Source: Chlorobiota bacterium (GTDB lineage: Bacteria; Bacteroidota; Ignavibacteria; OLB7). Taken from it: a stretch of 64,000 nt of DNA. This document shows positions 1 through 64,000 of the stretch, in pieces (the stretch's first letter is position 1; each line of letters begins with the position of its first letter). A program made the position numbers and the translations under genes. The stretch covers positions 186,001 to 250,000 of the forward strand of contig JAQBOZ010000027.1 in the NCBI GenBank assembly GCA_028287785.1, in the 5' to 3' direction. Under the pieces are notes generated by a model. The model was not told where the DNA came from and searched no databases. It saw nothing but the letters and a program-made list of their open reading frames with translations.

Positions 1-1906
1 TGGAGTAGGCGCTCTCGCAGGAGGCCATCGGCTCGCCGACGGCGGCCGGGAACCGGAGCTTCAGCATCGTCCCGGTCTCCCCCCAGAAGATTCTGACGGT
101 CGCGTGGATCTTCACCGAATCCCGGTAGAGCCTGAAATCCTGCCGCATCCACGAGCCGCGCCACCGGCTCACCACCCGCACCGTGGCGTGCGTCGGGCCG
201 TTCTCCACCAGCCGCACTTCAGCCTCGCCGAATGTTCCGATGATATCATCGAACCGCTTCACGCCGTGACCCCACGTATCGGTCGGGTCGTTGATCGCCA
301 CCGGCTCGGCGGCCGGCCCGCTCAGTAACTCGCGGGAGTCGGGTTTGTGAAGAATACGGGTGATGGCGCCGCTCGCGGCCGAGATCTCCACGCGTACAAG
401 ACCGTTCTCCAGCACCGCCGTGCCGCCGTTTTCAGCGGGGGGGATGAAGTCGCATGCGTTCCCCGTTTCCGCGCGCGATGGCTCGCCGTAGAAGACCCTG
501 TAGCAGCGCCATCCCAGCGCCGGGGCGTTTGCCGGGAACGTCACGGCAATCCTGTCCTTCCCGATCTTCCCCGATGTAAAGCCGGGCTGCACCGGGAGAT
601 CGTTTCCCTCATCATCGGTTACGCGGATCACCACCGGCAGGGGCCAGAGCCTCTTGTCGATATCGTGCCACAGCTCGAATGTGACGTGCGTGGTGATCTC
701 CCTCGCATGCGGGTTGAAGACGATCAGCGTTCTCCCATCGCCGGTTGTATCGATCGACCGGGCCAGCCGCTGAAGCGCGTACCGGCTGCTCTTCCGGGCC
801 ACCGTAAGCGCCTCGCCGTACATTCCGATGGCATCATCGAGCGCCTCGCGGATCGCCACGCCGCAGAGGATATCGTGGAAGTGGTTGAAGCAGACATTCT
901 CCCATGCGCGTTTCAGATCGGCCGCCGGATACGGGGCGCCGGCCAGCATCGACGCAAGCGCGGAGAGCCGTTCCGCCGCCATCAGCGAATGCTCGGCAAG
1001 CCGGTTGAGACGCTTGATCTCCGAGTGAGCGGAGTAGCAGCCGGGGGCGTTCAACTGCAGATCGCCGCGCCACTCCGGCACCGTCCGCCCGGCGCTCCGC
1101 GATTCCACGGCGCGGAAGAACCGGTCGGGATCGCTGAAGAGAAGGGCCGGGGCCGATGGGTCGATATCGATGGAGATGATTTGCGCGATATGTTTACGTG
1201 TAGGGCCGCCGCCGTGATTCCCAACACCGTAGAAAAGCATCCACTCCGAACCAAACCGGCGCAGCGTTCCTCCGTCCGCCACCAGCGTGGAACCGTTGTC
1301 CAGGGCATCTTCCAGGTCCGTCACCTTCTTCGGAACCGAGGTCTCGTACATGTTGTAGTGGAAGGGAACGCGGTAGCCGAGCACGCTCGATCCATCCGCG
1401 CCGATCCAGCGGAAAAGAGGAGAGGGGAGCGCCAGCTCCGTCGGGTCGGGCCGGCAGAAGATATAGCCGGTCATGCCGGCGCGCGCCAGAAGCTGCGGGA
1501 GCCCGCCATCGTGCCCGAACGCATCGGGGCTGTAGCCGGTGAGCGCCGCGCGACCGAACTTCTCCAGGAAATATCGCTGCCCCAGCAGCGCCTGCCGCGC
1601 AAACCCCTCACCCGACGGAAGGTTGCAGTCGGCCTGCGTCCACCACCCGCCAACGACGATCCAGCGCCCCTCCAGCACGCGGCGTCGTATCGCGTCGAAC
1701 AGCTCGGGCTCCACCTCCTCCACCCATCGGTAGTGGGCAGCGGAGCTGCATGTGAAGATGAACTCCGGGGTTTCCTCCATCCGGTCGAGCGCGGAACGGC
1801 ATGTGGCGATAAACGCCTCCATCCCCTCGCCCCAGCTCCACATCCAGGCCGGATCGAGATGGGCGTTGCCGATCATGTGGATAATGGTTCCGCGCGATTC
1901 GTTCAT
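1..1906 (-). CDS. Glycoside hydrolase family 38 alpha-mannosidase (C-terminus beyond window)
   Basis: The translation begins MNESRGTIIHMIGNAHLD and carries the GH38 metal-site motif HLDPAW at residues 16-21. PDAFGH follows at about 127-132, where D128 fits the catalytic nucleophile. An FNHFHDIL stretch typical of the family lies further on. About 635 residues are visible and the frame is still open at base 1, so this is the N-terminal two thirds of a usual 850-1000 residue enzyme. Family role: retaining hydrolysis of alpha-mannosides. No signal peptide is seen, so a cytoplasmic location is inferred. In-frame ATGs also exist at 1927, 1936 and 1948; 1906 was chosen because the HxD motif sits close to the N-terminus in this family, but no strong ribosome site decides it. 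It lies 94 bp downstream of the PfkB kinase in the same direction and is probably co-transcribed. Confidence 0.9.
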   Translation of the reverse strand, partial: MNESRGTIIHMIGNAHLDPAWMWSWGEGMEAFIATCRSALDRMEETPEFIFTCSSAAHYRWVEEVEPELFDAIRRRVLEGRWIVVGGWWTQADCNLPSGEGFARQALLGQRYFLEKFGRAALTGYSPDAFGHDGGLPQLLARAGMTGYIFCRPDPTELALPSPLFRWIGADGSSVLGYRVPFHYNMYETSVPKKVTDLEDALDNGSTLVADGGTLRRFGSEWMLFYGVGNHGGGPTRKHIAQIISIDIDPSAPALLFSDPDRFFRAVESRSAGRTVPEWRGDLQLNAPGCYSAHSEIKRLNRLAEHSLMAAERLSALASMLAGAPYPAADLKRAWENVCFNHFHDILCGVAIREALDDAIGMYGEALTVARKSSRYALQRLARSIDTTGDGRTLIVFNPHAREITTHVTFELWHDIDKRLWPLPVVIRVTDDEGNDLPVQPGFTSGKIGKDRIAVTFPANAPALGWRCYRVFYGEPSRAETGNACDFIPPAENGGTAVLENGLVRVEISAASGAITRILHKPDSRELLSGPAAEPVAINDPTDTWGHGVKRFDDIIGTFGEAEVRLVENGPTHATVRVVSRWRGSWMRQDFRLYRDSVKIHATVRIFWGETGTMLKLRFPAAVGEPMASCESAYS

Positions 1907-2000
1907 GCTGTTTCCGGTCGGTTGCATATCGAACATGCCGGCGAACATGGCCGGAGGGTTTGAATGGTGATCACTGAACGGCTGCCGGCATCGCGCATCC

Positions 2001-2930
2001 TCATGCGATCGGCTCCGGATGATAGGCCGGGTCGATTGCCCCGCGCACCCCCAGCACGTGCCGCGCAACCCGCTGCCCCACGCGGCAGCATTCGGCGATA
2101 TCCCTTCCGCGGAGCATGGCCGCCAGAAATCCCCCGTTAAAGGCATCGCCGGCCCCGGTCGTGTCGAGCGGCGTCAACGGCTCGGGCGGAACCGCATGGA
2201 GGGCTCCATCGCGATAATAGGAGCATCCCCTTTCCCCCTGCTTCATGGCGATGGCCGAGACGCCCATCCCGGTGAAGCGGGCGCAGAGATCATCGACGGG
2301 AACGCCGGGATATATGGCGGCGAGATCTGATTCGGTGGGGAGGAGGATATCGATGGAGGGAAGGATCGCCTCGAATCGCCGCGCGCAGGCGGAGGGGGAT
2401 TCCCAGAGTCGTGCGCGGTAGTTGGTGTCGAAGACGATGGGCGTGCGGCCGTGAACGTCGCGCAACAGCTTATCCAGTTCCCGCTCGCCGCGCAGCACCG
2501 CCAGGCCGACACCGGTGAGGAGGAACGCGCCGGCACCGGAGATATATCGCGCAAGCCCGCCGATATCCGAACGGAGAAGCGTCTCGGTCGCCGCCGATCC
2601 GGCCCGCCAGAAATGGAACGTATACTCGCCGCCGGCATCGAGCTGGATGAAGTAGAGGCCGTTGCGAAGCCCTTCCGGGCGGAGCAGGTGGGATGTGTCG
2701 ATCCCCTCGCGTTCGATCCCGTCGACGATCATCGGGGTGAACAGATCGTCGCCGACCGAGGAGATAAAGCCGGTGCTGAGGCCCAGTCGACCGGCATAGA
2801 AAAGGGCATTGAAGGCATCGCCGGCAAAGGCCTGCGTGAGCGATCCATCCTCCCTTCGATTGAACTCCACGAGGCATTCGCCAAGGGAGATGAGGTCGAG
2901 CGTTCTGGGCGCCGGGTCCGGTGTTGCCAT
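2001..2930 (-). CDS. PfkB-family sugar kinase, 2-keto-3-deoxygluconate kinase-like
   Basis: 309 residues, the normal size for PfkB/ribokinase kinases. The C-terminal signature DTTGAGDAF lies at 256-264, with D262 the predicted catalytic base. FDTNYRARLW at 168-176 resembles the FDxNxRxxLW of KDG kinases, and FHFWRAGSAA near 105-113 matches the substrate loop of that subgroup. Inferred reaction: ATP-dependent phosphorylation of 2-keto-3-deoxygluconate or a similar aldonate. The GH105 uronyl hydrolase nearby supports this, because its products feed the KDG pathway. No KDPG aldolase is in the window, so the exact sugar is unproven. It is followed after 94 bp by the GH38 gene. Confidence 0.85.
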   Translation of the reverse strand: MATPDPAPRTLDLISLGECLVEFNRREDGSLTQAFAGDAFNALFYAGRLGLSTGFISSVGDDLFTPMIVDGIEREGIDTSHLLRPEGLRNGLYFIQLDAGGEYTFHFWRAGSAATETLLRSDIGGLARYISGAGAFLLTGVGLAVLRGERELDKLLRDVHGRTPIVFDTNYRARLWESPSACARRFEAILPSIDILLPTESDLAAIYPGVPVDDLCARFTGMGVSAIAMKQGERGCSYYRDGALHAVPPEPLTPLDTTGAGDAFNGGFLAAMLRGRDIAECCRVGQRVARHVLGVRGAIDPAYHPEPIA

Positions 2931-3068
2931 GCCTGCCGTGGACGATTGTGAGCTGATCCGGGTTCGGTTGGTCCGATTGTTGAGTTACCGAGTGCAAGAT
3001 ATCGATGAGTCTGGATGTACAATACAATGTCAAGTCCCGTGCGTTCAATCGCATGGAAGGGAGAGATC

Positions 3069-3878
3069 ATGAAAGGAGGAAGGTTCCTTATCGCGATAGT
3101 TGTGGCGGTGATGTCGATCATCGGATACTTTACATCGAGCGTGTTCAACCCTGTCACGCAGGAGAAGCAGCACGTTGGCGGGGTGACGCCGGAGCAGGAG
3201 ATAGCGCTTGGTGTGCAGGCGGCGCCGCAGATGGCGCAGCAGTATGGCGGCGAGGACCCCGACACGAAGGCGCAGGCTCTGGTCGATAAAGTGGGCGGGA
3301 CGATCGTATCGCACACCGACGCAGGAAAGACGCCGTACAGTTTCGATTTTCATGTGCTGGCCGATGATCAGACGATCAACGCGTTCGCGCTGCCGGGGGG
3401 ACAGGTGTTTATCACCGACGGGCTGCTGAAGAGGCTTCACACGGAGGGAGAGCTGGCGGGGGTGCTGGGGCATGAAATAGGCCACGTGGTGGCGCGGCAT
3501 GGCGCCGAGCATATGGCAAAGGCCCAGTTGACGCAGGGGCTTACCGGTGCCGCGGTGCTGGCGACATACGACCCCAACAACCCATCCACGCAGCGCACGG
3601 CGGCGGTCGCGGCGCTGATAGGCCAGATGGTCGATATGAAGTTCGGTCGCGCCGATGAGCTGGAGGCGGACAAGCTCGGCGTCCGGCTGATGGCGGACGC
3701 GGGCTACGATCCCCGCGCCATGATCGGCGTGATGAAGACATTGCAGGAGGCGGGGGGAGGCTCCAAGCAGCCGGAATTCTTCAGCACCCATCCCAACCCT
3801 GACCACCGGATCGAGCAGATTCAGAGCGCGATCAGCCAGCGGTATCCGCAGGGAGTTCCCGAGGGGATGAACAAATAA
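3069..3878 (+). CDS. M48-family zinc metalloprotease, exported
   Basis: 269 residues from the ATG at 3069, chosen because GGGAGAG lies three bases upstream. A longer in-frame start at 3015 has no such site. Residues 5-22 form a hydrophobic signal or anchor segment. The zinc motif HEIGH is at 135-139, and DELEAD near 196-201 supplies the third ligand region. The family includes periplasmic proteases of the BepA/LoiP type, which clear or assist outer-membrane proteins; a similar quality-control role is inferred. It is transcribed alone, and a strong hairpin follows before the convergent genes. Confidence 0.93.
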   Translation: MKGGRFLIAIVVAVMSIIGYFTSSVFNPVTQEKQHVGGVTPEQEIALGVQAAPQMAQQYGGEDPDTKAQALVDKVGGTIVSHTDAGKTPYSFDFHVLADDQTINAFALPGGQVFITDGLLKRLHTEGELAGVLGHEIGHVVARHGAEHMAKAQLTQGLTGAAVLATYDPNNPSTQRTAAVAALIGQMVDMKFGRADELEADKLGVRLMADAGYDPRAMIGVMKTLQEAGGGSKQPEFFSTHPNPDHRIEQIQSAISQRYPQGVPEGMNK

Positions 3879-3905
3879 AACGCCGGACATCCGGCTGATG
3901 GTGGC

Positions 3906-3946
3906 GGGGGAGCGCTTCAACGCATCGTGCGGTAAGGCGCTCCCCC
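3906..3946. terminator. Hairpin terminator between convergent genes
   Basis: Ten-base arms GGGGGAGCGC (3906-3915) and GCGCTCCCCC (3937-3946) enclose a 21-base loop that contains a small inner hairpin. It lies between the stop of the M48 gene and the end of the oppositely oriented sorting-domain fragment. No long T-run follows, so it may act on both strands or be factor-assisted. Confidence 0.6.
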
Positions 3947-3971
3947 GAACTGTTTCCAGGTGCCGGATCTG

Positions 3972-4280
3972 TCAGCGCGTCACGATGATCGATCGGGTTT
4001 CGCTGATGCCATCGCCGGTGAGCCGGAGCAGATAAAGACCCGCCGGCAGCCCGGCGACGTTGGTGGATATCCTTCGGGTTCCCTGCTCCATCACTCCATC
4101 GAATGCCACGTTCATCTCCACGCCGAGGGTGTTGTAGAGCGCCAGGCGCACAGCCGAGCGCGATTGCGCGTTCATTGTCACGGAGACCATGGTGCGCGCG
4201 GGGTTGGGGATCGCCTCGGAAAGCCGGCGGGAACCGGGTTGCGCGGTGGTTGCCGTTCCGGCGTCGAACACATATGGTTT
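3972..4280 (-). pseudogene. Detached T9SS C-terminal sorting domain, in frame after the GH105 stop codon
   Basis: Reading on from the TAG at 4283-4281 in the same frame gives KPYVFDAGTATTAQPG and then a complete type A sorting domain. That domain has SEAIPNPA near its start, LYNTLG in the middle, LPAGLYLLRL later and SIIVTR at the end. It has no signal peptide or ATG of its own; a GTG at 4271 is the only nearby start. T9SS sorting domains work only on proteins first exported by Sec. The upstream GH105 has no visible signal peptide, so a functional fusion is doubtful. More likely it is the tail of a deleted secreted protein, or a gene split by a stop. Confidence 0.6.
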
Positions 4281-5330
4281 CTACCGCCCCATTGTTCCCG
4301 CGTAGGTGTTCGTGGCCTTGACCAGCTCCGCCGATGCCAGCAGATATGCGCCGGTTCCCCACCACCATTCGCCGCGGGCCAGCCCTTTATAGTATTCGAT
4401 GGTTCCCGGCCATGTCCCCTCGGAGCAGCCGGTGAACCGGTCATCGTCATCGATGTATTCCCTCAGCCCCAGCTCGCACCGTGATATCGGGTTGTCGTAT
4501 CCCTTCGGTCGCCAGCCGGCGGGCCATGTGCGCGCCATCGCGAAGAGGTACATCGCCGCGGCCGAGGTTTCCTCGTACGATGTCGGATCGGTGATGATCG
4601 TCCGCCAGAGCCCCTCGCCGGTCTGATGGGGGAGGAGCGCCGCGGCCAGATTCTCCAGAACGCTCTCGACCTCCCTGCACTCGGCGGAACCCCGTTTCAG
4701 ATAGGGGATAAGCTCCGCGCAGGTCATCGCCACCCAGCCGTTTCCCCGTCCCCACGCCCCTTCGGAGCGGAGCCCCGAAAGATTCTCCTCGCAATGGATG
4801 GAGAACCCGGTCGCGGGATCGCGGAGGATCTCCAGGTGCGATCTGAGCTGGTGGAGCGTATCGTCGCGCCAGTCATCGCGGCCAACGACGGAGCCGAGCT
4901 TCGCCAGGATCGGGGCCGAGTAGTAGATTGTGTCGATGTAGACATGCGGCAGATCGACGTTGTGGAGGATCACCCGGCGGCCGTTGCGGATCGCCTTTTC
5001 CAGGATAAACGTATAGATCTTCTCCGCCAGCGCTCGGAGTTGATGCTCGAATTCCGGGAACAGATCGATAACATCGGGAAACAGCAGGCCGATGCTCCAC
5101 GAGCCAACGAAGTAGGTCACATGGACGCCGGTACCCAGATGATAGGTGAGCCATCGGCGGAGATATTCCCGCGCGTGCATGTTGCCGTTGGTCTTCACGG
5201 TCGCCAGCAGGCCGTACGCCAGCAACGATTGTCCCCAATCGGTGTTCATCGATTCAGGACGGTATCGGCGGCACCAGGAGTCCGCGACGCGGTTCATCAG
5301 CTCGTCGGTGTATACGGGAATGGAAGGCAT
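4281..5330 (-). CDS. GH105/GH88-type unsaturated glucuronyl or rhamnogalacturonyl hydrolase
   Basis: 349 residues from the ATG at 5330 (MPSIPVYTDEL). The reading frame is open up to 5432, but the added residues look non-coding. Family marks are NTDWGQS near 29-35, VDLPHVYIDTIYY at 125-137, the hallmark WGRGNGW at 193-199 and EETSAAAM at 253-260. The C-terminus WGTGAYLLASAE matches the natural end of the (alpha/alpha)6 barrel. Known reaction of the family: hydration and cleavage of the unsaturated uronic acid left by polysaccharide lyases, in the cytoplasm. The KDG-type kinase two genes away fits the next steps. A T9SS sorting domain follows in frame after the stop codon (see that entry). Confidence 0.88.
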   Translation of the reverse strand: MPSIPVYTDELMNRVADSWCRRYRPESMNTDWGQSLLAYGLLATVKTNGNMHAREYLRRWLTYHLGTGVHVTYFVGSWSIGLLFPDVIDLFPEFEHQLRALAEKIYTFILEKAIRNGRRVILHNVDLPHVYIDTIYYSAPILAKLGSVVGRDDWRDDTLHQLRSHLEILRDPATGFSIHCEENLSGLRSEGAWGRGNGWVAMTCAELIPYLKRGSAECREVESVLENLAAALLPHQTGEGLWRTIITDPTSYEETSAAAMYLFAMARTWPAGWRPKGYDNPISRCELGLREYIDDDDRFTGCSEGTWPGTIEYYKGLARGEWWWGTGAYLLASAELVKATNTYAGTMGR

Positions 5331-5540
5331 GCGGCAATCGTTTTTCCGCGAAGATAGGAAATGGGGCGTAGCCGGTGCTGCCGTGACGCCGGATAATCGA
5401 CTTCGCGGTGTCGCCGTGCCGCGGCTCCTCATCCCCTTTCACCTTGTGGAGCTTCGGCCGAATCAGTAAGATTCGGAGAATCCATGCTTGTCCCCCGCCA
5501 CGGGAGTATCCATCCCCGTGATGTCTCAACAAACGAATGA

Positions 5541-7907
5541 ATGATGATGATTCGATATAGATACGCACTTCTGATCCCGGCTCTTTTCTTCCTCGTTTCC
5601 ATCACCTCGCCTCTCCATGCCCAGGTCTGGCAGTGGGTGCGGAGGGTCGGCAGCGGGATCATCTTCGACGAATCGAACGCCATTTCCATCGATGATGCCG
5701 GCAACAGCTATGTGGCCGGGCGATTCACCGGCGAGATCACATTGGGATCGAAGACGTTCTCCACCTCCGCGTCGGCCGGCGTGTATCTGGCGAAGTTCAC
5801 CGCCGGCGGCAATCTCCAGTGGGGGGTGGGCGTGGTGGGGGGTGATGTCGATGTCCCATCGGTCTGCACCGACGCGGCCGGGAACATCTTTCTGGCGGGC
5901 GGGTTCAGCCAGACGGTGTTGATCGGCTCCGGCTCCAGGGCGCTGACCAGCCTTGGCGGGAAGGATATCTTCATCGCCAAGTTCAACCCCGGAGGAACGC
6001 TCCTCTGGGCGAAACGGGCCGGAGGAAGCGAGAGCGATTATGCCACGGGAGTCGCCGCCGACAGCGCCGGGAACTGCTTTATCACCGGGAGTTTCACCGG
6101 CTCCGCGTCCTTCGATACCACCGAGCTTTCAAGTCGCGGGCAGGGTGATGTCTTCATCGCCAGGTACGCCCCGACCGGCGGGCTTCTCTGGGCCGCCGGA
6201 AACGGGGGGGGCGGGAATGATGTGGCGCGGGGGATCTCCACCGACGGGAACGGCAATGCGTATATCGTGGGGGATTTCAGCGGCTCCGCTGTGTTCGGGG
6301 CCTCCACGGTCATCTCCACGGGTCCGGCGCGCGATGTCTTCGCGGCGCGATATACCCCGGCCGGCATCCCGCTCTGGGCCGCATCCGGCGGCGGTCTCTC
6401 CGATGACAGCGCCGGGGCAATCACCACCGATCGTTTCGGCAACTCCTACATCACCGGCGTCTTCCATGATTCCCTCGCGTTCGGCGGGGGAAGGTTGGCG
6501 GCGGCGGGATCTCATATGTTCCTGATCAAGCTCGACGCAACCGGCGGGTATCGCTGGAGCGCCGGCGGCACCTCGGGCGGGAGCGATATCGGCAACGCCG
6601 CCGCCGCCGATGGCCTGGGGGGAAGCTGGCTGGCTGGGACCTATCACGACTCCGTGACGCTGGGCGGCAGGACATTTCCCGATCCGGGTGGAAAGGGGAA
6701 TCTCTTCGTCGCCCATTTCGCCAACGACGGGGCGGTCACCTACGCCACGTCCGGCGGCGGGCTTGGAGCGGATGCGGGGAGGGGGATCGCGATCGACAGA
6801 AACGGCGATCCGCGGGTGGTGGGGTCGTTCGCCGGCTCCGGGCAGTTCGGGCCGTACACGCTTACCGGCCAGGGGCAGTCCGATGGGTTCATTGCCGCGA
6901 TCGGCGCGCAGTCGACGCTCCGTACCGGCGCAATCTCCGGCAGCGGTTTCTGTCCCGGCACGCCGATCAGCGTCCCCTTTGCAACCACCGGGATCTTTGC
7001 CCCCGGCAACATCTTTACCGCGCAGCTCTCCGATATTCACGGTCTGTTCGATGCCCCCGTGAAGATCGGGACGGTGGCCGGCACCGGCACCGGGGTGATC
7101 GCCGCAAGGCTCCCCGAGCCGCTCGCGGCCGGGAACTACCGCATCCGCGTGGTCGCCGGCGATCCCGTGATCGTCGGCTCCGACAACGGCAGCGATGTCG
7201 TTGTCCTGCCGGTCCCCGCGCCGGTGATCAACGCGAGCGATTCCACGACGCTCTGCCAGGGGGGGATTCTGACGCTCGACGCAGGGGCCGGATATTCATC
7301 GTATGCGTGGTCCACCAACGCCACCAGCCGCACCATCACCATAGCCGACGCCGGCATTTATTCGGTGGTCGTCACCAACGATGGGGGCTGCTCCGGCATG
7401 GCGAGGATCGTGGTTTCGGTCAACCCCGCCCCGTTGAAGCCGGTGATAACGCGGATCGGGGTGATCCTGGAGTCGAGCCCGGCCGACGGCTACCAGTGGT
7501 ATCTGGGGAGCACCGTGATTGCGGGCGCCACCGACAGGCGGTATTACCCGGCGACATCCGGTGAATACAGAGTGAAGATCCTGAACCCGGAGGGCTGTTC
7601 CGCCCTCTCCGACGCCTTCCCGATGACCGTCTCCGGCGTCGATGATCCCGCGGTCGGCGATGACCTCCGGATTGCGCCGACTCCGGGGGATGGGCGCCTG
7701 AGGATCGAGCTGCTGCGCGGCGCGCCGGGAGCGATCAGGATATCGGTATCCGACATGCTCGGCCGCGAACTGCGCTTCTGGGATGACCGCGGGGAACCCG
7801 TCACGCTCCGGCGGGAGATCGACATCAGCGACCTTCCGAGAGGAGCCTATCTCCTCAGAATCGAGGGCGCGGGGCGTAGCTGGGGTCGGCGGATCATCCT
7901 TCAGTAA
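5541..7907 (+). CDS. Secreted SBBP-repeat / Ig-like protein with T9SS sorting domain (copy 1)
   Basis: 788 residues starting MMMIRYRY. A signal peptide ends near residue 28 (PLHAQ). Residues about 30-455 hold roughly 60-residue SBBP/propeller-like repeats with the pattern 'DxxGNxYVxGxF...FGxxxL...GxxDxFIAKF...G..LWA'. A linker 'SGFCPGTPISVPF' and Ig-like segments follow, with two cysteines in each GGCSG-type module. The last 80 residues are a T9SS type A sorting domain (GAYLLRIE...RRIILQ). Predicted route: Sec export, then T9SS release or surface anchoring. It is about the same length as the next gene and shares its order of parts, so the two are tandem duplicates. Function is unknown; surface binding or adhesion is a guess. 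Confidence 0.9.
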   Translation: MMMIRYRYALLIPALFFLVSITSPLHAQVWQWVRRVGSGIIFDESNAISIDDAGNSYVAGRFTGEITLGSKTFSTSASAGVYLAKFTAGGNLQWGVGVVGGDVDVPSVCTDAAGNIFLAGGFSQTVLIGSGSRALTSLGGKDIFIAKFNPGGTLLWAKRAGGSESDYATGVAADSAGNCFITGSFTGSASFDTTELSSRGQGDVFIARYAPTGGLLWAAGNGGGGNDVARGISTDGNGNAYIVGDFSGSAVFGASTVISTGPARDVFAARYTPAGIPLWAASGGGLSDDSAGAITTDRFGNSYITGVFHDSLAFGGGRLAAAGSHMFLIKLDATGGYRWSAGGTSGGSDIGNAAAADGLGGSWLAGTYHDSVTLGGRTFPDPGGKGNLFVAHFANDGAVTYATSGGGLGADAGRGIAIDRNGDPRVVGSFAGSGQFGPYTLTGQGQSDGFIAAIGAQSTLRTGAISGSGFCPGTPISVPFATTGIFAPGNIFTAQLSDIHGLFDAPVKIGTVAGTGTGVIAARLPEPLAAGNYRIRVVAGDPVIVGSDNGSDVVVLPVPAPVINASDSTTLCQGGILTLDAGAGYSSYAWSTNATSRTITIADAGIYSVVVTNDGGCSGMARIVVSVNPAPLKPVITRIGVILESSPADGYQWYLGSTVIAGATDRRYYPATSGEYRVKILNPEGCSALSDAFPMTVSGVDDPAVGDDLRIAPTPGDGRLRIELLRGAPGAIRISVSDMLGRELRFWDDRGEPVTLRREIDISDLPRGAYLLRIEGAGRSWGRRIILQ

Positions 7908-8370
7908 AAGCAGCCGGGTCGGCGGCCCGCGGGTTCGGCTGTCGCCGAGGGTACCGGACCATCCGGCTTCGTGATCGGGCATGGCGGGTTGCCGCGAGTG
8001 AGATTGCCTTCCGCCTACGCGGGGTTCGATGTTTTCCGTATGTTGCCCCTCTTTCCAGAGTTCCGGTATCGGGTCGAGAGAAGATGTGTGTGTGATGTTC
8101 TCACCCTGGGGAGTGTCATGGCAGGAATGGGTGATGCGAGGCCATCACCCGGACGCGATCTTCCCGCGGTGGGCTTCCGCGCGGAGCCGCCGCTGCGATT
8201 TCCCGCTGATCTCCGCGCTGTTCTCTCCGGAATCGCGTTGGTCCCGGAGGGTTCGGGGGAGGATATCCTCATCCCCCGGCCGCGAGTCATTATCCCGCTT
8301 TGATAGGGCGGGTTTCACACACATTCAGCAAACACGTTCAACATATATATAACGAGATAGGAATATCGCC
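7908..8370. other. 463-bp intergenic gap between tandem T9SS genes
   Basis: No convincing gene on either strand. An imperfect hairpin (arms CAGCCG/CGGCTG, about 7916-7945) follows the upstream stop and could terminate transcription. An AT-rich TATATATAA stretch at about 8344-8352, just before the ATG at 8371, could be a promoter -10 region. Nothing else was recognised. Confidence 0.4.
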
Positions 8371-10743
8371 ATGTCGCTTCGTTGTCGGTTTTACCTTGTA
8401 ATCGCCGTGCTTCTCCTTGCGGGATCGGCCCTGGTTCCATCGCTGCATGCCCAGAGCTGGCATTGGGCGCGTGGAGCGGGCGGATCAGGGACGGATGTGG
8501 TCGGCGGCATCGCCGTGGATTCCCTGGGGAACACGTTCGTGGTGGGGACGTTCGATGGGAACATCGCCTTCGGCAATATCATCTTCACCAACGGTTCAAA
8601 TGCCGGCCTGTTCCTTGTCAAGTACAACGCCGATGGAACGTTGCTCTGGGCCAGGCAGGTAGGGGGAACCGGCAGCATTCAGAACCCTTCGATCTCGGCC
8701 ACGAAATCGGGTGATGTCTTTATCTGCGGGAGCTTCGTCGGGCAGATCAGCTTTGGCACCGCCAGGGGGGACACGCTGAACAGCGTCGGGAAATCCGATA
8801 TCTTCCTCGCCAACTACAACACGTCCGGGACCAAGCAGTGGATTCATCGCGATGGCGGCGGCGCCGACGAGTATGTCCGGGGAATTGCCGTGAACAGCTC
8901 GCTGGATATCTTCGTCACCGGATATTTCCGCGACAGCCTCCGGTATGATACCAACAACATCAAGAGCCGTGGCGGGACCGATGCCTACGTGGCGAAGTAC
9001 AACGGCTTCGGCGTGCTCCGCTGGGTAACGCGCCTTGGTGACAAGTACAATGAAGAGAGCTACGCGATTTCGCTCGACAACCTCGGCACCCCCTTTATCG
9101 TCGGGCAGTTCTCCGATACCACGGTCTTCGGCATCGACTCCCTTATCAGCAAGGGTGGGACCGACGGTTTCATCTCGAAGATCAGCTCCACCGGCGGCCT
9201 GAACTGGACAAAGCGGGTGGGAGGAAAATTGAATGATGTCCTCCTGGGCGTCAACGGCGATCGCGGTGGCAACGCCGTGGTGACCGGGTCGATCAGCGAT
9301 ACCGTGGCTGTCGGCGCCGACACATTGATGGGGACCGGCAACACCGATATCGTCGTTGCCAAGTTCGACGGCCAGGGCGGGGTCCGCTGGGCGCGTCGCG
9401 CGGGGGGAAAGCGGCAGGATGTCGGCCTTGCGGTTACCTCCGATCAGCTCGGGGATATCTACGTCACGGGCCGTTATGCCGATACCGTGGCGTTTGATAC
9501 GCTCCGCCTGATCGACACCGCCAAGAGCGGCAACATCTTCGTGACGAAGTATCTGTCGGGCGGGCAGGTCGGCTGGGTGCGTCAGGCCGGCGGACCTCTC
9601 TTCGATGAGGGGCGTGTAATCGACGTGGACGCCAGTGGCGAGCTGCGGGTGGCTGGAGGCTTCTCCGGCCAGGCTCTGTTCGGCACAACCAAGCTGACAT
9701 CCACCGGCCAGGTGGATCTGTTCGTTGCGCGTATCGGCCCTGATCCTTCCATTACGACCGGATCGATCATCGAGGCGCCGTTCTGTCCGGGGGCTCAGTT
9801 CAACGTCCCGTTCAGCTTCACGAGCGTCTTCAATACCGGGAACGTCTTCACCGCGCAGCTCTCCGATTCCAGCGGTTCGTTTGCCTTGCCGGTTGCCATC
9901 GGCAAGCTCTTTGGCGCCGCCGGCTCCACGATTGTCGGAAAGATCCCCGACACTACCCATGCCGGAACGCACTATCGCATTCGCGTGGTTTCCTCCGATC
10001 CGCCGATCACCGGAATCCCGAACGGCGCCGATATCACCATCTATCCGGCGCCGGTCGCCGTGATCTCACCGGCCGGGCCCGTTACCATCTGCCGGGGCGA
10101 TAGCGTCACCCTGGATGCCGGTGCCGGCCCGTATACCTATCAGTGGATCACCACGGCGACCACGCGGAAGATCGTGGTGAAGAGCAGCGGCGAGTACTCC
10201 GTCACCATCCGCAACGATGGCGGCTGCACAAGCACCTCCGCGATCGTCAAGGTCATGGTGGTGACCGCCGCCGCGCCGAGCATCGCGCTGAATGGCAACA
10301 CGCTTGAGGCAACCCCGGCGGCGGGCTACGCCTGGAGCGTCGATGGCAGCTCGATAGCGGGCGCCACCGGCCGGACCTATGCTCCCACGAAGTCCGGGAG
10401 TTACGTCGTGACGATCACCGATTCGTCAGGCTGCACGGCGGCATCACTTCCGTTCGCCTACACCTTCTCGGGTGTCGATTATGAGGCGGATGCGAAGGTC
10501 CTCTCCGTCTATCCGCATCCCACCACGGGGCTCTTCACGGTCCGGTTTACCCCGGAGCATGAAGGGATGGTGGCCGTGACGATCACGGGCGCCAGCGGCG
10601 AGCGGGTTGCGAACTTCCTGGAGCATGCCGATGGTGGCGAGTATCGCAAGTCGATCGACATCCGCTCGTTCCCCGCCGGCGTCTACTTCGTTCGGGTGGA
10701 GCAGGGGAGCCGGACATGGGTTCGCAAGGTAGTGAAGGAATAA
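8371..10743 (+). CDS. Secreted SBBP-repeat / Ig-like protein with T9SS sorting domain (copy 2)
   Basis: 790 residues, paralogous along its whole length to the gene at 5541-7907. A signal peptide ends at LHAQ near residue 28, then come SBBP repeats to about residue 460. The same 'CPGAQFNVPFSF' linker follows, then two Ig-like modules (ICRGDSVTLDAG; GGCTSTSA). A T9SS type A domain closes it, starting VYPHPTTGLF and ending GVYFVRVEQG...WVRKVVKE. Lower GC at third positions and more lysine than copy 1 suggest the duplication is old. The strong terminator at 10764 ends this transcript. Role is unknown beyond secretion or surface display. Confidence 0.92.
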   Translation: MSLRCRFYLVIAVLLLAGSALVPSLHAQSWHWARGAGGSGTDVVGGIAVDSLGNTFVVGTFDGNIAFGNIIFTNGSNAGLFLVKYNADGTLLWARQVGGTGSIQNPSISATKSGDVFICGSFVGQISFGTARGDTLNSVGKSDIFLANYNTSGTKQWIHRDGGGADEYVRGIAVNSSLDIFVTGYFRDSLRYDTNNIKSRGGTDAYVAKYNGFGVLRWVTRLGDKYNEESYAISLDNLGTPFIVGQFSDTTVFGIDSLISKGGTDGFISKISSTGGLNWTKRVGGKLNDVLLGVNGDRGGNAVVTGSISDTVAVGADTLMGTGNTDIVVAKFDGQGGVRWARRAGGKRQDVGLAVTSDQLGDIYVTGRYADTVAFDTLRLIDTAKSGNIFVTKYLSGGQVGWVRQAGGPLFDEGRVIDVDASGELRVAGGFSGQALFGTTKLTSTGQVDLFVARIGPDPSITTGSIIEAPFCPGAQFNVPFSFTSVFNTGNVFTAQLSDSSGSFALPVAIGKLFGAAGSTIVGKIPDTTHAGTHYRIRVVSSDPPITGIPNGADITIYPAPVAVISPAGPVTICRGDSVTLDAGAGPYTYQWITTATTRKIVVKSSGEYSVTIRNDGGCTSTSAIVKVMVVTAAAPSIALNGNTLEATPAAGYAWSVDGSSIAGATGRTYAPTKSGSYVVTITDSSGCTAASLPFAYTFSGVDYEADAKVLSVYPHPTTGLFTVRFTPEHEGMVAVTITGASGERVANFLEHADGGEYRKSIDIRSFPAGVYFVRVEQGSRTWVRKVVKE

Positions 10744-10763
10744 CAGCCACGCGTTGAACAATT

Positions 10764-10797
10764 CGAAGGCGCGGGGCAGCAACGCTCCGCGCCTTCG
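10764..10797 (+). terminator. Strong rho-independent-type hairpin
   Basis: Perfect 11-bp arms CGAAGGCGCGG (10764-10774) and CCGCGCCTTCG (10787-10797) with a 12-base loop, followed by TTATTA. It sits 20 bp after the second SBBP gene and just before the glycosylase gene. Confidence 0.8.
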
Positions 10798-10812
10798 TTA
10801 TTACCGGGAACG

Positions 10813-11451
10813 ATGAAGACGCATCCGAAGCTGCAACCGGAATATCTTGAACATTTCGCCATCCACGCCGGATCGATCCGCCGGCGCCTGGAGGAGTTCT
10901 CGGCCGTCCCGCAATCGGAATATCTTCACGAGCTGCTCTTCTGCCTGCTGACGCCGCAGTCAAGGGCGGCGCATGCCGAGCAGGTGATTGCCGAGCTTCG
11001 CCGGGATGGCTTTCCCGAACGATTATTCGATCCCACCCCCTATCTCCGCGATCCCGCCCATTATATCCGCTTCCACAACCAGAAGGGGCGGCGTCTGCTT
11101 TCGGTGGCGGAGCGGAGCGGGGAGATCATCGGCGTGCTGGCCGATCCGGCGCTCGATTCCCGCGCCCGGCGCGAGTGGCTTGTGGCGAACGTGAACGGGC
11201 TTGGCTGGAAGGAGGCATCGCATTTCCTCAGGAATATCGGCGCGCTCGATCTTGCGATCATCGATCGGCATATCCTGAAGCATATGGTGAGGAACGGCGC
11301 CATCGACGCCATTCCGAAATCGATCGGGACGCGGCGCGCGTATCTGGAGCTGGAGGAGCGGTTTGCCGCGCTGGCGGACGCGGTCGGGCTTCCGTTGCAG
11401 GAACTCGACCTTCTGTTCTGGAGTTTCGAGGAGGGGAGCGTCCGCAAATAG
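10813..11451 (+). CDS. N-glycosylase/DNA lyase, Ogg2 type
   Basis: 212 residues, typical for the small Ogg2 branch of 8-oxoguanine DNA glycosylases. The helix-hairpin-helix loop NVNGLGWKEASHFLRN (about 130-145) contains the predicted Schiff-base lysine in GLGWKEA. LAIIDRHIL (about 151-159) holds the catalytic aspartate. Known family role: removal of 8-oxoguanine and strand cleavage at the abasic site in base excision repair. It begins 15 bp after a terminator hairpin, so it probably has its own promoter within or overlapping that region. It stands alone. Confidence 0.92.
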   Translation: MKTHPKLQPEYLEHFAIHAGSIRRRLEEFSAVPQSEYLHELLFCLLTPQSRAAHAEQVIAELRRDGFPERLFDPTPYLRDPAHYIRFHNQKGRRLLSVAERSGEIIGVLADPALDSRARREWLVANVNGLGWKEASHFLRNIGALDLAIIDRHILKHMVRNGAIDAIPKSIGTRRAYLELEERFAALADAVGLPLQELDLLFWSFEEGSVRK

Positions 11452-11808
11452 GAGATGGTCGGAACGGCGATCGTGGTCGGCGGCGGGCGGCACAAGCCCG
11501 GCGGGACGCGGCGCCGTACTCTTCCCCTTGCTACTTTCCTCGTATATTCGTCGCGATTCCTGCAGCTAGCAGCAGAATGGGTCGCTGGCCCGTTAACCGA
11601 CGCCCTTGCAGGGCACATTGTTCTTCGTGATGGACTGTCTCAAACAATACTGTTCATGCGCCATGCCGTAAGGCGAGCCGAATAGCCGGCAACGGCCCGA
11701 AGGTTCCCCGCGCCATCAACCGCGTTTCCGTCGCGGCCTGGCAGGCGTCATCCGCGGGTTTGCCTCCGGTGATGGAAGCCACATCAGCCGGGAGGGGGCC
11801 GGGAGCGC
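11452..11808. other. 357-bp gap with promoter-like box and nested stems
   Basis: No supported protein gene. TATATT at 11543-11548 lies in the same CGTATATTCG context seen before other genes of the window. About 10 bases later begins a segment with paired ends (CCTGCA about 11559 with TGCAGG about 11610) and an inner GTCG/CGAC stem. It may be a long structured 5' leader of the next gene or a small RNA. No known RNA family was recognised. Confidence 0.3.
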
Positions 11809-12621
11809 ATGATCCATAAACATTTATCAAACATGCACACGAACCACGTCGATTTGAACGCACGATTTCCAGAGCTCAGCAGCCCGCACGATACCCTCTC
11901 CCGCATCGCGGAGTCGTTTGTCGCGCCGGAGTATGCCAGGGCGGCCTTTGCGATGATGCGCCACCTGATCAAGGAGGCCGGCAACGATGCCGCATTTGGC
12001 CTCTCCACGGTGATCACCGCCCCCCACGATTACAGCAATCTGATCATGACGGTCAGCCAGTGGTGGTTTCTGAACTTCCATATCGCCGAGTCGGAATCGC
12101 TGGAGGAGGGGGATGATGTGGAGGAGATCACGCCGATCGACTATGAGAACGTGATGGAGCAGGAGCACCAGGAGTCCATTGCCGGAGAGGAACTGGAGGG
12201 GGAGGATGACGACGAGGATGATGACGACGACGAGGATGACGATGAGCTGATGGAGGCCACCTTCTATCAGGTGGGAACATTCCTGATCGACAGCACGATC
12301 ATCCCGCACGATACCATCTTCGATAATGAGACTCTGGACTGCTACGCGTACGATTATCCGGAAGAGCGGATCTCCGCCGAGCGCTTCTACTGGGCCCGCC
12401 TGGTCTGGGAGCCGGAGGATCTGAGCAACGGCGATCTGATGGTCGCCCTCTCCTCCACGCTCAATTATCTGCTGGAGCATCATCATGGCGATACCCCGTT
12501 CGCGGAGCATCATAACGGTGATTTCGCCCAGCTTATCCTCGACGAGGCGCTCTGCGAGCGCGCGATCGGCGCCACCGATTTCGGCGATGTGATCGTGATC
12601 GAAGGGGACGGCGGCGAGTAA
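11809..12621 (+). CDS. Acidic protein of unknown function with Asp/Glu-rich linker
   Basis: 270 residues, no signal peptide or membrane segment. The N-terminal ~100 residues look globular (PEYARAAFAMMRHLI, WWFLNFHIAE). Residues about 115-145 are a nearly continuous acidic tract of Asp and Glu, with 13 acidic residues in a row around 'EDDDEDDDDDEDDDE'. A second globular part of about 125 residues follows (FYQVGTFLIDSTIIPHD; AERFYWARLVWEPEDL). GGGAG lies just before the ATG at 11809; a second ATG at 11833 is possible. No family was recognised. The highly charged middle could be a flexible linker or a metal- or histone-like-protein binding region. Confidence 0.75.
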   Translation: MIHKHLSNMHTNHVDLNARFPELSSPHDTLSRIAESFVAPEYARAAFAMMRHLIKEAGNDAAFGLSTVITAPHDYSNLIMTVSQWWFLNFHIAESESLEEGDDVEEITPIDYENVMEQEHQESIAGEELEGEDDDEDDDDDEDDDELMEATFYQVGTFLIDSTIIPHDTIFDNETLDCYAYDYPEERISAERFYWARLVWEPEDLSNGDLMVALSSTLNYLLEHHHGDTPFAEHHNGDFAQLILDEALCERAIGATDFGDVIVIEGDGGE

Positions 12622-12731
12622 GCCATTGCAGCCCAGCGTTTATGCCGGCGCCCCCTCCTGGATCATGCAGGATGGGGCGCTTTCGTTTCCGTTCATTTCA
12701 TCATGCACGCTCAATCATTCTCATGCTCATC

Positions 12732-13103
12732 ATGCCAAACCTTACCATCTATCAGAAGCCGACCTGTTCCACCTGTCGCGATGCCATGCGCCGCCTGGCG
12801 GAGGCCGGCGTGGATTACGACGCCATCAACTATATCATCGAACCTCCCTCCCGTGAAAAGCTCGCCGAGCTTGCGCGCAAGATGGAGCTGAGCCCGCGCG
12901 ATCTCATCAGGACCAGGGAGCCGGAGTATCAGGAGCTGGGGCTTGCGGACACTGCCCTGAGCGACGAGCAGCTCCTGGATGCGATGGCGGAACATCCATC
13001 ACTCATTCAGCGGCCGATCATCGAATACGGCGATCACGCCGTGCTTGCCCGTCCCGCCGATCGCGTCACCGAGGCGATGCGGGCGTGGGGCATCGGGAGA
13101 TAG
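12732..13103 (+). CDS. ArsC/Spx-family reductase (arsenate reductase-like)
   Basis: 123 residues from the ATG at 12732 (MPNLTIYQKPTCSTCRDA). The thioredoxin-fold active site reads C-S-T-C at residues 12-15. LIRTREPEYQELGL and HPSLIQRPIIEYG correspond to the conserved arginine and RP regions of glutaredoxin-type ArsC. Family role: reduction of arsenate with glutathione or glutaredoxin, or thiol chemistry in the YffB branch. The CxxC in place of CxxS is more like Spx/YffB, so arsenate as substrate is not certain. No ars regulator or efflux pump is adjacent. Confidence 0.85.
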   Translation: MPNLTIYQKPTCSTCRDAMRRLAEAGVDYDAINYIIEPPSREKLAELARKMELSPRDLIRTREPEYQELGLADTALSDEQLLDAMAEHPSLIQRPIIEYGDHAVLARPADRVTEAMRAWGIGR

Positions 13104-13225
13104 AGAGCTGTAAAGCCCCGGGGTTTCAATTCGCGTTGTGAACGGCTTAGTTGTCGTGCAATGTGGCCTGGCATGGCAAGTGCAAGAGTCCATAATGAAA
13201 CGATAACTCAATCAGGAGCGAGGCG

Positions 13226-13519
13226 ATGTCGGCACTGAGCGTGGTCATATTACTGGTGATAGCGGCGATCTGCGGAAGCCTGGGGCAGTCGCTGGTCGGG
13301 TACTCCGTCGGCGGCTGTCTGACCTCGATGGTGGTCGGGTTGATCGGCGCATATCTCGGCCTCTGGGTGGCCGGGCGATTTCATCTGCCGGAGATATTCG
13401 CGATCGATGTCGGCGGCGAGCGATTCCCGATCATCTGGTCGATCATCGGCTCCGCGATCTTCGCGGCGATCCTGGGGCTGATCAACCGGGGGATACGCGG
13501 GCCGAGGTATGTGGAATAG
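13226..13519 (+). CDS. YeaQ/GlsB/YmgE-family small membrane protein
   Basis: 97 residues with three hydrophobic segments (5-23, 28-50, 70-88) and glycine-rich faces (GGCLTSMVVGLIGAYLG, IGSAIFAAILGLI) characteristic of the transglycosylase-associated/GlsB stress family. AGGAG lies seven bases before the ATG. Family members are inner-membrane stress proteins of unclear function. This one has an extra loop (FHLPEIFAIDVGGERFP), common outside enterobacteria. It is followed after 36 bp by a larger membrane protein and is probably co-transcribed. Confidence 0.85.
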   Translation: MSALSVVILLVIAAICGSLGQSLVGYSVGGCLTSMVVGLIGAYLGLWVAGRFHLPEIFAIDVGGERFPIIWSIIGSAIFAAILGLINRGIRGPRYVE

Positions 13520-13555
13520 CCGGTTATGACGATCGATTCAGCGGGAGGCCGTTGC

Positions 13556-14509
13556 ATGGAGTTGAAGGATAAGGTGGTGATGGCGCTCGATGAAGGGCGC
13601 ATCCTGGTGCTTGGGGCGCAGATCCTCCTCGGGTTTGAATACAACGCGGTGTTCATGCCGGGGTTCGATCGGCTTCCGCCGGAGTCGCGGGTGGTCAAGA
13701 TGGTTGGGCTTTGCCTGCTTCTGCTCGCGCTTCTTCTCCTGCTGCTTCCGGTGCCGGTGCATCACATGGTGGAGAGCGGGTACGACAGCGGCCGGTTCCA
13801 CAGGTTCACGACCAGGGTGATGACGATGGCGCTGCTCCCATTCGCCATCGGGCTGGGGCTCGACTGCTTTGCGGTCTTCCACCGGTACGGCGGCGTGATA
13901 GCCTCGACGCTCGGCGCGCTGGCGATGTTCGGAACGGCCCTCTACTTCTGGTATATCCTGGAGATGACACGGCGGCGGCATGGAGAGGGGCATCCCGTCC
14001 CGGCGGAGCGGGAGCTGAATAAACGGGAGAAGCTGATGTTGAAGGAGAAGATTCAGCATGCGCTGACCGAGGCGCGGGTGGTGCTTCCGGGGGCGCAGGC
14101 GATGCTGGGATTTCAGTTTATCGCGGTCCTTTCCGACGCGTTCGAGCGGCTGCCGGCATCATCCCAGTACGTCCATGTCGGGGGCCTGGTGATGACCGCG
14201 ATCACGATCATCCTGCTGATGGCTCCGGCCGCGTATCACAGGATCGTGGAGCGGGGGGAGTTGAGCGAACCCTTTCACGCGTTTGCGGGACGGATGGTCT
14301 GCGCGGCGCTGATTCCACTGGCGGTCGGCCTCTGCGGCGATCTCTACGTGGTGGTTCGCAAGGTGTTTGATTCATATGAAGGAGGTCTTGTTGTGAGCAT
14401 GGTGATGCTTGTTTCATTCTACGCCGCCTGGTTCGGTTATCCGATCTACAGGCGGTATCAGGGAAAAAGACGGATGGCGATTGAGGTGCCAGGGACTCGT
14501 GGGGGGTAA
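13556..14509 (+). CDS. Internally duplicated DUF6328-like membrane protein
   Basis: 317 residues from the ATG at 13556, chosen because GGGAGG lies seven bases upstream; an in-frame ATG at 13526 lacks one. The protein is two repeats of one module. Residues about 10-110 (GAQILLGFEYNAVFMPGFDRLP ... LLPFAIGLGLDCFAVF) and about 170-270 (GAQAMLGFQFIAVLSDAFERLP ... LIPLAVGLCGDLYVVV) align clearly. Each has four hydrophobic helices. The single module resembles DUF6328, sometimes labelled sodium:proton antiporter without proof. The duplicated form is less usual. Function is unknown. Confidence 0.8.
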   Translation: MELKDKVVMALDEGRILVLGAQILLGFEYNAVFMPGFDRLPPESRVVKMVGLCLLLLALLLLLLPVPVHHMVESGYDSGRFHRFTTRVMTMALLPFAIGLGLDCFAVFHRYGGVIASTLGALAMFGTALYFWYILEMTRRRHGEGHPVPAERELNKREKLMLKEKIQHALTEARVVLPGAQAMLGFQFIAVLSDAFERLPASSQYVHVGGLVMTAITIILLMAPAAYHRIVERGELSEPFHAFAGRMVCAALIPLAVGLCGDLYVVVRKVFDSYEGGLVVSMVMLVSFYAAWFGYPIYRRYQGKRRMAIEVPGTRGG

Positions 14510-14590
14510 AGCGGGGAGGTCTGAGTCGTGTGGAGGATTGCCGTCGGTATTAACCGATCGATTGTAGCACGATAGAGGACATTTGATTGT

Positions 14591-14863
14591 ATGGATGAAA
14601 AGGAAATCAGAAAGCGATGGAACGAACGGGGATACAAGTGCGATGTCTGGATCGACCCTCCGGGGCAGATCTGGCACGATTTCGTTCACGATGTTGACGA
14701 GCTTTTTACCGTGTTGGATGGGCGCGTGGAGCTGGTGATGGCCGGGCTGACGCTGCTTCCCGAAATCGGGGAGGAGATAGCAATCCCGGCCAATACGATC
14801 CACACGGTACGAAATGTGGGGGATGGTGAGTCGCGGTGGCTCTACGGATATCGCGAAAAATGA
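14591..14863 (+). CDS. Small cupin-domain protein
   Basis: 90 residues forming one cupin barrel: HDVDELFTVLDGRVEL (conserved first motif) and IPANTIHTVRNVG (second motif) provide the expected His/Glu metal ligands. N-terminal WNERGYKCDVWIDPPGQIW suggests the subgroup of small cupins of unknown substrate. Enzyme or sensor role cannot be told from sequence. It lies between the membrane-protein gene and the PGI/PMI gene, all on the same strand. Confidence 0.82.
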   Translation: MDEKEIRKRWNERGYKCDVWIDPPGQIWHDFVHDVDELFTVLDGRVELVMAGLTLLPEIGEEIAIPANTIHTVRNVGDGESRWLYGYREK

Positions 14864-14920
14864 GACGGTAGTCGGGGTCTTCTTCTCTAACTTTGCGCCG
14901 TCGCGGATCGGTTTTCCGCG

Positions 14921-16036
14921 ATGGAACTCACAAACGGGGCGATCCCCTCCAGCAAAGGCATGATGACAGACCTCGAATCACTCCGGACACAGGATCCGGC
15001 AGATATGTATTCGGCAATTCTCAACTTCCCTCGCTATGCCCGCGAGGGGGTTGAGCTGGGCCGGAATTCACCTCTTCTCTCGAAGTCCAAGGCAAAGCGC
15101 ATCGTCATTCTCGGCATGGGGGGCTCCGCCATCGGCGGCGATCTTCTTCGAAGCTATATCCAGAGCTTTCCCGGCACCGGCGGCGTGGATATCCACGTCT
15201 CGCGAAGCTATACACCGCCGTATGTCGATGCAAAAACCACGGTGATCGCCAGTTCCTACAGCGGAAATACCGAGGAGACACTTGCCGCCTACCAGTCCGT
15301 TCGCGACGTGGCCGGGCAGACGCTCGTGATCACCACGGGAGGGACGCTGGGTGGCTGGGCCGATGCCGCCGGGACAAGGAAGATCGTTCCACCGGGGGGA
15401 CTTCAGCCGCGCGCGGCGCTGCCGTACAGTTTCTTTCCCCTTCTCTACAGCCTTGCCGTGAAATCGGAGCTGTTCGGCGCCGAGGTGCGGGAGGCAACCG
15501 AGCGTGGAATCGATGAGGCGATCGCGCTGCTCGACAAGCTCACCAAAAAATATTCCTCCGGGCCGAAGAAGGGGAACACGGCGTTCGCGCTGGCTGAGAA
15601 GATCAACGGAAGTATCCCCGTGATCTATTCCGCGTCCGACCGGCTTGACACGGTAAACCTCCGGTGGCGCGGGCAGATCCAGGAGAACGCGAAGTATCTG
15701 GCGTTCGGCAATCTGCTGCCGGAGATGAACCACAATGAGATCAGCGGCTGGGGACATCCGCGCGAGCTGGTGGGGAAGTTCGTGGCGATCTTCCTGCGCG
15801 ACCGGGATGATCACGAGAGGGTGGCCCGCCGGATCGATATCACCCGCAGGACCATCGCCAGGGCGGCCGGTGCGTCGCACGAGATCCGTTCCGAGGGGGA
15901 ATCGCTCCTGGCGAGGATGTTCTCGCTGATCTGCCTCGGGGACTGGACCAGCTATTATCTGGCGGTGCTCAACGGCGCCGATCCATCTCCGGTGCCGCTG
16001 ATCGAGAATCTGAAGAAGCAACTGGCGAAGGATTAG
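14921..16036 (+). CDS. Bifunctional phosphoglucose/phosphomannose isomerase
   Basis: 371 residues. The SIS-domain phosphate loop ILGMGGSAIGGDLLRSY lies near residues 62-78, SSYSGNTEETL near 110-120 and PEMNHNEISGW near 267-277. All are diagnostic for the PGI/PMI family first known from archaea and also found in bacteria. Reaction: interconversion of glucose-6-P or mannose-6-P with fructose-6-P in the cytoplasm. A start at 14963 (second of two adjacent ATGs after AAAGG) is also possible and fits the family N-terminus. This is one of four unrelated or distantly related phosphohexose isomerases within 18 kb. Confidence 0.92.
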   Translation: MELTNGAIPSSKGMMTDLESLRTQDPADMYSAILNFPRYAREGVELGRNSPLLSKSKAKRIVILGMGGSAIGGDLLRSYIQSFPGTGGVDIHVSRSYTPPYVDAKTTVIASSYSGNTEETLAAYQSVRDVAGQTLVITTGGTLGGWADAAGTRKIVPPGGLQPRAALPYSFFPLLYSLAVKSELFGAEVREATERGIDEAIALLDKLTKKYSSGPKKGNTAFALAEKINGSIPVIYSASDRLDTVNLRWRGQIQENAKYLAFGNLLPEMNHNEISGWGHPRELVGKFVAIFLRDRDDHERVARRIDITRRTIARAAGASHEIRSEGESLLARMFSLICLGDWTSYYLAVLNGADPSPVPLIENLKKQLAKD

Positions 16037-16135
16037 CCCTCCCCGCCGGAACCGCGTAGCACTCTTTCACCGATTGCCGGACAACATTCGCTTGCACACT
16101 CCTCACCGAATAACGACCTTTGCACTCGGTTGAAA

Positions 16136-16209
16136 CGGGGAGTAGCGTAGCCCGGTATCGCGTCTGCTTTGGGAGCAGAAGGTCGTCGGTTCGAATCCGG
16201 CCTCCCCGA
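16136..16209 (+). tRNA. tRNA-Pro (anticodon TGG)
   Basis: A full cloverleaf can be drawn. The acceptor arm CGGGGAG pairs with CTCCCCG (16202-16208). The anticodon stem is TCTGC/GCAGA with loop TTTGGGA, giving anticodon TGG at 16170-16172. The T-arm contains GGTTCGAATCC. The discriminator base is A16209 and CCA is not encoded. It stands alone, followed by a terminator. Confidence 0.97.
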
Positions 16210-16220
16210 CTTGTATTGAG

Positions 16221-16255
16221 CGCCCCGACAGGAACTTTCGTGTCGGGGCGTTTCT
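16221..16255 (+). terminator. Terminator after tRNA-Pro
   Basis: Perfect 10-bp arms CGCCCCGACA (16221-16230) and TGTCGGGGCG (16241-16250) with a 10-base loop, then TTTCTGTTT. It is a classical intrinsic terminator 12 bp after the tRNA. Confidence 0.9.
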
Positions 16256-16379
16256 GTTTGGTGCATCCCAAGAAATGCACCGGCAATGCCCAACCGGAAC
16301 GGGGCAACTCTCCAACGGAAACGGGGATACCACGAACCCCCCCGATAACCCGATCACTACTCCTCGGACACGAACGACT

Positions 16380-18161
16380 ATGGACCGCAGCAGATCCGCG
16401 CACAGATCCTCCATGTTCATCTCCATCATCGCCGTCGCGGTGCTTTCGCTGCTGGTGGCGGCGTGCGGGAGGAAGAAGGAGGAAGTGCATCCGCAGGTGG
16501 AAGGGCAGGGGGGAAAGAAGTACGGGGGGGCATACCGGATGAATATTCTCCGCGGAAGCCCGAAGGGGCTGGACCCCGTGCTGATCAACTCCAAGCATGC
16601 TGACGATATCGCGTCGCAGGTTTTCGATCGCCTGATCGATCTGAACGATACGCTTGGCCTGGTGCCGGAGCTTGCGCGATCCCTGCCGAAGATCAACGCC
16701 AACGGGACCGTCTTCACATTCGATCTTCGCACCGATGTCTACTTCCAGGATGACTCCTGCTTCCCCGGCGGGAAGGGACGGAAGATGACCGCGGAGGATG
16801 TCCGCTACTCCCTCACCCGTTGCTGCGATCCACGCACGCAGTCGGTTGCCTACTCCTTCTTCAAGGGGAAGGTCAAGGGGGCCACCGAGTATTACGACGC
16901 GATCTTCGATTCGACCAAGAACGGGCGCGGGAAAACTCTGGCGGATATCCCGGGGCTGCGGGCGCTGAATGATTCCACCTTCGAGATCGAGCTGACGGAG
17001 CCGTACGCGCCGTTCCTCTACTATCTGGTCAACTCCCTTGGCGATGTCATCCCGCATGAAGGGGTGGCGATGTATCGCGAGAACTTCTTCCGCCATCCGG
17101 TCGGCACCGGGCCGTTCAGCTTCGTGAGCTGGACGCCGGATCAGGAGCTGGTGTTGAAGCGGAACCCGAAGTACTGGGGAAAGGATCAGCAGGGAAACCG
17201 GCTTCCGTTCCTGGACGAGATCCATTTCAAGTTTATTCAGGATGACAAGATCCAGCTCAACGAGTTTCTGAGCGGGCATCTTGACGAGTCATTCGGGATA
17301 CCGACCGAGCACTACACGGAGGTGGTCGATTCCCTGCAGAAGCCGAAGGGCTCCTACGCGAAATACCAGCTTCAGTCCGCCCCGGCGATGCTCACATGGT
17401 TCTTCGATTTCAACAATCAGAAGGCCCCCTTCAACAACGCCAGCGTGCGGAAGGCGTTCAATTACGCCATCGATCGGGAGAAGATCGTCCGATTCGCGTT
17501 GCAGAACGCCCCCTATGCTCCAGCTATTCACGGTCTGGTGCCGCCGGTCTTTCCGAACTATCCCACCAACGATGTGAAGGGATACGGCTATGATCCCGAT
17601 CAGGCCAAGCGGCTGCTGGCGCAGGCGGGCTTCCCCGATGGAAAGGGCTTCCCGACCGTCACCCTCCATATCTACACCGATCCCCGTCTCGGGCAGGTGG
17701 CGCAGGCCGTGCAGGCGATGCTCCGCGAGGTGCTCAACGTGAACATCGAGATCCAGCGGCTGGAGACGCCGCAGTTGCTGGATCAGGCGGAGAGCGGAAA
17801 GCTCCTCTTCTGGGGAACGCGCTGGTATGGCGACTATCCCGACCCGGAAACCTATCTGATCCTTCTGAACGGCGAGCTGGTTCCGAGCGATGACGCGCAG
17901 CCGAGCTATCCCAACAGCTCCCGCTACAACAACCCGGAATTCGTGGCGAACTTCAAGAAGGGGGTTGCCACGATCGATCATCTGGCCCAGATGAAGCATT
18001 ATGCCGATGCCGAGAATATCGCCATGGCCGATGCCCCCATCATGCCACTCTTCTACGAGCGCCATTATCGCCTTCTCCAGCCCTATGTCCGCGACTGTCC
18101 GCTGGACGCGATGGCCCGATATGATCTCAAGTACACGTGGCTGGATAACGCGAAGCGATAG
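16380..18161 (+). CDS. Peptide/oligopeptide-type ABC transporter substrate-binding lipoprotein
   Basis: 593 residues from the ATG at 16380. A lipoprotein signal ends LLVAAC near residue 31, so lipid anchoring is predicted. The rest fits the family 5 extracellular solute-binding fold. Marks are 'RMNILRGSPKGLDPVLIN', 'TAEDVRYSL', 'PVGTGPFSF', 'ALNDSTFEIEL' and 'VRKAFNYAIDREKIV' (the strongest motif), ending with FYERHYRLLQPYVRD. Role: capture of oligopeptides or similar ligands for import. No permease or ATPase genes are adjacent, so it is an orphan component here. The downstream AUG at 16413 is an alternative start. Confidence 0.9.
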   Translation: MDRSRSAHRSSMFISIIAVAVLSLLVAACGRKKEEVHPQVEGQGGKKYGGAYRMNILRGSPKGLDPVLINSKHADDIASQVFDRLIDLNDTLGLVPELARSLPKINANGTVFTFDLRTDVYFQDDSCFPGGKGRKMTAEDVRYSLTRCCDPRTQSVAYSFFKGKVKGATEYYDAIFDSTKNGRGKTLADIPGLRALNDSTFEIELTEPYAPFLYYLVNSLGDVIPHEGVAMYRENFFRHPVGTGPFSFVSWTPDQELVLKRNPKYWGKDQQGNRLPFLDEIHFKFIQDDKIQLNEFLSGHLDESFGIPTEHYTEVVDSLQKPKGSYAKYQLQSAPAMLTWFFDFNNQKAPFNNASVRKAFNYAIDREKIVRFALQNAPYAPAIHGLVPPVFPNYPTNDVKGYGYDPDQAKRLLAQAGFPDGKGFPTVTLHIYTDPRLGQVAQAVQAMLREVLNVNIEIQRLETPQLLDQAESGKLLFWGTRWYGDYPDPETYLILLNGELVPSDDAQPSYPNSSRYNNPEFVANFKKGVATIDHLAQMKHYADAENIAMADAPIMPLFYERHYRLLQPYVRDCPLDAMARYDLKYTWLDNAKR

Positions 18162-18210
18162 CGGCGATATGCGGTGGAGATGATGCGATGCCGGCACGGT
18201 GTGGGACGCC

Positions 18211-18240
18211 CGTCGGGGCGATTCTAAGAATCGCCCTTAC
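18211..18240. repeat. REP-like palindrome, family A copy 1
   Basis: Inverted arms GGGCGATTCT (18216-18225) and AGAATCGCCC (18227-18236) with one central base, framed by GTCGG on the left and TTAC on the right. The copy at 39611-39640 keeps the frame and architecture but has a different stem sequence. This looks like a short mobile or REP-type element with compensating stem changes. Confidence 0.6.
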
Positions 18241-18253
18241 GCCATAAGGTCGG

Positions 18254-18281
18254 TTTACAGATTGACGTTACGTTGTATATT
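18254..18281 (+). promoter_or_regulatory. Candidate sigma70-like promoter for the barrel gene
   Basis: TTTACA (18254-18259), 16-base spacer, TATATT (18276-18281), 87 bp before the ATG at 18369. The same GTATATTC context recurs at 11541-11549 and 31689-31696 ahead of other genes, though with poorer -35 boxes there. Confidence 0.45.
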
Positions 18282-18368
18282 CCTCCCCGAATGGCGAATC
18301 CCGCACCTTCCGTATCCGCGATCACGCCGTTCTTCCTCTAACGCAACTCAGCAGGAGAAGATATCCGT

Positions 18369-19097
18369 ATGAAGCTACGAACGCTCCACCGTTCGCTTTC
18401 CGTCACATGCCTACTGCTGGCTCTACCCATGTCTGGCGCGTATGCCCAGGGAAGCACGCCCGATCCTTCTGCGTCCCGCTATTTCGACCGCCGGTCGACG
18501 GCGGACCTTACGATTGGTGCCGGCTACGCTCTTGGTGGCTCCACGTTCCTCGATCCGGCCGAGAACTGGAAGATCACGCCGGTCACCTCCTACAAGTTCG
18601 GCGTGGATATCACCTATCCGCTCGCCCCGATCGCCAGTGCCGCGCTCAGCCTCGGGCTCGACAGCCGTGGGGGGAAATCGACCTGGTATCAGACAAGCGA
18701 GATCTGGGATACGCGCCGTGTCAGCTACTTCTCCATCAATCCCGGGATCATCCTCAGCGGGTTCTATATCGGCATCAATTTCGGTGTGCCCCTTGGCGGG
18801 ACCCGGACGTGGCACAATGGGGCGGAGGACAGGACCTACGCGCAGGATATCGATGCGGGCTACAACAAGCTGCTGACGATGGTGGAGCCTCGCATCGGTG
18901 CGGTGCTCCCACTCACCGATCAGGATATCGGATGGCTGGGGCTGACCCTCATGGCCGGCTACAATCTGAACGACATATCGGAGAACCGGAGCTTCCTGCC
19001 GGGAGAGGACCCGAAGAAGACATACAGCACGCAGACGGTCGCCGCCCAGATCGGGCTTACATGGCAGTTCAGCATTCCGGGAACCAGCCGGAAATAG
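18369..19097 (+). CDS. Outer-membrane beta-barrel-like protein (pair with 20024)
   Basis: 242 residues. A signal peptide ends GAYAQ near residue 27; AGGAGAAG lies upstream of the ATG. The mature part alternates polar and hydrophobic residues in strands (ADLTIGAGYALGGS; FYIGINFGVPLGGT; MVEPRIGAVLPL; GLTLMAGYNLNDIS) and ends in a strand with aromatic residues, as in porin-like barrels. It aligns over its length with the product of 20024-20722 (shared LGLDSRGxK, SYFSIxP, GVPLGG, EPRIGAV). Specific function is unknown. Confidence 0.8.
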   Translation: MKLRTLHRSLSVTCLLLALPMSGAYAQGSTPDPSASRYFDRRSTADLTIGAGYALGGSTFLDPAENWKITPVTSYKFGVDITYPLAPIASAALSLGLDSRGGKSTWYQTSEIWDTRRVSYFSINPGIILSGFYIGINFGVPLGGTRTWHNGAEDRTYAQDIDAGYNKLLTMVEPRIGAVLPLTDQDIGWLGLTLMAGYNLNDISENRSFLPGEDPKKTYSTQTVAAQIGLTWQFSIPGTSRK

Positions 19098-19132
19098 CCC
19101 GCTCCACACCGGTATCCGTTCACCAATCAGAA

Positions 19133-19873
19133 ATGATCCATATCATGTCATATACAGGATTCCGGCGGGGTTGCGCCCTGCTTCTTCTTGCCGCCGCGGT
19201 CATCGCGGGATGCGGCGATTCCACATCCCCCAGCGACAGCTCCATAGCGCCGCCGACCGGGGCCAGGCTGATGACCTATAATTATACGCTCGACGGATTT
19301 CGCCGCCTTGGTCAGGGGGACTCCTCCTCGGTCTCGGTGAAGCACGATAGCGCGAACGTCGTCACGTTCTCCTCCCGCACCCGCGTTCCGATGTCGATAG
19401 ATTATCTCCCCAACGGCGATCTCTCCGTCCGCCAGCCCGCGTTCAGGCTGGGCGCCATCAGCATCCGCGAGCACTGGCTGCAACTGCCGTTCGGCACCAA
19501 GGTTCCGCTGAACGTCACGCTGCTCGATACCGCCTATAATTCGGGCGGCGGGGTCGATTCGCTCCGCGTGACATGGGCCACGAACTTCACGGGGCCTGAT
19601 GTCACGGTGCTTGGCCCCCAGAATTTTCTGGTGATCGGCAGCGAGACGTTCAACGCCATCCGCACGGTTGCCACGCAGTCCATCCGGCTGAAGCATTCCG
19701 GCACCGGCGTGCCGGCCGACCAGACGACCATCACCGAGATTACCGACTGGTACGCGCCGTCGATCGGCGCCATCGTACAGGAGGAAACCTACTTCTACAT
19801 CGACAAGGGGCAGGGGCGTGTCTCGTCCGCTCTCGCAAAGGGATGGGTGGCTACCTCCTATGCTCCGAACTGA
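19133..19873 (+). CDS. Lipoprotein of unknown function
   Basis: 246 residues from the ATG at 19133; a second ATG at 19145 (MSYTGFRRGC) is equally plausible. The signal sequence ends in lipobox AVIAGC, so a lipid-anchored envelope protein is predicted. The mature region is beta-rich with no recognised domain. Landmarks are MTYNYTLDGFRRLGQGDSS, WLQLPFGTKVPLNVTLLD and a C-terminal region EITDWYAPSIGAIVQEETY. It lies 35 bp after one barrel gene and 150 bp before its paralogue, so the three are probably one transcription unit. Confidence 0.8.
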   Translation: MIHIMSYTGFRRGCALLLLAAAVIAGCGDSTSPSDSSIAPPTGARLMTYNYTLDGFRRLGQGDSSSVSVKHDSANVVTFSSRTRVPMSIDYLPNGDLSVRQPAFRLGAISIREHWLQLPFGTKVPLNVTLLDTAYNSGGGVDSLRVTWATNFTGPDVTVLGPQNFLVIGSETFNAIRTVATQSIRLKHSGTGVPADQTTITEITDWYAPSIGAIVQEETYFYIDKGQGRVSSALAKGWVATSYAPN

Positions 19874-20023
19874 TACGAGTGCGCCCCGGAGCCGACCAGA
19901 TAAGGCAATGGGGCGCTTCCCATACGACCGGCAGGCCCATATCAACAGCGAACGTGCTCTCCGTTACCCCGTTCGCGCGACGATTGATTGCGTCGTACAA
20001 CCATTCATCAGATCAACGAGATT

Positions 20024-20722
20024 ATGAAGCATCTTACTCGCGCGGCCGTTATCCTCGGGATGGCGGCAATCCTCGGGGTTCTCCCCGCGCCACGACTCAG
20101 CGCACAGTCCACCTTCAGTGGCAGGAGTGCCAGCGCCGGCCTTACGGTTGGAGCCTCATTCGAGGGGGGCGCATCGATGATCATCCAGCCGCCGGATGGG
20201 TACAAGGTAGGCCCGATCTTCGCGTTCCGTTTCGGAGCCGATGCCACCTACGCGTTGACGCCGGTGGTCTCCGCCGGGCTGGAGCTTGGCCTGGACAGCC
20301 GCGGCACCAAGCTGCGGGGGCTCAACAACTCGGATTTCAACAATGTGCAGCATCTCAGCTATTTCTCCATCTACCCCAGCTTCGGTTTCGGCGCGTTCCG
20401 GGTCGGCGTCAACATGGGCGTCCCGCTCGGGGGATCGACCGTGGTGAACACGCCGAGCAGCAGCACAACGACTGATCTGACCAGCGATGAGTTCAGCAAG
20501 GTGGAGTTCCTGCTGGAGCCGAGAATCGGCGCGGTGATCCCTCTGCTCGACGATGATACCGGCGTCCTCTCACTTTCGGTCATGGGGGGCTTCAGCCTCA
20601 ACGAGATGTCGGATCGTGGCAATGTCTCCGGCGCCAGCGATATCGTGGGGGACTTTCATATGGTGGCCGGGCATATCGGCATCAGCTACCAGCTTGGAAT
20701 CGAGGGAACGCGAAAGAAGTAG
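20024..20722 (+). CDS. Outer-membrane beta-barrel-like protein (pair with 18369)
   Basis: 232 residues from the ATG at 20024 (MKHLTRAAVIL). A signal peptide ends PRLSAQ near residue 28. Strand-rich mature part with GLTVGASFEGG, LGLDSRGTK, SYFSIYPSFGFG, GVNMGVPLGGS and EPRIGAVIPL, which match the protein of 18369-19097. The two are old tandem duplicates separated by a lipoprotein gene. A strong terminator follows at 20748. Outer-membrane location is inferred from fold pattern only. Confidence 0.82.
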   Translation: MKHLTRAAVILGMAAILGVLPAPRLSAQSTFSGRSASAGLTVGASFEGGASMIIQPPDGYKVGPIFAFRFGADATYALTPVVSAGLELGLDSRGTKLRGLNNSDFNNVQHLSYFSIYPSFGFGAFRVGVNMGVPLGGSTVVNTPSSSTTTDLTSDEFSKVEFLLEPRIGAVIPLLDDDTGVLSLSVMGGFSLNEMSDRGNVSGASDIVGDFHMVAGHIGISYQLGIEGTRKK

Positions 20723-20747
20723 TCGGCCCCTGGTCGGTTTCGGCCGA

Positions 20748-20780
20748 GGTCCCGGCGGCAGTGCTCCGTCGGGACCTTTT
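20748..20780 (+). terminator. Intrinsic terminator
   Basis: Arms GGTCCCGGCGG (20748-20758) and CCGTCGGGACC (20766-20776), 11 pairs including one G-T, followed directly by TTTT. It ends the barrel/lipoprotein unit. Confidence 0.85.
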
Positions 20781-21005
20781 GCATTCAGCGCGCTGGTGAT
20801 CGCTCCCGGAGATGCGGAGCATGCCGATTGCTTTCCGGTTTTTGTTAGGTTTGTGCGCCCCATACCTGGGGGATTTCGTCTTCCGCGCGGGATTTGAGGC
20901 CGTATTGGTCCGGTCGCCGAAATGCTGGTATGAGAATTTCATGCGTATGTACAAGCAGAGAGGAAGGTGGGAGAGGTGCGGAATTCTAAACCGAATGAAG
21001 CCTGT

Positions 21006-21797
21006 ATGAAACAAGCAATCGTGAGTAAGCATCTTGCCGGCCTTCTGTTCGCAATCGCGATGATCGTCAGTGCCGGGGGGATATGCCATGCGCAGGATGA
21101 CGACATCCCCACCGAGAAGCTCCCCTATTTCGGCGTGGGCGCCGGATATGTACGGATCATAGGGCTGATCGATTTCGATGGGATGAACAATACCAGTCGC
21201 AGTTTCGGCCTTGGGGAGTTCAGCGGGCCGTTCAGCATGAACATGGGGGGATTGATGTTCACGCCGGGGTTTATCAAGAATCTCCGCGCGGGCTTCTTCG
21301 CGGGGGCCGGTTCCAAGGAGAACAGCCGGTCCGTGACGGTGGGGGGGGCCGAGTATACCCGGACGATCTACTTTACCGATGTGGTGGTGACATCGCAGGT
21401 GGATTATGCCGTGCCGCTCAGCTCATCGTTCGCGATGTTCTTCGGCTCGTTTCTGGGGGGCGGGCGCTATACGTTCGGGGTTTCCCAGACGCAGTCCACC
21501 GGCGTGAAATTCGACTCCGTCTTCGCCAGCGGCGTCTTCGGCGGCGATCCCAACGTAACCAACTTCAATCGCTTTGCCCGCGAGATCAGCTATCACGTCT
21601 TCTTCACCCCGTCGGTGAACTTCGAGTACACCCTGACCCCGAACATCATGTTCAGGGTTGGAGCCGGCTACAACCTGAGCTTCAAGATCAGCGATTGGGC
21701 GGATGAGGGGGGGGTGACGATCGCGAACTCGCCGGCGATCGGAGCGAACGGCATCGCATTGCAGGTCGGGGTTTTCGGCGGGCTGTTCCAACATTAA
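21006..21797 (+). CDS. Outer-membrane beta-barrel-like protein (pair with 21819)
   Basis: 263 residues from the ATG at 21006 (MKQAIVSKHL). A signal peptide ends CHAQ near residue 30. The mature part is strand-rich: PYFGVGAGYVRIIGLID, FSMNMGGLMFTPGF, VDYAVPLSSSFAMFFGSFLGG, VNFEYTLTPNIMFRVGAGYN, ending GLFQH. The next gene encodes a clear paralogue. Shared features include FxGPxxxxxGG, the QVDYA/QLDYV strand and a closing 'GxALQVGVFGGLF' strand. Function unknown. Confidence 0.82.
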   Translation: MKQAIVSKHLAGLLFAIAMIVSAGGICHAQDDDIPTEKLPYFGVGAGYVRIIGLIDFDGMNNTSRSFGLGEFSGPFSMNMGGLMFTPGFIKNLRAGFFAGAGSKENSRSVTVGGAEYTRTIYFTDVVVTSQVDYAVPLSSSFAMFFGSFLGGGRYTFGVSQTQSTGVKFDSVFASGVFGGDPNVTNFNRFAREISYHVFFTPSVNFEYTLTPNIMFRVGAGYNLSFKISDWADEGGVTIANSPAIGANGIALQVGVFGGLFQH

Positions 21798-21818
21798 TCG
21801 TTTGGCATATCATATCAG

Positions 21819-22664
21819 ATGAGAGCACTCTACGCAATGAGATCAACCAGTCGGACTCCGGCGCTGTTCCGGGCATTCATCCTTGCAGGATATTTCGCGG
21901 CGCTTCTGGCGCTTGGCGTTGCGTCGAGCGGCAGGCTGCTGGCCCAGGGAGGGGAGGATTACGATTTCTCCAATATCCCGATCGGCTCCACGGCGCATAC
22001 CTACATCGCCTTCGGTGGCGGGTATCTGGGCATGGTGCCGTTGATGAAGTACGATGCCCTCAACCATATCGCCAGCGATTCGCTCGGGCTTGCATCCTTC
22101 CAGGGCCCGCTGATCCTGAACGGTGGCGGCGCGTTTATCTCGATCTTCATCGTTCCCAACGTCCGCATGGGCGCCTATGGAATGTCCGGCTCCAAGATGG
22201 TCGAGAAGACCATAACGATTCCCAGCGATAACGCGGCCTACAAGCGGACCTTCCGTTTTTCAAATTCGGTGACCGCGGTGCAGCTCGATTACGTCTTTCG
22301 CGTTCTGGGGAACCTGATCGTTGCTCCGGGAGCGATGATCGGCGGGGTTTCCAACACGCTGGAGGAGACGCAGACAAAGACCCAGGACGCGCAGTTCGGC
22401 GGGCTGCTGGTGGGCAGCCAGACGCAGCAGAACCATTATGCGAAGATCACCAACAGCTCGCTCTTCTACTACCCGGCCGTGAACGTCGAGTACTCCTTCA
22501 CCAAGTTCGTGATGCTCCGCGCGGGGTTCGGCTACGCCGGAAGCGCGTCGATCGGCACCTGGACCGATGGCGCCGATGTCGATATCCAGAACGTGCCGGC
22601 GATCCGCTCGGATGGATTTGCCGTGCAGTTCGGCGTGATGGTGGGGGTGTTTCAGAACTTCTGA
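21819..22664 (+). CDS. Outer-membrane beta-barrel-like protein (pair with 21006)
   Basis: 281 residues; an ATG at 21837 (MRSTSRTPAL) would give 275. A hydrophobic signal segment ends near LLAQ. Shares with the preceding gene HTYIAFGGGYLGMVPLMKYD, ASFQGPLILNGGGAF, AVQLDYVFRVLGNLIVAPGA, VNVEYSFTKFVMLRAGFGY and the final strand GFAVQFGVMVGVFQNF. Only 21 bp separate the two genes, so they are co-transcribed and arose by tandem duplication. A bidirectional terminator follows. Confidence 0.82.
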   Translation: MRALYAMRSTSRTPALFRAFILAGYFAALLALGVASSGRLLAQGGEDYDFSNIPIGSTAHTYIAFGGGYLGMVPLMKYDALNHIASDSLGLASFQGPLILNGGGAFISIFIVPNVRMGAYGMSGSKMVEKTITIPSDNAAYKRTFRFSNSVTAVQLDYVFRVLGNLIVAPGAMIGGVSNTLEETQTKTQDAQFGGLLVGSQTQQNHYAKITNSSLFYYPAVNVEYSFTKFVMLRAGFGYAGSASIGTWTDGADVDIQNVPAIRSDGFAVQFGVMVGVFQNF

Positions 22665-22714
22665 CGCGCGACCGCCGGGTCGCGCGCAATGCGGGACAAC
22701 CTGATGGCAGGCAA

Positions 22715-22745
22715 AAGGGGGATGATCACCGCGATCATCCCCCTT
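22715..22745. terminator. Bidirectional terminator
   Basis: Perfect 13-bp arms AAGGGGGATGATC (22715-22727) and GATCATCCCCCTT (22733-22745) with loop ACCGC. Two further As upstream give a short T-run on the minus strand. It separates the convergent barrel and fabI genes. Confidence 0.88.
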
Positions 22746-22782
22746 CTCAATTATTCCCGGCGCCGTGGAGTGCCGTGCCAGC

Positions 22783-23643
22783 CTACAGCCCGGCCTCCTT
22801 TGCAAGCTCCTCGTTCTGAAGCGCCGCGTGAAAAAGATGAAGCATGGGGATGGTCATTCCCATGGAGCTGTAGCCGCCATCGTGATACAGGTTCTGCATG
22901 GTGACTTTTCTGGTGAGATCGCTCAGGAGCGTCACCACGTAATCGCCGCATTCCTCGGCGCTGGCATTGCCGAGCGGCGAGACGCGATCGGCATAATCGT
23001 ACATCTTGTCGAAGTTCTCGATGCCGCTGCCCGCCCGTGTGTAGGTGGGGCTCTGCGAAACCGTGTTGATCCTGATCCCCCGCTCCGCCAGCCGCGTGCC
23101 GTAGCTCCGGGCGATCGATTCGAGGAGCGATTTCGCATCCCCCATGTCGGAGTAGGAGGAATAGTTCCGCTGCGCCGCGATGTAGGTCATCGCCACCACG
23201 CTTCCGCCGTTCTTGATGGCATCGTTCTTCAGCGCCGAGGTCAGAATCCGATGGAGGGAGACGGCGGAGACATCGAGCGTCCTGAGATACCAGTCGTAGT
23301 TGAGCGCCTCGTAGGGGAGTGATTTGCGGATGTTCTGCGACATGCCGATCGAGTGGATGATGAAATCCACGGGGCCGAACTCCTCCTTCAACTGCTTGAA
23401 TGCCGCGTCGATCTCCTCGTTGTTGGTCGCGTCGCAGGCGATCACCGGGGCATCGCCGCAGAGCTTCGCCAGTTCCATCACCTTGCCGACCCGCAGCGCG
23501 ATCTGAACGTTCGAAATAGCGAGCGTGGCTCCCTCGCCGTACGCCGACAGCGCAATCTGCCAGCCGATGCTGCTTTCATCGAGAGGCCCGAAGACGATCC
23601 CGCGTTTCCCTTTCAGCAAGCCGTACGATTTCTTCTCCGACAT
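22783..23643 (-). CDS. fabI: Enoyl-[acyl-carrier-protein] reductase FabI
   Basis: 286 residues from the ATG at 23643 (MSEKKSYGLLKGKRG). The NADH-binding region is GPLDESSIGWQIA. The FabI-type catalytic pair Y-x6-K is seen in YSDMGDAK, and SVVAMTYIAAQR and RINTVSQSPTYTRAGSGI follow the family. Reaction: last reduction step of the fatty acid elongation cycle, in the cytoplasm. Length is normal (about 260-290), with a C-terminal extension MLHLFHAALQNEELAKEAGL. It is transcribed toward the terminator at 22715. Confidence 0.95.
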   Translation of the reverse strand: MSEKKSYGLLKGKRGIVFGPLDESSIGWQIALSAYGEGATLAISNVQIALRVGKVMELAKLCGDAPVIACDATNNEEIDAAFKQLKEEFGPVDFIIHSIGMSQNIRKSLPYEALNYDWYLRTLDVSAVSLHRILTSALKNDAIKNGGSVVAMTYIAAQRNYSSYSDMGDAKSLLESIARSYGTRLAERGIRINTVSQSPTYTRAGSGIENFDKMYDYADRVSPLGNASAEECGDYVVTLLSDLTRKVTMQNLYHDGGYSSMGMTIPMLHLFHAALQNEELAKEAGL

Positions 23644-23821
23644 GGCAATGAGGTTAGATGACTGATGCAAAAGATGCGTTCGCTCCCCGCGGGCAGGTGC
23701 CGTAGCGATCAAAATACGGAGGAATAGTGGATTGCGTTCTCCCGGCGATGGAGTATCTCGGAATGCCGGACAGAAAGGGGCATCGCCGGAACCGTCACGC
23801 TCCGGTGATGCCTGATACCGG

Positions 23822-23854
23822 ATCGGCAGGATCATCGAAGACGATCCTGCCGAT
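23822..23854. terminator. Perfect hairpin downstream of lipoprotein gene
   Basis: Arms ATCGGCAGGATC (23822-23833) and GATCCTGCCGAT (23843-23854) with a 9-base loop. It lies 50 bp after the lipoprotein stop and upstream of fabI on the minus strand. No T-run follows, so termination is uncertain and an operator role for fabI is possible. Confidence 0.5.
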
Positions 23855-23902
23855 GTGCCGGAAATCCCACCGGATGGCTCCTCCTTTCGCAAGAGCGCTC
23901 CG

Positions 23903-24310
23903 TTACTGAATCATGAACTCCTTGGATTTCGCCGGCTTGCCGTCCAGCGATACGTCAATCTTGTATGAGCCGGCCGGCCAGTCCTGCGGAAGCGTGTAGG
24001 TCAGCGTGACGGTGTTCTCCAGGCCGCCAACGGCATAGTCCTGCGTAAGAACCTGAATGTTCTTCCCCTCCGGAGTGTCCACGGCGATCAGATCGGCCTT
24101 CAGCTTGGCATCCACTCCCTTGTCGAGCTTGACAACCGCGAAGAATTTCTTGTCCGATGGCTTCAGGGACTCGACGGTTTCTCCAGCCTTGCCGCTGCCA
24201 TCATCCTTGGCCAGTGAAATGCTTTCAACCGTGGTCGGTCCGTTATGGCTGCACGATACGATCGATAGTGCGACCATCGCAATCATAAGAAGTATGGGCA
24301 GGCGCCTCAT
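23903..24310 (-). CDS. Small lipoprotein of unknown function
   Basis: 135 residues. The signal ends in lipobox SIVSC near residue 20. GGAGG lies five bases before the ATG. The mature part is a single beta-sandwich-like domain (KKFFAVVKLDKGVDAKLKADLIAVD; LENTVTLTYTLPQDWPAGSYKIDVSLDG) of the type seen in small Ig-like periplasmic domains. The PAGSYKIDV strand resembles ligand-tuning domains of other lipoproteins, but no family is certain. It is transcribed alone ahead of fabI. Confidence 0.8.
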   Translation of the reverse strand: MRRLPILLMIAMVALSIVSCSHNGPTTVESISLAKDDGSGKAGETVESLKPSDKKFFAVVKLDKGVDAKLKADLIAVDTPEGKNIQVLTQDYAVGGLENTVTLTYTLPQDWPAGSYKIDVSLDGKPAKSKEFMIQ

Positions 24311-24403
24311 TCATCCTCCAGAGTTCGAATGTGAAAATTGTTAGTGCCTTTTCCTGTACGCCAGCCGGGGCGGACGTACCACGATGGCGGGGCAAATATA
24401 GAG

Positions 24404-24589
24404 CTATCCTACGAACGAGCGCAGGAGCGGAGAGCCGAAAAGATAATAGCGTGGCGCGATGAATTCACGATCGGACGCGATATGCCCCTGCTGCGGCGTG
24501 GCATACGGGAGGATATGAATCACCTTGCCGGATATCTCCAGTGTTGCGCCGACCGCGGCGACGGCGTTCGCGAAATCACGATAGGGCAT
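24404..24589 (-). CDS. Possible small protein overlapping the TPM gene
   Basis: 61 residues, MPYRDFANAVAAVGATLEIS at the start. The ATG overlaps the end of the upstream TPM gene by 14 bases in another frame, suggesting translational coupling. Third codon positions are mostly G or C, as in real genes here. No signal, membrane segment or family is recognised. It could be a coding shadow or a relic. Confidence 0.35.
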   Translation of the reverse strand: MPYRDFANAVAAVGATLEISGKVIHILPYATPQQGHIASDREFIAPRYYLFGSPLLRSFVG

Positions 24590-25262
24590 CGGAGCCCCCG
24601 GTCTCCCCACCGAATCGGAGCGTATCGGGAAGCTCGTTGAGATCATCCGGCGCGATCTCGAATCCCCGTTCCTTCAGCAGCCGTCCGCATTCCCCGATCG
24701 CCTCGATCAGCCCATCGGCTCCCCGTCGCGATCTGATGCCGGCAACGATCTTATCGACGATCCCATTCCATTCCTCCGGAGCGATAACGGCATTGATCCC
24801 CGAATCCCCCAGCACGATCACCCGCCGTTCCAGGAGGCTGAGGAAGATCAGGATGCCGCTGCGGTCGCGCGTGGCAAACACCTCCTCCGCGATAAACGCC
24901 TCGGCCGCCCGCTGAGCCACCCTGTGCCGCACAGCCATTCTCCCCGCGATCAGCGGTTGGAGCGCCGGGGCCAGCGTCACAATCAGCCCCAGGAGAATTC
25001 CCGCGCCGATCGCGATCACGGCGGTCATCGCCGCGCCGAAGGGGAGCCAGAGGGATGTCACCAATGGAAGCGTCCCCAGGATCAGGAGGCTTATCGTGAT
25101 GCCGATCGCGGCGGCGCGCCAGATCGATTCCGGGTAGCGATCGCTCCGGGGGACGACGTACGGGACAATCTCGCCACGGGTATTCTTCTCGGCGCGCCGG
25201 ACGGCCTCGGCAATCCGGTCCAGCGCATCGCGCGGGAAGAGTTGTTCAAGCTCGGAAGGCAT
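24576..25262 (-). CDS. TPM-domain (TLP18.3/Psb32/MOLO-1) membrane protein
   Basis: 228 residues from the ATG at 25262 (MPSELEQLFPRDALDRIAEA). The N-terminal part (TRGEIVPYVVPRSDRYPES) and C-terminal part (RSGILIFLSLLERRVIVLGDSGINAVI; WNGIVDKIVAGIRSRRGADGLIEAI) form a TPM domain. Two hydrophobic helices (about 62-82 and 90-112) are inserted in it. This matches the YgcG/DUF477-type subgroup with an internal membrane anchor. Biochemical role is unclear; plant members are linked to photosystem repair. A small ORF overlaps its 3' end. Confidence 0.82.
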   Translation of the reverse strand: MPSELEQLFPRDALDRIAEAVRRAEKNTRGEIVPYVVPRSDRYPESIWRAAAIGITISLLILGTLPLVTSLWLPFGAAMTAVIAIGAGILLGLIVTLAPALQPLIAGRMAVRHRVAQRAAEAFIAEEVFATRDRSGILIFLSLLERRVIVLGDSGINAVIAPEEWNGIVDKIVAGIRSRRGADGLIEAIGECGRLLKERGFEIAPDDLNELPDTLRFGGETGGSDALS

Positions 25263-25371
25263 TATCTGTTTCCCCGCTCCGCCGGGCAGGATGGAATGTG
25301 ATGTCGCGCACATCCATCGCGATCCCTGGGAGCATAGTGTGGTCAACCCCGCATTGTATCCGCGGAAGAGA

Positions 25372-26373
25372 TCATTCCCGCGGCTGTTTTTCCTCGACGA
25401 GCATATCCAGCGCAATCGACTGGATATTGAAGCGCGCGCCCATCTCCGCCGCGAAGAGATCGGCGCGCGGGCCGTGGACCGGCCAGAGTCGTTTCGGCGC
25501 CACGCGCTCTATCACGTCGATCAGCTCGTAGTAATCGGCATGATCGCTGATCGGGGCCATCAGGGAGGCCCGATAGCTCTCCCGCCGCGATTCCATCAGC
25601 GCCCATCCGCTCACATAGCATATCCGCGCCCGCGTAACCCGGTCGGTCATGTTGGCGCGCACATGCGGCGGTATCACCCACGCCCGTTTCTCACCCCGGC
25701 TCACGATGCTGTAGCGGACCGCCTGGCCGAACGAGTAGCCCCATCGTTTATACACCTCCGTGACATGCCACATCGAGCTATGGACCAGCATCGGGATGCC
25801 GGCCTCGGCCAGGATGCTCATGATCTCCTGTCCCTTCCCGAGCGAATAGCCGAGGAAGACGGGAATCAGCCCGTCGGCGATGCAGGTCCGCGCCCACTCC
25901 ACCATCGTCGCCGCCACCTCCTCTTCGGGAGGAAAGCGGAAGATCGGCATGCCGAACGTGCATTCGGTGAGCAGATCATCGGCCGGCTCGAACTCCGCCA
26001 TCTCGCAGGTCCGGCCGCGCCGGGTTTTCATATCGCCGGTATAGAGGAGGCGAAGGCCGTCCGCCCGCTCCACCAGCACCTGCGCGCTTCCCAGGATATG
26101 TCCCGCCGGGAGGAGCTTCAGGCGCCATCCGTCAAAATTTCTCCACTGGCCGAACTCCAGTTTCTCGATATCGCCGACATGCCCTCGCGCCCTGAGCAGA
26201 TCGGCGGTCGGCGGGGAGGCGAAGACCGGCTTCTTTGGGTTCTCCGCCACATGATCGGCATGCGCGTGGCTGATGATCGCCGGGCCGCGACCGTTCACCG
26301 TATCGAACTGCACTTCGGGGGTCGCTACCTGAAACCCGCGCGCCAGCGATCGGATTCCGAATGGGTTTTCCAT
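25372..26373 (-). CDS. Metallo-beta-lactamase/beta-CASP nuclease (ligase-associated exonuclease-like)
   Basis: 333 residues. The metal motif SHAHADH is at 35-41, LLPAGHILGSAQVLVE and LYTGDMKTRRGRTCEMAEF follow, and TECTFG marks motif 3. A beta-CASP insert and a late ISDHADYYELID histidine segment complete the set. This is the shorter mRNA-processing-like group often encoded with ATP-dependent DNA ligase and a helicase. Those partners are not in this window, so DNA-repair use is inferred from the family only. It is divergent from the membrane-protein gene at 26551. Confidence 0.85.
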   Translation of the reverse strand: MENPFGIRSLARGFQVATPEVQFDTVNGRGPAIISHAHADHVAENPKKPVFASPPTADLLRARGHVGDIEKLEFGQWRNFDGWRLKLLPAGHILGSAQVLVERADGLRLLYTGDMKTRRGRTCEMAEFEPADDLLTECTFGMPIFRFPPEEEVAATMVEWARTCIADGLIPVFLGYSLGKGQEIMSILAEAGIPMLVHSSMWHVTEVYKRWGYSFGQAVRYSIVSRGEKRAWVIPPHVRANMTDRVTRARICYVSGWALMESRRESYRASLMAPISDHADYYELIDVIERVAPKRLWPVHGPRADLFAAEMGARFNIQSIALDMLVEEKQPRE

Positions 26374-26550
26374 GCTCTCCTGTCGATAAAAGCTCCGCGC
26401 CTGAAGTCGCGCGAAGACCGTGCCAGTACCGTGAATCGCCCGCGCCGGATTGCGGGTTGCGATCTCATGGCTATTTTATTTCGTGCCGCCGGCATTCCGC
26501 CGGCCCACGACTTCACCCCCGCATCCGGGGGGACTCTATCCGTAACAGCT

Positions 26551-27120
26551 ATGCCCGCTTCATTACCTCTTATTCCGCTGCTCGCCATCGCGGGGACGCT
26601 TGCCTGGATTTTCTTCATTCACCGTCAGGAACGGATCGCGCGGGAGCGTCTTGGCTCATCCATTCCCGAGTTCAGGATTCACCGGCGCTGGATGTTGATC
26701 TCCGTGACCGCGCTGGCGCTGCTCCTCCTCTCGATTCCCATCATGGAGATCATCAGCGGGACCATCCGGCATCTGCCGCTGGGGGGATATCTTCAGGATC
26801 TCCTCCGCGTCATCTGGATAGGGGGCATGCTCTACAGAAATCGTCGCAACTCCATCTTCATGGTCGGCGATGCCGGGTTCACGCGGGGAGGAAAACCATC
26901 GACATCCTGGAGTGATGTCCAGAGTATCGACTGGGATCGTGATATCGGCCAGCGGCAGTGGGGCGTCACCATCGCGGTTCGTCGCGGGGCCGATATCGAA
27001 CGCCGGCGATTCTATTTCCGTCGCGAGATGAAGGATGATGTCGAGCTGACGATGGCGCGTCTCCGTGCCGCCGGACATTCGGGCGGGCTTGATCTTCCGG
27101 CCGGCGTGGCGCGCGCCTGA
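26551..27120 (+). CDS. Membrane protein with C-terminal PH-like soluble domain
   Basis: 189 residues from the ATG at 26551. Three hydrophobic segments (5-20, 48-68, 80-95) are followed by a beta-rich tail (NSIFMVGDAGFTRGG; TSWSDVQSIDWDRD; WGVTIAVRRGADIERRRFYF). This tail resembles the YcxB/DUF5673-type PH-like domains found after membrane helices. The conserved 'W-S-D-V/I' turn of such domains is visible. Function unknown. It ends eight bases before the convergent PMI gene, with no room for a terminator. Confidence 0.7.
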   Translation: MPASLPLIPLLAIAGTLAWIFFIHRQERIARERLGSSIPEFRIHRRWMLISVTALALLLLSIPIMEIISGTIRHLPLGGYLQDLLRVIWIGGMLYRNRRNSIFMVGDAGFTRGGKPSTSWSDVQSIDWDRDIGQRQWGVTIAVRRGADIERRRFYFRREMKDDVELTMARLRAAGHSGGLDLPAGVARA

Positions 27121-27127
27121 GGGAGCA

Positions 27128-28909
27128 TCAGCACGCATCCTTCTTCACGAACGCCTTCACCACCTTCGCGGGGATGCTCCCCTCGTTGATCAGCCTGTAG
27201 CCGCCTGCCGCCGCCGGCACCACGAACGTCTCGGCGAAGTTGAACCGCGCGCGCATTCCCCCGTCGGTCTCCAGCACGATCGATTCCCCCTCCACGAGAT
27301 TCATCACATGACAGCCGCCATCGGTGGCGATCTCGATCCGGCTCGCGAATTCCAGCCGATGCACATCGTAGAAATGCCCGGCGTGCGTGGGAAGATGAAC
27401 GATCCTCCAGTCATCCCCCTCCGCGATCACCTCCGGTCGCGAGATGAACTCCGCGCCGATCCTGGCTCCCTTCCGGTCGAAATAAAGGTTCTCCCATGCG
27501 CGGGCGATGTTGAGCGGGCGAAGATTCCCCTCAAGGTCGCGGCGCACCCAGTCGTACATCTTGAAGGTGAAGATATAGGGCGTTGCGCTGATCTCCAGCA
27601 CCAGGTTGCCGATGCCGGAGCAGTGAACGGTCCCGTTCGGGATCAGGAAAAGATCGCCGCGATGCGCCGGCTCGCTGTTGATATAGCCGTCGATATCGAC
27701 CGGCGTCCCATCGCGCCCGCTCCGCTCCAGCTCCTCACGGAAGCGGGCGGAATCGATATCCTCCCTGAAACCGAGATAGACCCTGGCTTCCGGGGCGCAG
27801 TCGAGAATGTAGTAGGTCTCATCCTGCGTAAAGCTCTCGCCGAAATGTTCCCTGATATACTCGGGGCGCGGATGGCACTGGACCGAGAGGTTGCCGCCGG
27901 AGAACGTGTCGAGAAAATCGAACCGGATGGGGAACTCGGCGCCGAAGCGGTCGGCACAATCGCCCAGAACGTCGCGACCGTGGGAGAACATCAGGAGATC
28001 GAACGAAACCTCCAGCAGTCGCCCGCCGCTCCGGAAGGCGAGCCCGTTTTCCGGGACGATCAGCTCGAACGACCACGCGTAGTTCGGCACATCGCCGGGG
28101 AGGCTCGGGATATGCTCCCGTATCCAATGCCCGCCCCACGGGCCCGGCTCGAACCAGGGCCGGACACGAAAATAATTCCGGCTCATCGCTGCAAGCGCAT
28201 CGCGAAGATCATCGCCGCTCATCCACGCTGGCTCCTCCGCCCGCTGCTCGTCGGCGATGGTATCGATCCGCCCGAGCAGCCGCGCCTTGTGCGCGTTCAG
28301 CGCCGGCCAGTCCACGAAATAGAAGCGCTTGTACATCTCCTTCGGCGGCGCCGGAAGCCGTGCCCCCAGATTCCTGACGGAGCCCGCGCGCGCGCGGAAC
28401 TGAATCTCATTCTTCGGGATATCGAGATAGAGCAGATGCCCATCCCAGCCGGCGAGCGCGGCGCCGTGGCCGTGGATGATGTTCAGTCGCGACGCGGGAT
28501 CGGGGCGAAGGGCTGCCAGATGATCCGTGTCGAAGAAGTCCGCCAGATCGCCGGTGAACCGGGTTCCCCAGAGAGGATCATCGCCGCCGAGGAACGGGGC
28601 GATGATCGCGTCGATCTCCCGCTCCGGCAGCAGCGCGGAGTTCACGCCGGTCCATGCCGCCTCCACGCCGATATCGCGCAGCGCGACATCCAGCCGTTCG
28701 CGGAAGTATTCCCATGCAACGCCAACGTAGCCATCCACCGTCAGGCATCCCGCATCGGCGACGCGGCGCGCGAGCGATTCGAAGCCGAGCCCGATGCGCC
28801 CTTCACCGATCGGGAAGGCAGGGTAGATATCGTAGACGCCGGGGGGCGTCGCGGCATGCGTGGCGGGGGCCGGGAGCTGCGTTGTCTTCCGAATCGGGGT
28901 CGTGGGCAC
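27128..28909 (-). CDS. Class I mannose-6-phosphate isomerase fused to an N-terminal kinase-like domain
   Basis: About 593 residues from the GTG at 28909, preferred because GGGAGAG lies four bases upstream and it follows the previous stop directly; an ATG at 28948 overlaps the previous gene. Residues 1-230 resemble the uridine-kinase-like domain seen fused in some PMIs (LYLDIPKNEIQFRARAG; KRFYFVDWPALNAHKARLL), with no obvious P-loop. From FEPGPWGGHWI on it is type I PMI: SVQCHPRPEYI gives the QxH zinc ligands, DETYYIL the glutamate and GTVHCSGIGN the late histidine. Reaction: mannose-6-P to fructose-6-P. Its partner is the cupin gene immediately upstream. Confidence 0.88.
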   Translation of the reverse strand: MPTTPIRKTTQLPAPATHAATPPGVYDIYPAFPIGEGRIGLGFESLARRVADAGCLTVDGYVGVAWEYFRERLDVALRDIGVEAAWTGVNSALLPEREIDAIIAPFLGGDDPLWGTRFTGDLADFFDTDHLAALRPDPASRLNIIHGHGAALAGWDGHLLYLDIPKNEIQFRARAGSVRNLGARLPAPPKEMYKRFYFVDWPALNAHKARLLGRIDTIADEQRAEEPAWMSGDDLRDALAAMSRNYFRVRPWFEPGPWGGHWIREHIPSLPGDVPNYAWSFELIVPENGLAFRSGGRLLEVSFDLLMFSHGRDVLGDCADRFGAEFPIRFDFLDTFSGGNLSVQCHPRPEYIREHFGESFTQDETYYILDCAPEARVYLGFREDIDSARFREELERSGRDGTPVDIDGYINSEPAHRGDLFLIPNGTVHCSGIGNLVLEISATPYIFTFKMYDWVRRDLEGNLRPLNIARAWENLYFDRKGARIGAEFISRPEVIAEGDDWRIVHLPTHAGHFYDVHRLEFASRIEIATDGGCHVMNLVEGESIVLETDGGMRARFNFAETFVVPAAAGGYRLINEGSIPAKVVKAFVKKDAC

Positions 28910-28910
28910 G

Positions 28911-29309
28911 TTACTCTCCCTGCTCGGGGCGGTTGTAGTCGTCGGCATAGCGGGTGATATCCTCCTGCTGCCAGTTACCGAACGCGATTTCCAGCACGCG
29001 GACGCGGACGCCGCCGCTGCTCAGCCGGTGTCTGCTCCCCGCGGGAATCCATAGCTCATCCCCCGCCTTCGGGTGGTGAACCTGATCGTCGATCTCCACC
29101 ACGGCGCCATCATCGATCGCGATCCACAGCTCGGCGCGGCCGGTGTGCGATTGCAGGCTCAGGCGCTGTCCCGGCTCCACCGTCATCAGCGTGATGGTGC
29201 TCTCCCCGTTGTTCACGTATTGCGCGAAGCTCCCCCAGGGGCGTTCCACATGATTCACATCCGGCTTGCCGTCGGGGATTGGTCGTGTAGCGTAGTTGGT
29301 CATGTTCAT
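28911..29309 (-). CDS. Type II PMI-like cupin (mannose-6-phosphate isomerase cupin domain)
   Basis: 132 residues from ATGs at 29309 or 29303. HVERPWGSFAQYV near the N-terminus, LSLQSHTGRAELWIAI and LWIPAGSRHRLSS are the diagnostic motifs of the C-terminal cupin of GuaB/ManC-type mannose-1-P guanylyltransferase/PMI enzymes. Here it stands alone without the nucleotidyltransferase. The stop TAA is separated from the GTG of the next gene by one base, so translational coupling with the class I PMI is likely. Two unrelated PMI-type proteins in one operon suggests mannose-6-P is an important metabolite. Confidence 0.85.
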   Translation of the reverse strand: MNMTNYATRPIPDGKPDVNHVERPWGSFAQYVNNGESTITLMTVEPGQRLSLQSHTGRAELWIAIDDGAVVEIDDQVHHPKAGDELWIPAGSRHRLSSGGVRVRVLEIAFGNWQQEDITRYADDYNRPEQGE

Positions 29310-29468
29310 CGGTCGTAGAGTTGAGTCCCGTCCTCCTGAATGCCCGGCGGAACTGATGAGGGGATAATATCGTGATCGCCCGCGAATCACGAAAACGAAC
29401 CGCCGGATGATACCGCCTCGCGCGACTTTCGTAGGTTGCCGCGAACAGGAACATCTCCCTTGCCGGCA

Positions 29469-31133
29469 ATGGATCAGAGCATAGAAGAGCTTCAGGAGCG
29501 GCTTGCCGCCTGCGACGATGCATACGAACGGATTCCCATTCTCAATGAGCTGGGCTTCCGGCTGCATTACACCGATCCGCGTCGTGCCATCGAGCTGGCG
29601 CGCGAGGCGCTTGCGTCGGCGGAGCGATATGAGGAGCCACGATGGCGTGGGGAAAGCCATCGCGTTCTGGGGATCTGCAACGAGGTCATCTCCGAGTTCA
29701 CCATCGCGCTCGAACATCTTTCACGCGCTCTGACGGTCTTTCGGAACCTGAAGGACAGGTCCGCCGTGGCCGCCACGCTGAATAATATCGGCGCCACGCA
29801 TTACAGGATGGGGGATATCGGCGGGGCGTTGAAGTGGTACACGCAGAGCCTTGCGCTCTGCGAGGAGCTGGGGGATGGCGCGGGGATCGGCAGGGCGTTG
29901 AGCAATCTGGGGACGATCTACGTGGACGCGGGGGAGCTTGTAAAGGCGCAGGATGCCTATCTGCGCGCGCTGGAGATCTACAGGGAGCTGGGAGAGGAGA
30001 GGATAGCGGCGATGATCGTCGGCAATCTGGGGACGGTTTTTCTTCAACTGCGCGACTTCGACAGATCGATCGAGTTCTTCGGGAAATCGCTCGATCTGGC
30101 CCGTGCCGCCGGGGACGCCGTGGGGGAGGCGAACGCGCTGGCGAACATGGGGGTGCTGCTGACGACGATGGGGAGGACCGATGAGGCGCTGGAGTATGCC
30201 GGCCGGGCGCTGGAGATTCATGAGCGATTCGGCGATCGATCGCGCGTGGCGATCGCGCTCGATTCCATCGGCCGGACGCATCTGCTCCGTGGCGATCTGG
30301 ACGCCGCGTTCACCTATTTCAACCGCTCGCTCGCGATGGCGACCGAGGCAAATGATCCACGGAGCCAGGCATGGGCCCTGGCGCGGATCGGGGATATCCA
30401 GAATACCAGGGGTCTGCACTCCGAAGCACTGCTTCTGCTGGACCGCGCGCTGCCGCTTGCCCGCGACATCGGCGAGCGAACGCTGGAGCTTGGCATCCAC
30501 GCTTCGCTGACGATGGTGCATGAAGGGCTTGGCGATCTTGCGGCGGCGCTTGCCAGTTACCGGATCTACAACAGGATACGGGAGGATGTGCGCGGCGAGG
30601 AACGGCAGCGGGAGGTGGCGGAGATGCGGATCAGGTTCGATGTGGAGCGGGCGGAGAAGGAGCGGGAGATCTATCGTCTCCAGAACGAGCAGCTTCAGCT
30701 TCGGATGGAACAGAAGGAGAAGGAGTTGACCGCGCTTGCGTTGCAGCTTGTGCAGAAGAACAAGTTTCTGGATACGCTGAAAAAACGTCTGGTCGCGCTC
30801 GAAGCGGGAAAATCGGGGGGGGAGGTGGTTGAGCGGATACGGCATGAGATCGACGCCAATATCGGGGCGGTGGGGGAGTGGGAGACCTTCGAGCGGCAGT
30901 TCGAGCAGGTGCATCCCGATTTCGTCAGATCGCTCTCCGAGCGATACTCCCTGCTGACGCCGACGGAGCTGAAGCTCTGCTCGCTGATGAAAATCAGCCT
31001 TTCGACAAAGGAGATGGCAAACCTTCTCTGCCTTTCGGTCAGGAACATTGAGAACCATCGCTATCGTATCAGGAAGAAGCTGGGGCTTGGGCCGGACGCC
31101 AATCTGGGGACCTTCCTGGCATCGCTTGGGTGA
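29469..31133 (+). CDS. TPR-repeat signalling protein with coiled coil and C-terminal LuxR-type HTH
   Basis: 554 residues from the ATG at 29469 (MDQSIEELQERL). About nine TPR units fill residues 15-380 (for example AATLNNIGATHYRMGDIGGALKWY, ALANMGVLLTTMGRTDEALEYA). A charged coiled coil (VERAEKEREIYRLQNEQLQLRMEQKEKELTALA, about 395-430) follows. The last 65 residues are a LuxR/GerE helix-turn-helix (LTPTELKLCSLMKISLSTKEMA; RNIENHRYRIRKKLGL). There is no transmembrane helix, unlike many Bacteroidota relatives, so it is probably a cytoplasmic regulator. Ligand and targets are unknown. An inverted-repeat element begins four bases after its stop. Confidence 0.88.
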   Translation: MDQSIEELQERLAACDDAYERIPILNELGFRLHYTDPRRAIELAREALASAERYEEPRWRGESHRVLGICNEVISEFTIALEHLSRALTVFRNLKDRSAVAATLNNIGATHYRMGDIGGALKWYTQSLALCEELGDGAGIGRALSNLGTIYVDAGELVKAQDAYLRALEIYRELGEERIAAMIVGNLGTVFLQLRDFDRSIEFFGKSLDLARAAGDAVGEANALANMGVLLTTMGRTDEALEYAGRALEIHERFGDRSRVAIALDSIGRTHLLRGDLDAAFTYFNRSLAMATEANDPRSQAWALARIGDIQNTRGLHSEALLLLDRALPLARDIGERTLELGIHASLTMVHEGLGDLAAALASYRIYNRIREDVRGEERQREVAEMRIRFDVERAEKEREIYRLQNEQLQLRMEQKEKELTALALQLVQKNKFLDTLKKRLVALEAGKSGGEVVERIRHEIDANIGAVGEWETFERQFEQVHPDFVRSLSERYSLLTPTELKLCSLMKISLSTKEMANLLCLSVRNIENHRYRIRKKLGLGPDANLGTFLASLG

Positions 31134-31137
31134 GGAT

Positions 31138-31249
31138 GTGCTTGGGGCGTTGCCCCAAGCACAAGGGATTGCGCCCCTCCGGGGCTTGAAGATGATTTAC
31201 CTCAAGCTCCGGAGGGGGCCATATCTCGTGCTCGGGGCATCGTATGCCT
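31138..31249. repeat. Long inverted-repeat element, family B, complete copy 1
   Basis: Structure from left to right: hairpin GTGCTTGGGGC/GCCCCAAGCAC (31138-31162); core AAGGGATTGCGCCCCTCC then GGGGCTTGA; a 12-base centre AGATGATTTACC; then the inverted core TCAAGCTCCGGAGGGG. A decayed outer hairpin arm follows (to about 31249). It begins four bases after the TPR gene stop. Related copies are at 31253-31310, 31325-31428 and 34585-34635. Confidence 0.75.
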
Positions 31250-31252
31250 GGT

Positions 31253-31310
31253 GTGCCTGGGGCGCTGCCCCAAGCACAAGGAATAGCGCCCCTCCGGGGC
31301 TTGAAGAAGG
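31253..31310 (-). repeat. Inverted-repeat element, family B, half copy
   Basis: Hairpin GTGCCTGGGGC/GCCCCAAGCAC (31253-31263 and 31267-31277, one mismatch), then AAGGAATAGCGCCCCTCC and GGGGCTTGAAGA. It has the same order as the left half of the copy at 31138 but lacks the mirrored half. Confidence 0.7.
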
Positions 31311-31324
31311 ATAAGATGGGATAT

Positions 31325-31428
31325 CAAGCCCCGGGAATTGTGGGCTACCCCTCCGGTGCTCGAAGACGATTCACCTCAAGCCCCGGAGGGGCGCAATCCC
31401 TGGTGCGCGGGGCAGCGCCCCGCGCACC
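31325..31428. repeat. Inverted-repeat element, family B, complete copy 2
   Basis: Left half is degenerate (GGGCTACCCCTCCGGTGCT about 31342-31360), centre AGACGATTCACC, right half well kept: CAAGCCCCGGAGGGGCGC, AATCCCTGG, then perfect hairpin GGTGCGCGGGGC/GCCCCGCGCACC (31402-31413 and 31417-31428). The rest of the gap to 31762 holds no gene. A GTATATTC box at 31689-31696 may be the promoter of the next gene. Confidence 0.75.
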
Positions 31429-31762
31429 CTTAGAGTAGTAATAGAGTAGCGCCGGCGGGCCTTCCCTCCGGTACGTTGCGTCCGCTCCGGAATCGCGGTG
31501 CCGCGCGAGCGGCGGGGCGATCCGGAGGGATGCCGGATGGAAGTTTGGGGATGGAGGGCCGAGGAGGCTCGTATTCTTACGGCCCTCCTCCTCCTTCCGA
31601 CGGCTGAGCCCGCGCGGGGAGTTCGATAAGCGATTTGCGAACACAGGCCGCACCGGCCGATCGGCACGAGGTTTGGACCACCTTTCTTGTATATTCGTGG
31701 CGTGGGAAATCGAGGAGCCGGTTTGCGCTGATCCGCACATCTCAGTCGGGTAACATCATATC

Positions 31763-32281
31763 ATGCGTTCCATTCAGATAGCATTTATCGTTCTTCTGGC
31801 GCTGGTCGCCGGCGTGGTGCGCTCTTCCGCGCAGTCGCAGGATACCAGCGTTATCATCATTACGCTGGACGGCAAGTCGTATCCGGCCACCGCGGTGGCA
31901 TACGCGATCAATGGCAAGCTCTTCATCAACGGCATCTGGGTGGCCGATTCCACCAGGAAACTGGGCCCGTCCGCCATCGCCTCCGCCTACAGCCTCCGGG
32001 TCGATGATCGCGTGGGACAGTTCGCGGTTTCACAGGATGACAAGCTTGGCCCGCTCTTCTCCGCAGTCTATTCAGCCCCCGCCGGACGAAAGGTCTACAC
32101 GATCTATCGCGCCGACGAGCGTGGGGGAACGGGGACCGTGACGATCACCGCGATCACCGATCGAAGCATCAAGGGGACATTCAGCTTTACCGCGATGAAC
32201 ACCGATCTGGTGTCCGATCAGAAAACGATCGCCGGCAATTTCGATGTTGCCTTCCGTCGTCTCGACACCGGGAATCCTTGA
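31763..32281 (+). CDS. Exported protein of unknown function
   Basis: 172 residues. A signal peptide ends SSAQ near residue 24. The mature part is beta-rich (SVIIITLDGKSYPATAVAYAI; GTGTVTITAITDRSIKGTFSFTA) and resembles small secreted proteins with a DUF6252-like pattern in which a late 'D..I.GTFSF.A' strand is conserved. No cysteines except none in the signal, so not a lipoprotein. TATATT at 31690 is a plausible -10 box 68 bp upstream. A hairpin separates it from the convergent isomerase gene. Confidence 0.72.
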   Translation: MRSIQIAFIVLLALVAGVVRSSAQSQDTSVIIITLDGKSYPATAVAYAINGKLFINGIWVADSTRKLGPSAIASAYSLRVDDRVGQFAVSQDDKLGPLFSAVYSAPAGRKVYTIYRADERGGTGTVTITAITDRSIKGTFSFTAMNTDLVSDQKTIAGNFDVAFRRLDTGNP

Positions 32282-32295
32282 TTGACGCGGCCTGC

Positions 32296-32321
32296 GGGGC
32301 GATCACTCGGGTGATCGCTCC
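32296..32321. terminator. Bidirectional hairpin overlapping the isomerase stop
   Basis: Arms GGGGCGATCAC (32296-32306) and GTGATCGCTCC (32311-32321), one G-T pair, four-base loop. It lies between convergent genes and contains the stop codon of the minus-strand gene. Confidence 0.6.
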
Positions 32322-32896
32322 CGGATCATCTTGATAAACCGCTCCCGCTCGATCGCCTCGGCGCCTGCTTCAGAAGCGGCAACCACCATCCGAAAATTTC
32401 TCTCCGCGATAGCCCCGTAATCATGTCCCGCGCGTGCCGGAAAGATGCCGATGTACGTCAGCGGCTCGCTTCCCGTGTTGATCGTCCTGTGGGCGGTCCG
32501 TCCCGGCACGTAGACAATTCCGTTCGGCTCAAGCGGCAGCAGGGCGCTCTCGCCCGTGGCTTCATCCTCCATCATCATCGTCCCGCTTCCGCTCAACCCG
32601 ATATACACCTCAGCCGCCGGCCGCCATGCGTGCAGGTGTCCCTTCGTCATGTAGAACTCGTCGCCGATCCTCCCCGGCATTATTCTGCCGATGCCGTAAT
32701 GAAGATCCCCATCCCCATCCCCCGGCTCCATGCTCTCCACCGTATACACCACCGGGTCACCACCGGCAAGCGCCCGCCGATACGCCTCCTCATCGGCGAA
32801 GATCCCGCGCAGGTCGCTGAGGCGGCGCGTGACAAGGGCTCCGCCGTGGAGCGTTCCGGCTGTCGGATCGAAACGGGAGATGATGTTTTGAAACAT
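32303..32896 (-). CDS. Cupin-type glucose-6-phosphate isomerase
   Basis: 197 residues, the size of the archaeal/bacterial cupin PGI family. The metal site is visible: FYMTKGHLHAW (GHxH-type histidines), AAEVYIGLSGSG (glutamate) and VYVPGRTAHRTINTG (late histidine). Reaction: glucose-6-P to fructose-6-P using a bound metal, in the cytoplasm. It is unrelated in fold to the SIS-type PGI/PMI at 14921, so the organism carries two analogous PGIs close together. It is the last gene of an operon with a BadF-type sugar kinase (42-bp gap). Confidence 0.9.
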   Translation of the reverse strand: MFQNIISRFDPTAGTLHGGALVTRRLSDLRGIFADEEAYRRALAGGDPVVYTVESMEPGDGDGDLHYGIGRIMPGRIGDEFYMTKGHLHAWRPAAEVYIGLSGSGTMMMEDEATGESALLPLEPNGIVYVPGRTAHRTINTGSEPLTYIGIFPARAGHDYGAIAERNFRMVVAASEAGAEAIERERFIKMIRERSPE

Positions 32897-32938
32897 GACT
32901 GCTGGATCTGGGTTGTGAAATTCGATGGATGAATGATG

Positions 32939-33955
32939 TCACGATGCGGGAAGCGCGTTCCGCTTGCCCCCGGCGAGAATCGGCACCGCGGCACGCATCC
33001 GTTCGATGATCTCCGGGGTGACGGGGATATCCGCAAGCTGCATTGCGAGGAGCGCAGCGCCAAGCACGGGCGGGAGTATCGGCGGGGCGGCGATAGCTTC
33101 AGGCAGCCGACGGGCGATTGCGCCGGCGACCATCCTCGCATAGATCCGGTCGGAGAAGAGCCCGCCGATCAGCGCGATGCGAACCGCGCCCACCATCCCA
33201 AGCCTCGTTGCCACGGCATGGACCATGATCGCCAGCTCCCCGGCGCCCCGCTCCAGAATGTCGCTCGCGGGCGCATCGCCATCGCCGGCGGCTTCCAGCA
33301 CAAGCGGGGCCAGCGCGGCGATATCGGCGCGGGAGAGGCCGTCGTGGCCGACAAGTCGCGAGAGATCGTCGATACGTTCCAGCCCGAGCGCATTGGTGAG
33401 ATGGGGGGTAAGGGATGTTCCGATGGAGCGGCCGTCGGCTGCACGGGCAATGGCGATCATCCCCTGAAGGCCAAGCCAGTAGCCGCTTCCAAGGTCATCG
33501 AGCAGATGGCCCCAGCCTCCGGCGCGCCATGATTCCCCCGCGATGTTTCTGCCGTAGCAGGATGAGCCTGTCCCGGCTATCAGCGCAATTCCCGGCTCGC
33601 CGGCAAGCCCGCCGGCCAGAGCGATTCTGATATCGTGATCCGCGTCGATCGTCCGGGCGATCTCCAGTTTAGTGGCGAGCGAGAGGATCGTCTCGCGATC
33701 GCGTTCGGAAACCACGCCGGCCATTCCGAGGAACGCGGCGGCGGGAGGAGCCGCAGGGTCGGGATCTGCTATCGCCAGGGCGCGGGCCTCCGCGATATTT
33801 CTCCGTGCCATCTCGACGCCGACCGCCTGGAAGTTGGAGCCGCCGCTTGTGCCGTGGCCGAGCAGCTCCCCGCGCGCGGAAAGGAGCGCCGCCCTCGTGC
33901 TGGTCCCTCCGCCATCGAAGCCGATGATTGTCTGCTGATCGTCCTGCGTGAGCAT
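32939..33955 (-). CDS. BadF/BadG/BcrA/BcrD-family sugar kinase (N-acetylglucosamine kinase-like)
   Basis: 338 residues from the ATG at 33955. ASKHA-fold phosphate motif IIGFDGGGTSTRAAL at 10-24; ALIAGTGSSCYGRN and GGWGHLLDDLGSGYWLG in the centre; IALIGGLFSD near 270 as the adenosine motif. The centre motifs are those of the eukaryotic-type GlcNAc kinase subgroup rather than the benzoyl-CoA reductase activases, which need an iron-sulfur cysteine pair absent here. Predicted reaction: ATP phosphorylation of GlcNAc or another hexosamine/hexose. It lies between a small lipoprotein gene (22 bp) and the cupin isomerase. Confidence 0.85.
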   Translation of the reverse strand: MLTQDDQQTIIGFDGGGTSTRAALLSARGELLGHGTSGGSNFQAVGVEMARRNIAEARALAIADPDPAAPPAAAFLGMAGVVSERDRETILSLATKLEIARTIDADHDIRIALAGGLAGEPGIALIAGTGSSCYGRNIAGESWRAGGWGHLLDDLGSGYWLGLQGMIAIARAADGRSIGTSLTPHLTNALGLERIDDLSRLVGHDGLSRADIAALAPLVLEAAGDGDAPASDILERGAGELAIMVHAVATRLGMVGAVRIALIGGLFSDRIYARMVAGAIARRLPEAIAAPPILPPVLGAALLAMQLADIPVTPEIIERMRAAVPILAGGKRNALPAS

Positions 33956-33977
33956 TCGGTCGTGCCGTTGATGGATG

Positions 33978-34349
33978 TTAGCGGCGTGCGAGTATCGAGA
34001 TATGCCGCGCGGTGGCCTGCACCGGATACGACTCTCGAACCGGGCCGGTGAAGGACGCCTCCACGCTGTCCCCCTCGCGGAAATCGGCGAAGGCGCCCTC
34101 GGCGTGTCTTCCGTCGACCGCCAGCGTGATAACCGTAGAGTCGGTGACGGTAACGGCCGCCTTGTCGTATCCCGTCGTGGAATCCCTCCGTCCCTCGATT
34201 CTGATGAACCCCGTGATCTTCCGGCTTTCCATTCCCGGAGCCGGGACGATGCCGGTGATACGCCCCCGGATATCGGGCTGATCGGCGGCACGGGGCGGGG
34301 CTGAATGGCAGGCGGCCAGGAGAAGCCCGAGGAGGAAATATCTGATCAT
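33978..34349 (-). CDS. Small lipoprotein of unknown function
   Basis: 123 residues from the ATG at 34349 (MIRYFLLGLLLAAC). The lipobox LLAAC gives a very short signal. The mature part has OB/beta-barrel-like strands (DIRGRITGIVPAPG; VTVTDSTVITLAVDG; FREGDSVEASFTGPVRES; ATARHISILARR) as in DUF3221-type or related 'anticodon-binding-like' secreted domains. It is the first gene of the operon with the sugar kinase and cupin isomerase. No direct functional link is visible. Confidence 0.75.
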   Translation of the reverse strand: MIRYFLLGLLLAACHSAPPRAADQPDIRGRITGIVPAPGMESRKITGFIRIEGRRDSTTGYDKAAVTVTDSTVITLAVDGRHAEGAFADFREGDSVEASFTGPVRESYPVQATARHISILARR

Positions 34350-34401
34350 CTGCTGTTGTTGACTTTTCCGAAAGGTACGTCCGGTGGCCGAAATGACATA
34401 G

Positions 34402-34568
34402 CAGACTGTTGAACAACGATCATCTGCGGCGTTGTCCTTCACCATTCACTCATTGCGGCGTCCGGGAGGACGCCTCGCTCGCTCAGGCTCGGCCGCCTTG
34501 CATCTGATCATTGTTGAACAGTCTGGGGGTCATCGAAATACATTGAACAACGATCATCTACCGCGTTG
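34402..34568. repeat. MITE-like element with terminal inverted repeats plus a truncated direct copy
   Basis: A left end, positions 34402-34426, starts CAGACTGTTGAACAACGATC. A right end, 34501-34525, finishes ATTGTTGAACAGTCTG and is its near-perfect inverted partner. The ~75 bp between (GGCGTCCGGGAGGACGCC and a GCTCGCTCAGGCTCGGCC stretch) can fold into further hairpins. At 34542-34568 ATTGAACAACGATCATCT and CGCGTTGG repeat the left end directly. No transposase is present, so it is non-autonomous. Confidence 0.65.
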
Positions 34569-34584
34569 GCGAAACAATGTCCTC

Positions 34585-34635
34585 CAAGGCCCGGAGGGGC
34601 GCAATCCCTGGTGTGCGGGGCATGGCCCCGCGCAC
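34585..34635 (+). repeat. Inverted-repeat element, family B, half copy next to phrB stop
   Basis: CAAGGCCCGGAGGGGCGC then AATCCCTG, followed by hairpin GTGTGCGGGGC/GCCCCGCGCAC (34611-34621 and 34625-34635, loop ATG). Read on the minus strand it begins one base after the photolyase stop codon with the hairpin first. The copy after the TPR gene has the same order relative to its upstream gene. Confidence 0.75.
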
Positions 34636-34636
34636 A

Positions 34637-36064
34637 TTACATGCTTCTGAAAAGATCGAGTGCAAGCACCCGCTGCGTCCCATGATCGACGATGGGTGCG
34701 GGATAGTCACGGCCGATCACGCAGCCGGCGGCCAGCTGTTCGCGTGGCGTGGTCAGGGCCGGCTCGTGGATCTGCCTGCCGGAGAACCCGGCCAGCTCGG
34801 GGCAGATGTTTCGGATGAACGTTCCATCGGCATCGAATTTTCGCGACTGCGAGGTGGGATTGAAGATGCGGAAATAGGGCTGGGCATCGCAGCCGGTGGA
34901 GGCGGCCCACTGCCAGTTGCCGTTGTTGGAAGCCAGATCGAAATCGAGGAGATAGCGGGCAAAATATTCCTCGCCGCGACGATAGTCGACCAGAAGATCC
35001 TTCGTGAGAAACGACGCCACGATCATCCGCAATCGATTGTGCATCCAGCCGGTCGCGTTGAAATGCCGCATCGCCGCGTCGACGATCGGATAGCCGGTAC
35101 GCCCATCGCGCCATGCCGCGAGATGTTCATCGCTTCCCGGCCAGACGATCCCGGCGTATTCCTCCCTGAATGCGCCGGTGATGACGCGCGGAAAGGAGGC
35201 CAGCAGCATCTGACAGAATTCCCGCCAGATAAGCTCCCCAAGCCAGACCACTGCTCCTCCCGAGCCATCGGCGAGGGTACGGCGCACCAGATCGCGAATG
35301 GAGATGGTGCCGAACCTGAGATGGACCGAAAGGCCGGATGTGCCATCAAGCGCGGGATAGTCGCGGAGCGATGCGTACTCGGCAACGCGCGGCATGAACC
35401 CATCCAGGCGGCGACGGGCGGCATCCTCCCCCGGCTCCAGCCAGAGGCGGCTTTCACGGAAGCCGATGCGCTTCAGATCCCATGCCCAATGGAACGGGGC
35501 AAGCGGTTCCGCGCGCGCGAGGCGGGAAAGATCGGGAGCATGATCGATAAGCGGATGGATCGGGTCGTCGCCGGATTCCAGGCGGCGCATCCATGCGTTA
35601 CGGAAGGGGGTGTAGACTCTGTATGGCGTTCCTCCGCCGGTGAGGATCTCCCCGGCCTGGTAGATCACCTGATCGCGGCACGAGTGGAAATCGCATCCAA
35701 TCTCCTCAAGCCGTTCCGACACCTCGGCATCCCGCTCGATTGCGGCCGGCTCGTAATCGCTGTTGGCGAAGAGGGCTTCAGCGGCCAGCTCCGAGGCGAG
35801 GCGGGGAACCTCGACGCGGGGATCGCCATGACGGACGATCAGCGCCGAACCGCGCGCATGCAGCTTCCGTTCGAGTTCCGCCAGCGAGCGTGCGATGAAC
35901 GTGACACGGCGGTCATCCCGGTTATCGAGCCGTTCGAGGATGGTGGTATCGAAGATGAAGATGACGACAACTTCGCGGGAGGAGGCGCATGCGGCAGCGA
36001 GGGCGGCGTGATCGCCAAGCCGGAGATCGCGACGGAGCCAGCAGATGGAGCGTTGATAGTGCAT
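34637..36064 (-). CDS. phrB: Deoxyribodipyrimidine photolyase (CPD class I)
   Basis: 475 residues, standard length. N-terminal antenna-domain start ICWLRRDLRLGDHAAL; FAD-domain motifs LSVHLRFGTISIRDLV, GELIWREFCQMLLA, GYPIVDAAMRHFNATGWMHN and RMIVASFLTKDLLVDYR; C-terminal FNPTSQSRKFDADG. These are characteristic of class I CPD photolyases. Reaction: blue-light-driven splitting of cyclobutane pyrimidine dimers using FADH-. A repeat element with a hairpin follows the stop immediately and may serve as terminator. Upstream are unrelated small membrane-protein genes. Confidence 0.95.
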   Translation of the reverse strand: MHYQRSICWLRRDLRLGDHAALAAACASSREVVVIFIFDTTILERLDNRDDRRVTFIARSLAELERKLHARGSALIVRHGDPRVEVPRLASELAAEALFANSDYEPAAIERDAEVSERLEEIGCDFHSCRDQVIYQAGEILTGGGTPYRVYTPFRNAWMRRLESGDDPIHPLIDHAPDLSRLARAEPLAPFHWAWDLKRIGFRESRLWLEPGEDAARRRLDGFMPRVAEYASLRDYPALDGTSGLSVHLRFGTISIRDLVRRTLADGSGGAVVWLGELIWREFCQMLLASFPRVITGAFREEYAGIVWPGSDEHLAAWRDGRTGYPIVDAAMRHFNATGWMHNRLRMIVASFLTKDLLVDYRRGEEYFARYLLDFDLASNNGNWQWAASTGCDAQPYFRIFNPTSQSRKFDADGTFIRNICPELAGFSGRQIHEPALTTPREQLAAGCVIGRDYPAPIVDHGTQRVLALDLFRSM

Positions 36065-36142
36065 AGGAAATTCCGGGCGCGTATGGACGCCGGAAACGGA
36101 TAACAGCGGCGGTGGCTGGAGGGTTCCCGGGGAACGGGGGGC

Positions 36143-36517
36143 TCAGCGAAATCCAAACGCGCAGTATCCGCATATCAGCCCGAAAATGCCGAACATGATC
36201 AATATCCCGACCGCGAAATAGTGCCACCTCATTTTAAAATGAAGCAGGAGCATTCCGCCCGTTAATGCGCTGGTGATCAAAAACGGCCAGCCCACATATC
36301 CACTACCGGCGGCAATGCCCAGGAAAATGAGGATCAATACTCCGGTCGCGCAACCCAGCAGCGACTGGCATCCGCTGCCGAGGGGATTGCTGAGTTTTTC
36401 CTTTGGAAGAAGATCATCCTCTTCGTCATCATCACGTTGAATGCTCCCGGCCGGCGGCTGGCTCGGGATATTCAGCCGTTGCTGGTCCTCGTCTTCCCGC
36501 GTTTTTTTCGGTTCCAT
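36143..36517 (-). CDS. Small membrane protein with acidic N-terminal tail
   Basis: 124 residues. The first 45 are charged and Asp/Glu-rich (IQRDDDEEDDLLPKEK). Three hydrophobic segments follow (about 55-72, 77-92, 97-118) with glycine-rich faces (GCATGVLILIFLGIAAGSGYVGW). No family recognised. It is near two other small membrane-protein genes in the same direction but is not clearly related to them by sequence. Confidence 0.68.
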   Translation of the reverse strand: MEPKKTREDEDQQRLNIPSQPPAGSIQRDDDEEDDLLPKEKLSNPLGSGCQSLLGCATGVLILIFLGIAAGSGYVGWPFLITSALTGGMLLLHFKMRWHYFAVGILIMFGIFGLICGYCAFGFR

Positions 36518-36549
36518 TGGTCATCCGGGCAGATTGCAGTAGCATTTGT

Positions 36550-36879
36550 TCATGATGGAAAAGCCTGGGAAAGCCCGGCACACATGCCCAGCAGCAGCAG
36601 GCAGATCCCAATTGCGATGGCGAGGACAAGCAGGCATCCATTCCATCCCTGTCCCTTTGCGATCCTGACGCCGAGGCCGATCAACGTCCCCACCAGCAGC
36701 AGCCCGAATGTCAGAATTACGATCCCCCAGGAGGTCGATATTCCGGCCCGGCTCGCCGCGGCAATGGTGAGGTACAGGATGCAGGGGGCCGCAATGCCGA
36801 GAATTCCGACCGCGACATATGCTCCCCATTTCGGAAATGGCTTCTCTTCCGTTCCGTCTGAATTATCCTCGGAGATCAT
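36550..36879 (-). CDS. Small multi-pass membrane protein (paralogue of 36941)
   Basis: 109 residues. A short acidic N-terminus (ISEDNSDGTEEKP) and WGAYVAVGILGIAAP lead into three hydrophobic helices. The C-terminal QGWNGCLLVLAIAIGICLLL and GMCAGLSQ closely match the protein of 36941-37279, so these are tandem duplicates. Unknown function. Confidence 0.7.
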   Translation of the reverse strand: MISEDNSDGTEEKPFPKWGAYVAVGILGIAAPCILYLTIAAASRAGISTSWGIVILTFGLLLVGTLIGLGVRIAKGQGWNGCLLVLAIAIGICLLLLGMCAGLSQAFPS

Positions 36880-36940
36880 TCACGTACGTTGTTGTCGTGC
36901 GTTACGGCTATCATGGAAATCGAATTATCTATCGCCGCGA

Positions 36941-37279
36941 TTATCGGGATATATACTCGGAAACGCCGATACACATCCCGAATAACAGGAGGCCGACGCC
37001 CAGGGCAATCGCGACGTAGAGCAGGCATCCATTCCAGGTGCGGCTGCGGGCCGTCATGACGCAGCAGTAGATGAATGCACACGCTATCAATATTCCGAAC
37101 ACGTATGTAACGGAACTACCCTTCCCGCCTCCTTCTCCCGCCAGGCCTCCTCCCACGAGCGTAAGGAAACCAATAAAGAGCGCTCCACATCCCAGAAGCA
37201 CTGTTCCAAGATAGGCGCCCCACCACGGCATCGGATTCGGTGCGGCTTTTTCCGGCTCGGTAGAATTATCGTCGCTCAT
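36941..37279 (-). CDS. Small multi-pass membrane protein (paralogue of 36550)
   Basis: 112 residues: acidic start MSDDNSTEPEK, PWWGAYLGTVLLGCGALF, a glycine-rich loop (GGGLAGEGGGKGSS), then helices ending RTWNGCLLYVAIALGVGLLL and GMCIGVSEY. It shares its layout and last 35 residues with the neighbour at 36550. Unknown function. Confidence 0.7.
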   Translation of the reverse strand: MSDDNSTEPEKAAPNPMPWWGAYLGTVLLGCGALFIGFLTLVGGGLAGEGGGKGSSVTYVFGILIACAFIYCCVMTARSRTWNGCLLYVAIALGVGLLLFGMCIGVSEYISR

Positions 37280-37396
37280 TATTCACATATCATTATTCGG
37301 TATTATCGATGCTCGCGGATCGGCGTTCGACACCGGCGGGCGCTCAAAAAATCCCGTGAAAATATCAGCCGATATTCCACCGGAACAACCATCGCC

Positions 37397-38812
37397 CTAC
37401 AGTTCCATCATCACCGGATCGTGCATCGCCTGGAGTTTTTTCAAATACTCCTCTTTTTCGTCGCGATAGAAAATGTTGTACGTATCGAACGGGATAATCC
37501 GGCCGTCGGGATGGACGATATGCACGCAGGAGCGCTTGACGGAGCGGACATCGAAATTATGCGGATCAAGGAACTGCATGATGATAATGCGGAAGAGATT
37601 GTCGTAGCCGATCTCCGCCGGGGCGCTGATAAAGGGGATGCAGCAGAGGAGCTGCTTCAGCGTCATGGCCGATGAGATGGGGGAGTGCGATGTGGAGAAG
37701 AGCTTGAAGAGATGATCGCGCAGCTCCGGGTGCTGCTCGTAGACGATGGTGCTTCCCTCGGACTGGAGAAGGATTGCCGGGTCGATCAGGCCGGTCAGCG
37801 GAATCACCTTGCCTCCCATCTTCAGCGCGTAGCCCATCGCCAGGCAGTCGGGATGGCAGGGGACCGGGATGATATCCTCCGGCTTGAAGACATCGCTCTG
37901 CGAGAGGATTCCCTGGCGGACCTCGGCGAGCGTCAGACGATCGACCGCGGGATCGAAATCCTCCAGTCGCCCGGCAACCTGCACCGGCTGGAATGTGACG
38001 CCGCGGACGCATCGCTGCTTCAGTGCGAAATCGATGATGCTGCCGATCTCGTGATCGTTCAATCCCTTCTTCAGCGTCACCACCAGGTTGGTGGAGATGT
38101 TATACTTGTTCAGGTTCTCCAGCGCCCGCACGCGGATATCCGAAAGGTCGGCGCCGCGGAGCACCTTCAGCGGCTCCACCTCAAGCGAATCGAACTGAAG
38201 ATAGATCTCGAAGCCGGGCATATAGCTCGCGAGCCGTTTGGCGAACTCCCGATCCTGCGCGATCCTGATGCCGTTGGTGTTCACCATCACATGCTTGATC
38301 GGCCGGGCCTTCGCCATATCCAGAATCGCGAAGAAATCCGGGTGGAGCGTTGGCTCGCCGCCGCTGATCTGCACGATATCCGGCTCCTCCTCATTCCGCA
38401 CGATGCGATCCAGCATAAACTCGATCTGCTCCAGCGACCGGTGTTTCATCCGTTGCGGCGATGACTCCGCGTAGCAGATCGGGCAGGTCAGGTTGCATCC
38501 GTCGGTGATCTCGATAAGCGTCAGGCAGCTATGCTGCTCGTGATCGGGGCAGAGCCCGCAGTCGTACGGGCAACCGTAGCGGACCGGCGTGTTGAAATGC
38601 TTCGGGAGCTGGCCGGGCTTCATGAAACGGCGCGTGAGCTGGTAGTAATCGGCATCGGTGGAGATCAGCACCCGCTGGTGCTTGTGTTCCGGGCAGTACT
38701 TCAGGAGGTAGACGCACCCGTCTTCAATCACCACTTTCGCCTCCACCTTCCGCAGACAGGTTGAGCAGATGCTGTTGGTCAGTTCATAGAACAGGTATGG
38801 ACGATCAGACAT
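37397..38812 (-). CDS. Radical SAM protein of the MJ0619/tetraether-synthase-like group
   Basis: 471 residues. The SAM cluster motif is C106-x3-C110-x2-C113 within EITDGCNLTCPICYAESS. Before it are extra cysteine sets: C16-x2-C19, C40, C81-x3-C85-x2-C88 and C96 (VRYGCPYDCGLCPDHEQHSC), and VQISGGEPTLHPDF follows. This cysteine-rich N-terminus plus CxxxCxxC is the pattern of archaeal MJ0619 and of Tes, which joins lipid tails, and of their uncharacterised bacterial homologues. The substrate here is unknown. The ATG overlaps the upstream Lgt-like gene by eight bases, so the two are translationally coupled and probably act on one pathway. Confidence 0.85.
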   Translation of the reverse strand: MSDRPYLFYELTNSICSTCLRKVEAKVVIEDGCVYLLKYCPEHKHQRVLISTDADYYQLTRRFMKPGQLPKHFNTPVRYGCPYDCGLCPDHEQHSCLTLIEITDGCNLTCPICYAESSPQRMKHRSLEQIEFMLDRIVRNEEEPDIVQISGGEPTLHPDFFAILDMAKARPIKHVMVNTNGIRIAQDREFAKRLASYMPGFEIYLQFDSLEVEPLKVLRGADLSDIRVRALENLNKYNISTNLVVTLKKGLNDHEIGSIIDFALKQRCVRGVTFQPVQVAGRLEDFDPAVDRLTLAEVRQGILSQSDVFKPEDIIPVPCHPDCLAMGYALKMGGKVIPLTGLIDPAILLQSEGSTIVYEQHPELRDHLFKLFSTSHSPISSAMTLKQLLCCIPFISAPAEIGYDNLFRIIIMQFLDPHNFDVRSVKRSCVHIVHPDGRIIPFDTYNIFYRDEKEEYLKKLQAMHDPVMMEL

Positions 38813-39575
38813 AGGATGATCTCTCGTTCACTGGAAGGTTGTAGGGATTGTCCCGGAGAAATATTCGGGCGCAGTAGATGGCGCCGGCAAGCGACGCGAT
38901 CTGAATGGCGCTCAGGCCGAGCGGATGATATCTCGGTTTGATGAACTCCACGAGAAACCGGAAGAGAAAATAGGTGAACATGTAGAACCGGAACAGCCAG
39001 CCGTTCACGTACGGCCGCCGGATGCGGAACAGAAGATAGACCCCGACCGCGAGGACCGTAACGATCTCGTACAGCTGCGCCGGGTGCCGCGGTATCCCGT
39101 CGCCGAAATCGATTCCCCAGGGGAGCGAGGTGGGAACGCCGTAGGTCTGGTCCTGAAGGCCGGAGAGGAAGCAGCCGATGCGACCGATAGCCGTGCCGAT
39201 GATCAGCGGGAAGACGTAGGCATCGCCGGTTGCATAGGTGATGCCCAGTTTCTTTTTGACGATCTCCACGCCAAGCCATCCGCCGATGTATCCCCCCACG
39301 ATCGTCTTTCCCTCCAGCCAGTACGCGATATCCCCCCGGTGCGCCCAGTAATCGAGCGGCATCTCCAGCATGTTCAGCATCTTCGACCCGATCAGCGCGC
39401 CGAAGATGCAGCCGACGATAAGCCACAGGTTCTGCTGCTGCGGGACAGCCTGATGCTTCCAGAATTTTCTGGTCCGCAGAAATGTCTGAAAACCGACCGT
39501 GTAGGCGAGCGATTCAAAGAGAAGGTGAGGATGGATCTGATATCCGAACAGGGAGATATACGCCGGAAAGGTCAC
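38805..39575 (-). CDS. Divergent Lgt-family membrane protein (prolipoprotein diacylglyceryl transferase-like)
   Basis: 256 residues from a GTG at 39575, with seven hydrophobic segments as in Lgt. Recognisable signatures: TIVGGYIGGWLGV (92-103), GRIGCFLSG (131-139), RHPAQLYE (163-170) and FRFLVEFIKPR (205-215). Compared with E. coli Lgt from memory of the family, R132, R206 and E210 are kept. The position of His103 is Val93, that of Asn146 is Cys135, and Glu151 is not retained. Loss of these residues argues against normal lipoprotein acylation. Overlap with the radical SAM gene suggests a joint role in membrane-lipid chemistry (inference). Confidence 0.78.
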   Translation of the reverse strand: MTFPAYISLFGYQIHPHLLFESLAYTVGFQTFLRTRKFWKHQAVPQQQNLWLIVGCIFGALIGSKMLNMLEMPLDYWAHRGDIAYWLEGKTIVGGYIGGWLGVEIVKKKLGITYATGDAYVFPLIIGTAIGRIGCFLSGLQDQTYGVPTSLPWGIDFGDGIPRHPAQLYEIVTVLAVGVYLLFRIRRPYVNGWLFRFYMFTYFLFRFLVEFIKPRYHPLGLSAIQIASLAGAIYCARIFLRDNPYNLPVNERSSYV

Positions 39576-39610
39576 GCGGTATCCGTGGTTTAACGTTACA
39601 ATCCGCTCCC

Positions 39611-39640
39611 GTCGGGGACGGTTTCAAACCGTCCCTGTAA
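39611..39640. repeat. REP-like palindrome, family A copy 2
   Basis: Arms GGGACGGTTT (39615-39624) and AAACCGTCCC (39626-39635) with one central base, framed by GTCGG on the left and TGTAAG on the right, as in the copy at 18211-18240. It supplies the last codons and stop of the ROK kinase gene. Confidence 0.6.
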
Positions 39641-40586
39641 GAACCAGCGACAGAAGCCCGGCGCCGATCATGCCGGCATCGTTCGAGAAACGGGCCACGC
39701 GGAGCTCGACATCGAGCGATATCGATTTGATGGCGCGGAGCTGCAATGACCGGCGGGCCGGCCCCAGCAGGTATTTCTCGGCATGCGAAAGCCCGCCACC
39801 GACAATCACCAGATGCATATCGGTCATGTTCACCATGGAGGCCAGGGCCGCGCCCAGCAGCGTTCCCATCTCCGCCAGGAACTCCCGCGCGAACATGTCG
39901 CCGGCAACCGCGGCCTCATCCACGAGCTTCGGGTCCAGCTCCTTGCCGGCGGCGATCATCGCATGCAGAAGGGAATCGGGATCGCGCTCCAGGCGGCGCG
40001 CCGCTTCGGTTGCCATATAGCGGTGGCCGATATAGGCCTCGATGCAGCCGCGCGCTCCGCAGTTGCAGAGAGGCCCGTTGATATCGATCGAGACATGCCC
40101 CACTTCCCCCGCTCCGCCGGTTGCGCCCCGCCAGATGTTCCCGCCCGAGATGATGCAGCCGCCGACGCCGGTGCCGAGCGTGATAAAGAGAAAATCCTGA
40201 TCGCTGCTTCCGGTGCCGGCCCGCGCCTCGGCGTAGGCTGCGACATTGGCATCGTTCTCCACCACGATGGGAAGCTGTGCCGGCAGATGAGGCCGTAGCC
40301 GCTCGGCGACATTGACAACGCCCCAGCCGGGGAAGTTCGGGGGATAGGAGATTTCGCCGCGGTTGTTGACCACGCCCGGAACGCCAAGACCGATCGAGGC
40401 GACCGGCTCGCCGCCGTCGAGGAGGGAGCGGATCGCCTCGGCTATCCGTTCGATCACCGCATCCGGCCCCTGCGCGGCACGCGTATCGAAAGCGGCATGG
40501 CGGATCAGCGTGCCATCCCTTCGCACCAGCCCGGCCTTGATCGTCGTTCCCCCCACATCGAGACCGATGGCGATGGTTTCCTCCAT
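39624..40586 (-). CDS. ROK-family glucokinase
   Basis: 320 residues from the ATG at 40586, which overlaps the ftsB-like stop by one base (TGATG); a GTG at 40589 is also in frame. ATP motif IGLDVGGTTIKAG at the N-terminus; LGVPGVV and VENDANVAAYAEA for sugar binding; FITLGTGVGGCIISGG; zinc site GHVSIDINGPLCNCG plus ARGCIEAY. These match bacterial glucokinases of the ROK family rather than repressors, since no helix-turn-helix is present. Reaction: glucose (or mannose/GlcNAc) to the 6-phosphate. The REP-like palindrome forms its C-terminal codons. Confidence 0.9.
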   Translation of the reverse strand: MEETIAIGLDVGGTTIKAGLVRRDGTLIRHAAFDTRAAQGPDAVIERIAEAIRSLLDGGEPVASIGLGVPGVVNNRGEISYPPNFPGWGVVNVAERLRPHLPAQLPIVVENDANVAAYAEARAGTGSSDQDFLFITLGTGVGGCIISGGNIWRGATGGAGEVGHVSIDINGPLCNCGARGCIEAYIGHRYMATEAARRLERDPDSLLHAMIAAGKELDPKLVDEAAVAGDMFAREFLAEMGTLLGAALASMVNMTDMHLVIVGGGLSHAEKYLLGPARRSLQLRAIKSISLDVELRVARFSNDAGMIGAGLLSLVLTGTV

Positions 40587-40897
40587 CACTCGTTCACCCG
40601 GTAGATGGTCTCTCCGGCGCGGACCATGCCGTAGCGTTCGCGGGCAAGCTGTTCCACCGCGGAGGAGTCCCGCTGGATTCTTGTGATCTCGGCTTTCAGT
40701 GAATCACCCGCCGCGCGATCGCGATACAGATCGCGGTGGAGCTGATCCAGATGACGCTGAAGCTCGATGCGATTGAGCAGCCCATGGTTGCCGAACGTGA
40801 AGATCGCCAGCAGCGGAACCGCCACCAGAGCCGCGTATAATCCCTTCCGCCGCGTCGTAAGGGGACGCGGCCGGAAGCGCCGACTGAAACGTTTCAT
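40586..40897 (-). CDS. ftsB: FtsB/DivIC-like septum formation initiator
   Basis: 103 residues: a basic N-terminus, one transmembrane helix (about 19-37, GLYAALVAVPLLAIFTFGN), then a coiled coil (ELQRHLDQLHRDLYRDRAAGDSLKAEI) and the closing RYGMVRAGETIYRV motif typical of FtsB. Family role: inner-membrane division protein that joins FtsL and FtsQ at the septum. Stop and next start overlap (TGATG), so the glucokinase is translationally coupled to it. No other division genes are adjacent. Confidence 0.85.
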   Translation of the reverse strand: MKRFSRRFRPRPLTTRRKGLYAALVAVPLLAIFTFGNHGLLNRIELQRHLDQLHRDLYRDRAAGDSLKAEITRIQRDSSAVEQLARERYGMVRAGETIYRVNE

Positions 40898-40906
40898 GCG
40901 TGATTC

Positions 40907-41266
40907 CTAGGTATCGTCATTCTTCTCTTCCATATCCACGACGCCGGAGCTTGCGTCATCGAACTCCCCCAGCCGCTCCATCTCGTCGAAAATCTCCCCG
41001 ATCCCGCTCTCGGCCGGATCTTCCTCGGTCGGGAGATCCCATATCGTATGCTCTCCGTCATCATCGTCGATGGTCGGCTCCAGATGCCCCTCCTCCGCGA
41101 CGATCGTAATCGGATAGTGCGTCTCCTCGCCGAAGGTGATATAGTAATCATCTCCGGCAGCGATCCGTTCGGCCAGCTCAGTGACCGATAGCCGCTCCTC
41201 ATCCTCGGCGACCAGATGGGTGATTGTCCCGTGGTCATCGGTGAGGAGCCTGATAAGTTCCGGCAT
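40907..41266 (-). CDS. Acidic protein with DUF3892-like N-terminal module
   Basis: 119 residues from the ATG at 41266, set by AGGAGG seven bases upstream. Residues 1-55 (LIRLLTDDHGTITHLVAED; LSVTELAERIAAGDDYYITFG) resemble DUF3892, a small beta module found in many phyla. The rest is very acidic (TIDDDDGEHTIWDLPTEEDPAESG) and ends in charged residues. No signal or membrane segment. It is nine bases upstream of ftsB and likely its operon partner. Function unknown. Confidence 0.78.
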   Translation of the reverse strand: MPELIRLLTDDHGTITHLVAEDEERLSVTELAERIAAGDDYYITFGEETHYPITIVAEEGHLEPTIDDDDGEHTIWDLPTEEDPAESGIGEIFDEMERLGEFDDASSGVVDMEEKNDDT

Positions 41267-41563
41267 GATATCCTCCTGATAATCTTTATTCGAAACGTGT
41301 ACGACACACGATCGAATCGGCAAATGTCGCGCCACCGGGAAGAAGAACGGCCGGGTCACATGATCTTCACGGAACGATCGTCACTCCCCCGGTCACCGGA
41401 CGATGGTTTAGAATCAAGCCCGCAATTGGCGATATTGGCATCACCCTTTCCGGCTCATCGGCATGGGGTGGGTTCGGGGCCGCGATCGCGCAACGCCATG
41501 CATGCAGCGATGGAGGGGAACATTGGAACATCCGGGAAACTCATTCAAACATAAGGAGAAATC

Positions 41564-42004
41564 ATGGTGAAATCATTGATGACGGGTGCTGTGGTGGCGC
41601 TTGCCCTGGCGTTTGGCGCCTGTCAGAAGAGCGGGCCGCCGGAGACCCCCAAGCCGGCCATGCAGATGGCAGCGGACAAGGCGGGGAACGGAAAGAGCGC
41701 ATCGCTTGCCACATCGAACGATCCGAACGTGATCAAGGTCTCCGTGCCGACGATGCAGTGCGAGACCTGCGCCAAGGCGATCAAGGGGGGCATCCACAGC
41801 GCGATGCCCGATGCTCAGACCGATGTGGATGTCGACACGAAGACCGTGTTCGTGAAGGTCGCCAACAATACTCCCGCGACCCAGAAGCAGATTGAGGATG
41901 CGATCTCCAAAACCGGTTATTCGACGACCACTGTAAAGCGGAACGATGCCGCCTACAAGGAGCTTCCGGACTGCTGCAAGGATGGCGGAGCGCATAAGGA
42001 CTGA
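41564..42004 (+). CDS. Lipoprotein with heavy-metal-associated (HMA) domain
   Basis: 146 residues. A signal ends in lipobox AFGAC near residue 20; AAGGAGA lies before the ATG. A linker of about 35 residues is followed by an HMA domain: VSVPTMQCETCAKAIKGG (CxxC metal site), VDTKTVFVKV and a last helix KQIEDAISKTGYSTT. A C-terminal CC pair (LPDCCKDGG) may add a metal site. Predicted role: envelope-anchored binding of Cu, Zn or Hg-like metals. No metal pump gene is nearby. Confidence 0.87.
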   Translation: MVKSLMTGAVVALALAFGACQKSGPPETPKPAMQMAADKAGNGKSASLATSNDPNVIKVSVPTMQCETCAKAIKGGIHSAMPDAQTDVDVDTKTVFVKVANNTPATQKQIEDAISKTGYSTTTVKRNDAAYKELPDCCKDGGAHKD

Positions 42005-42040
42005 CGCCTGCCGGGAGGAATTTCCAGTGACAGATTTCAG

Positions 42041-42073
42041 AAGGGAGATCGGTGTTTGTCGATCTCCCTTTTA
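42041..42073 (+). terminator. Intrinsic terminator
   Basis: Arms AAGGGAGATCG (42041-42051) and CGATCTCCCTT (42060-42070), 11 pairs, followed by TTAA. It ends the HMA lipoprotein transcript. Confidence 0.85.
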
Positions 42074-42098
42074 ACAGAAACCCAGCCAGGAAGGAGCC

Positions 42099-42683
42099 AT
42101 GACCGGCATCCCGGACATCGTTATTCGTCCCCTGAGCCCGGAACTGCTTGATGACTACCTTGCGTTCTTCGATACCGACGCGTTTGCCGACAACCCTCGC
42201 TGGGCGTCCTGTTACTGCAACTGGCTCCATGCCGATCATGAAGCGGGGGAGCGGAATGACCGCACGGCGGCCGAGAACCGTTCGGCCGTGATTCCGTTGA
42301 TCTGCGAGCGGAGGATGCGTGGATATCTTGCGTACAGCGGCGGCCGTCCCGTCGGGTGGCTCAGCGCCGCGCCACGAACGCTGATCCCGAACATCGACGG
42401 CGTGCCCGGCGCGGAGGGGGAGATGATTGGCTTGATTGCCTGTTTCGTGGTGGCGAAACCGTATCGCGGGCAGGGGGTTGCGCGGATGCTTCTCTCCGCC
42501 GCGTGCGATGGGTTCCACGACCAGGGCTGTGCAATCGCCGAGGCCTATCCGCTCAGGAATGCCGAGGGGGAGGCGCTCAATCATTTCGGCCCGCTGGCGA
42601 TGTATCTGACAGCCGGATTCCAGATCGTCAGGGAAGATGAAGGCGGGAGGGTGATCGTCAGGAAGATCCTGACCGAGCGTTGA
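42099..42683 (+). CDS. GNAT-family N-acetyltransferase
   Basis: 194 residues; AAGGAG lies just before the ATG. Acetyl-CoA motif A is seen in IACFVVAKPYRGQGVARMLLSAA (R/QxxGxG/A pattern). The N-terminus IVIRPLSPELLDDYLAFFDTDAFADNP with WASCYCNWLH is typical of a subgroup with a conserved CYC motif. The substrate is unknown. It is the last core gene before the tRNA-Glu and the mobile region. Confidence 0.87.
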   Translation: MTGIPDIVIRPLSPELLDDYLAFFDTDAFADNPRWASCYCNWLHADHEAGERNDRTAAENRSAVIPLICERRMRGYLAYSGGRPVGWLSAAPRTLIPNIDGVPGAEGEMIGLIACFVVAKPYRGQGVARMLLSAACDGFHDQGCAIAEAYPLRNAEGEALNHFGPLAMYLTAGFQIVREDEGGRVIVRKILTER

Positions 42684-42787
42684 TCTGATTGCCGGCACGC
42701 CGACACCGTAAAAAATTGTCCGTCGTTTGCGAGATACCGCCGGATGACCGTATTTTGGCGTCCTTCCTCAGAAAATGAGGGGTCGAT

Positions 42788-42859
42788 GCTCCCATCGACT
42801 AGTGGTTAGGTCGCCACCCTTTCACGGTGGTAGCACGGGTTCGAATCCCGTTGGGAGTA
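42788..42859 (+). tRNA. tRNA-Glu (anticodon TTC)
   Basis: Acceptor arm GCTCCCA (42788-42794) pairs with TGGGAGT (42852-42858, one G-T). Anticodon stem CCACC/GGTGG with loop CTTTCAC gives anticodon TTC (42821-42823). T-arm GGGTTCGAATCCC. Discriminator A42859; CCA not encoded. A terminator and then a tyrosine recombinase gene follow, as at tRNA-integrated elements. Confidence 0.97.
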
Positions 42860-42864
42860 CTTGT

Positions 42865-42903
42865 AAGGGCAGCTAACGATATCTCCGTTAGCTGCCCTTT
42901 TTC
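42865..42903 (+). terminator. Terminator after tRNA-Glu
   Basis: 14-bp arms AAGGGCAGCTAACG (42865-42878) and CGTTAGCTGCCCTT (42886-42899), then TTTTTC. Strong intrinsic terminator six bases after the tRNA. Confidence 0.93.
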
Positions 42904-43071
42904 GTTCTGTCCTTGTTTTAAGGGCATTGTAAGGCGATTTGAGAGATGCCACCCTGATCCTGCCGCATGATCCCATACGGCGAAATATCCATTTTATCGT
43001 CCCCCATCTCGTCCCCCCGTATTATATTGCCGCCGTCGGATTCTTCTCCTTGTATCAACCGATGAAGCAGC

Positions 43072-44292
43072 ATGAAATACCAGGCTAAGTTCTATCTGAA
43101 AGATGCCAAGAGCGAACAGGAAACCCCGATCAACGTTCACTTCTGGCACAACTGGAAGCGTTTCAAGGTCGCAACCGGCTTGAAGATTCACCCCAAGCAT
43201 TGGGATTCAGTGAAGTATCGAGCCAGGCGTGGGGCAACCTACTATGCCATCATCAACGATCGCCTGGAAGAGATGGAGCTGCTGATAGCGAACCTTTACG
43301 AAGAGCTTCGGCGTAGTGGTCGGGAAATTACCCCCGCTACGTTGAGGGAGCTATTCGACCGAGATACGAAGAAATCAGCGCCAGCAGAGGAGACTCTCTT
43401 CCTTCTCAATCGTTATCAGGAGTTTATCAACGATTCTCATGATCGGCTTCAGCCGGGGACGATCAAGGGGCATACGACGTCGCTTCATCATCTTCAGGGC
43501 TTTGAGGCGATGACGGGGATGCGATACTCCTATGAGAACGTCACGATGCAGTTCTTCAATGCTCTGGTCAGTTATCTGGCCGGCAAGGCCAGGTTGAGCA
43601 ACGACTCGGCATGGAGAGTCATCAAAGACTTCAGGGCATTTCTCCAGCATTCTATCGAGCAGGGGCATACGGCAAATGCGGAGTTCAAGGGGTTCACAAA
43701 GAAACGAATGCCGCAAGGGGAGAAGACCGATCAGGTATATCTGACATCGGAAGAGTTGGATGCCGTGATGACCCAAGACTTCTCGAATGATAGCAGACTC
43801 GATCGATCCCGTGACCTGTTCATCTTTCAGGCTCATGTGGGGTTACGATACGGCGATCTTGCGCTTCTCAGCGAAGTTCATTTTCAGAAGGATCGCATTC
43901 GCCTTGTCACGCAGAAAAATCGTAAGTCCGTCTCTATTCCCGTTCTGCCGCCGGTTCGGACCATCTGGGAGAAGTATGGAGGCAAGCTGCCCGTTATCAC
44001 CAATCAGAAGCAGAACGAATATCTGAAGGAGGTGATGAAGGAGGCAGGAATTACAACTCCCGTGTTGACGGTGAACTACCGAGGCGCGCAACGTATTGAG
44101 AACATCCAGAAGAAGTATGAATTGATCGGCACTCATACGGCCAAGAGGACGTTTGTCACTATCCTGCGGCGGCGAGGAGTATCGATCGAGGCGATCATGA
44201 AGATTACCGGAAATACCAGGAAGACAATTGAAACCTATATCCTGACCACAGAGGATGACGCCGCGCGTGAAATTGAGGCTGCATGGGAGTAA
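43072..44292 (+). CDS. Tyrosine recombinase/integrase, Bacteroidota mobile-element type
   Basis: 406 residues. The N-terminal Arm-DNA-binding part (KYQAKFYLKDAKSEQETPIN; FKVATGLKIHPKHWD) and SAM-like core domain are those of Bacteroidota integrases. Catalytic residues: arginine in HVGLRYGDLALL, lysine in RLVTQKNRKSVSIPV, H-x-x-R in THTAKRTFVT, and the tyrosine in TRKTIETYIL. Role: site-specific integration and excision. It begins 212 bp after tRNA-Glu, a common target for such elements. GC content by eye is lower than in the genes to its left. Confidence 0.93.
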   Translation: MKYQAKFYLKDAKSEQETPINVHFWHNWKRFKVATGLKIHPKHWDSVKYRARRGATYYAIINDRLEEMELLIANLYEELRRSGREITPATLRELFDRDTKKSAPAEETLFLLNRYQEFINDSHDRLQPGTIKGHTTSLHHLQGFEAMTGMRYSYENVTMQFFNALVSYLAGKARLSNDSAWRVIKDFRAFLQHSIEQGHTANAEFKGFTKKRMPQGEKTDQVYLTSEELDAVMTQDFSNDSRLDRSRDLFIFQAHVGLRYGDLALLSEVHFQKDRIRLVTQKNRKSVSIPVLPPVRTIWEKYGGKLPVITNQKQNEYLKEVMKEAGITTPVLTVNYRGAQRIENIQKKYELIGTHTAKRTFVTILRRRGVSIEAIMKITGNTRKTIETYILTTEDDAAREIEAAWE

Positions 44293-44333
44293 TTCGCTTG
44301 CTTATTCAGCTACATATATGGAACATTTGAGCC

Positions 44334-45356
44334 ATGATAGTAATCCCCCATATTCTCAAGAACGGCCAGACTGTATATGATATCGATTTCGGTAATGGAA
44401 AGATGAAACGGGTTTCTGCAACGTTGCCGGAGGAATTTCATATCTATCAATCACGAGCCTTTACCTCTATTTCCGTTGCTGCGTCCGAACACTTCTTTCG
44501 TATCCGGACCGCGCTCAATGTGAAATTCGATTGCCTGGAAGATTATCGAAACGTTATCGACTCCCAAGCTCTTCAGTCGATACGGACGTCTGTAGAGCGG
44601 TGGGGCATCTTTGCACTATACACACTGAAGCGGATCGATAAGCTGTTTGCAGTAATGCAGGATAATGATGAAGGTCCAATTGATAGTAATCTGTTCGATT
44701 CGATTTCCAAGCTCGTAGCCTTCTGCTCAGATAAGCTTACCCGTTACTGGATCAGCGGCGTGGGGCTTGATTTCCCGATGTATGATGTGCAGGGGATTCA
44801 ATCAAAGATTTCAACCCTCGAAACCATCGAGGATCGGGTAAGGTTCCTGGATAATCTGCTTCTTGAATTGAGGATACCTGTAAGCTGTGAATTATCTAGA
44901 GCGCGAAACAGCTTATACGATGCACAGGGATTGCCACGCTATCCAGGGATTTATGTGAAATGGCGCCATGCGATAACCGAATCTGATTATAAAAGACTCT
45001 ACGTGATGGCAAAAGAATTGCACAGGCGTCTTGATAGTGAATATAGAGATCTACTCCTTCAACCTCCATTTCATGAAGAACAGGGCAGGAGTTCCAGCGA
45101 GAAGATAAAGGCGGAGAGGCTAAAGTGGAGGAGCACGCAGGCAGATCTTGTGTATATCATGGATCGCTTGATCGAAGCCGGGCTGCTTGAGGCAACCTCA
45201 GCCGAGATCACCGGGCATTTCGATTATGGCAGTATCTCCAAGGACCCACCGAAGACCTATCGGGATATGCGGAAGAAGCTGAAAGATGGTTTGACGTATC
45301 CATCAAAGGAGAGGATTCTCCGGCTGATTGAGGCACTGAATCGCGATCTGCGATAA
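44334..45356 (+). CDS. RteC-like mobile-element protein
   Basis: 340 residues, no signal peptide. The C-terminal third (LKWRSTQADLVYIMDRLIEAGLL ... ITGHFDYGSIS ... TYRDMRKKLKDG) follows the pattern of the RteC domain (LxWxGSKxDLxxLIYxLxxxGxx...). RteC regulates excision and transfer of Bacteroides conjugative elements. The N-terminal part is not recognised. It follows the integrase after 41 bp in the same direction, supporting a role in element regulation. AT-richer codons suggest foreign origin. No conjugation genes are nearby. Confidence 0.65.
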   Translation: MIVIPHILKNGQTVYDIDFGNGKMKRVSATLPEEFHIYQSRAFTSISVAASEHFFRIRTALNVKFDCLEDYRNVIDSQALQSIRTSVERWGIFALYTLKRIDKLFAVMQDNDEGPIDSNLFDSISKLVAFCSDKLTRYWISGVGLDFPMYDVQGIQSKISTLETIEDRVRFLDNLLLELRIPVSCELSRARNSLYDAQGLPRYPGIYVKWRHAITESDYKRLYVMAKELHRRLDSEYRDLLLQPPFHEEQGRSSSEKIKAERLKWRSTQADLVYIMDRLIEAGLLEATSAEITGHFDYGSISKDPPKTYRDMRKKLKDGLTYPSKERILRLIEALNRDLR

Positions 45357-45521
45357 GTGGTACGACAATACGCTATCCACCAATGCTCACGCTGCTGCTA
45401 TGAAACCGAAACTCTGGAGCCTGTAAAACACTATGATCTGTTTCGGTGCTAAAAATTCGCCAGCCGTCGATTTTGAGTTAATTTCGACGGCCGAAGCTTA
45501 TAACAGGCTCGAGGGGCTACT

Positions 45522-46373
45522 TCAATCCTCTGCTGAAGACGGGACAACATATTTATTAAGCTTCGATACAAAATCCCGTTCGAACTTAGCAATCATAACA
45601 CGCCTTTCATGTGCAGACAAATCATCATCGGTTTTCAGTCGTTGATGATAAGCACCTGCATATGCAATGAAAAATTCTGATTCTCCTGGATGCGTATCCC
45701 AGTAATACTTATCCTCATAATATCGCATGACGTACACAACAGAATCCCCATCAATAATAGATAGATATTGGAAATAAGGGTCCCTTGCTGCTCCATAAAA
45801 AGAACTAGTGTCTATCAACGAATTACATTGATTCCCGACCAAAATCGAATCAACATAGCCTTGCAGCTGATGCTTTGAAATATCGAACCGATAATATTTT
45901 ATATGCCCATGCGTTCCAGCTGTTGCGCAAAAAGCTAACCCTGCGAAGACTACAATAAATGAATGCAAGAATCTGTTTCGCGTTTGCAATCTAGGCCTGA
46001 AAGTTAACTCATAGAGAAAGCTAACAGGCAACATGATAAGCGCAAGGTAATCGCTGTAGTCTACAGTCCGTCCGATTTGAAAAGGTAGCAGACTATTAAC
46101 GACATTTATAATCACACAGAACAACGGCAGTTTCCAAGCGATAAAACCAATAGCCGTTACAGCATAGACGACATTTTTTTTTCCAGGAAGAAAAGAAGTG
46201 ACAAATAAAGGAAACGCAAAGAGACCCGCAATATCGCTTAGCTTCCCAGTTATCAAGCCCGGATATGCGGATTTCAGATAGAAATCATTTAATATGAGGA
46301 TAGCAATAGCTCCAATGAAGGGTAGTGTGACTATTGACGACCTCCCGCTGCATTTTGTCATATTTTCTTTCAT
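45522..46373 (-). CDS. Integral membrane protein with SDxAGLF motif, unknown function
   Basis: 283 residues from the ATG at 46373; a TTG at 46403 is also in frame. Four hydrophobic helices occupy residues about 12-130, with the motif PGLITGKLSDIAGLFAFPLF and a later RTVDYSDYLALIMLPVS, both typical of a widespread uncharacterised membrane family. A long polar C-terminal half follows (about 150 residues, FDISKHQLQGYVDSILVGNQC). Low GC by eye and a lysine/isoleucine-rich composition point to recent acquisition. Convergent with the RteC-like gene; cargo of the element is likely. Confidence 0.75.
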   Translation of the reverse strand: MKENMTKCSGRSSIVTLPFIGAIAILILNDFYLKSAYPGLITGKLSDIAGLFAFPLFVTSFLPGKKNVVYAVTAIGFIAWKLPLFCVIINVVNSLLPFQIGRTVDYSDYLALIMLPVSFLYELTFRPRLQTRNRFLHSFIVVFAGLAFCATAGTHGHIKYYRFDISKHQLQGYVDSILVGNQCNSLIDTSSFYGAARDPYFQYLSIIDGDSVVYVMRYYEDKYYWDTHPGESEFFIAYAGAYHQRLKTDDDLSAHERRVMIAKFERDFVSKLNKYVVPSSAED

Positions 46374-46443
46374 ACAATGGCGACTAATTATTTCACGTGG
46401 CAACTTTGCAAAATCTGCTGCTTTATGGCAGAAGGTTAGGAGA

Positions 46444-46848
46444 TCATCCCCTAAAGTTCATAGCATCCTCTAGACCGATCCCTGCAGGCATAAACGGCAG
46501 CCGAAGCTGTTCGAAACGGATTATGCACACGCCACCGACTGCTACATCATCATAGAGTTTTGGCCGGAACGGTACTAGGAGCACGCGACGCAAAACCTGC
46601 GGATCAATCCGATAATTTAATAGGATCCGTCTGTCGATAATGCCATGAATCGTATCGAGTAGCATACCGATTACTGCTTGGTGTTTGAAGTGCCTAGTTG
46701 ACAGGACTGTGATTTCAACTCTACCGTGAGTAACGAACAATGCATAGCAGACTATACATTCTGGTAGGCTCCCCCCTGGCGCCGACCACAACACTACTGC
46801 ATTTGCCTTCTGGGTTCCTGAAGTTGCGGCTGTTGTGGATATGATCAT
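46444..46848 (-). CDS. Hypothetical protein
   Basis: 134 residues, no signal peptide or clear membrane helix. The reading frame has plausible amino-acid make-up (GRVEITVLSTRHFKHQAVIG; RRVLLVPFRPKLYDDVAVGG) but no family is recognised and no ribosome site is seen. It lies 70 bp beyond the membrane-protein gene in the same direction, in the low-GC mobile region. Confidence 0.42.
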   Translation of the reverse strand: MIISTTAATSGTQKANAVVLWSAPGGSLPECIVCYALFVTHGRVEITVLSTRHFKHQAVIGMLLDTIHGIIDRRILLNYRIDPQVLRRVLLVPFRPKLYDDVAVGGVCIIRFEQLRLPFMPAGIGLEDAMNFRG

Positions 46849-46887
46849 GTGCTGAACTGACTACGATAAGCCAAGGATATAAGTCGT

Positions 46888-47196
46888 ATGGAATCCATTC
46901 ACATTCTCTTGATCACAGCAACCGAGCTGCAACAGCTCATCGTCTCCGCCATCAATGAGGCCCTTGACGCGAAACTGACGTCCCTCATTCCAACTCCTCC
47001 AGCTATCGAGAACGGTCTCGAATATCTTACGCGACACGAGACGGCTGCACTCCTGCATGTGACCGTCCTCACGCTTCGGAAGTGGGAGAAGCGGGGCATC
47101 CTTCGGCCGCAACGCATCTCCCGGCGTGTCCTTTATCCGAAGGTGGATGTGCTCGCCGTCCTCAATCAATCCCGATTGCAGCGCCGGGCACATTAG
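46888..47196 (+). CDS. Excisionase-like helix-turn-helix protein
   Basis: 102 residues. The C-terminal half is a MerR/excisionase-type winged helix: EYLTRHETAALLHVTVLTLRKW followed by EKRGILRPQRISRRVLYPK, the standard 'binding domain, excisionase family' layout. The N-terminal half (LLITATELQQLIVSAINEALD) is helical, as in Bacteroidota element proteins. Role: DNA binding, directing excision by the integrase, inferred from family and location. Confidence 0.82.
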   Translation: MESIHILLITATELQQLIVSAINEALDAKLTSLIPTPPAIENGLEYLTRHETAALLHVTVLTLRKWEKRGILRPQRISRRVLYPKVDVLAVLNQSRLQRRAH

Positions 47197-47315
47197 CATT
47201 GTACGGCCGGTATGTTCGCTGCCGCCATTCATTCAGAGCGTTATACTGCTATGTGAGCATGATATAGCTGTTGCCTGAAAACAGTGGTATTTCCTCCTCC
47301 CAATGGAGGGTATAC

Positions 47316-47350
47316 AACAGCCGCGATTTCACTACAGAATCGCGGCTGTT
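47316..47350. terminator. Bidirectional hairpin between convergent genes
   Basis: 13-bp arms AACAGCCGCGATT (47316-47328) and AATCGCGGCTGTT (47338-47350) with a 9-base loop. It lies between the excisionase-like gene and the convergent gene at 47391. T-tails are weak. Confidence 0.65.
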
Positions 47351-47390
47351 CATATTTGAGGAAAGGTTTTGAGCCTTTCGCGCGATCACC

Positions 47391-47948
47391 TCACTCTGCC
47401 GAATCACCAAATGCCTTCCTTTCAAGCTCCAGGATCTCGTCCTCCGTGAACTCAACAAGCATGCGACCGTAGGTTCGAGCCCCGTAAACAATTGCGAGAA
47501 GTGCGAGAATCGATCGCACATGTTCCTGATCGGGCGTATTCGACAGCTCTGCAAGGCCCATATGGGCGAGATCGCGCAATCCTTCATCGTAAGATTCGCG
47601 TGCCCAGGCTGGTACATCGGGATTGCCATTTACGCCTCGCGCCAACTCAATAGTCGCGGCGATTGCAAACGTATGCCAGTCCGATCGCCTCTGCTCTCTA
47701 CGAATACGCACGAGATGCGGAAGTGCGATGAATGCAGCCTCCCCGACATTCCCCTGATGGTATAACTCCTGCCACAGCTCGTCCCAGGCAGCCTCGTCGG
47801 CCGCCAACTTGCGGAGCAACGGCCGCAGGTCAATCGGCATTCGATACGCTCCTTTCAGGTTCTCCCACCGTATGTCATCGAAATTCAGCATCAGGTATTT
47901 ATCCTTGAGGAAAGAAACCATCCCGGATTCTATCAAGTGATTTGACAT
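47391..47948 (-). CDS. Hypothetical protein of an immunity-like helical family
   Basis: 185 residues, mostly helical, no signal. EAAWDELWQELYHQGNVGEAAF and ALPHLVRIRRE form a pattern (W.EL..EL.HQG.VG.AS/AF.A.PHL) seen in many uncharacterised proteins, some encoded next to polymorphic toxins. The C-terminus (FTEDEILELERKAFGDS) is acidic. No toxin gene is adjacent, so an immunity role is speculative. Confidence 0.72.
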   Translation of the reverse strand: MSNHLIESGMVSFLKDKYLMLNFDDIRWENLKGAYRMPIDLRPLLRKLAADEAAWDELWQELYHQGNVGEAAFIALPHLVRIRREQRRSDWHTFAIAATIELARGVNGNPDVPAWARESYDEGLRDLAHMGLAELSNTPDQEHVRSILALLAIVYGARTYGRMLVEFTEDEILELERKAFGDSAE

Positions 47949-48028
47949 TGATGCTTCCGAGCATATTATTCTCTATTGAGCGTTATGCGCACGAATTGAT
48001 TGGCCAAAGTAGCGTATGGCTCCAACTC

Positions 48029-48967
48029 CTAGATATCCGATGCCACAGTCATGTTGCGTAGCCGGATCGCATCCCGCATGGGAGAGATGCCGAAGTGCCG
48101 CTTGTATTCCCTGCTGAAGTGGGAGGGATCGACATATCCTACGCGGTATCCCGCACTTGCCGCATCGAACTCCTCGCTGAGCATAAGGCGGCGTGCCTCC
48201 TGCAACCGTAATTGCTTCTGGAATTGCATCGGGCTCAATGCCGTGATCGATTTGAAATGATGATGGAACGCTGAAGGGCTCATGCCGAGCTCACTGGCAA
48301 GGCTTTCGATGCGTAGTGGCTGATCGAAGTCTTTCCGAAGCCGCTCCAGAGCAATGGTGATACGGTTGGTGCTGCTGCCGAGTGCCGCGATCTGTCGGAG
48401 CCGACCCCCTTGTTCACCCAGGAGAAGCCGGAAAACGATTTCACGGATGATGAGTGGAGCCACTACTCGTGCTTCCTTCGGAGTGTCGAGAAGCCGTAGC
48501 AGACGTACCGATGCATCGAGTAGGTCGGCGTCGAGCGGGCTGACGTTGAACGCACGTTCGTCACTGCCTGCTGTCGGGAACAGAGCTGACTCGATCAGCA
48601 CTGAACCGACAACTTCGGGGGGAAGCTGGAGTCGCATCCCCAGGTATGGCAGCTTCTTCGACCCCTCGACCTGACCGACCACCGGAAGTTCGGCTGCCGT
48701 GAGCAGGTAATGAGCCGGGTCGTAACGATATCGGCTCTCCCCAAGAAGCACCTCCTTGCTCCCCTGTGCAACCACGCAGAAAGCGGGATCGGACATGCCA
48801 TGGATATCCCCGACCGGAGATGAAATTCGATAGAGGTGCAGTCCCTTCAGAGGTTCGATCGTTCCATCGTTTCGCACTGCATCGGCAATCCGTTTGGCCA
48901 GTTCGGTCCGGTTGGCCTCGGTACGCCGAGCCTGGTGATCCGCCATCCCCTCCATCATCGATTTCAT
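48029..48967 (-). CDS. AraC-family transcriptional regulator
   Basis: 312 residues. The N-terminal AraC_N-type domain (PLKGLHLYRISSPVGDIHG; PAFCVVAQGSKEVLLGESRYRYDPAHYLL) is followed by two helix-turn-helix motifs. These are LASELGMSPSAFHHHFKSITALSPMQF and the second around YVDPSHFSREYKRHFG. It is divergent from the SDR gene at 49211 across a 242-bp region and probably controls the SDR/AKR genes. Such AraC-SDR-AKR sets are common in transferred accessory DNA. Confidence 0.92.
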   Translation of the reverse strand: MKSMMEGMADHQARRTEANRTELAKRIADAVRNDGTIEPLKGLHLYRISSPVGDIHGMSDPAFCVVAQGSKEVLLGESRYRYDPAHYLLTAAELPVVGQVEGSKKLPYLGMRLQLPPEVVGSVLIESALFPTAGSDERAFNVSPLDADLLDASVRLLRLLDTPKEARVVAPLIIREIVFRLLLGEQGGRLRQIAALGSSTNRITIALERLRKDFDQPLRIESLASELGMSPSAFHHHFKSITALSPMQFQKQLRLQEARRLMLSEEFDAASAGYRVGYVDPSHFSREYKRHFGISPMRDAIRLRNMTVASDI

Positions 48968-49210
48968 ATGCCTATCTCCTTTACCACCATCATTAATTCA
49001 ATTCAACGTTTGCAGGATTGTGCAAGAATCCTGGAGTATCATCCTATCCAGAGGGATGCGGAAGCGCCTAATTTGCTTAATAGCAATGCAGGTCGTTCAG
49101 ATCACAAAGCTCCTTCTGGAGTTTTATACAATATACTCTGAACGGCCAAGCCCCGGACCGATTCGGATAATCGGCGCAAAAAAGTACTTCCAAATGATTG
49201 AGGAGATGCA

Positions 49211-50074
49211 ATGACTACGAAAAAGGTCTGGTTTATTACGGGCGCCGGCCGTGGCATGGGAGTCGACTTTGTCAGAGCCGCCCTTGCGGCCGGTTACGCC
49301 GTCGTCGCCACCGGTCGCGACACCGCGGCGATTTCCAACGCACTGGGGGAGTCGGACGATCTGCTCGTCGTCAAGCTTGACGTTACCCGCGCCGACGATG
49401 CAGTCGCAGCGGCTCAGGCAGCCGTTGACCGGTTCGGTCACATCGACGTACTGGTTAATAATGCCGCCAATTTTTATGCTGGAAACTTCGAGGAACTGAC
49501 GCCTGATCAGATGGAGCGGCAGATAGCGACGAGCCTCATCGGTCCGATGAACGTCACCCGCGCAATCCTGCCGATCATGCGGGGGCAACGCTCGGGGCAT
49601 ATCATCTCGATCTCATCGACGGCGGGACTCGTCGGGTTCGAGTTCGGCACGGCCTACGCGGCGTCAAAGTTTGGGCTGGAGGGGTGGATGGAATCACTAC
49701 GATCGGAGGTCAAGCCATTCGGTATCAATACGACAGTGGTCAACCCAGGGTTCTTCCGCACCGAGCTGCTGACAGAGGAGTCGACGAGATACGCAGATTC
49801 ATCCATCGAGGAGTATGCTGATCGTACAGCGGTGATGGAGGCATGGTGGAACTCCCAGAATGGCCAGCAATCAGGCGACCCTGCAAAGCTCGCACAGGCT
49901 CTGATCACGATCGCAGGCGAAGCGAACCCACCGAGCCGTTTCATCGCCGGCACCGATGCGATTGCTGTTGTCGAACAGAAGGTGGCGGAACTCCAGGCGC
50001 AGATCGAAGCTTACCGCGACTTGTCGACATCGCTCGCGTTCGACGAGATCGAGAGCGGTAATACAGGAAGGTAG
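49211..50074 (+). CDS. Short-chain dehydrogenase/reductase
   Basis: 287 residues; GAGGAG lies eight bases before the ATG. Cofactor loop ITGAGRGMGVDF near 9-20; LVNNAANFY near 84; catalytic Ser in ISISSTAGLVG and Y-x3-K in YAASKFG. The acidic D-V at LDVTRADD supports dinucleotide binding, NADP or NAD not certain. The C-terminus extends beyond the core with a helix (IAVVEQKVAELQAQIEAY). Substrate unknown. It is likely under control of the divergent AraC protein and is followed by the aldo-keto reductase gene. Confidence 0.92.
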   Translation: MTTKKVWFITGAGRGMGVDFVRAALAAGYAVVATGRDTAAISNALGESDDLLVVKLDVTRADDAVAAAQAAVDRFGHIDVLVNNAANFYAGNFEELTPDQMERQIATSLIGPMNVTRAILPIMRGQRSGHIISISSTAGLVGFEFGTAYAASKFGLEGWMESLRSEVKPFGINTTVVNPGFFRTELLTEESTRYADSSIEEYADRTAVMEAWWNSQNGQQSGDPAKLAQALITIAGEANPPSRFIAGTDAIAVVEQKVAELQAQIEAYRDLSTSLAFDEIESGNTGR

Positions 50075-50115
50075 AGAGTCATGCCCGCCGCTGAAAAATG
50101 TTGTGGATGAAGTGA

Positions 50116-51375
<1,260 letters not shown>

Positions 51376-51497
51376 CCCGTCGTTTGGAAGAAGAGCAGAG
51401 GTGCGTGAAGTCATCAAAACGCTCTTCCCGAGTTGTGGGGTTGGTTCGGGCGCTGCTGGTCGTCGTAGACCATCAGCGCCCATCGCGCAGCTTGAGC

Positions 51498-54400
51498 TTA
51501 CATCGCAAACCGTCCTTCCTCCACTTCCCGAACCTGACCCAATTCCGCGAGCGTCTCCAGCAATTCCGCCACACGTTTCTTTTGCGCCCCCTTGAAGCCA
51601 GTCGCCAGCTCGTCAGCAGTGGCCGCCGATTCAAAACCAGCTAGGGCGGTGCGCACTGCCTGTGCCTGTTCCTTCAAGGTTGATGGCCATGGAACCTTGG
51701 CAGTGGAGGAGGACTTCGGAGCTTTTGCTCCCTTCTTCGGCACTTTCGGTTGTGATGTAAGGCCCTCGATCTGCGGCTCGATGCCCGGGCTCCCCTTTGC
51801 TGCCTGAAACTCCGGACGAAGCCACCGGATGTTGCCAGCCTTTTCCTCACGGGCGCGTTCGGCGTTCAGCACTACCAGCCGTTCCAGGATTTCTTCATCG
51901 GTGAGAGAAGTGGGCCAGCCGTAGGCTGCAAAGACAGCGGTATCAAGTTCGTCGTGGATCTGCTTCAGGATAGTGACAAGGCCCTTCTCGTGGATCTTCT
52001 TCTCCTTCTCCGTAAGCGATTCGCCGGAGCGGAGCTTCTCCAGGACGTTGTACATCTCGGTGATCGTCAAGTCGGGATGCTCCGCCTGCTGGCGCTTGCG
52101 ATGAGCATCGAGTTGCTCGCCGAGATCGCGGATATGTTGCTTCTGGTCTGCGGTAGGGTCGGGGAATGGGAATGGATCGAAGCATGTCGATTTGCTGTAC
52201 ACGGGGTCATTGCCAACGCCGAGCCAGCCTCCTGCAGTTATAGCCCACGCAACATGTATCCGGCTCGACAGCACTCCGAGAAAGTACGCGTCATCGAGGG
52301 CAATGTTGACAAGTTTATTGTCAGGCAGAATTTCGGAATCGAGAAACATGAAGAAGCGATGCTTTGATGTTTCGACGGTAGCGATGTAGCGTTTTAAGTC
52401 TGTCAGCATTCGTCGAAGTTCAGGACGGGGTTTACCGAACAGCCACCATAATTTTGCATATGCTTCCGAATCTTTCGAACGATCTGCTTTAGCATCCCGT
52501 TCGGGCTTGACGCGATCGTATACCCATGGTAGATAGACGGATATTTAATGCGTGCTTCGTCTTCTTTTAACCCGTATAGGTCGATGACAAAGACATCTCT
52601 TGGTTGTGCTGTTAGATCACGTCCATTACGGTATAGACGGATTATGCTGCCGCTTGTAGCTTTGTACCCCAGATGTCTTCACTAGGTGAGACAATAAAAC
52701 CCGAACTGATTAACTGCATCCCTCGACTTGAAATCCCTGAATTCGCGAGCAGTGACTGTGCTTTATCTATGCTGATACCGAGCGACAGACTTGCGCTAAT
52801 TGTGCCATAATCCCCTTTATATATTGGAGTGTCTACTGTGGATTCCAGCCCGATTTTATCGGAGATGATTTCAAGGAACCCATCTTTTTGTCCTGCAGTT
52901 GCGACAGTTATTGAAATTCGAACATCCGCCCCATCGGTGGATTCTATCCATGGATGATCTGGAACCGTATATATGAGCGAAATCGGAGTTGTACTCTGAA
53001 GATGACGACTTAAAACTCGACGGTTATAAGTTTGTCGAAGGCTATTTGTAGAAATGAAGCCGAACTGAATGATTGAGCGTATCGCTGTCTGCTGAGCAGC
53101 GTGATCCCACCAATACATCACATAGTCGATGCTATCCGGCAAGTCTTTGTATATCCGTCTTAGTGTTTCGACATATCCCTCACCCAGGATGGAACGCATT
53201 ACCGAGCCCCCAATAAACGGCGGATTCCCCACGATATAATCTGCCTCCGGCCATTCCGCTTTTCTTGGGTTGACGTAGTTGTACACTGGCACCCGCGCCG
53301 CATCATCGGGCACTTCCTTTCCAGTCACCGGATGAACTTTCATCGTATGCCCGTCCCACCGCGTCACCGGCCTGCCGTCTGCATCCAGCACCGGTTCAAC
53401 GCTATCGTATGCAAGCACGGCATCACGGCATTCGATGTTCCTGAATTTCTTCAGCACCGGCTCCCGTGGCATCACCTGGCCGCGCGTGCGGAAGTGCCAT
53501 TGCAGGTAACCGATCCAGATCACGAGATCGGCGATTGCTGCGGCGCGTGGGTTCAGCTCGATGCCGAGCAACTGATGGGGATCGACGGTGTATCGTTCCT
53601 GGTCGAACTCAAGCACCTCACGACTCAAACCGGCGAGCGCTTCCAGGACTTCACCTTCCAGGCGTTTGAGGTGTTCGAGCGTCACGTAGAGAAAATTGCC
53701 GCTGCCGCAGGCGGGATCGAGCACGCGGATGGTGCAGAGCTTTCGATGAAACGCGAAAACCTCCTCGGCTGCTTCGTTTGGCTTCTTCGCGCCTTCAAGA
53801 GCGGTAGCGGCCACCTTCACTGCATCCCACTCCTCTCGCAGCGGCTCAATAATCGTCGGCAGCACCAGACGTTCAACATAGCTGCGTGGCGTAAAGTGGG
53901 CGCCCAGCTTGTGTCGTTCGCGCGGATCGAGCGCGCGTTCGAGGAGGGTGCCAAAGATTGCTGGCTCCACATCATGCCAGTCGGCGCGGGCGGCTTCGAT
54001 GAGGAGGTCAAGTTGCTGCCCGGTAAGATTAAGAGCGGTCGCGCTTTCAAAGAGACCGCCGTTGAAGCGGAGGACATTACGACGAATGATCTGTGAGAAC
54101 CCTCCGGCGGCCATGGTCGCCCAGAGCCCGCTCACCATCGGGGCGAAGTTGGGGAGTTCGGGGCCACGGAGCGACTCCAGAAGTTCGAGGAAGCCGCGAT
54201 CGGGGAGGAGGCCGATATCCTCGGCGAACATGGTGAAGATGGAGCGCATCAGGAAGGATGCGACATCGGCCGGCGCGTGTCCGCTCTGCTCAAGCGATTT
54301 TGCGAGGAGCGCGAGGCGATTTGCCACATCGCGGGTGACAGCGGCGCTGCGACGTGCCGGGTCGAGCGACATGGGATCGGCCCACACTGCGCGGAGCCAT

Positions 54401-54999
54401 TCCTGTTTTGCGGGATCTGCCAGCTCGTCGAGCATGATCCGGTTGGAGCGGGCATCGGGGAAGGGGACGTAATTCTTGCCGGAGCGGGAGAAATCGGAGT
54501 AGAGATCGAAGCTGTGGCCTACGTCGGTAACGATAATGAAGGGAGGATTACCCTCCTCCGGGGGAAGTGCGCGCACATAGCGTTCGGCTTGGGCGCGTGC
54601 GGCGAAGATTGCGGTATCCCATCCGCGCGTGCCGCGTCGGGCGGTGCCATGGCGGCGTTTGGCAGGTTTAGCGCCGAGGGATTTCGCTTCGATCGCATCA
54701 GGTCCGTCCTCTTCGTGGCTTCCCTGTTTAGCCACCAGCACGAAGCCGCCGCGCTTATACAGATCGATGTAGTTCGTGGTCGCCTGTCCTGTGGACTCGG
54801 TAAAGGTGATCGTCCGATCGATGACATAGGCATCACGTGCCGGAATGCCGCTCGCGGGATCGGGTCGTGCAACGCCAAGCTGATCACAGAGTTCGGAAAG
54901 GAAGAGCGCGTAGTTGGAACGTTCGGAAGCGCTTGAGCCTTTCCAGCGGGCGATGAAGTCGTCGATGGAGAGGACAGAGGGCGGTGTGGGATCAGGCAT
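51498..54999 (-). pseudogene. MmeI-like (type IIL/IIG) restriction-modification protein broken by two frameshifts
   Basis: From the ATG at 54999 a first frame gives 785 residues with methyltransferase motif I DPACGSG (428-434) and motif IV NPPF (592-595). It stops at 52642-52644. Shifting one base near 52660-52671 restores homologous text ([16 protein letters not shown] ... [10 protein letters not shown]). A second one-base shift near 52523-52529 restores [12 protein letters not shown] and runs through [16 protein letters not shown] to the stop at 51498. Both breaks lie in short G runs, so true mutation or assembly error are both possible. At 79-91 the nuclease motif of the family (D...ExK, from LYxRGCFVLEAKQ) reads FVLVAKQ, with Val in place of Glu. 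Expected role was DNA methylation and cleavage. Confidence 0.8.
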
Positions 55000-55434
55000 G
55001 GTCTGAGTGTATAGAGTACCGATTATGCTGCCGAAGATACGGTAAGGGGATGAGGTATGGCAATATGGCTGTAGGGCAGAAGATCGTTTCAGAAATCCAT
55101 GATGGAACTCTCTATCACATCATGATTTGAAGCCCCATCTCTGCGGTTCAAAAAATGTGTGAGACTCCTGAGATTGCGCCAAGGTTTGTGTAAGGACTGC
55201 GCTGCGTTTCGTGTCATAGGGGGGACCACGTTTCGTGTAAGCCATGCTCGATAAATGCACTGACCACGCGACCTCCGGCGGCAGCTTCAGATCCTCGATG
55301 CCCTGACGCTCGTTCTTGCCTCGTTTGAGTCATCTCTCTTCCGAGTCCGAAACCACGGGACCGCCAATGTTCTTCTCCCCGGTATCATCCAGGAGGAACC
55401 TGTTCCATAACCATTGTACGCATTTACGCAGCTC
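55000..55434. other. 435-bp gap with possible insertion-sequence remnants
   Basis: No gene is supported. The segment 55155-55255 has GTTTGTGTAAGG, TTTCGTGTCATAGGGGGG and TTTCGTGTAAGC in quick succession, a repeated TTTxGTGTxA core that resembles transposon ends. No transposase is present. It marks the transition from the acquired region to T9SS genes. Confidence 0.3.
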
Positions 55435-57159
55435 ATGGCGCTGAACAAACTACACGCATACGTTCTTTCCTTGGCACTATTGATGGGGAGCGTCGTTACC
55501 CATGCACAACCGGAGAGCCTAATCACGAAGAATCCCAATGGTCAGCTCCTGCACAGGATCTGGACATACTTTGGGTTAACTCCCGAGCAGCATAATGTGC
55601 GCGATGGCCGCGGCATAGGACGGACCGTTGCCTCTCTCGGCGATCTTGACGGAGATGGGCTCGGAGACTTTGCATTGTATCAGTCCGACGGCTGGCTTAT
55701 CTACTTTGGCAATGCAGGCACGATTGACACGATCCCTACTCAGACATGTGCGCCATTCGATTATCGACAGAAGCCGGTGGTCGGGAAGTTCTGGGGGGGT
55801 GCGAACAAGGGAATTGTGTTCAGTCAAGCCTTCCGAAACGATTCCGGATTTACGATGCAGCTGTATCATAGTACCGCCCGACGAATCGATACTGTACCGG
55901 CCGCTACGCTTAACACACGCACTACAACCCCTGGAATTATCGTACAGCCAACCGATATTCTTGCCGTCGATCTTGATGGTGATGGAGCTGATGAACTTCT
56001 TCTCCGATGCCCAAGCGTCCAGCGCGAGGGAAAAGGCTATGAGCATGCGGAGATATGGATTTACAAGGGAGGCCCCACGTTCACGCTCGATACGCCTACG
56101 GTCGTTCTCCACGATGCCGATAGTGCTGGAAGATGGTACGGTGAACAAATGGTCGTCGGCAATTTTGATAACGATGGCCGGCCCGACATCATTGTGCACG
56201 AGGATCCCGACTATCCCGACGGAACTGACCTGGATACTCCCTCATTGAACTTCTGGTTCAGCAAACCCGGTTCTCCGTGGACATGGGGTACTCCAGACCG
56301 GACCGTGCCAATACGATCGACCGGCAAAAGGCATCTGGAAGCATTGGATGTTGATGGAGATGGTCTACTGGATCTCGCCATGCCGTCTACCCTTCACAAC
56401 GACGGGGTGATGATGTTCACGACATCAGGAGGAAAAAGCTATCGTACCCGCCTGCTTGATACAAGCGATGTCGAGGCTTCCTACATATGCGCTGTCACGC
56501 ATAATCGGTCGGACGGGACCGAGTCAGAAATTCGCCACTTTGGATATCTGAATGACCAAACGCGGCGCTATGCCATGCTTGGGCTTGCCTGGGGAGGTTC
56601 AGGTGGGTGGGAGATTACACTCTTTGGGCTTGGCGGAGGCCCGCATGGCCCCGATTCCCTCTACGAATGCTACTATCGAGCACGATATGATTCAATGTTT
56701 ACAGGTTCGGGTATATCGACGTATGAGGCTATAGGAGGGACTGCCGCGATTGGTGATGTCAACGGGGATGGCTGGGATGATCTCCTGTGCGGTGATGGGG
56801 CGTATCACACAAATTGGGGGGGATCAGGTATTGCCTATATCCTCGCTGGCGGGCCGGATATTCCGTCGGCGGGTGTGAATGTGATTGCTGGAGAAGGATA
56901 CGCTTCCGCGATCAGTGTGTGGCCGAATCCCGCTCGGGAGGCTCTCCATGTCGCATGGCGGGGAGACCTGAAACGGATGCCGGAGCGGTTTACCGTTTAT
57001 GATGTCGATGGGCATAAGGTTGCGTCGGGCGCCGTCGAGTCGTGGAGGGGAGAAGCTGTATGGCAATGTGCGGGGATTGCGAATGCCACGTATCTGGTAA
57101 CCATCCATGACCATGACGGTAATGTGATCGCAACGGCAAAGGTTCTCAAGCAGCAATAG
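55435..57159 (+). CDS. Secreted FG-GAP-repeat protein with T9SS sorting domain
   Basis: 574 residues from the ATG at 55435 (MALNKLHAYVL). A signal peptide ends VTHAQ near residue 25. FG-GAP/integrin-like calcium-binding repeats are seen as LGDLDGDGLGDFAL, VDLDGDGADELLL, GNFDNDGRPDIIV, LDVDGDGLLDLAM and GDVNGDGWDDLLC, giving a propeller of about seven blades. The C-terminus is a T9SS type A domain (ISVWPNPAREALHV ... ANATYLVTIHD ... AKVLKQQ). Surface or secreted protein; ligand unknown. Confidence 0.9.
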   Translation: MALNKLHAYVLSLALLMGSVVTHAQPESLITKNPNGQLLHRIWTYFGLTPEQHNVRDGRGIGRTVASLGDLDGDGLGDFALYQSDGWLIYFGNAGTIDTIPTQTCAPFDYRQKPVVGKFWGGANKGIVFSQAFRNDSGFTMQLYHSTARRIDTVPAATLNTRTTTPGIIVQPTDILAVDLDGDGADELLLRCPSVQREGKGYEHAEIWIYKGGPTFTLDTPTVVLHDADSAGRWYGEQMVVGNFDNDGRPDIIVHEDPDYPDGTDLDTPSLNFWFSKPGSPWTWGTPDRTVPIRSTGKRHLEALDVDGDGLLDLAMPSTLHNDGVMMFTTSGGKSYRTRLLDTSDVEASYICAVTHNRSDGTESEIRHFGYLNDQTRRYAMLGLAWGGSGGWEITLFGLGGGPHGPDSLYECYYRARYDSMFTGSGISTYEAIGGTAAIGDVNGDGWDDLLCGDGAYHTNWGGSGIAYILAGGPDIPSAGVNVIAGEGYASAISVWPNPAREALHVAWRGDLKRMPERFTVYDVDGHKVASGAVESWRGEAVWQCAGIANATYLVTIHDHDGNVIATAKVLKQQ

Positions 57160-57711
57160 AACTTTGCCCATCTTGGTTAGCCTGGAGCACCTGAGATGGG
57201 ATTATTCAGACACACGGCGCAGCACGACGGCATGCGGTGGGGCTGCGCCGACGCATATTGAACGACCTGAAGGTTTAGTTAGTGGACCCTGTCGGCGAAT
57301 GAATGCATGCTCCTGGCGGTGGAGGCAATCGGCGCACTCTCCTTCCATGCTGTCGAGCGAACGCTCGACGGCCCAGGCCACGATCCTGCTTCTCCTTCCT
57401 GGCACATGCCGATCCCGTACTGCAACCACGGTTCGGGAGGAGGATTCAAGTATGGCAGGAAGAGACGCGAGGGCAGAACACATTTTCCGATTCGGTGCCT
57501 TTCTACCGCCGCCACGACCGCATCGGACTACCGTTGCACGGTCGTACTGGTCGTCCGGAATCATTGCCGCGCATGGGGACGAATATCGTCGAGCGAACGC
57601 TGGATTGCAGTGATCTGGATTGCTAACATTGCTCCAGTTCGTGTGTTAGCGCATTGTCGGAAGACTTCGTTCACTCTCCGTTCGGCATCCGATTCACAAA
57701 CCGAGATTCTC
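57160..57711 (+). pseudogene. Degenerate copy of imuB/DUF6504-like fragment (copy 1)
   Basis: Positions about 57184-57231 (GAGATGGGATTATTC, GCACGACGGCATGC) align with about 60467-60511 (GAGTTGGGATTACC, GCACGACGGCATCC). Positions about 57590-57620 (TCGAGCGAACGCTGGATTGC) align with about 60563-60585 (TCGAGCGAATCGTAGATTGC). Between them are some 350 bp unmatched in the second copy. All frames are broken, so this is a relic. No other gene is seen in the gap. Confidence 0.45.
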
Positions 57712-60396
57712 ATGCACATGGTCCAGCGCCAATGCAGCTTCACCCACACGTTCCTCATTACTCTTCTTGCCATTCTCCTCAGTCCGTACTTGTCGGCGCA
57801 GGTCATCCGATTGTCCTCCGATCCGATGCAACGCATTCTCCCCGATGATGTTCAGCTTCAGGCGGCTGCCCGATGTGGTAACATTACACTTGTGGTCTGG
57901 GGAAGTACGGTTACCGGCGACGCTGGCGAGCCGGTCAACGCGCTCTACATGCAGCTTGTCCGTGATACAACACCACTGGAAAAGCCGATGGTTCTGACAT
58001 CGGGCAGTGCTCATCCATTCGGCATGCTGACCGTGCGGAACATGGGCTCCCGCTTTCTGGTCTGCTGGAATGATCGGCGCTCGGACTCCGGGGTGTACTA
58101 CCGCATTGTCGATACGATCGGAACGAGCAGCCCGGAACGGATGCTGACGGCAACATGGATGCAGGGGATCGGCATCGTTCCCATCAGGGCTGATGCTAAT
58201 GCTATGCTCTTGTGGAGTGACAGCGCCGGAACGACATCATGCGTGGTGGATAGTCTGGGGATGATCCTGGAAGCTCCGCATCGATACTCCACCTGGAATA
58301 TTTACGGCTACCTCTACCCGAACGGCTATCCGGGATATACGGTGCTCGATATCGGCAGGGCGGGACCTTTTGTCTTTGGCCCGAATGGCCGTGAGTATCG
58401 TCTGGCAACCTCATCGTACGCGAAGTTCTACATCCCGTACTTCCTGGCAAACGATGGCACTGTCGCAACGATCATCAACGATATGATAAGGGAGTATCGC
58501 TCCGTATTCGATAGCGTTCCCTACCGAACGGTCATCGCTACCGTTCCCGAGGAACTCGTTAAACGGAGTGAACTGGTCTTTCGTGACAGTAGCGGTGCGC
58601 TGTACATAACGGCAAATGATGCTTGTACACCGAACTATATCTTCAACGAGACGGAGTTCAATTTGTATGTCCACTCAATCAGAGAGACATCGCCAGGTAT
58701 ATTCGGCAAGGCACAGCCCTTTTATTCTCTGATGTTCTTCTTTACCGCACGAGGATGTTGTCAGCCGAAGCTCGTATGCGACAGGATGCAGCTTAAGCGA
58801 GGGATCGGTAATTCCTATCGTGCAACGGTTTACCTCACGGGGCGAGTTAACTGCACATGCCAGGGCTCTGGAGAGTTCCCCTATCAGGATACAATCGAGT
58901 ACTCTATTGTATCCAAAGCAAAAGGACCTGTCATGGATACTCAGCCATCGACATATCAGACTCAGGTAATTACGAGCGATCTTCCTGTACGCCGCCTCTT
59001 CAGCAAGTCCGGGAGTATAGTCGATCTGGCCATTAATGAATATCACATCATCCTGACCGCTCCCGCAGCCCGTAGTGGAGTGAATGTCCCGGAGACGGCG
59101 CCGGCAATGATGACTATCGGTGGGACCGTCGTGGTGGGATGGATGTCATGGGGATTGGATTCAACGGTTGCCCTTGGCCGTTGGCGGAATGGAGCGGACA
59201 TCCCTGTTCAGCCGCTTCCACCACTTCCAATGAATGCCGCCGATAATCCGAGTCCCAGCCGCCAGACCTATGCACTGGAATGCAGTAACAACACCGCCAC
59301 CCTTAGCGCGCTGTCACCTCGGGCTGATTCGGCAAAGCACACGTGGCAGCAATACACATTCTGGTCACCCACAATCGACGGATGGAAGGAATCGATATCG
59401 GTAGTGGAAACCAATCCGGCCCTGGCGCTGCAACGCATCTCATCCGCCCGCGTGCCGCATGGAAGCCATACGATGGTAACCGTCGGCTCCAAACGCGCTG
59501 ATGGTGGCTATCCCCGCATTCATCGCGCAATAATTGATTCAACGGGAACACTCATCAACATTATACACAGCTCCCCTGTCCCGGCCGGATACACGGTGTT
59601 CCTTCCCACAAGCGATGATGAATATCTGACGATTGATTCACACGGCATCAATCATTTTAACCGAGATTCCCTGGTGTCGTATGCCGGCGCCGGATATCCG
59701 AATTATTACCCTCCGGTCTATATAGGGCTTCCAGGAACGGAATTCCTGATGGCCTATTTCGAGAAGAACAGACTCCGTCTTGCCCGGTTCTCGTCGCTAA
59801 ACGATACTCTCAATTCCTACCAATCGAATCTGATCTATCCAACGTCCACTGCCATCGTTGCCCTTGAGAACCCTCTGGATTCCGGCATCGTCGTGCTCTA
59901 CACGGATCGTTCCGGTGTCCGCCTGAGTGCATTTGACAGGTTCCTGAACCCTCTTCAGGAGGATGTTCTGGTGTCCGGGGATCACACCAGCGTCGCCCAT
60001 CCGGTCGCCTCCTTCAATGGCGATTCCATCTATATAGCATGGGAAGACAACCAGACCGGGAGCCCCGACATCTACGGTCGTGTGATGTACTTGCGAACCA
60101 AGAGTCCCGCAAGCGCAGTGGAGGCTCCCGACGGGCGTGCGGAGGAGTCGGGCATTGTTTCGATTGCTCCAAACCCCGCGTCATCGTCCATCACGGTAAC
60201 CCTCTCCCCACGTCATGAGGAGCAGGCAACCGTAGAACTTTTGGACGTATGCGGCAGAGTGCGGCTACGCCGATCAATATCGGCCGAAGATCGGACGGTT
60301 GTCCTGAATACCTCAGCGCTTCCAAGCGGAATCTATCTCGCTCGATTGAGATCACAGGTTGCAGTACGTACTTGGGCTGTTCGTATCGTAAAGTAG
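57712..60396 (+). CDS. Large secreted protein with T9SS sorting domain
   Basis: 894 residues from ATGs at 57712 or 57718. The frame is open further upstream to 57307, but that part lies in the decayed repeat and has no signal-like sequence. A signal peptide ends YLSAQ near residue 31. The body is beta-rich with repeated sequence patterns such as ITLVVWGSTVTGDAG and SIYIAWEDNQTGSPDIYG, as in sialidase-like or 'WxxxRSGxxDIY' propeller proteins. CxxxC clusters near 340-390 (CTCQGSG) are unusual. The end is a T9SS domain (VSIAPNPASSSITVTL ... LPSGIYLARL ... WAVRIVK). Enzyme activity cannot be inferred. Confidence 0.88.
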   Translation: MHMVQRQCSFTHTFLITLLAILLSPYLSAQVIRLSSDPMQRILPDDVQLQAAARCGNITLVVWGSTVTGDAGEPVNALYMQLVRDTTPLEKPMVLTSGSAHPFGMLTVRNMGSRFLVCWNDRRSDSGVYYRIVDTIGTSSPERMLTATWMQGIGIVPIRADANAMLLWSDSAGTTSCVVDSLGMILEAPHRYSTWNIYGYLYPNGYPGYTVLDIGRAGPFVFGPNGREYRLATSSYAKFYIPYFLANDGTVATIINDMIREYRSVFDSVPYRTVIATVPEELVKRSELVFRDSSGALYITANDACTPNYIFNETEFNLYVHSIRETSPGIFGKAQPFYSLMFFFTARGCCQPKLVCDRMQLKRGIGNSYRATVYLTGRVNCTCQGSGEFPYQDTIEYSIVSKAKGPVMDTQPSTYQTQVITSDLPVRRLFSKSGSIVDLAINEYHIILTAPAARSGVNVPETAPAMMTIGGTVVVGWMSWGLDSTVALGRWRNGADIPVQPLPPLPMNAADNPSPSRQTYALECSNNTATLSALSPRADSAKHTWQQYTFWSPTIDGWKESISVVETNPALALQRISSARVPHGSHTMVTVGSKRADGGYPRIHRAIIDSTGTLINIIHSSPVPAGYTVFLPTSDDEYLTIDSHGINHFNRDSLVSYAGAGYPNYYPPVYIGLPGTEFLMAYFEKNRLRLARFSSLNDTLNSYQSNLIYPTSTAIVALENPLDSGIVVLYTDRSGVRLSAFDRFLNPLQEDVLVSGDHTSVAHPVASFNGDSIYIAWEDNQTGSPDIYGRVMYLRTKSPASAVEAPDGRAEESGIVSIAPNPASSSITVTLSPRHEEQATVELLDVCGRVRLRRSISAEDRTVVLNTSALPSGIYLARLRSQVAVRTWAVRIVK

Positions 60397-60419
60397 CGGT
60401 AGCAAGCTTGCCGTACCGA

Positions 60420-60713
60420 TCACGCGTACAATGTCCCGCTCTTCCCCGCACTTGTCGCGCTGGAGCGCTTGAGTTGGGATTACCAGATCCACGGCGCGGC
60501 ACGACGGCATCCAATCGGGCTCATACCGCGCGTACGGATACGGTGGCGCAACCGGGAGCATGTCATCGAGCGAATCGTAGATTGCTGGATATGGCAGGCG
60601 GAGTGGTGGGAAAATTCGAGAAGCGGTACTACATGCGGGTGCTCACCGATCACGGGATGCTGGAGATATTCGGCTGTGACGGGGAATGGGTACTCTCACA
60701 GCAGGGGGATTAA
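60420..60713 (+). pseudogene. DUF6504/ImuB C-terminal relic (copy 2)
   Basis: One frame reads RVRIRWRNREHVIERIVD then CWIWQAEWWE. After a one-base shift at about 60609-60613 a second frame reads KFEKRYYMRVLTDHGMLEIF and ends EWVLSQQGD before a stop at 60713. Joined, these match the DUF6504-like module associated with ImuB and DnaE2 (WR...RV.D.W...EWW...YYRV.T..G..EI). The dnaE2-like relic follows 360 bp later, as in real imuB-dnaE2 operons. It is certainly non-functional. Confidence 0.65.
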
Positions 60714-60865
60714 TCGTTTCATCCGGCCGCGCACCCCCGTGTATTTCCAATAATTCCGTGGATGCGCGTAATTAATCACGAAACATCGGTAAGATGAAGG
60801 GAAAAACCCCAAAAATAAATCAAAAATGAATTTCTCGTATGAGGCGCGATTTATCAATGTCGGCA

Positions 60866-60951
60866 AATAACGGCAGATGCAGGATAAAATAACGGTAGAT
60901 GCGGGGTAAAATAACGGCGGATGCAACGAAACATAGCGATGGATGCACGAG
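60866..60951. repeat. Four tandem repeats of 21-22 bp
   Basis: Units at 60866-60887, 60888-60909, 60910-60930 and 60931-60951 share AATAACGG-x-x-GATGC followed by a variable half. The consensus is kept best in the first three. The unit equals two helical turns. The surrounding segment (60714-61065) is AT-rich compared with the window and holds no gene. Confidence 0.7.
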
Positions 60952-61072
60952 AGTTTTCGGGAGTGCAACAAGCTTTATGTAACTCCAAGAGAAGGGAGGA
61001 ACAACTATTTCAGAGTACTCCATCGTTCCGGCAGGACGTGACCAACGTGCCGGTAAAGTTCGACAATTCATG

Positions 61073-61330
61073 TACCTGAATCTCTATACCCGGAGCTGGT
61101 TCTCCTTCCTGCACGGCAGATCCATACCGGCGAACATCCCCCGTGCTGCTGGCGCAATCAGCCGATGGCTATGGGAATCTTTGCCGCATCGTGTCGGCCG
61201 CACAGGGGCATCGCGCGAGGAGCCGTCAACCGCGATCGAGACTCTTGCCGCCGATCTTATCTGCCTGACCAGTGGCGGGAACGACGCTGTTGTGCTGATG
61301 CCGATGCGTGGCTCTCCTCGTACTCATGAA
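61073..61330 (+). pseudogene. dnaE2 (error-prone polymerase) PHP-domain relic
   Basis: The frame beginning MYLNLYTRSWFSFLHGRSIP matches the start of DnaE2-type polymerases (Y.ELH..S.FSFL.G.S.P...RAA). In a second frame at about 61163-61205 DGYGNLCRIVSAAQGH matches the conserved EGYxNLCRLxxAAH. Back in the first frame, LAADLICLTSGG matches the DLICLTGG segment. About 60-80 residues are missing between the first two, and frames are shifted, so it is a decayed fragment. It lies after the DUF6504-like relic, in the normal operon order. Confidence 0.7.
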
Positions 61331-61365
61331 AGGTGCCCCGCGACAAAACATCTAGATAACAGACT

Positions 61366-62697
61366 CTAGCGCTGCACAACAAACGCGACGGACCGGGCCT
61401 GGTTCTCCCATTGCAGCCGGCAGAAATAGACACCGCCGGCCAGATCGCCGACGTCAAACCGGATCGACTGGCCATCCGATCCCGACAGAGATTGAACCCA
61501 GCCACGAATGGTCATTCCTGCAACATCGACAATCGAACATCGAACGCTTCCCAATGGATGCCCCGCCATTGGGATGCTCGCCCATGTTCGAACGGGGTTC
61601 GGGACCACGCTCAGCGTGGCGATGCCGGGATCGATGGCCGGAGCCGCCGCGACGGGACGGTGCAATCCCAGCGTCACGATCGGAGCCTTCAACTGAATAC
61701 CGGGGGTGTATAATGTCACATACTCGCCGCTGGGGTCGATTATCATGTTCGGAGTAAGCAGGAAGGCGCTGTCGATAATGGCAACCGTGTCAATAAACGC
61801 TCCATTATCCGGCCTCCATCGTTGAAGGATCACGCGAGACTGATTGCGACCGAGTGTCAGAATCCATTCTCCACGAGGATCATACAGGGTCTGATACGCA
61901 GCCTGCCCCAGGCTAATATCGCCGAAGGAAAAAAGGTTGAAGGAAAAAAGGGTGTCGAGGGTCCTTGCGTTGTAGACCATCACAGTTGCGCTATCCCAGC
62001 CGCACACGATTCGCTGATCATCGGGACTGAAGCCTCCGGGGAACGTTCCGTGACCGTAGCCCGACAAATATTCGTGAGTTCGCGGATCGAAGTTTTCCAG
62101 GTAGTTATAGGGAAACGAATACCCAAGGAACTGGGTGCCGGCGTGATTGAACCAAGAGAGGTGCGACATCAGCACCCCTTCGAAGGGGCTCTTCAAGAAC
62201 TCTCCGGTGGCAATCGACCAGAATTCAAGCCGGTACTTTGGCGCGTAGACCCAGATGGCGAGTGTGGAACCATCCTCCAGGACTCTGGCGTAGAATACGG
62301 GACGATGGATCGGCACGTTGCGTAGCAGCATTCCCATGCGCCAGTCCCATACCTGGAACGTACTGTCAAATGCATCATAGGTGAGCACGGTGGAATCGCC
62401 CGGCAGGAAGGCGGCCATGATGACATCGTGTTGTGGGCGATCATCGCGCTGTGGGCGATCGTCGTGATGTATGCGATTCAGCGCCCCCACCTGCACTCCG
62501 GTTTCCGTATTCCAGATACGGGTCAGAGAATCGGAGCCCACGGTGACCACGTATCTGCCATCGTGCGACATGTCGATGTACTTCAGGCCGTCGACGGAAA
62601 ACTTTGCCAGCAGTTCCGCTCGCTGCGCATGTGCCTGAGAGCAGAGCGCGAGCGCAAGCACCGCGACGGCACATTGAAGATGGAGTTTTAGCAGCAT
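61366..62697 (-). CDS. Secreted WD40-like propeller protein with T9SS sorting domain
   Basis: 443 residues from the ATG at 62697 (MLLKLHLQCAV). A signal peptide ends AHAQ near residue 24. WD40/TolB-like blades are seen as YIDMSHDGRYVVTVGSDS, TRIWNTETG, FQVWDWRMG, LEFWSIATGEF and GFSPDDQRIVCGWDSATV. A short internal repeat DDRPQRDDRPQHD sits near residue 80. The T9SS domain starts LSVVPNPVRTWASI and ends GGVYFCRLQWENQARSVAF. It is convergent to the dnaE2 relic and opposite to the other T9SS genes nearby. Role unknown. Confidence 0.9.
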   Translation of the reverse strand: MLLKLHLQCAVAVLALALCSQAHAQRAELLAKFSVDGLKYIDMSHDGRYVVTVGSDSLTRIWNTETGVQVGALNRIHHDDRPQRDDRPQHDVIMAAFLPGDSTVLTYDAFDSTFQVWDWRMGMLLRNVPIHRPVFYARVLEDGSTLAIWVYAPKYRLEFWSIATGEFLKSPFEGVLMSHLSWFNHAGTQFLGYSFPYNYLENFDPRTHEYLSGYGHGTFPGGFSPDDQRIVCGWDSATVMVYNARTLDTLFSFNLFSFGDISLGQAAYQTLYDPRGEWILTLGRNQSRVILQRWRPDNGAFIDTVAIIDSAFLLTPNMIIDPSGEYVTLYTPGIQLKAPIVTLGLHRPVAAAPAIDPGIATLSVVPNPVRTWASIPMAGHPLGSVRCSIVDVAGMTIRGWVQSLSGSDGQSIRFDVGDLAGGVYFCRLQWENQARSVAFVVQR

Positions 62698-63347
62698 GGG
62701 ATGTCGTTCAACTGGTTGCGCGATGTTGAGAATTGCCTGCCCTTCCCGGCCAATCCGACGGATGACCGTTCCTCCGCTAAGAGAAAATTCACCGAAGCCG
62801 CACCGGAGCCAACCAGGGGACTTCACGCGAAGCAGTGACGATGGGAGGGATCGTTCCGGAGGTTGTTCAGCAAGAAGAACCCACGACGGGAAGATAGTTC
62901 TCACATCCCCTTCTCCGATCGGGCGGAATAATCCTCAAGCTCCCCTCAAGCTCGGGATAGCGATCGTATCTCCGGCCATTGGCAGTACACGGTGCCGAAC
63001 GGATAGCGAAAACATGAACGGTCACCATAGAAGGATGGAGGAGGGCAATGGAAAGTGCGGCGGCGCACGAAGCGGAGATGTCAGGCTCAAAGGCCGCCGT
63101 TGACTACTGCGTTTCCACGGAATGCGACATAGCGTTCGGGCTGTGTGGGGGAAATTTCACTTTTGGGCAACGAGGACAGATGGACGTGGTGCTCACGTAA
63201 GAAAGCGATTTTCGAGAAATGGCCGAATTATCGGCCGCACTATCTTTACCGCCCGATGGCTCCCGATCACTGGCTTTCTTTCTGCTCTTAATTCCTGATT
63301 GGGCACCACATCGGAACCTGCCAATAAAAATGCGACACCAGTTGCGA
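62698..63347. other. 650-bp gap before the insertion sequence
   Basis: Nothing with coding character was seen on either strand. A short direct repeat CAAGCTC lies about 62936-62955. The left boundary of the IS3 element must be near its 3' side (about 63250-63345), but terminal repeats could not be identified because the other end is outside the window. Confidence 0.4.
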
Positions 63348-64000
63348 TCAATTGAGACTCTCAGCGCCAGCCGCCACGACGATCGCAGACGGCTTGTTGA
63401 TCCACACCGCTGACGGTACCATGCCCGCCTTCGGCACCCCCTTCACAAATCGCTCTGGATAGCGCCGGTATGCCTCGGCAAGAACCTCGTTCCGACGACC
63501 CAGCATCTCCTCAGCATGCCCGTGATGCACCGATGACGGCGGCAACATCGCGATCCCGCTGTGACGATGCTCACCGTTGTACCAGCCGAAGAACACCCCA
63601 CCGAACAAACGAGCATCCTGGAGACTGCCGAAGCGCGATGGATACTCCGGCGAGTACTTCAACGTCCTGAACTGGCTCTCGGAGTACGGGTTGTCGTTCG
63701 AGCAATACGGTCGCGAATGACTCTTGCGCACCCCGAGCGCCGCCAGCAGCTCGGCCACATCCGTTGATCGCATCGCGTTGCCACGGTCGGCATGGATCGT
63801 CAACTCGCCCGGCCGGATCCCCTGACGATCGCAGGTGACATCAATGAGCCGACGTGCCAGGGTCTTGCTTTCGCGATCGAAGACCGCCCAGCCGACGACG
63901 TAGCGGCTGTACAGATCGAGGATCACATACAGGTGATACCACGTCCCGGCGACCGGTCCCTTCAGCTTTGTTATGTCCCACGACCAGACCTGATTCGGTC
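63348..64000 (-). mobile_element. IS3-family insertion sequence, orfB transposase (5' end beyond window)
   Basis: The frame is open to base 64000 and reads PNQVWSWDITKLKGPVAG at the edge. The DDE triad is visible: D in WDITKL, D in TIHADRGNAM and E in NDNPYSESQFRTLKY. 'LYVILDLYSRYVVGW' and 'WYNGEHRHSGI' are further IS3 orfB marks. At least 217 residues are present, C-terminus complete. orfA and both inverted repeats lie outside or were not recognised. It appears intact as far as visible. Confidence 0.92.

Follow-up and report, generated by a model that had tools for sequence, protein, structure and literature searches.

The window, that is, the whole 64,000-nucleotide stretch of DNA analysed here, contains on its reverse (-) strand the genes for two enzymes and three small membrane proteins, which together make up one larger unit. 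The first enzyme is an Lgt paralogue (PF01790) of 256 aa with a GTG start (38805-39575, -), and the second a Tes/TrsS-like radical SAM protein of 471 aa with an ATG start (37397-38812, -). The two genes overlap by eight bases (38805-38812, - strand, from the ORF coordinates), as the original prediction had stated, and this overlap is compatible with translational coupling. Small membrane protein 1 (36941-37279, -; 112 aa) and small membrane protein 2 (36550-36879, -; 109 aa) are the proposed substrates. Their putative acceptor residues are C103, found in ...GVGLLLFGMC-IGVSEYISR and encoded at 36971-36973 (-), and C100, found in ...GICLLLLGMC-AGLSQAFPS and encoded at 36580-36582 (-). Small membrane protein 3 (36143-36517, -; 124 aa) has C116 and C119 in ...GIFGLICGYC-AFGFR. 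The locus had at first been described as a two-gene operon; the pair itself stands, but the description proved incomplete, since small membrane proteins with a cysteine near the C-terminus are a third conserved component. Clustering of the neighbour proteins produced no fourth gene common to all loci. Just upstream of the Lgt paralogue lies a ROK-family kinase gene (39624-40589, -; PF00480), a neighbour which is retained in the sister genome. This gene is overlapped by four bases by that of a small coiled-coil protein resembling FtsB/DivIC (40586-40897, -), identified by eye.

The Lgt paralogue passes the gathering score of PF01790 (96 bits, threshold 24.9) and falls under the cut-offs of the NCBIfam lgt equivalogs (62 against 334 for NF000778, and 41.8 against 118.9 for TIGR00544). 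The features originally read from its sequence, namely GRIG, RHPAQLYE, FRFLVEF, V93 and C135, are all present, and alignment to E. coli Lgt (5AZB) places V93 at the H103 position and C135 at the N146 position. In E. coli numbering, the window protein keeps R143, R239, Y235, E202 and G154, whilst H103 is replaced by V, Y26 by H, M100 by K and N146 by C. The same picture emerges from an alignment of 26 paralogues. R143, R239, Y235, E202, G142, G145 and G154 are kept in all 26, I or V stands at position 102, mostly K or R at position 100 and mostly H at position 26, whilst position 146 is always Cys. The H103 position is filled in every one of the 26 by V, M, L, A or T, mostly an aliphatic residue, and in none by H, Y, W or F. 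The H103GGL region is reshaped to [KR]-[TS]-[IV]-[VML]-G-G.

In E. coli Lgt, R143 and R239 have been assigned to the transfer reaction, and the HGGL motif has been proposed as the binding site of the lipobox peptide (Mao et al., PMC4728403). The pattern in the paralogues would be that of an enzyme whose donor site is retained and whose peptide site is altered. H103 is essential in the E. coli enzyme, the mutants H103A, H103N, H103Q, H103R and H103Y all being inactive (PMC4728403), so that an aliphatic residue at this position may mean that the activity of the paralogue is lost or different. AlphaFold2 models built from two-row alignments were poor, with pLDDT values of 59 for the Lgt paralogue and 39.5 for the radical SAM protein, and Foldseek returned no significant match.

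The residue at position 146 carries less meaning than had been supposed. C135 had been taken as a sign of altered function, a claim which has to be given up, since Cys is also common here in canonical Lgt. The genome's own canonical copy has Cys at the N146 position and Tyr at the H103 position, and Cys is found at the former in 11 of the 21 other Lgt copies with a letter there. A 2026 study of other Lgts similarly reports that H103 may be Y, W or F and that N146 may be Cys (PMC13251419). At the H103 position, only a residue which is neither His nor aromatic sets the paralogue clade apart.

The canonical gene just mentioned is a second lgt on another contig, scoring 174 bits against 96 for the paralogue, and a higher-scoring canonical lgt is likewise present in all 18 of the further pair-bearing genomes checked. 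A tree built from 49 Lgt proteins groups the 26 paralogues, drawn from Bacteroidota and Actinobacteria, in one clade with a branch support of 100/99. Canonical Lgt (E. coli 5AZB/5AZC) and the paralogue are homologous over their whole length and have in common the seven residues invariant in the alignment; the paralogue differs in having V, M, L, A or T in place of H103, in scoring far under the lgt cut-offs and in coexisting with a canonical Lgt. The second Lgt homologue of M. smegmatis, MSMEG_5408, carries Y26H and N146C as does the paralogue clade (PMC13251419), and may possibly be an actinobacterial member of it. Some genomes contain a third Lgt homologue besides the canonical enzyme and the paralogue (G174:C23, G235:C1:847230, G223:C16, G001:C16 and G291:C1:2405006).

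The radical SAM protein aligns over its full length with Tes from M. jannaschii (MJ0619, 7TOL; E = 5.6e-71), which is its nearest solved relative. Its best match in NCBIfam is TrsS (NF045646) at 324.6 bits, under the 490-bit cut-off, and it scores 297 bits with Tes (NF045702), under the 450-bit cut-off. A CxxxCxxC motif preceded by four further sets of cysteines had been noted from the sequence, and these are indeed found: the motif is C106-x3-C110-x2-C113, and the sets before it are C16/C19, C40 (with H43), C81/C85/C88 (with H91) and C96. The first three sets correspond to the rubredoxin-like site (C16/C19/C40/H43) and the N-terminal cluster (C81/C85/C88/H91) of Tes. Both of these (C-x2-C-x20-C-x2-H and C/C/C/H), along with CX3CX2C, are kept from Tes/GDGT-MAS in the Bacteroidota members, whilst the actinobacterial members are without the cysteines of the N-terminal cluster. 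The HMPTM zinc ribbon is present, and C96, C319 and C429 are invariant in the main Bacteroidota clade.

The resemblance to Tes is less complete towards the C-terminus. All Tes and methyltransferase-linked rows of the alignment have Cys at positions 323, 428 and 443, which are mostly A, S or D/E in the main Bacteroidota clade, where the Met is kept. The cysteines of the Tes C-terminal cluster have thus probably been lost in this clade, the positions of the ligands being deduced from conservation and Met439 being the ligand named for Tes (PMC9433317). In Tes, a bond joins a carbon of the lipid to a sulphur atom within one of the Fe4S4 clusters (PMC9433317). If that cluster is the C-terminal one, the replacement of its cysteines means that the chemistry is probably not identical to that of Tes. 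The description of the protein as Tes/MJ0619-like therefore survives as a statement of full-length homology, but filing it as a plain Tes does not, given scores under both the TrsS and the Tes cut-offs and the replacement of the probable cluster cysteines.

The genomic partners differ too. Those of the window system are Lgt-like and not archaeal lipid genes, and its host makes bacterial lipids, in contrast to Tes. C96 and C319 of the window protein are found again in four methyltransferase-linked plasmid relatives, and both residues are absent from the Tes rows. In these TrsS-like relatives, from haloarchaeal plasmids (L164, L165 and L166) and Mycolicibacterium (L040), a methyltransferase gene follows directly and there is no Lgt neighbour; the window gene has the Lgt paralogue and the small proteins as neighbours and no adjacent methyltransferase. 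Genes for a peroxiredoxin/redoxin and a DUF547 protein lie upstream of the TrsS-like gene in L164 and L166. In the tree, a weakly supported branch (93/75) has all the Lgt-linked radical SAM proteins to one side of it. In a diverged sub-clade, the genes for the two enzymes are separated by one for a DUF4395 protein (L060 9518-10516, L061 10271-10951 and L062 5280-5858); the L060 copy matches PF14340 with E = 3.5e-12. By eye, a further gene in L062 (4784-5377) looks like a relative of isoprenylcysteine methyltransferase.

The third component was absent from the original prediction. All three small proteins of the window have G-x-C at the end of their last transmembrane helix. Proteins 1 and 2 are paralogues with 42% identity and protein 3 is more diverged; further copies of proteins 1 and 2 were not matched elsewhere in their own genome, and the small proteins gave no significant family match in Pfam or NCBIfam. 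Counterparts at other loci were collected with a search rule set after the neighbours had been read. An ORF qualified if it encoded 45-180 aa with two hydrophobic segments and with [GASC]-x-C among the final 22 residues, and if it lay on the same strand within 700 bases. The rule yields 23 ORFs in 19 of 23 loci, where 0.31 would be expected on the basis of the remaining parts of these loci. Three loci have no match: L008 has the protein but misses the hydrophobicity limit, L059 is cut by a contig end, and L046 is the unlinked copy of genome G125.

The cysteine was itself a criterion in collecting these proteins, a circularity which is reduced, albeit not removed, by later loci and by a selection free of Cys. 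On loci fetched afterwards the rule was positive in 8 of 10, several of them from genera already seen and the set thus partly non-independent. With Cys dropped from the selection, all 35 adjacent small two-helix ORFs had a cysteine near the C-terminus, as against 11 of 27 in a background which includes non-genes (Fisher p = 5e-8).

The collected small proteins vary freely outside the C-terminal motif. The residue at position -2 to the Cys is G in 27 of 35 and S in 4 of 35. The Cys itself lies after the last helix, 1-14 residues from the C-terminus, and the tail behind it is poorly conserved and has a charge near zero; the N-terminal signal peptide with lipobox and Cys+1 of an ordinary lipoprotein is not seen. 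In 33 of the 35 proteins the loop leading into the last helix carries a net positive charge, and because of this loop, with the positive-inside rule as the sole basis, the Cys is predicted to lie on the outer face of the membrane. A 368-aa protein from Nonomuraea (L042 7093-8199) combines a long N-terminal region rich in Pro, Gly and Gln with a C-terminal three-helix GxC end, which suggests that such an end can tag larger proteins too.

The two enzymes occur together. Of 395 evenly sampled Bacteroidota genomes, 31 contain the radical SAM gene and 32 the Lgt paralogue, the former 31 having both, and the genes lie side by side in every sampled locus with two exceptions. The additional genome with a paralogue (G112) gave no radical SAM match, and its Lgt-paralogue relative (L161, C10:163760-164449) possibly belongs to a separate sub-family. 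In G328 and G125, both enzymes are present on separate contigs, and in one of these genomes no small protein lies beside either enzyme. Over 23 loci, the distances among the paralogues correlate with those among the radical SAM proteins (r = 0.85, Mantel p = 0.0002), a relationship to which common descent contributes. The original prediction, that the Lgt-like protein is not an ordinary Lgt, is borne out by the separate higher-scoring canonical lgt in the same genome and by the conservation of the gene pair; neither of the contrary outcomes named beforehand, the absence of any other lgt combined with proof that the protein acylates lipoproteins, and a lack of conservation of the pair in relatives, was encountered.

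Of 99 relatives ranging from genus to class level, four gave any match, and the match was close only in the host's own and sister species, from which it follows that the trio is patchily distributed. On plasmid pPP1 of Persicobacter psychrovividus, the genes for the Lgt paralogue, the radical SAM protein and a GxC protein of 59 aa follow one another. Occurrence outside Bacteroidota rests on plasmids: Mycobacterium avium and M. branderi have plasmids which combine the paralogue and the radical SAM gene with genes for GxC membrane proteins, and a Nonomuraea gerenzanensis record shows the same combination. The actinobacterial GxC ends, of the LSAGICTG type, include ILTAGICTGLNPAMYTWR, VLSAGYCTGLNPSDYRSY, ILSAGICTGINPSLYG and ILSGGLCTGLNPADYAG. 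No viral relative was found. The three-part architecture is conserved over two phyla, its enzymes co-occur tightly, and the residues with which Lgt handles phosphatidylglycerol are retained.

We consider it somewhat probable that these components form a dedicated three-part system, in which the paralogue lipidates the C-terminal Cys of one to three small membrane proteins and the radical SAM enzyme acts in the same pathway. From the sequences we infer its topology, the lipid transfer and the order of the steps. The positive loop, the hydrophobic helix and the [GS]-x-C motif would mimic the n-region, h-region and lipobox of a signal peptide, placed last in the protein instead of first. With the loop in the cytoplasm, the last helix would present the Cys at its outer end, the place which the lipobox Cys takes for ordinary Lgt. 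The paralogue would then transfer sn-1,2-diacylglyceryl from phosphatidylglycerol to the thiol of this Cys at the outer face, its H103GGL peptide site having been reshaped so as to accept a C-terminal helix and not an N-terminal signal peptide. The small protein would remain uncleaved and end up double-anchored. The least certain step is that of the radical SAM enzyme, cytosolic by sequence, which may act on the donor acyl chain, on the attached lipid or on the helix beside the Cys, a role guessed from distant relatives; Tes binds phospholipid tails (PMC9433317).

The radical SAM enzyme may alternatively serve to make an unusual membrane lipid by coupling or altering acyl chains, with the paralogue moving diacylglyceryl between lipids and the small proteins acting as accessory subunits or thiol carriers. 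Its nearest solved relative is the lipid-coupling Tes, homologues of which are also found in bacteria with no known production of biphytanyl chains (PMC9433317) and have been proposed to take part in brGDGT synthesis (PMC8941075). We nevertheless judge such a function unlikely, as the probable cluster cysteines at the C-terminus have become A, S or D/E in the Bacteroidota clade, and the variability of the small proteins outside their motif suits a substrate tag better than a subunit. The small protein could itself be the object of the radical chemistry, undergoing a RiPP-like change such as a thioether or backbone modification near the Cys, with the paralogue as a non-catalytic scaffold or second modifier. 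RiPP loci typically pair small conserved-motif peptides with a radical SAM enzyme, an arrangement resembled by the present loci, and H103, which E. coli Lgt cannot do without, is gone from all paralogues. The invariance of the Lgt donor-site residues in all 26 of them would be unexpected for a dead scaffold, however, the Cys is predicted to face outwards, away from the cytosolic radical SAM enzyme, and the short tail is poorly conserved, all of which makes a RiPP-like modification quite improbable.

It is very improbable that the paralogue serves ordinary lipoproteins as a second general Lgt, beside which the neighbouring genes are unrelated hitch-hikers. Two lgt genes are known from about 1,300 genomes (PMC13251419), but the paralogues constitute a separate monophyletic clade with its own replacement of H103, they co-occur tightly with the radical SAM gene even when unlinked from it, and the small two-helix ORFs beside them carry the Cys in 35 of 35 cases. 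The trio, read as a C-terminal lipidation system, is rated as belonging with the lipoprotein modification systems, which are known in kind, and the original prediction of an uncharacterised lipoprotein or membrane-lipid modification system pointed to the right area. A more radical version of this reading remains, namely an inverted C-terminal lipoprotein pathway in which the radical SAM enzyme joins or rewires the acyl chains of the lipidated last helix, so creating a covalent protein-lipid anchor which may span the membrane; this version is a doubtful one.

Two described C-terminal elements come close to the proposed tag. NF058595 (invert_tail, 'lipo-invert putative C-terminal anchoring domain') bears a name which suggests that NCBI curators have considered C-terminal anchoring, and one of the small proteins matches it weakly (13.9 bits, E = 0.05). 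With 13.9 bits as the best score against a cut-off of 37, the small proteins were rejected as members of this family, which itself has no match over the cut-off in 296 Bacteroidota genomes. The MYXO-CTERM/myxosortase system also uses a C-terminal sorting tag with an invariant Cys which is predicted to be lipidated, as is proposed here (PMC11980579). In MYXO-CTERM the Cys stands ahead of the helix, behind which comes an Arg-rich end, and a CPBP protease cleaves the protein (PMC11980579), whereas in the window system the Cys comes after the helix and there is no linked protease. No description of the gene pair, of 'lipo-invert' (including NF058595) or of a C-terminal lipobox was found in open-licence papers.

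According to current teaching, the S-diacylglyceryl lipidation of bacterial proteins takes place at the N-terminus and needs a signal peptide and one Lgt. The trio suggests that proteins may be lipid-tagged at their C-terminus, in a manner so far undescribed. If this is true, Bacteroidota and Actinobacteria possess a second lipidation route, at the tail end of the protein, and one class of duplicated lgt genes would be accounted for. The bacterial Tes/TrsS-like radical SAM enzymes would, furthermore, gain a genetic partner which is defined and a substrate of ~60-130 residues which can be tested, for which the prediction is a concrete one: one cysteine, one enzyme and one mass shift.
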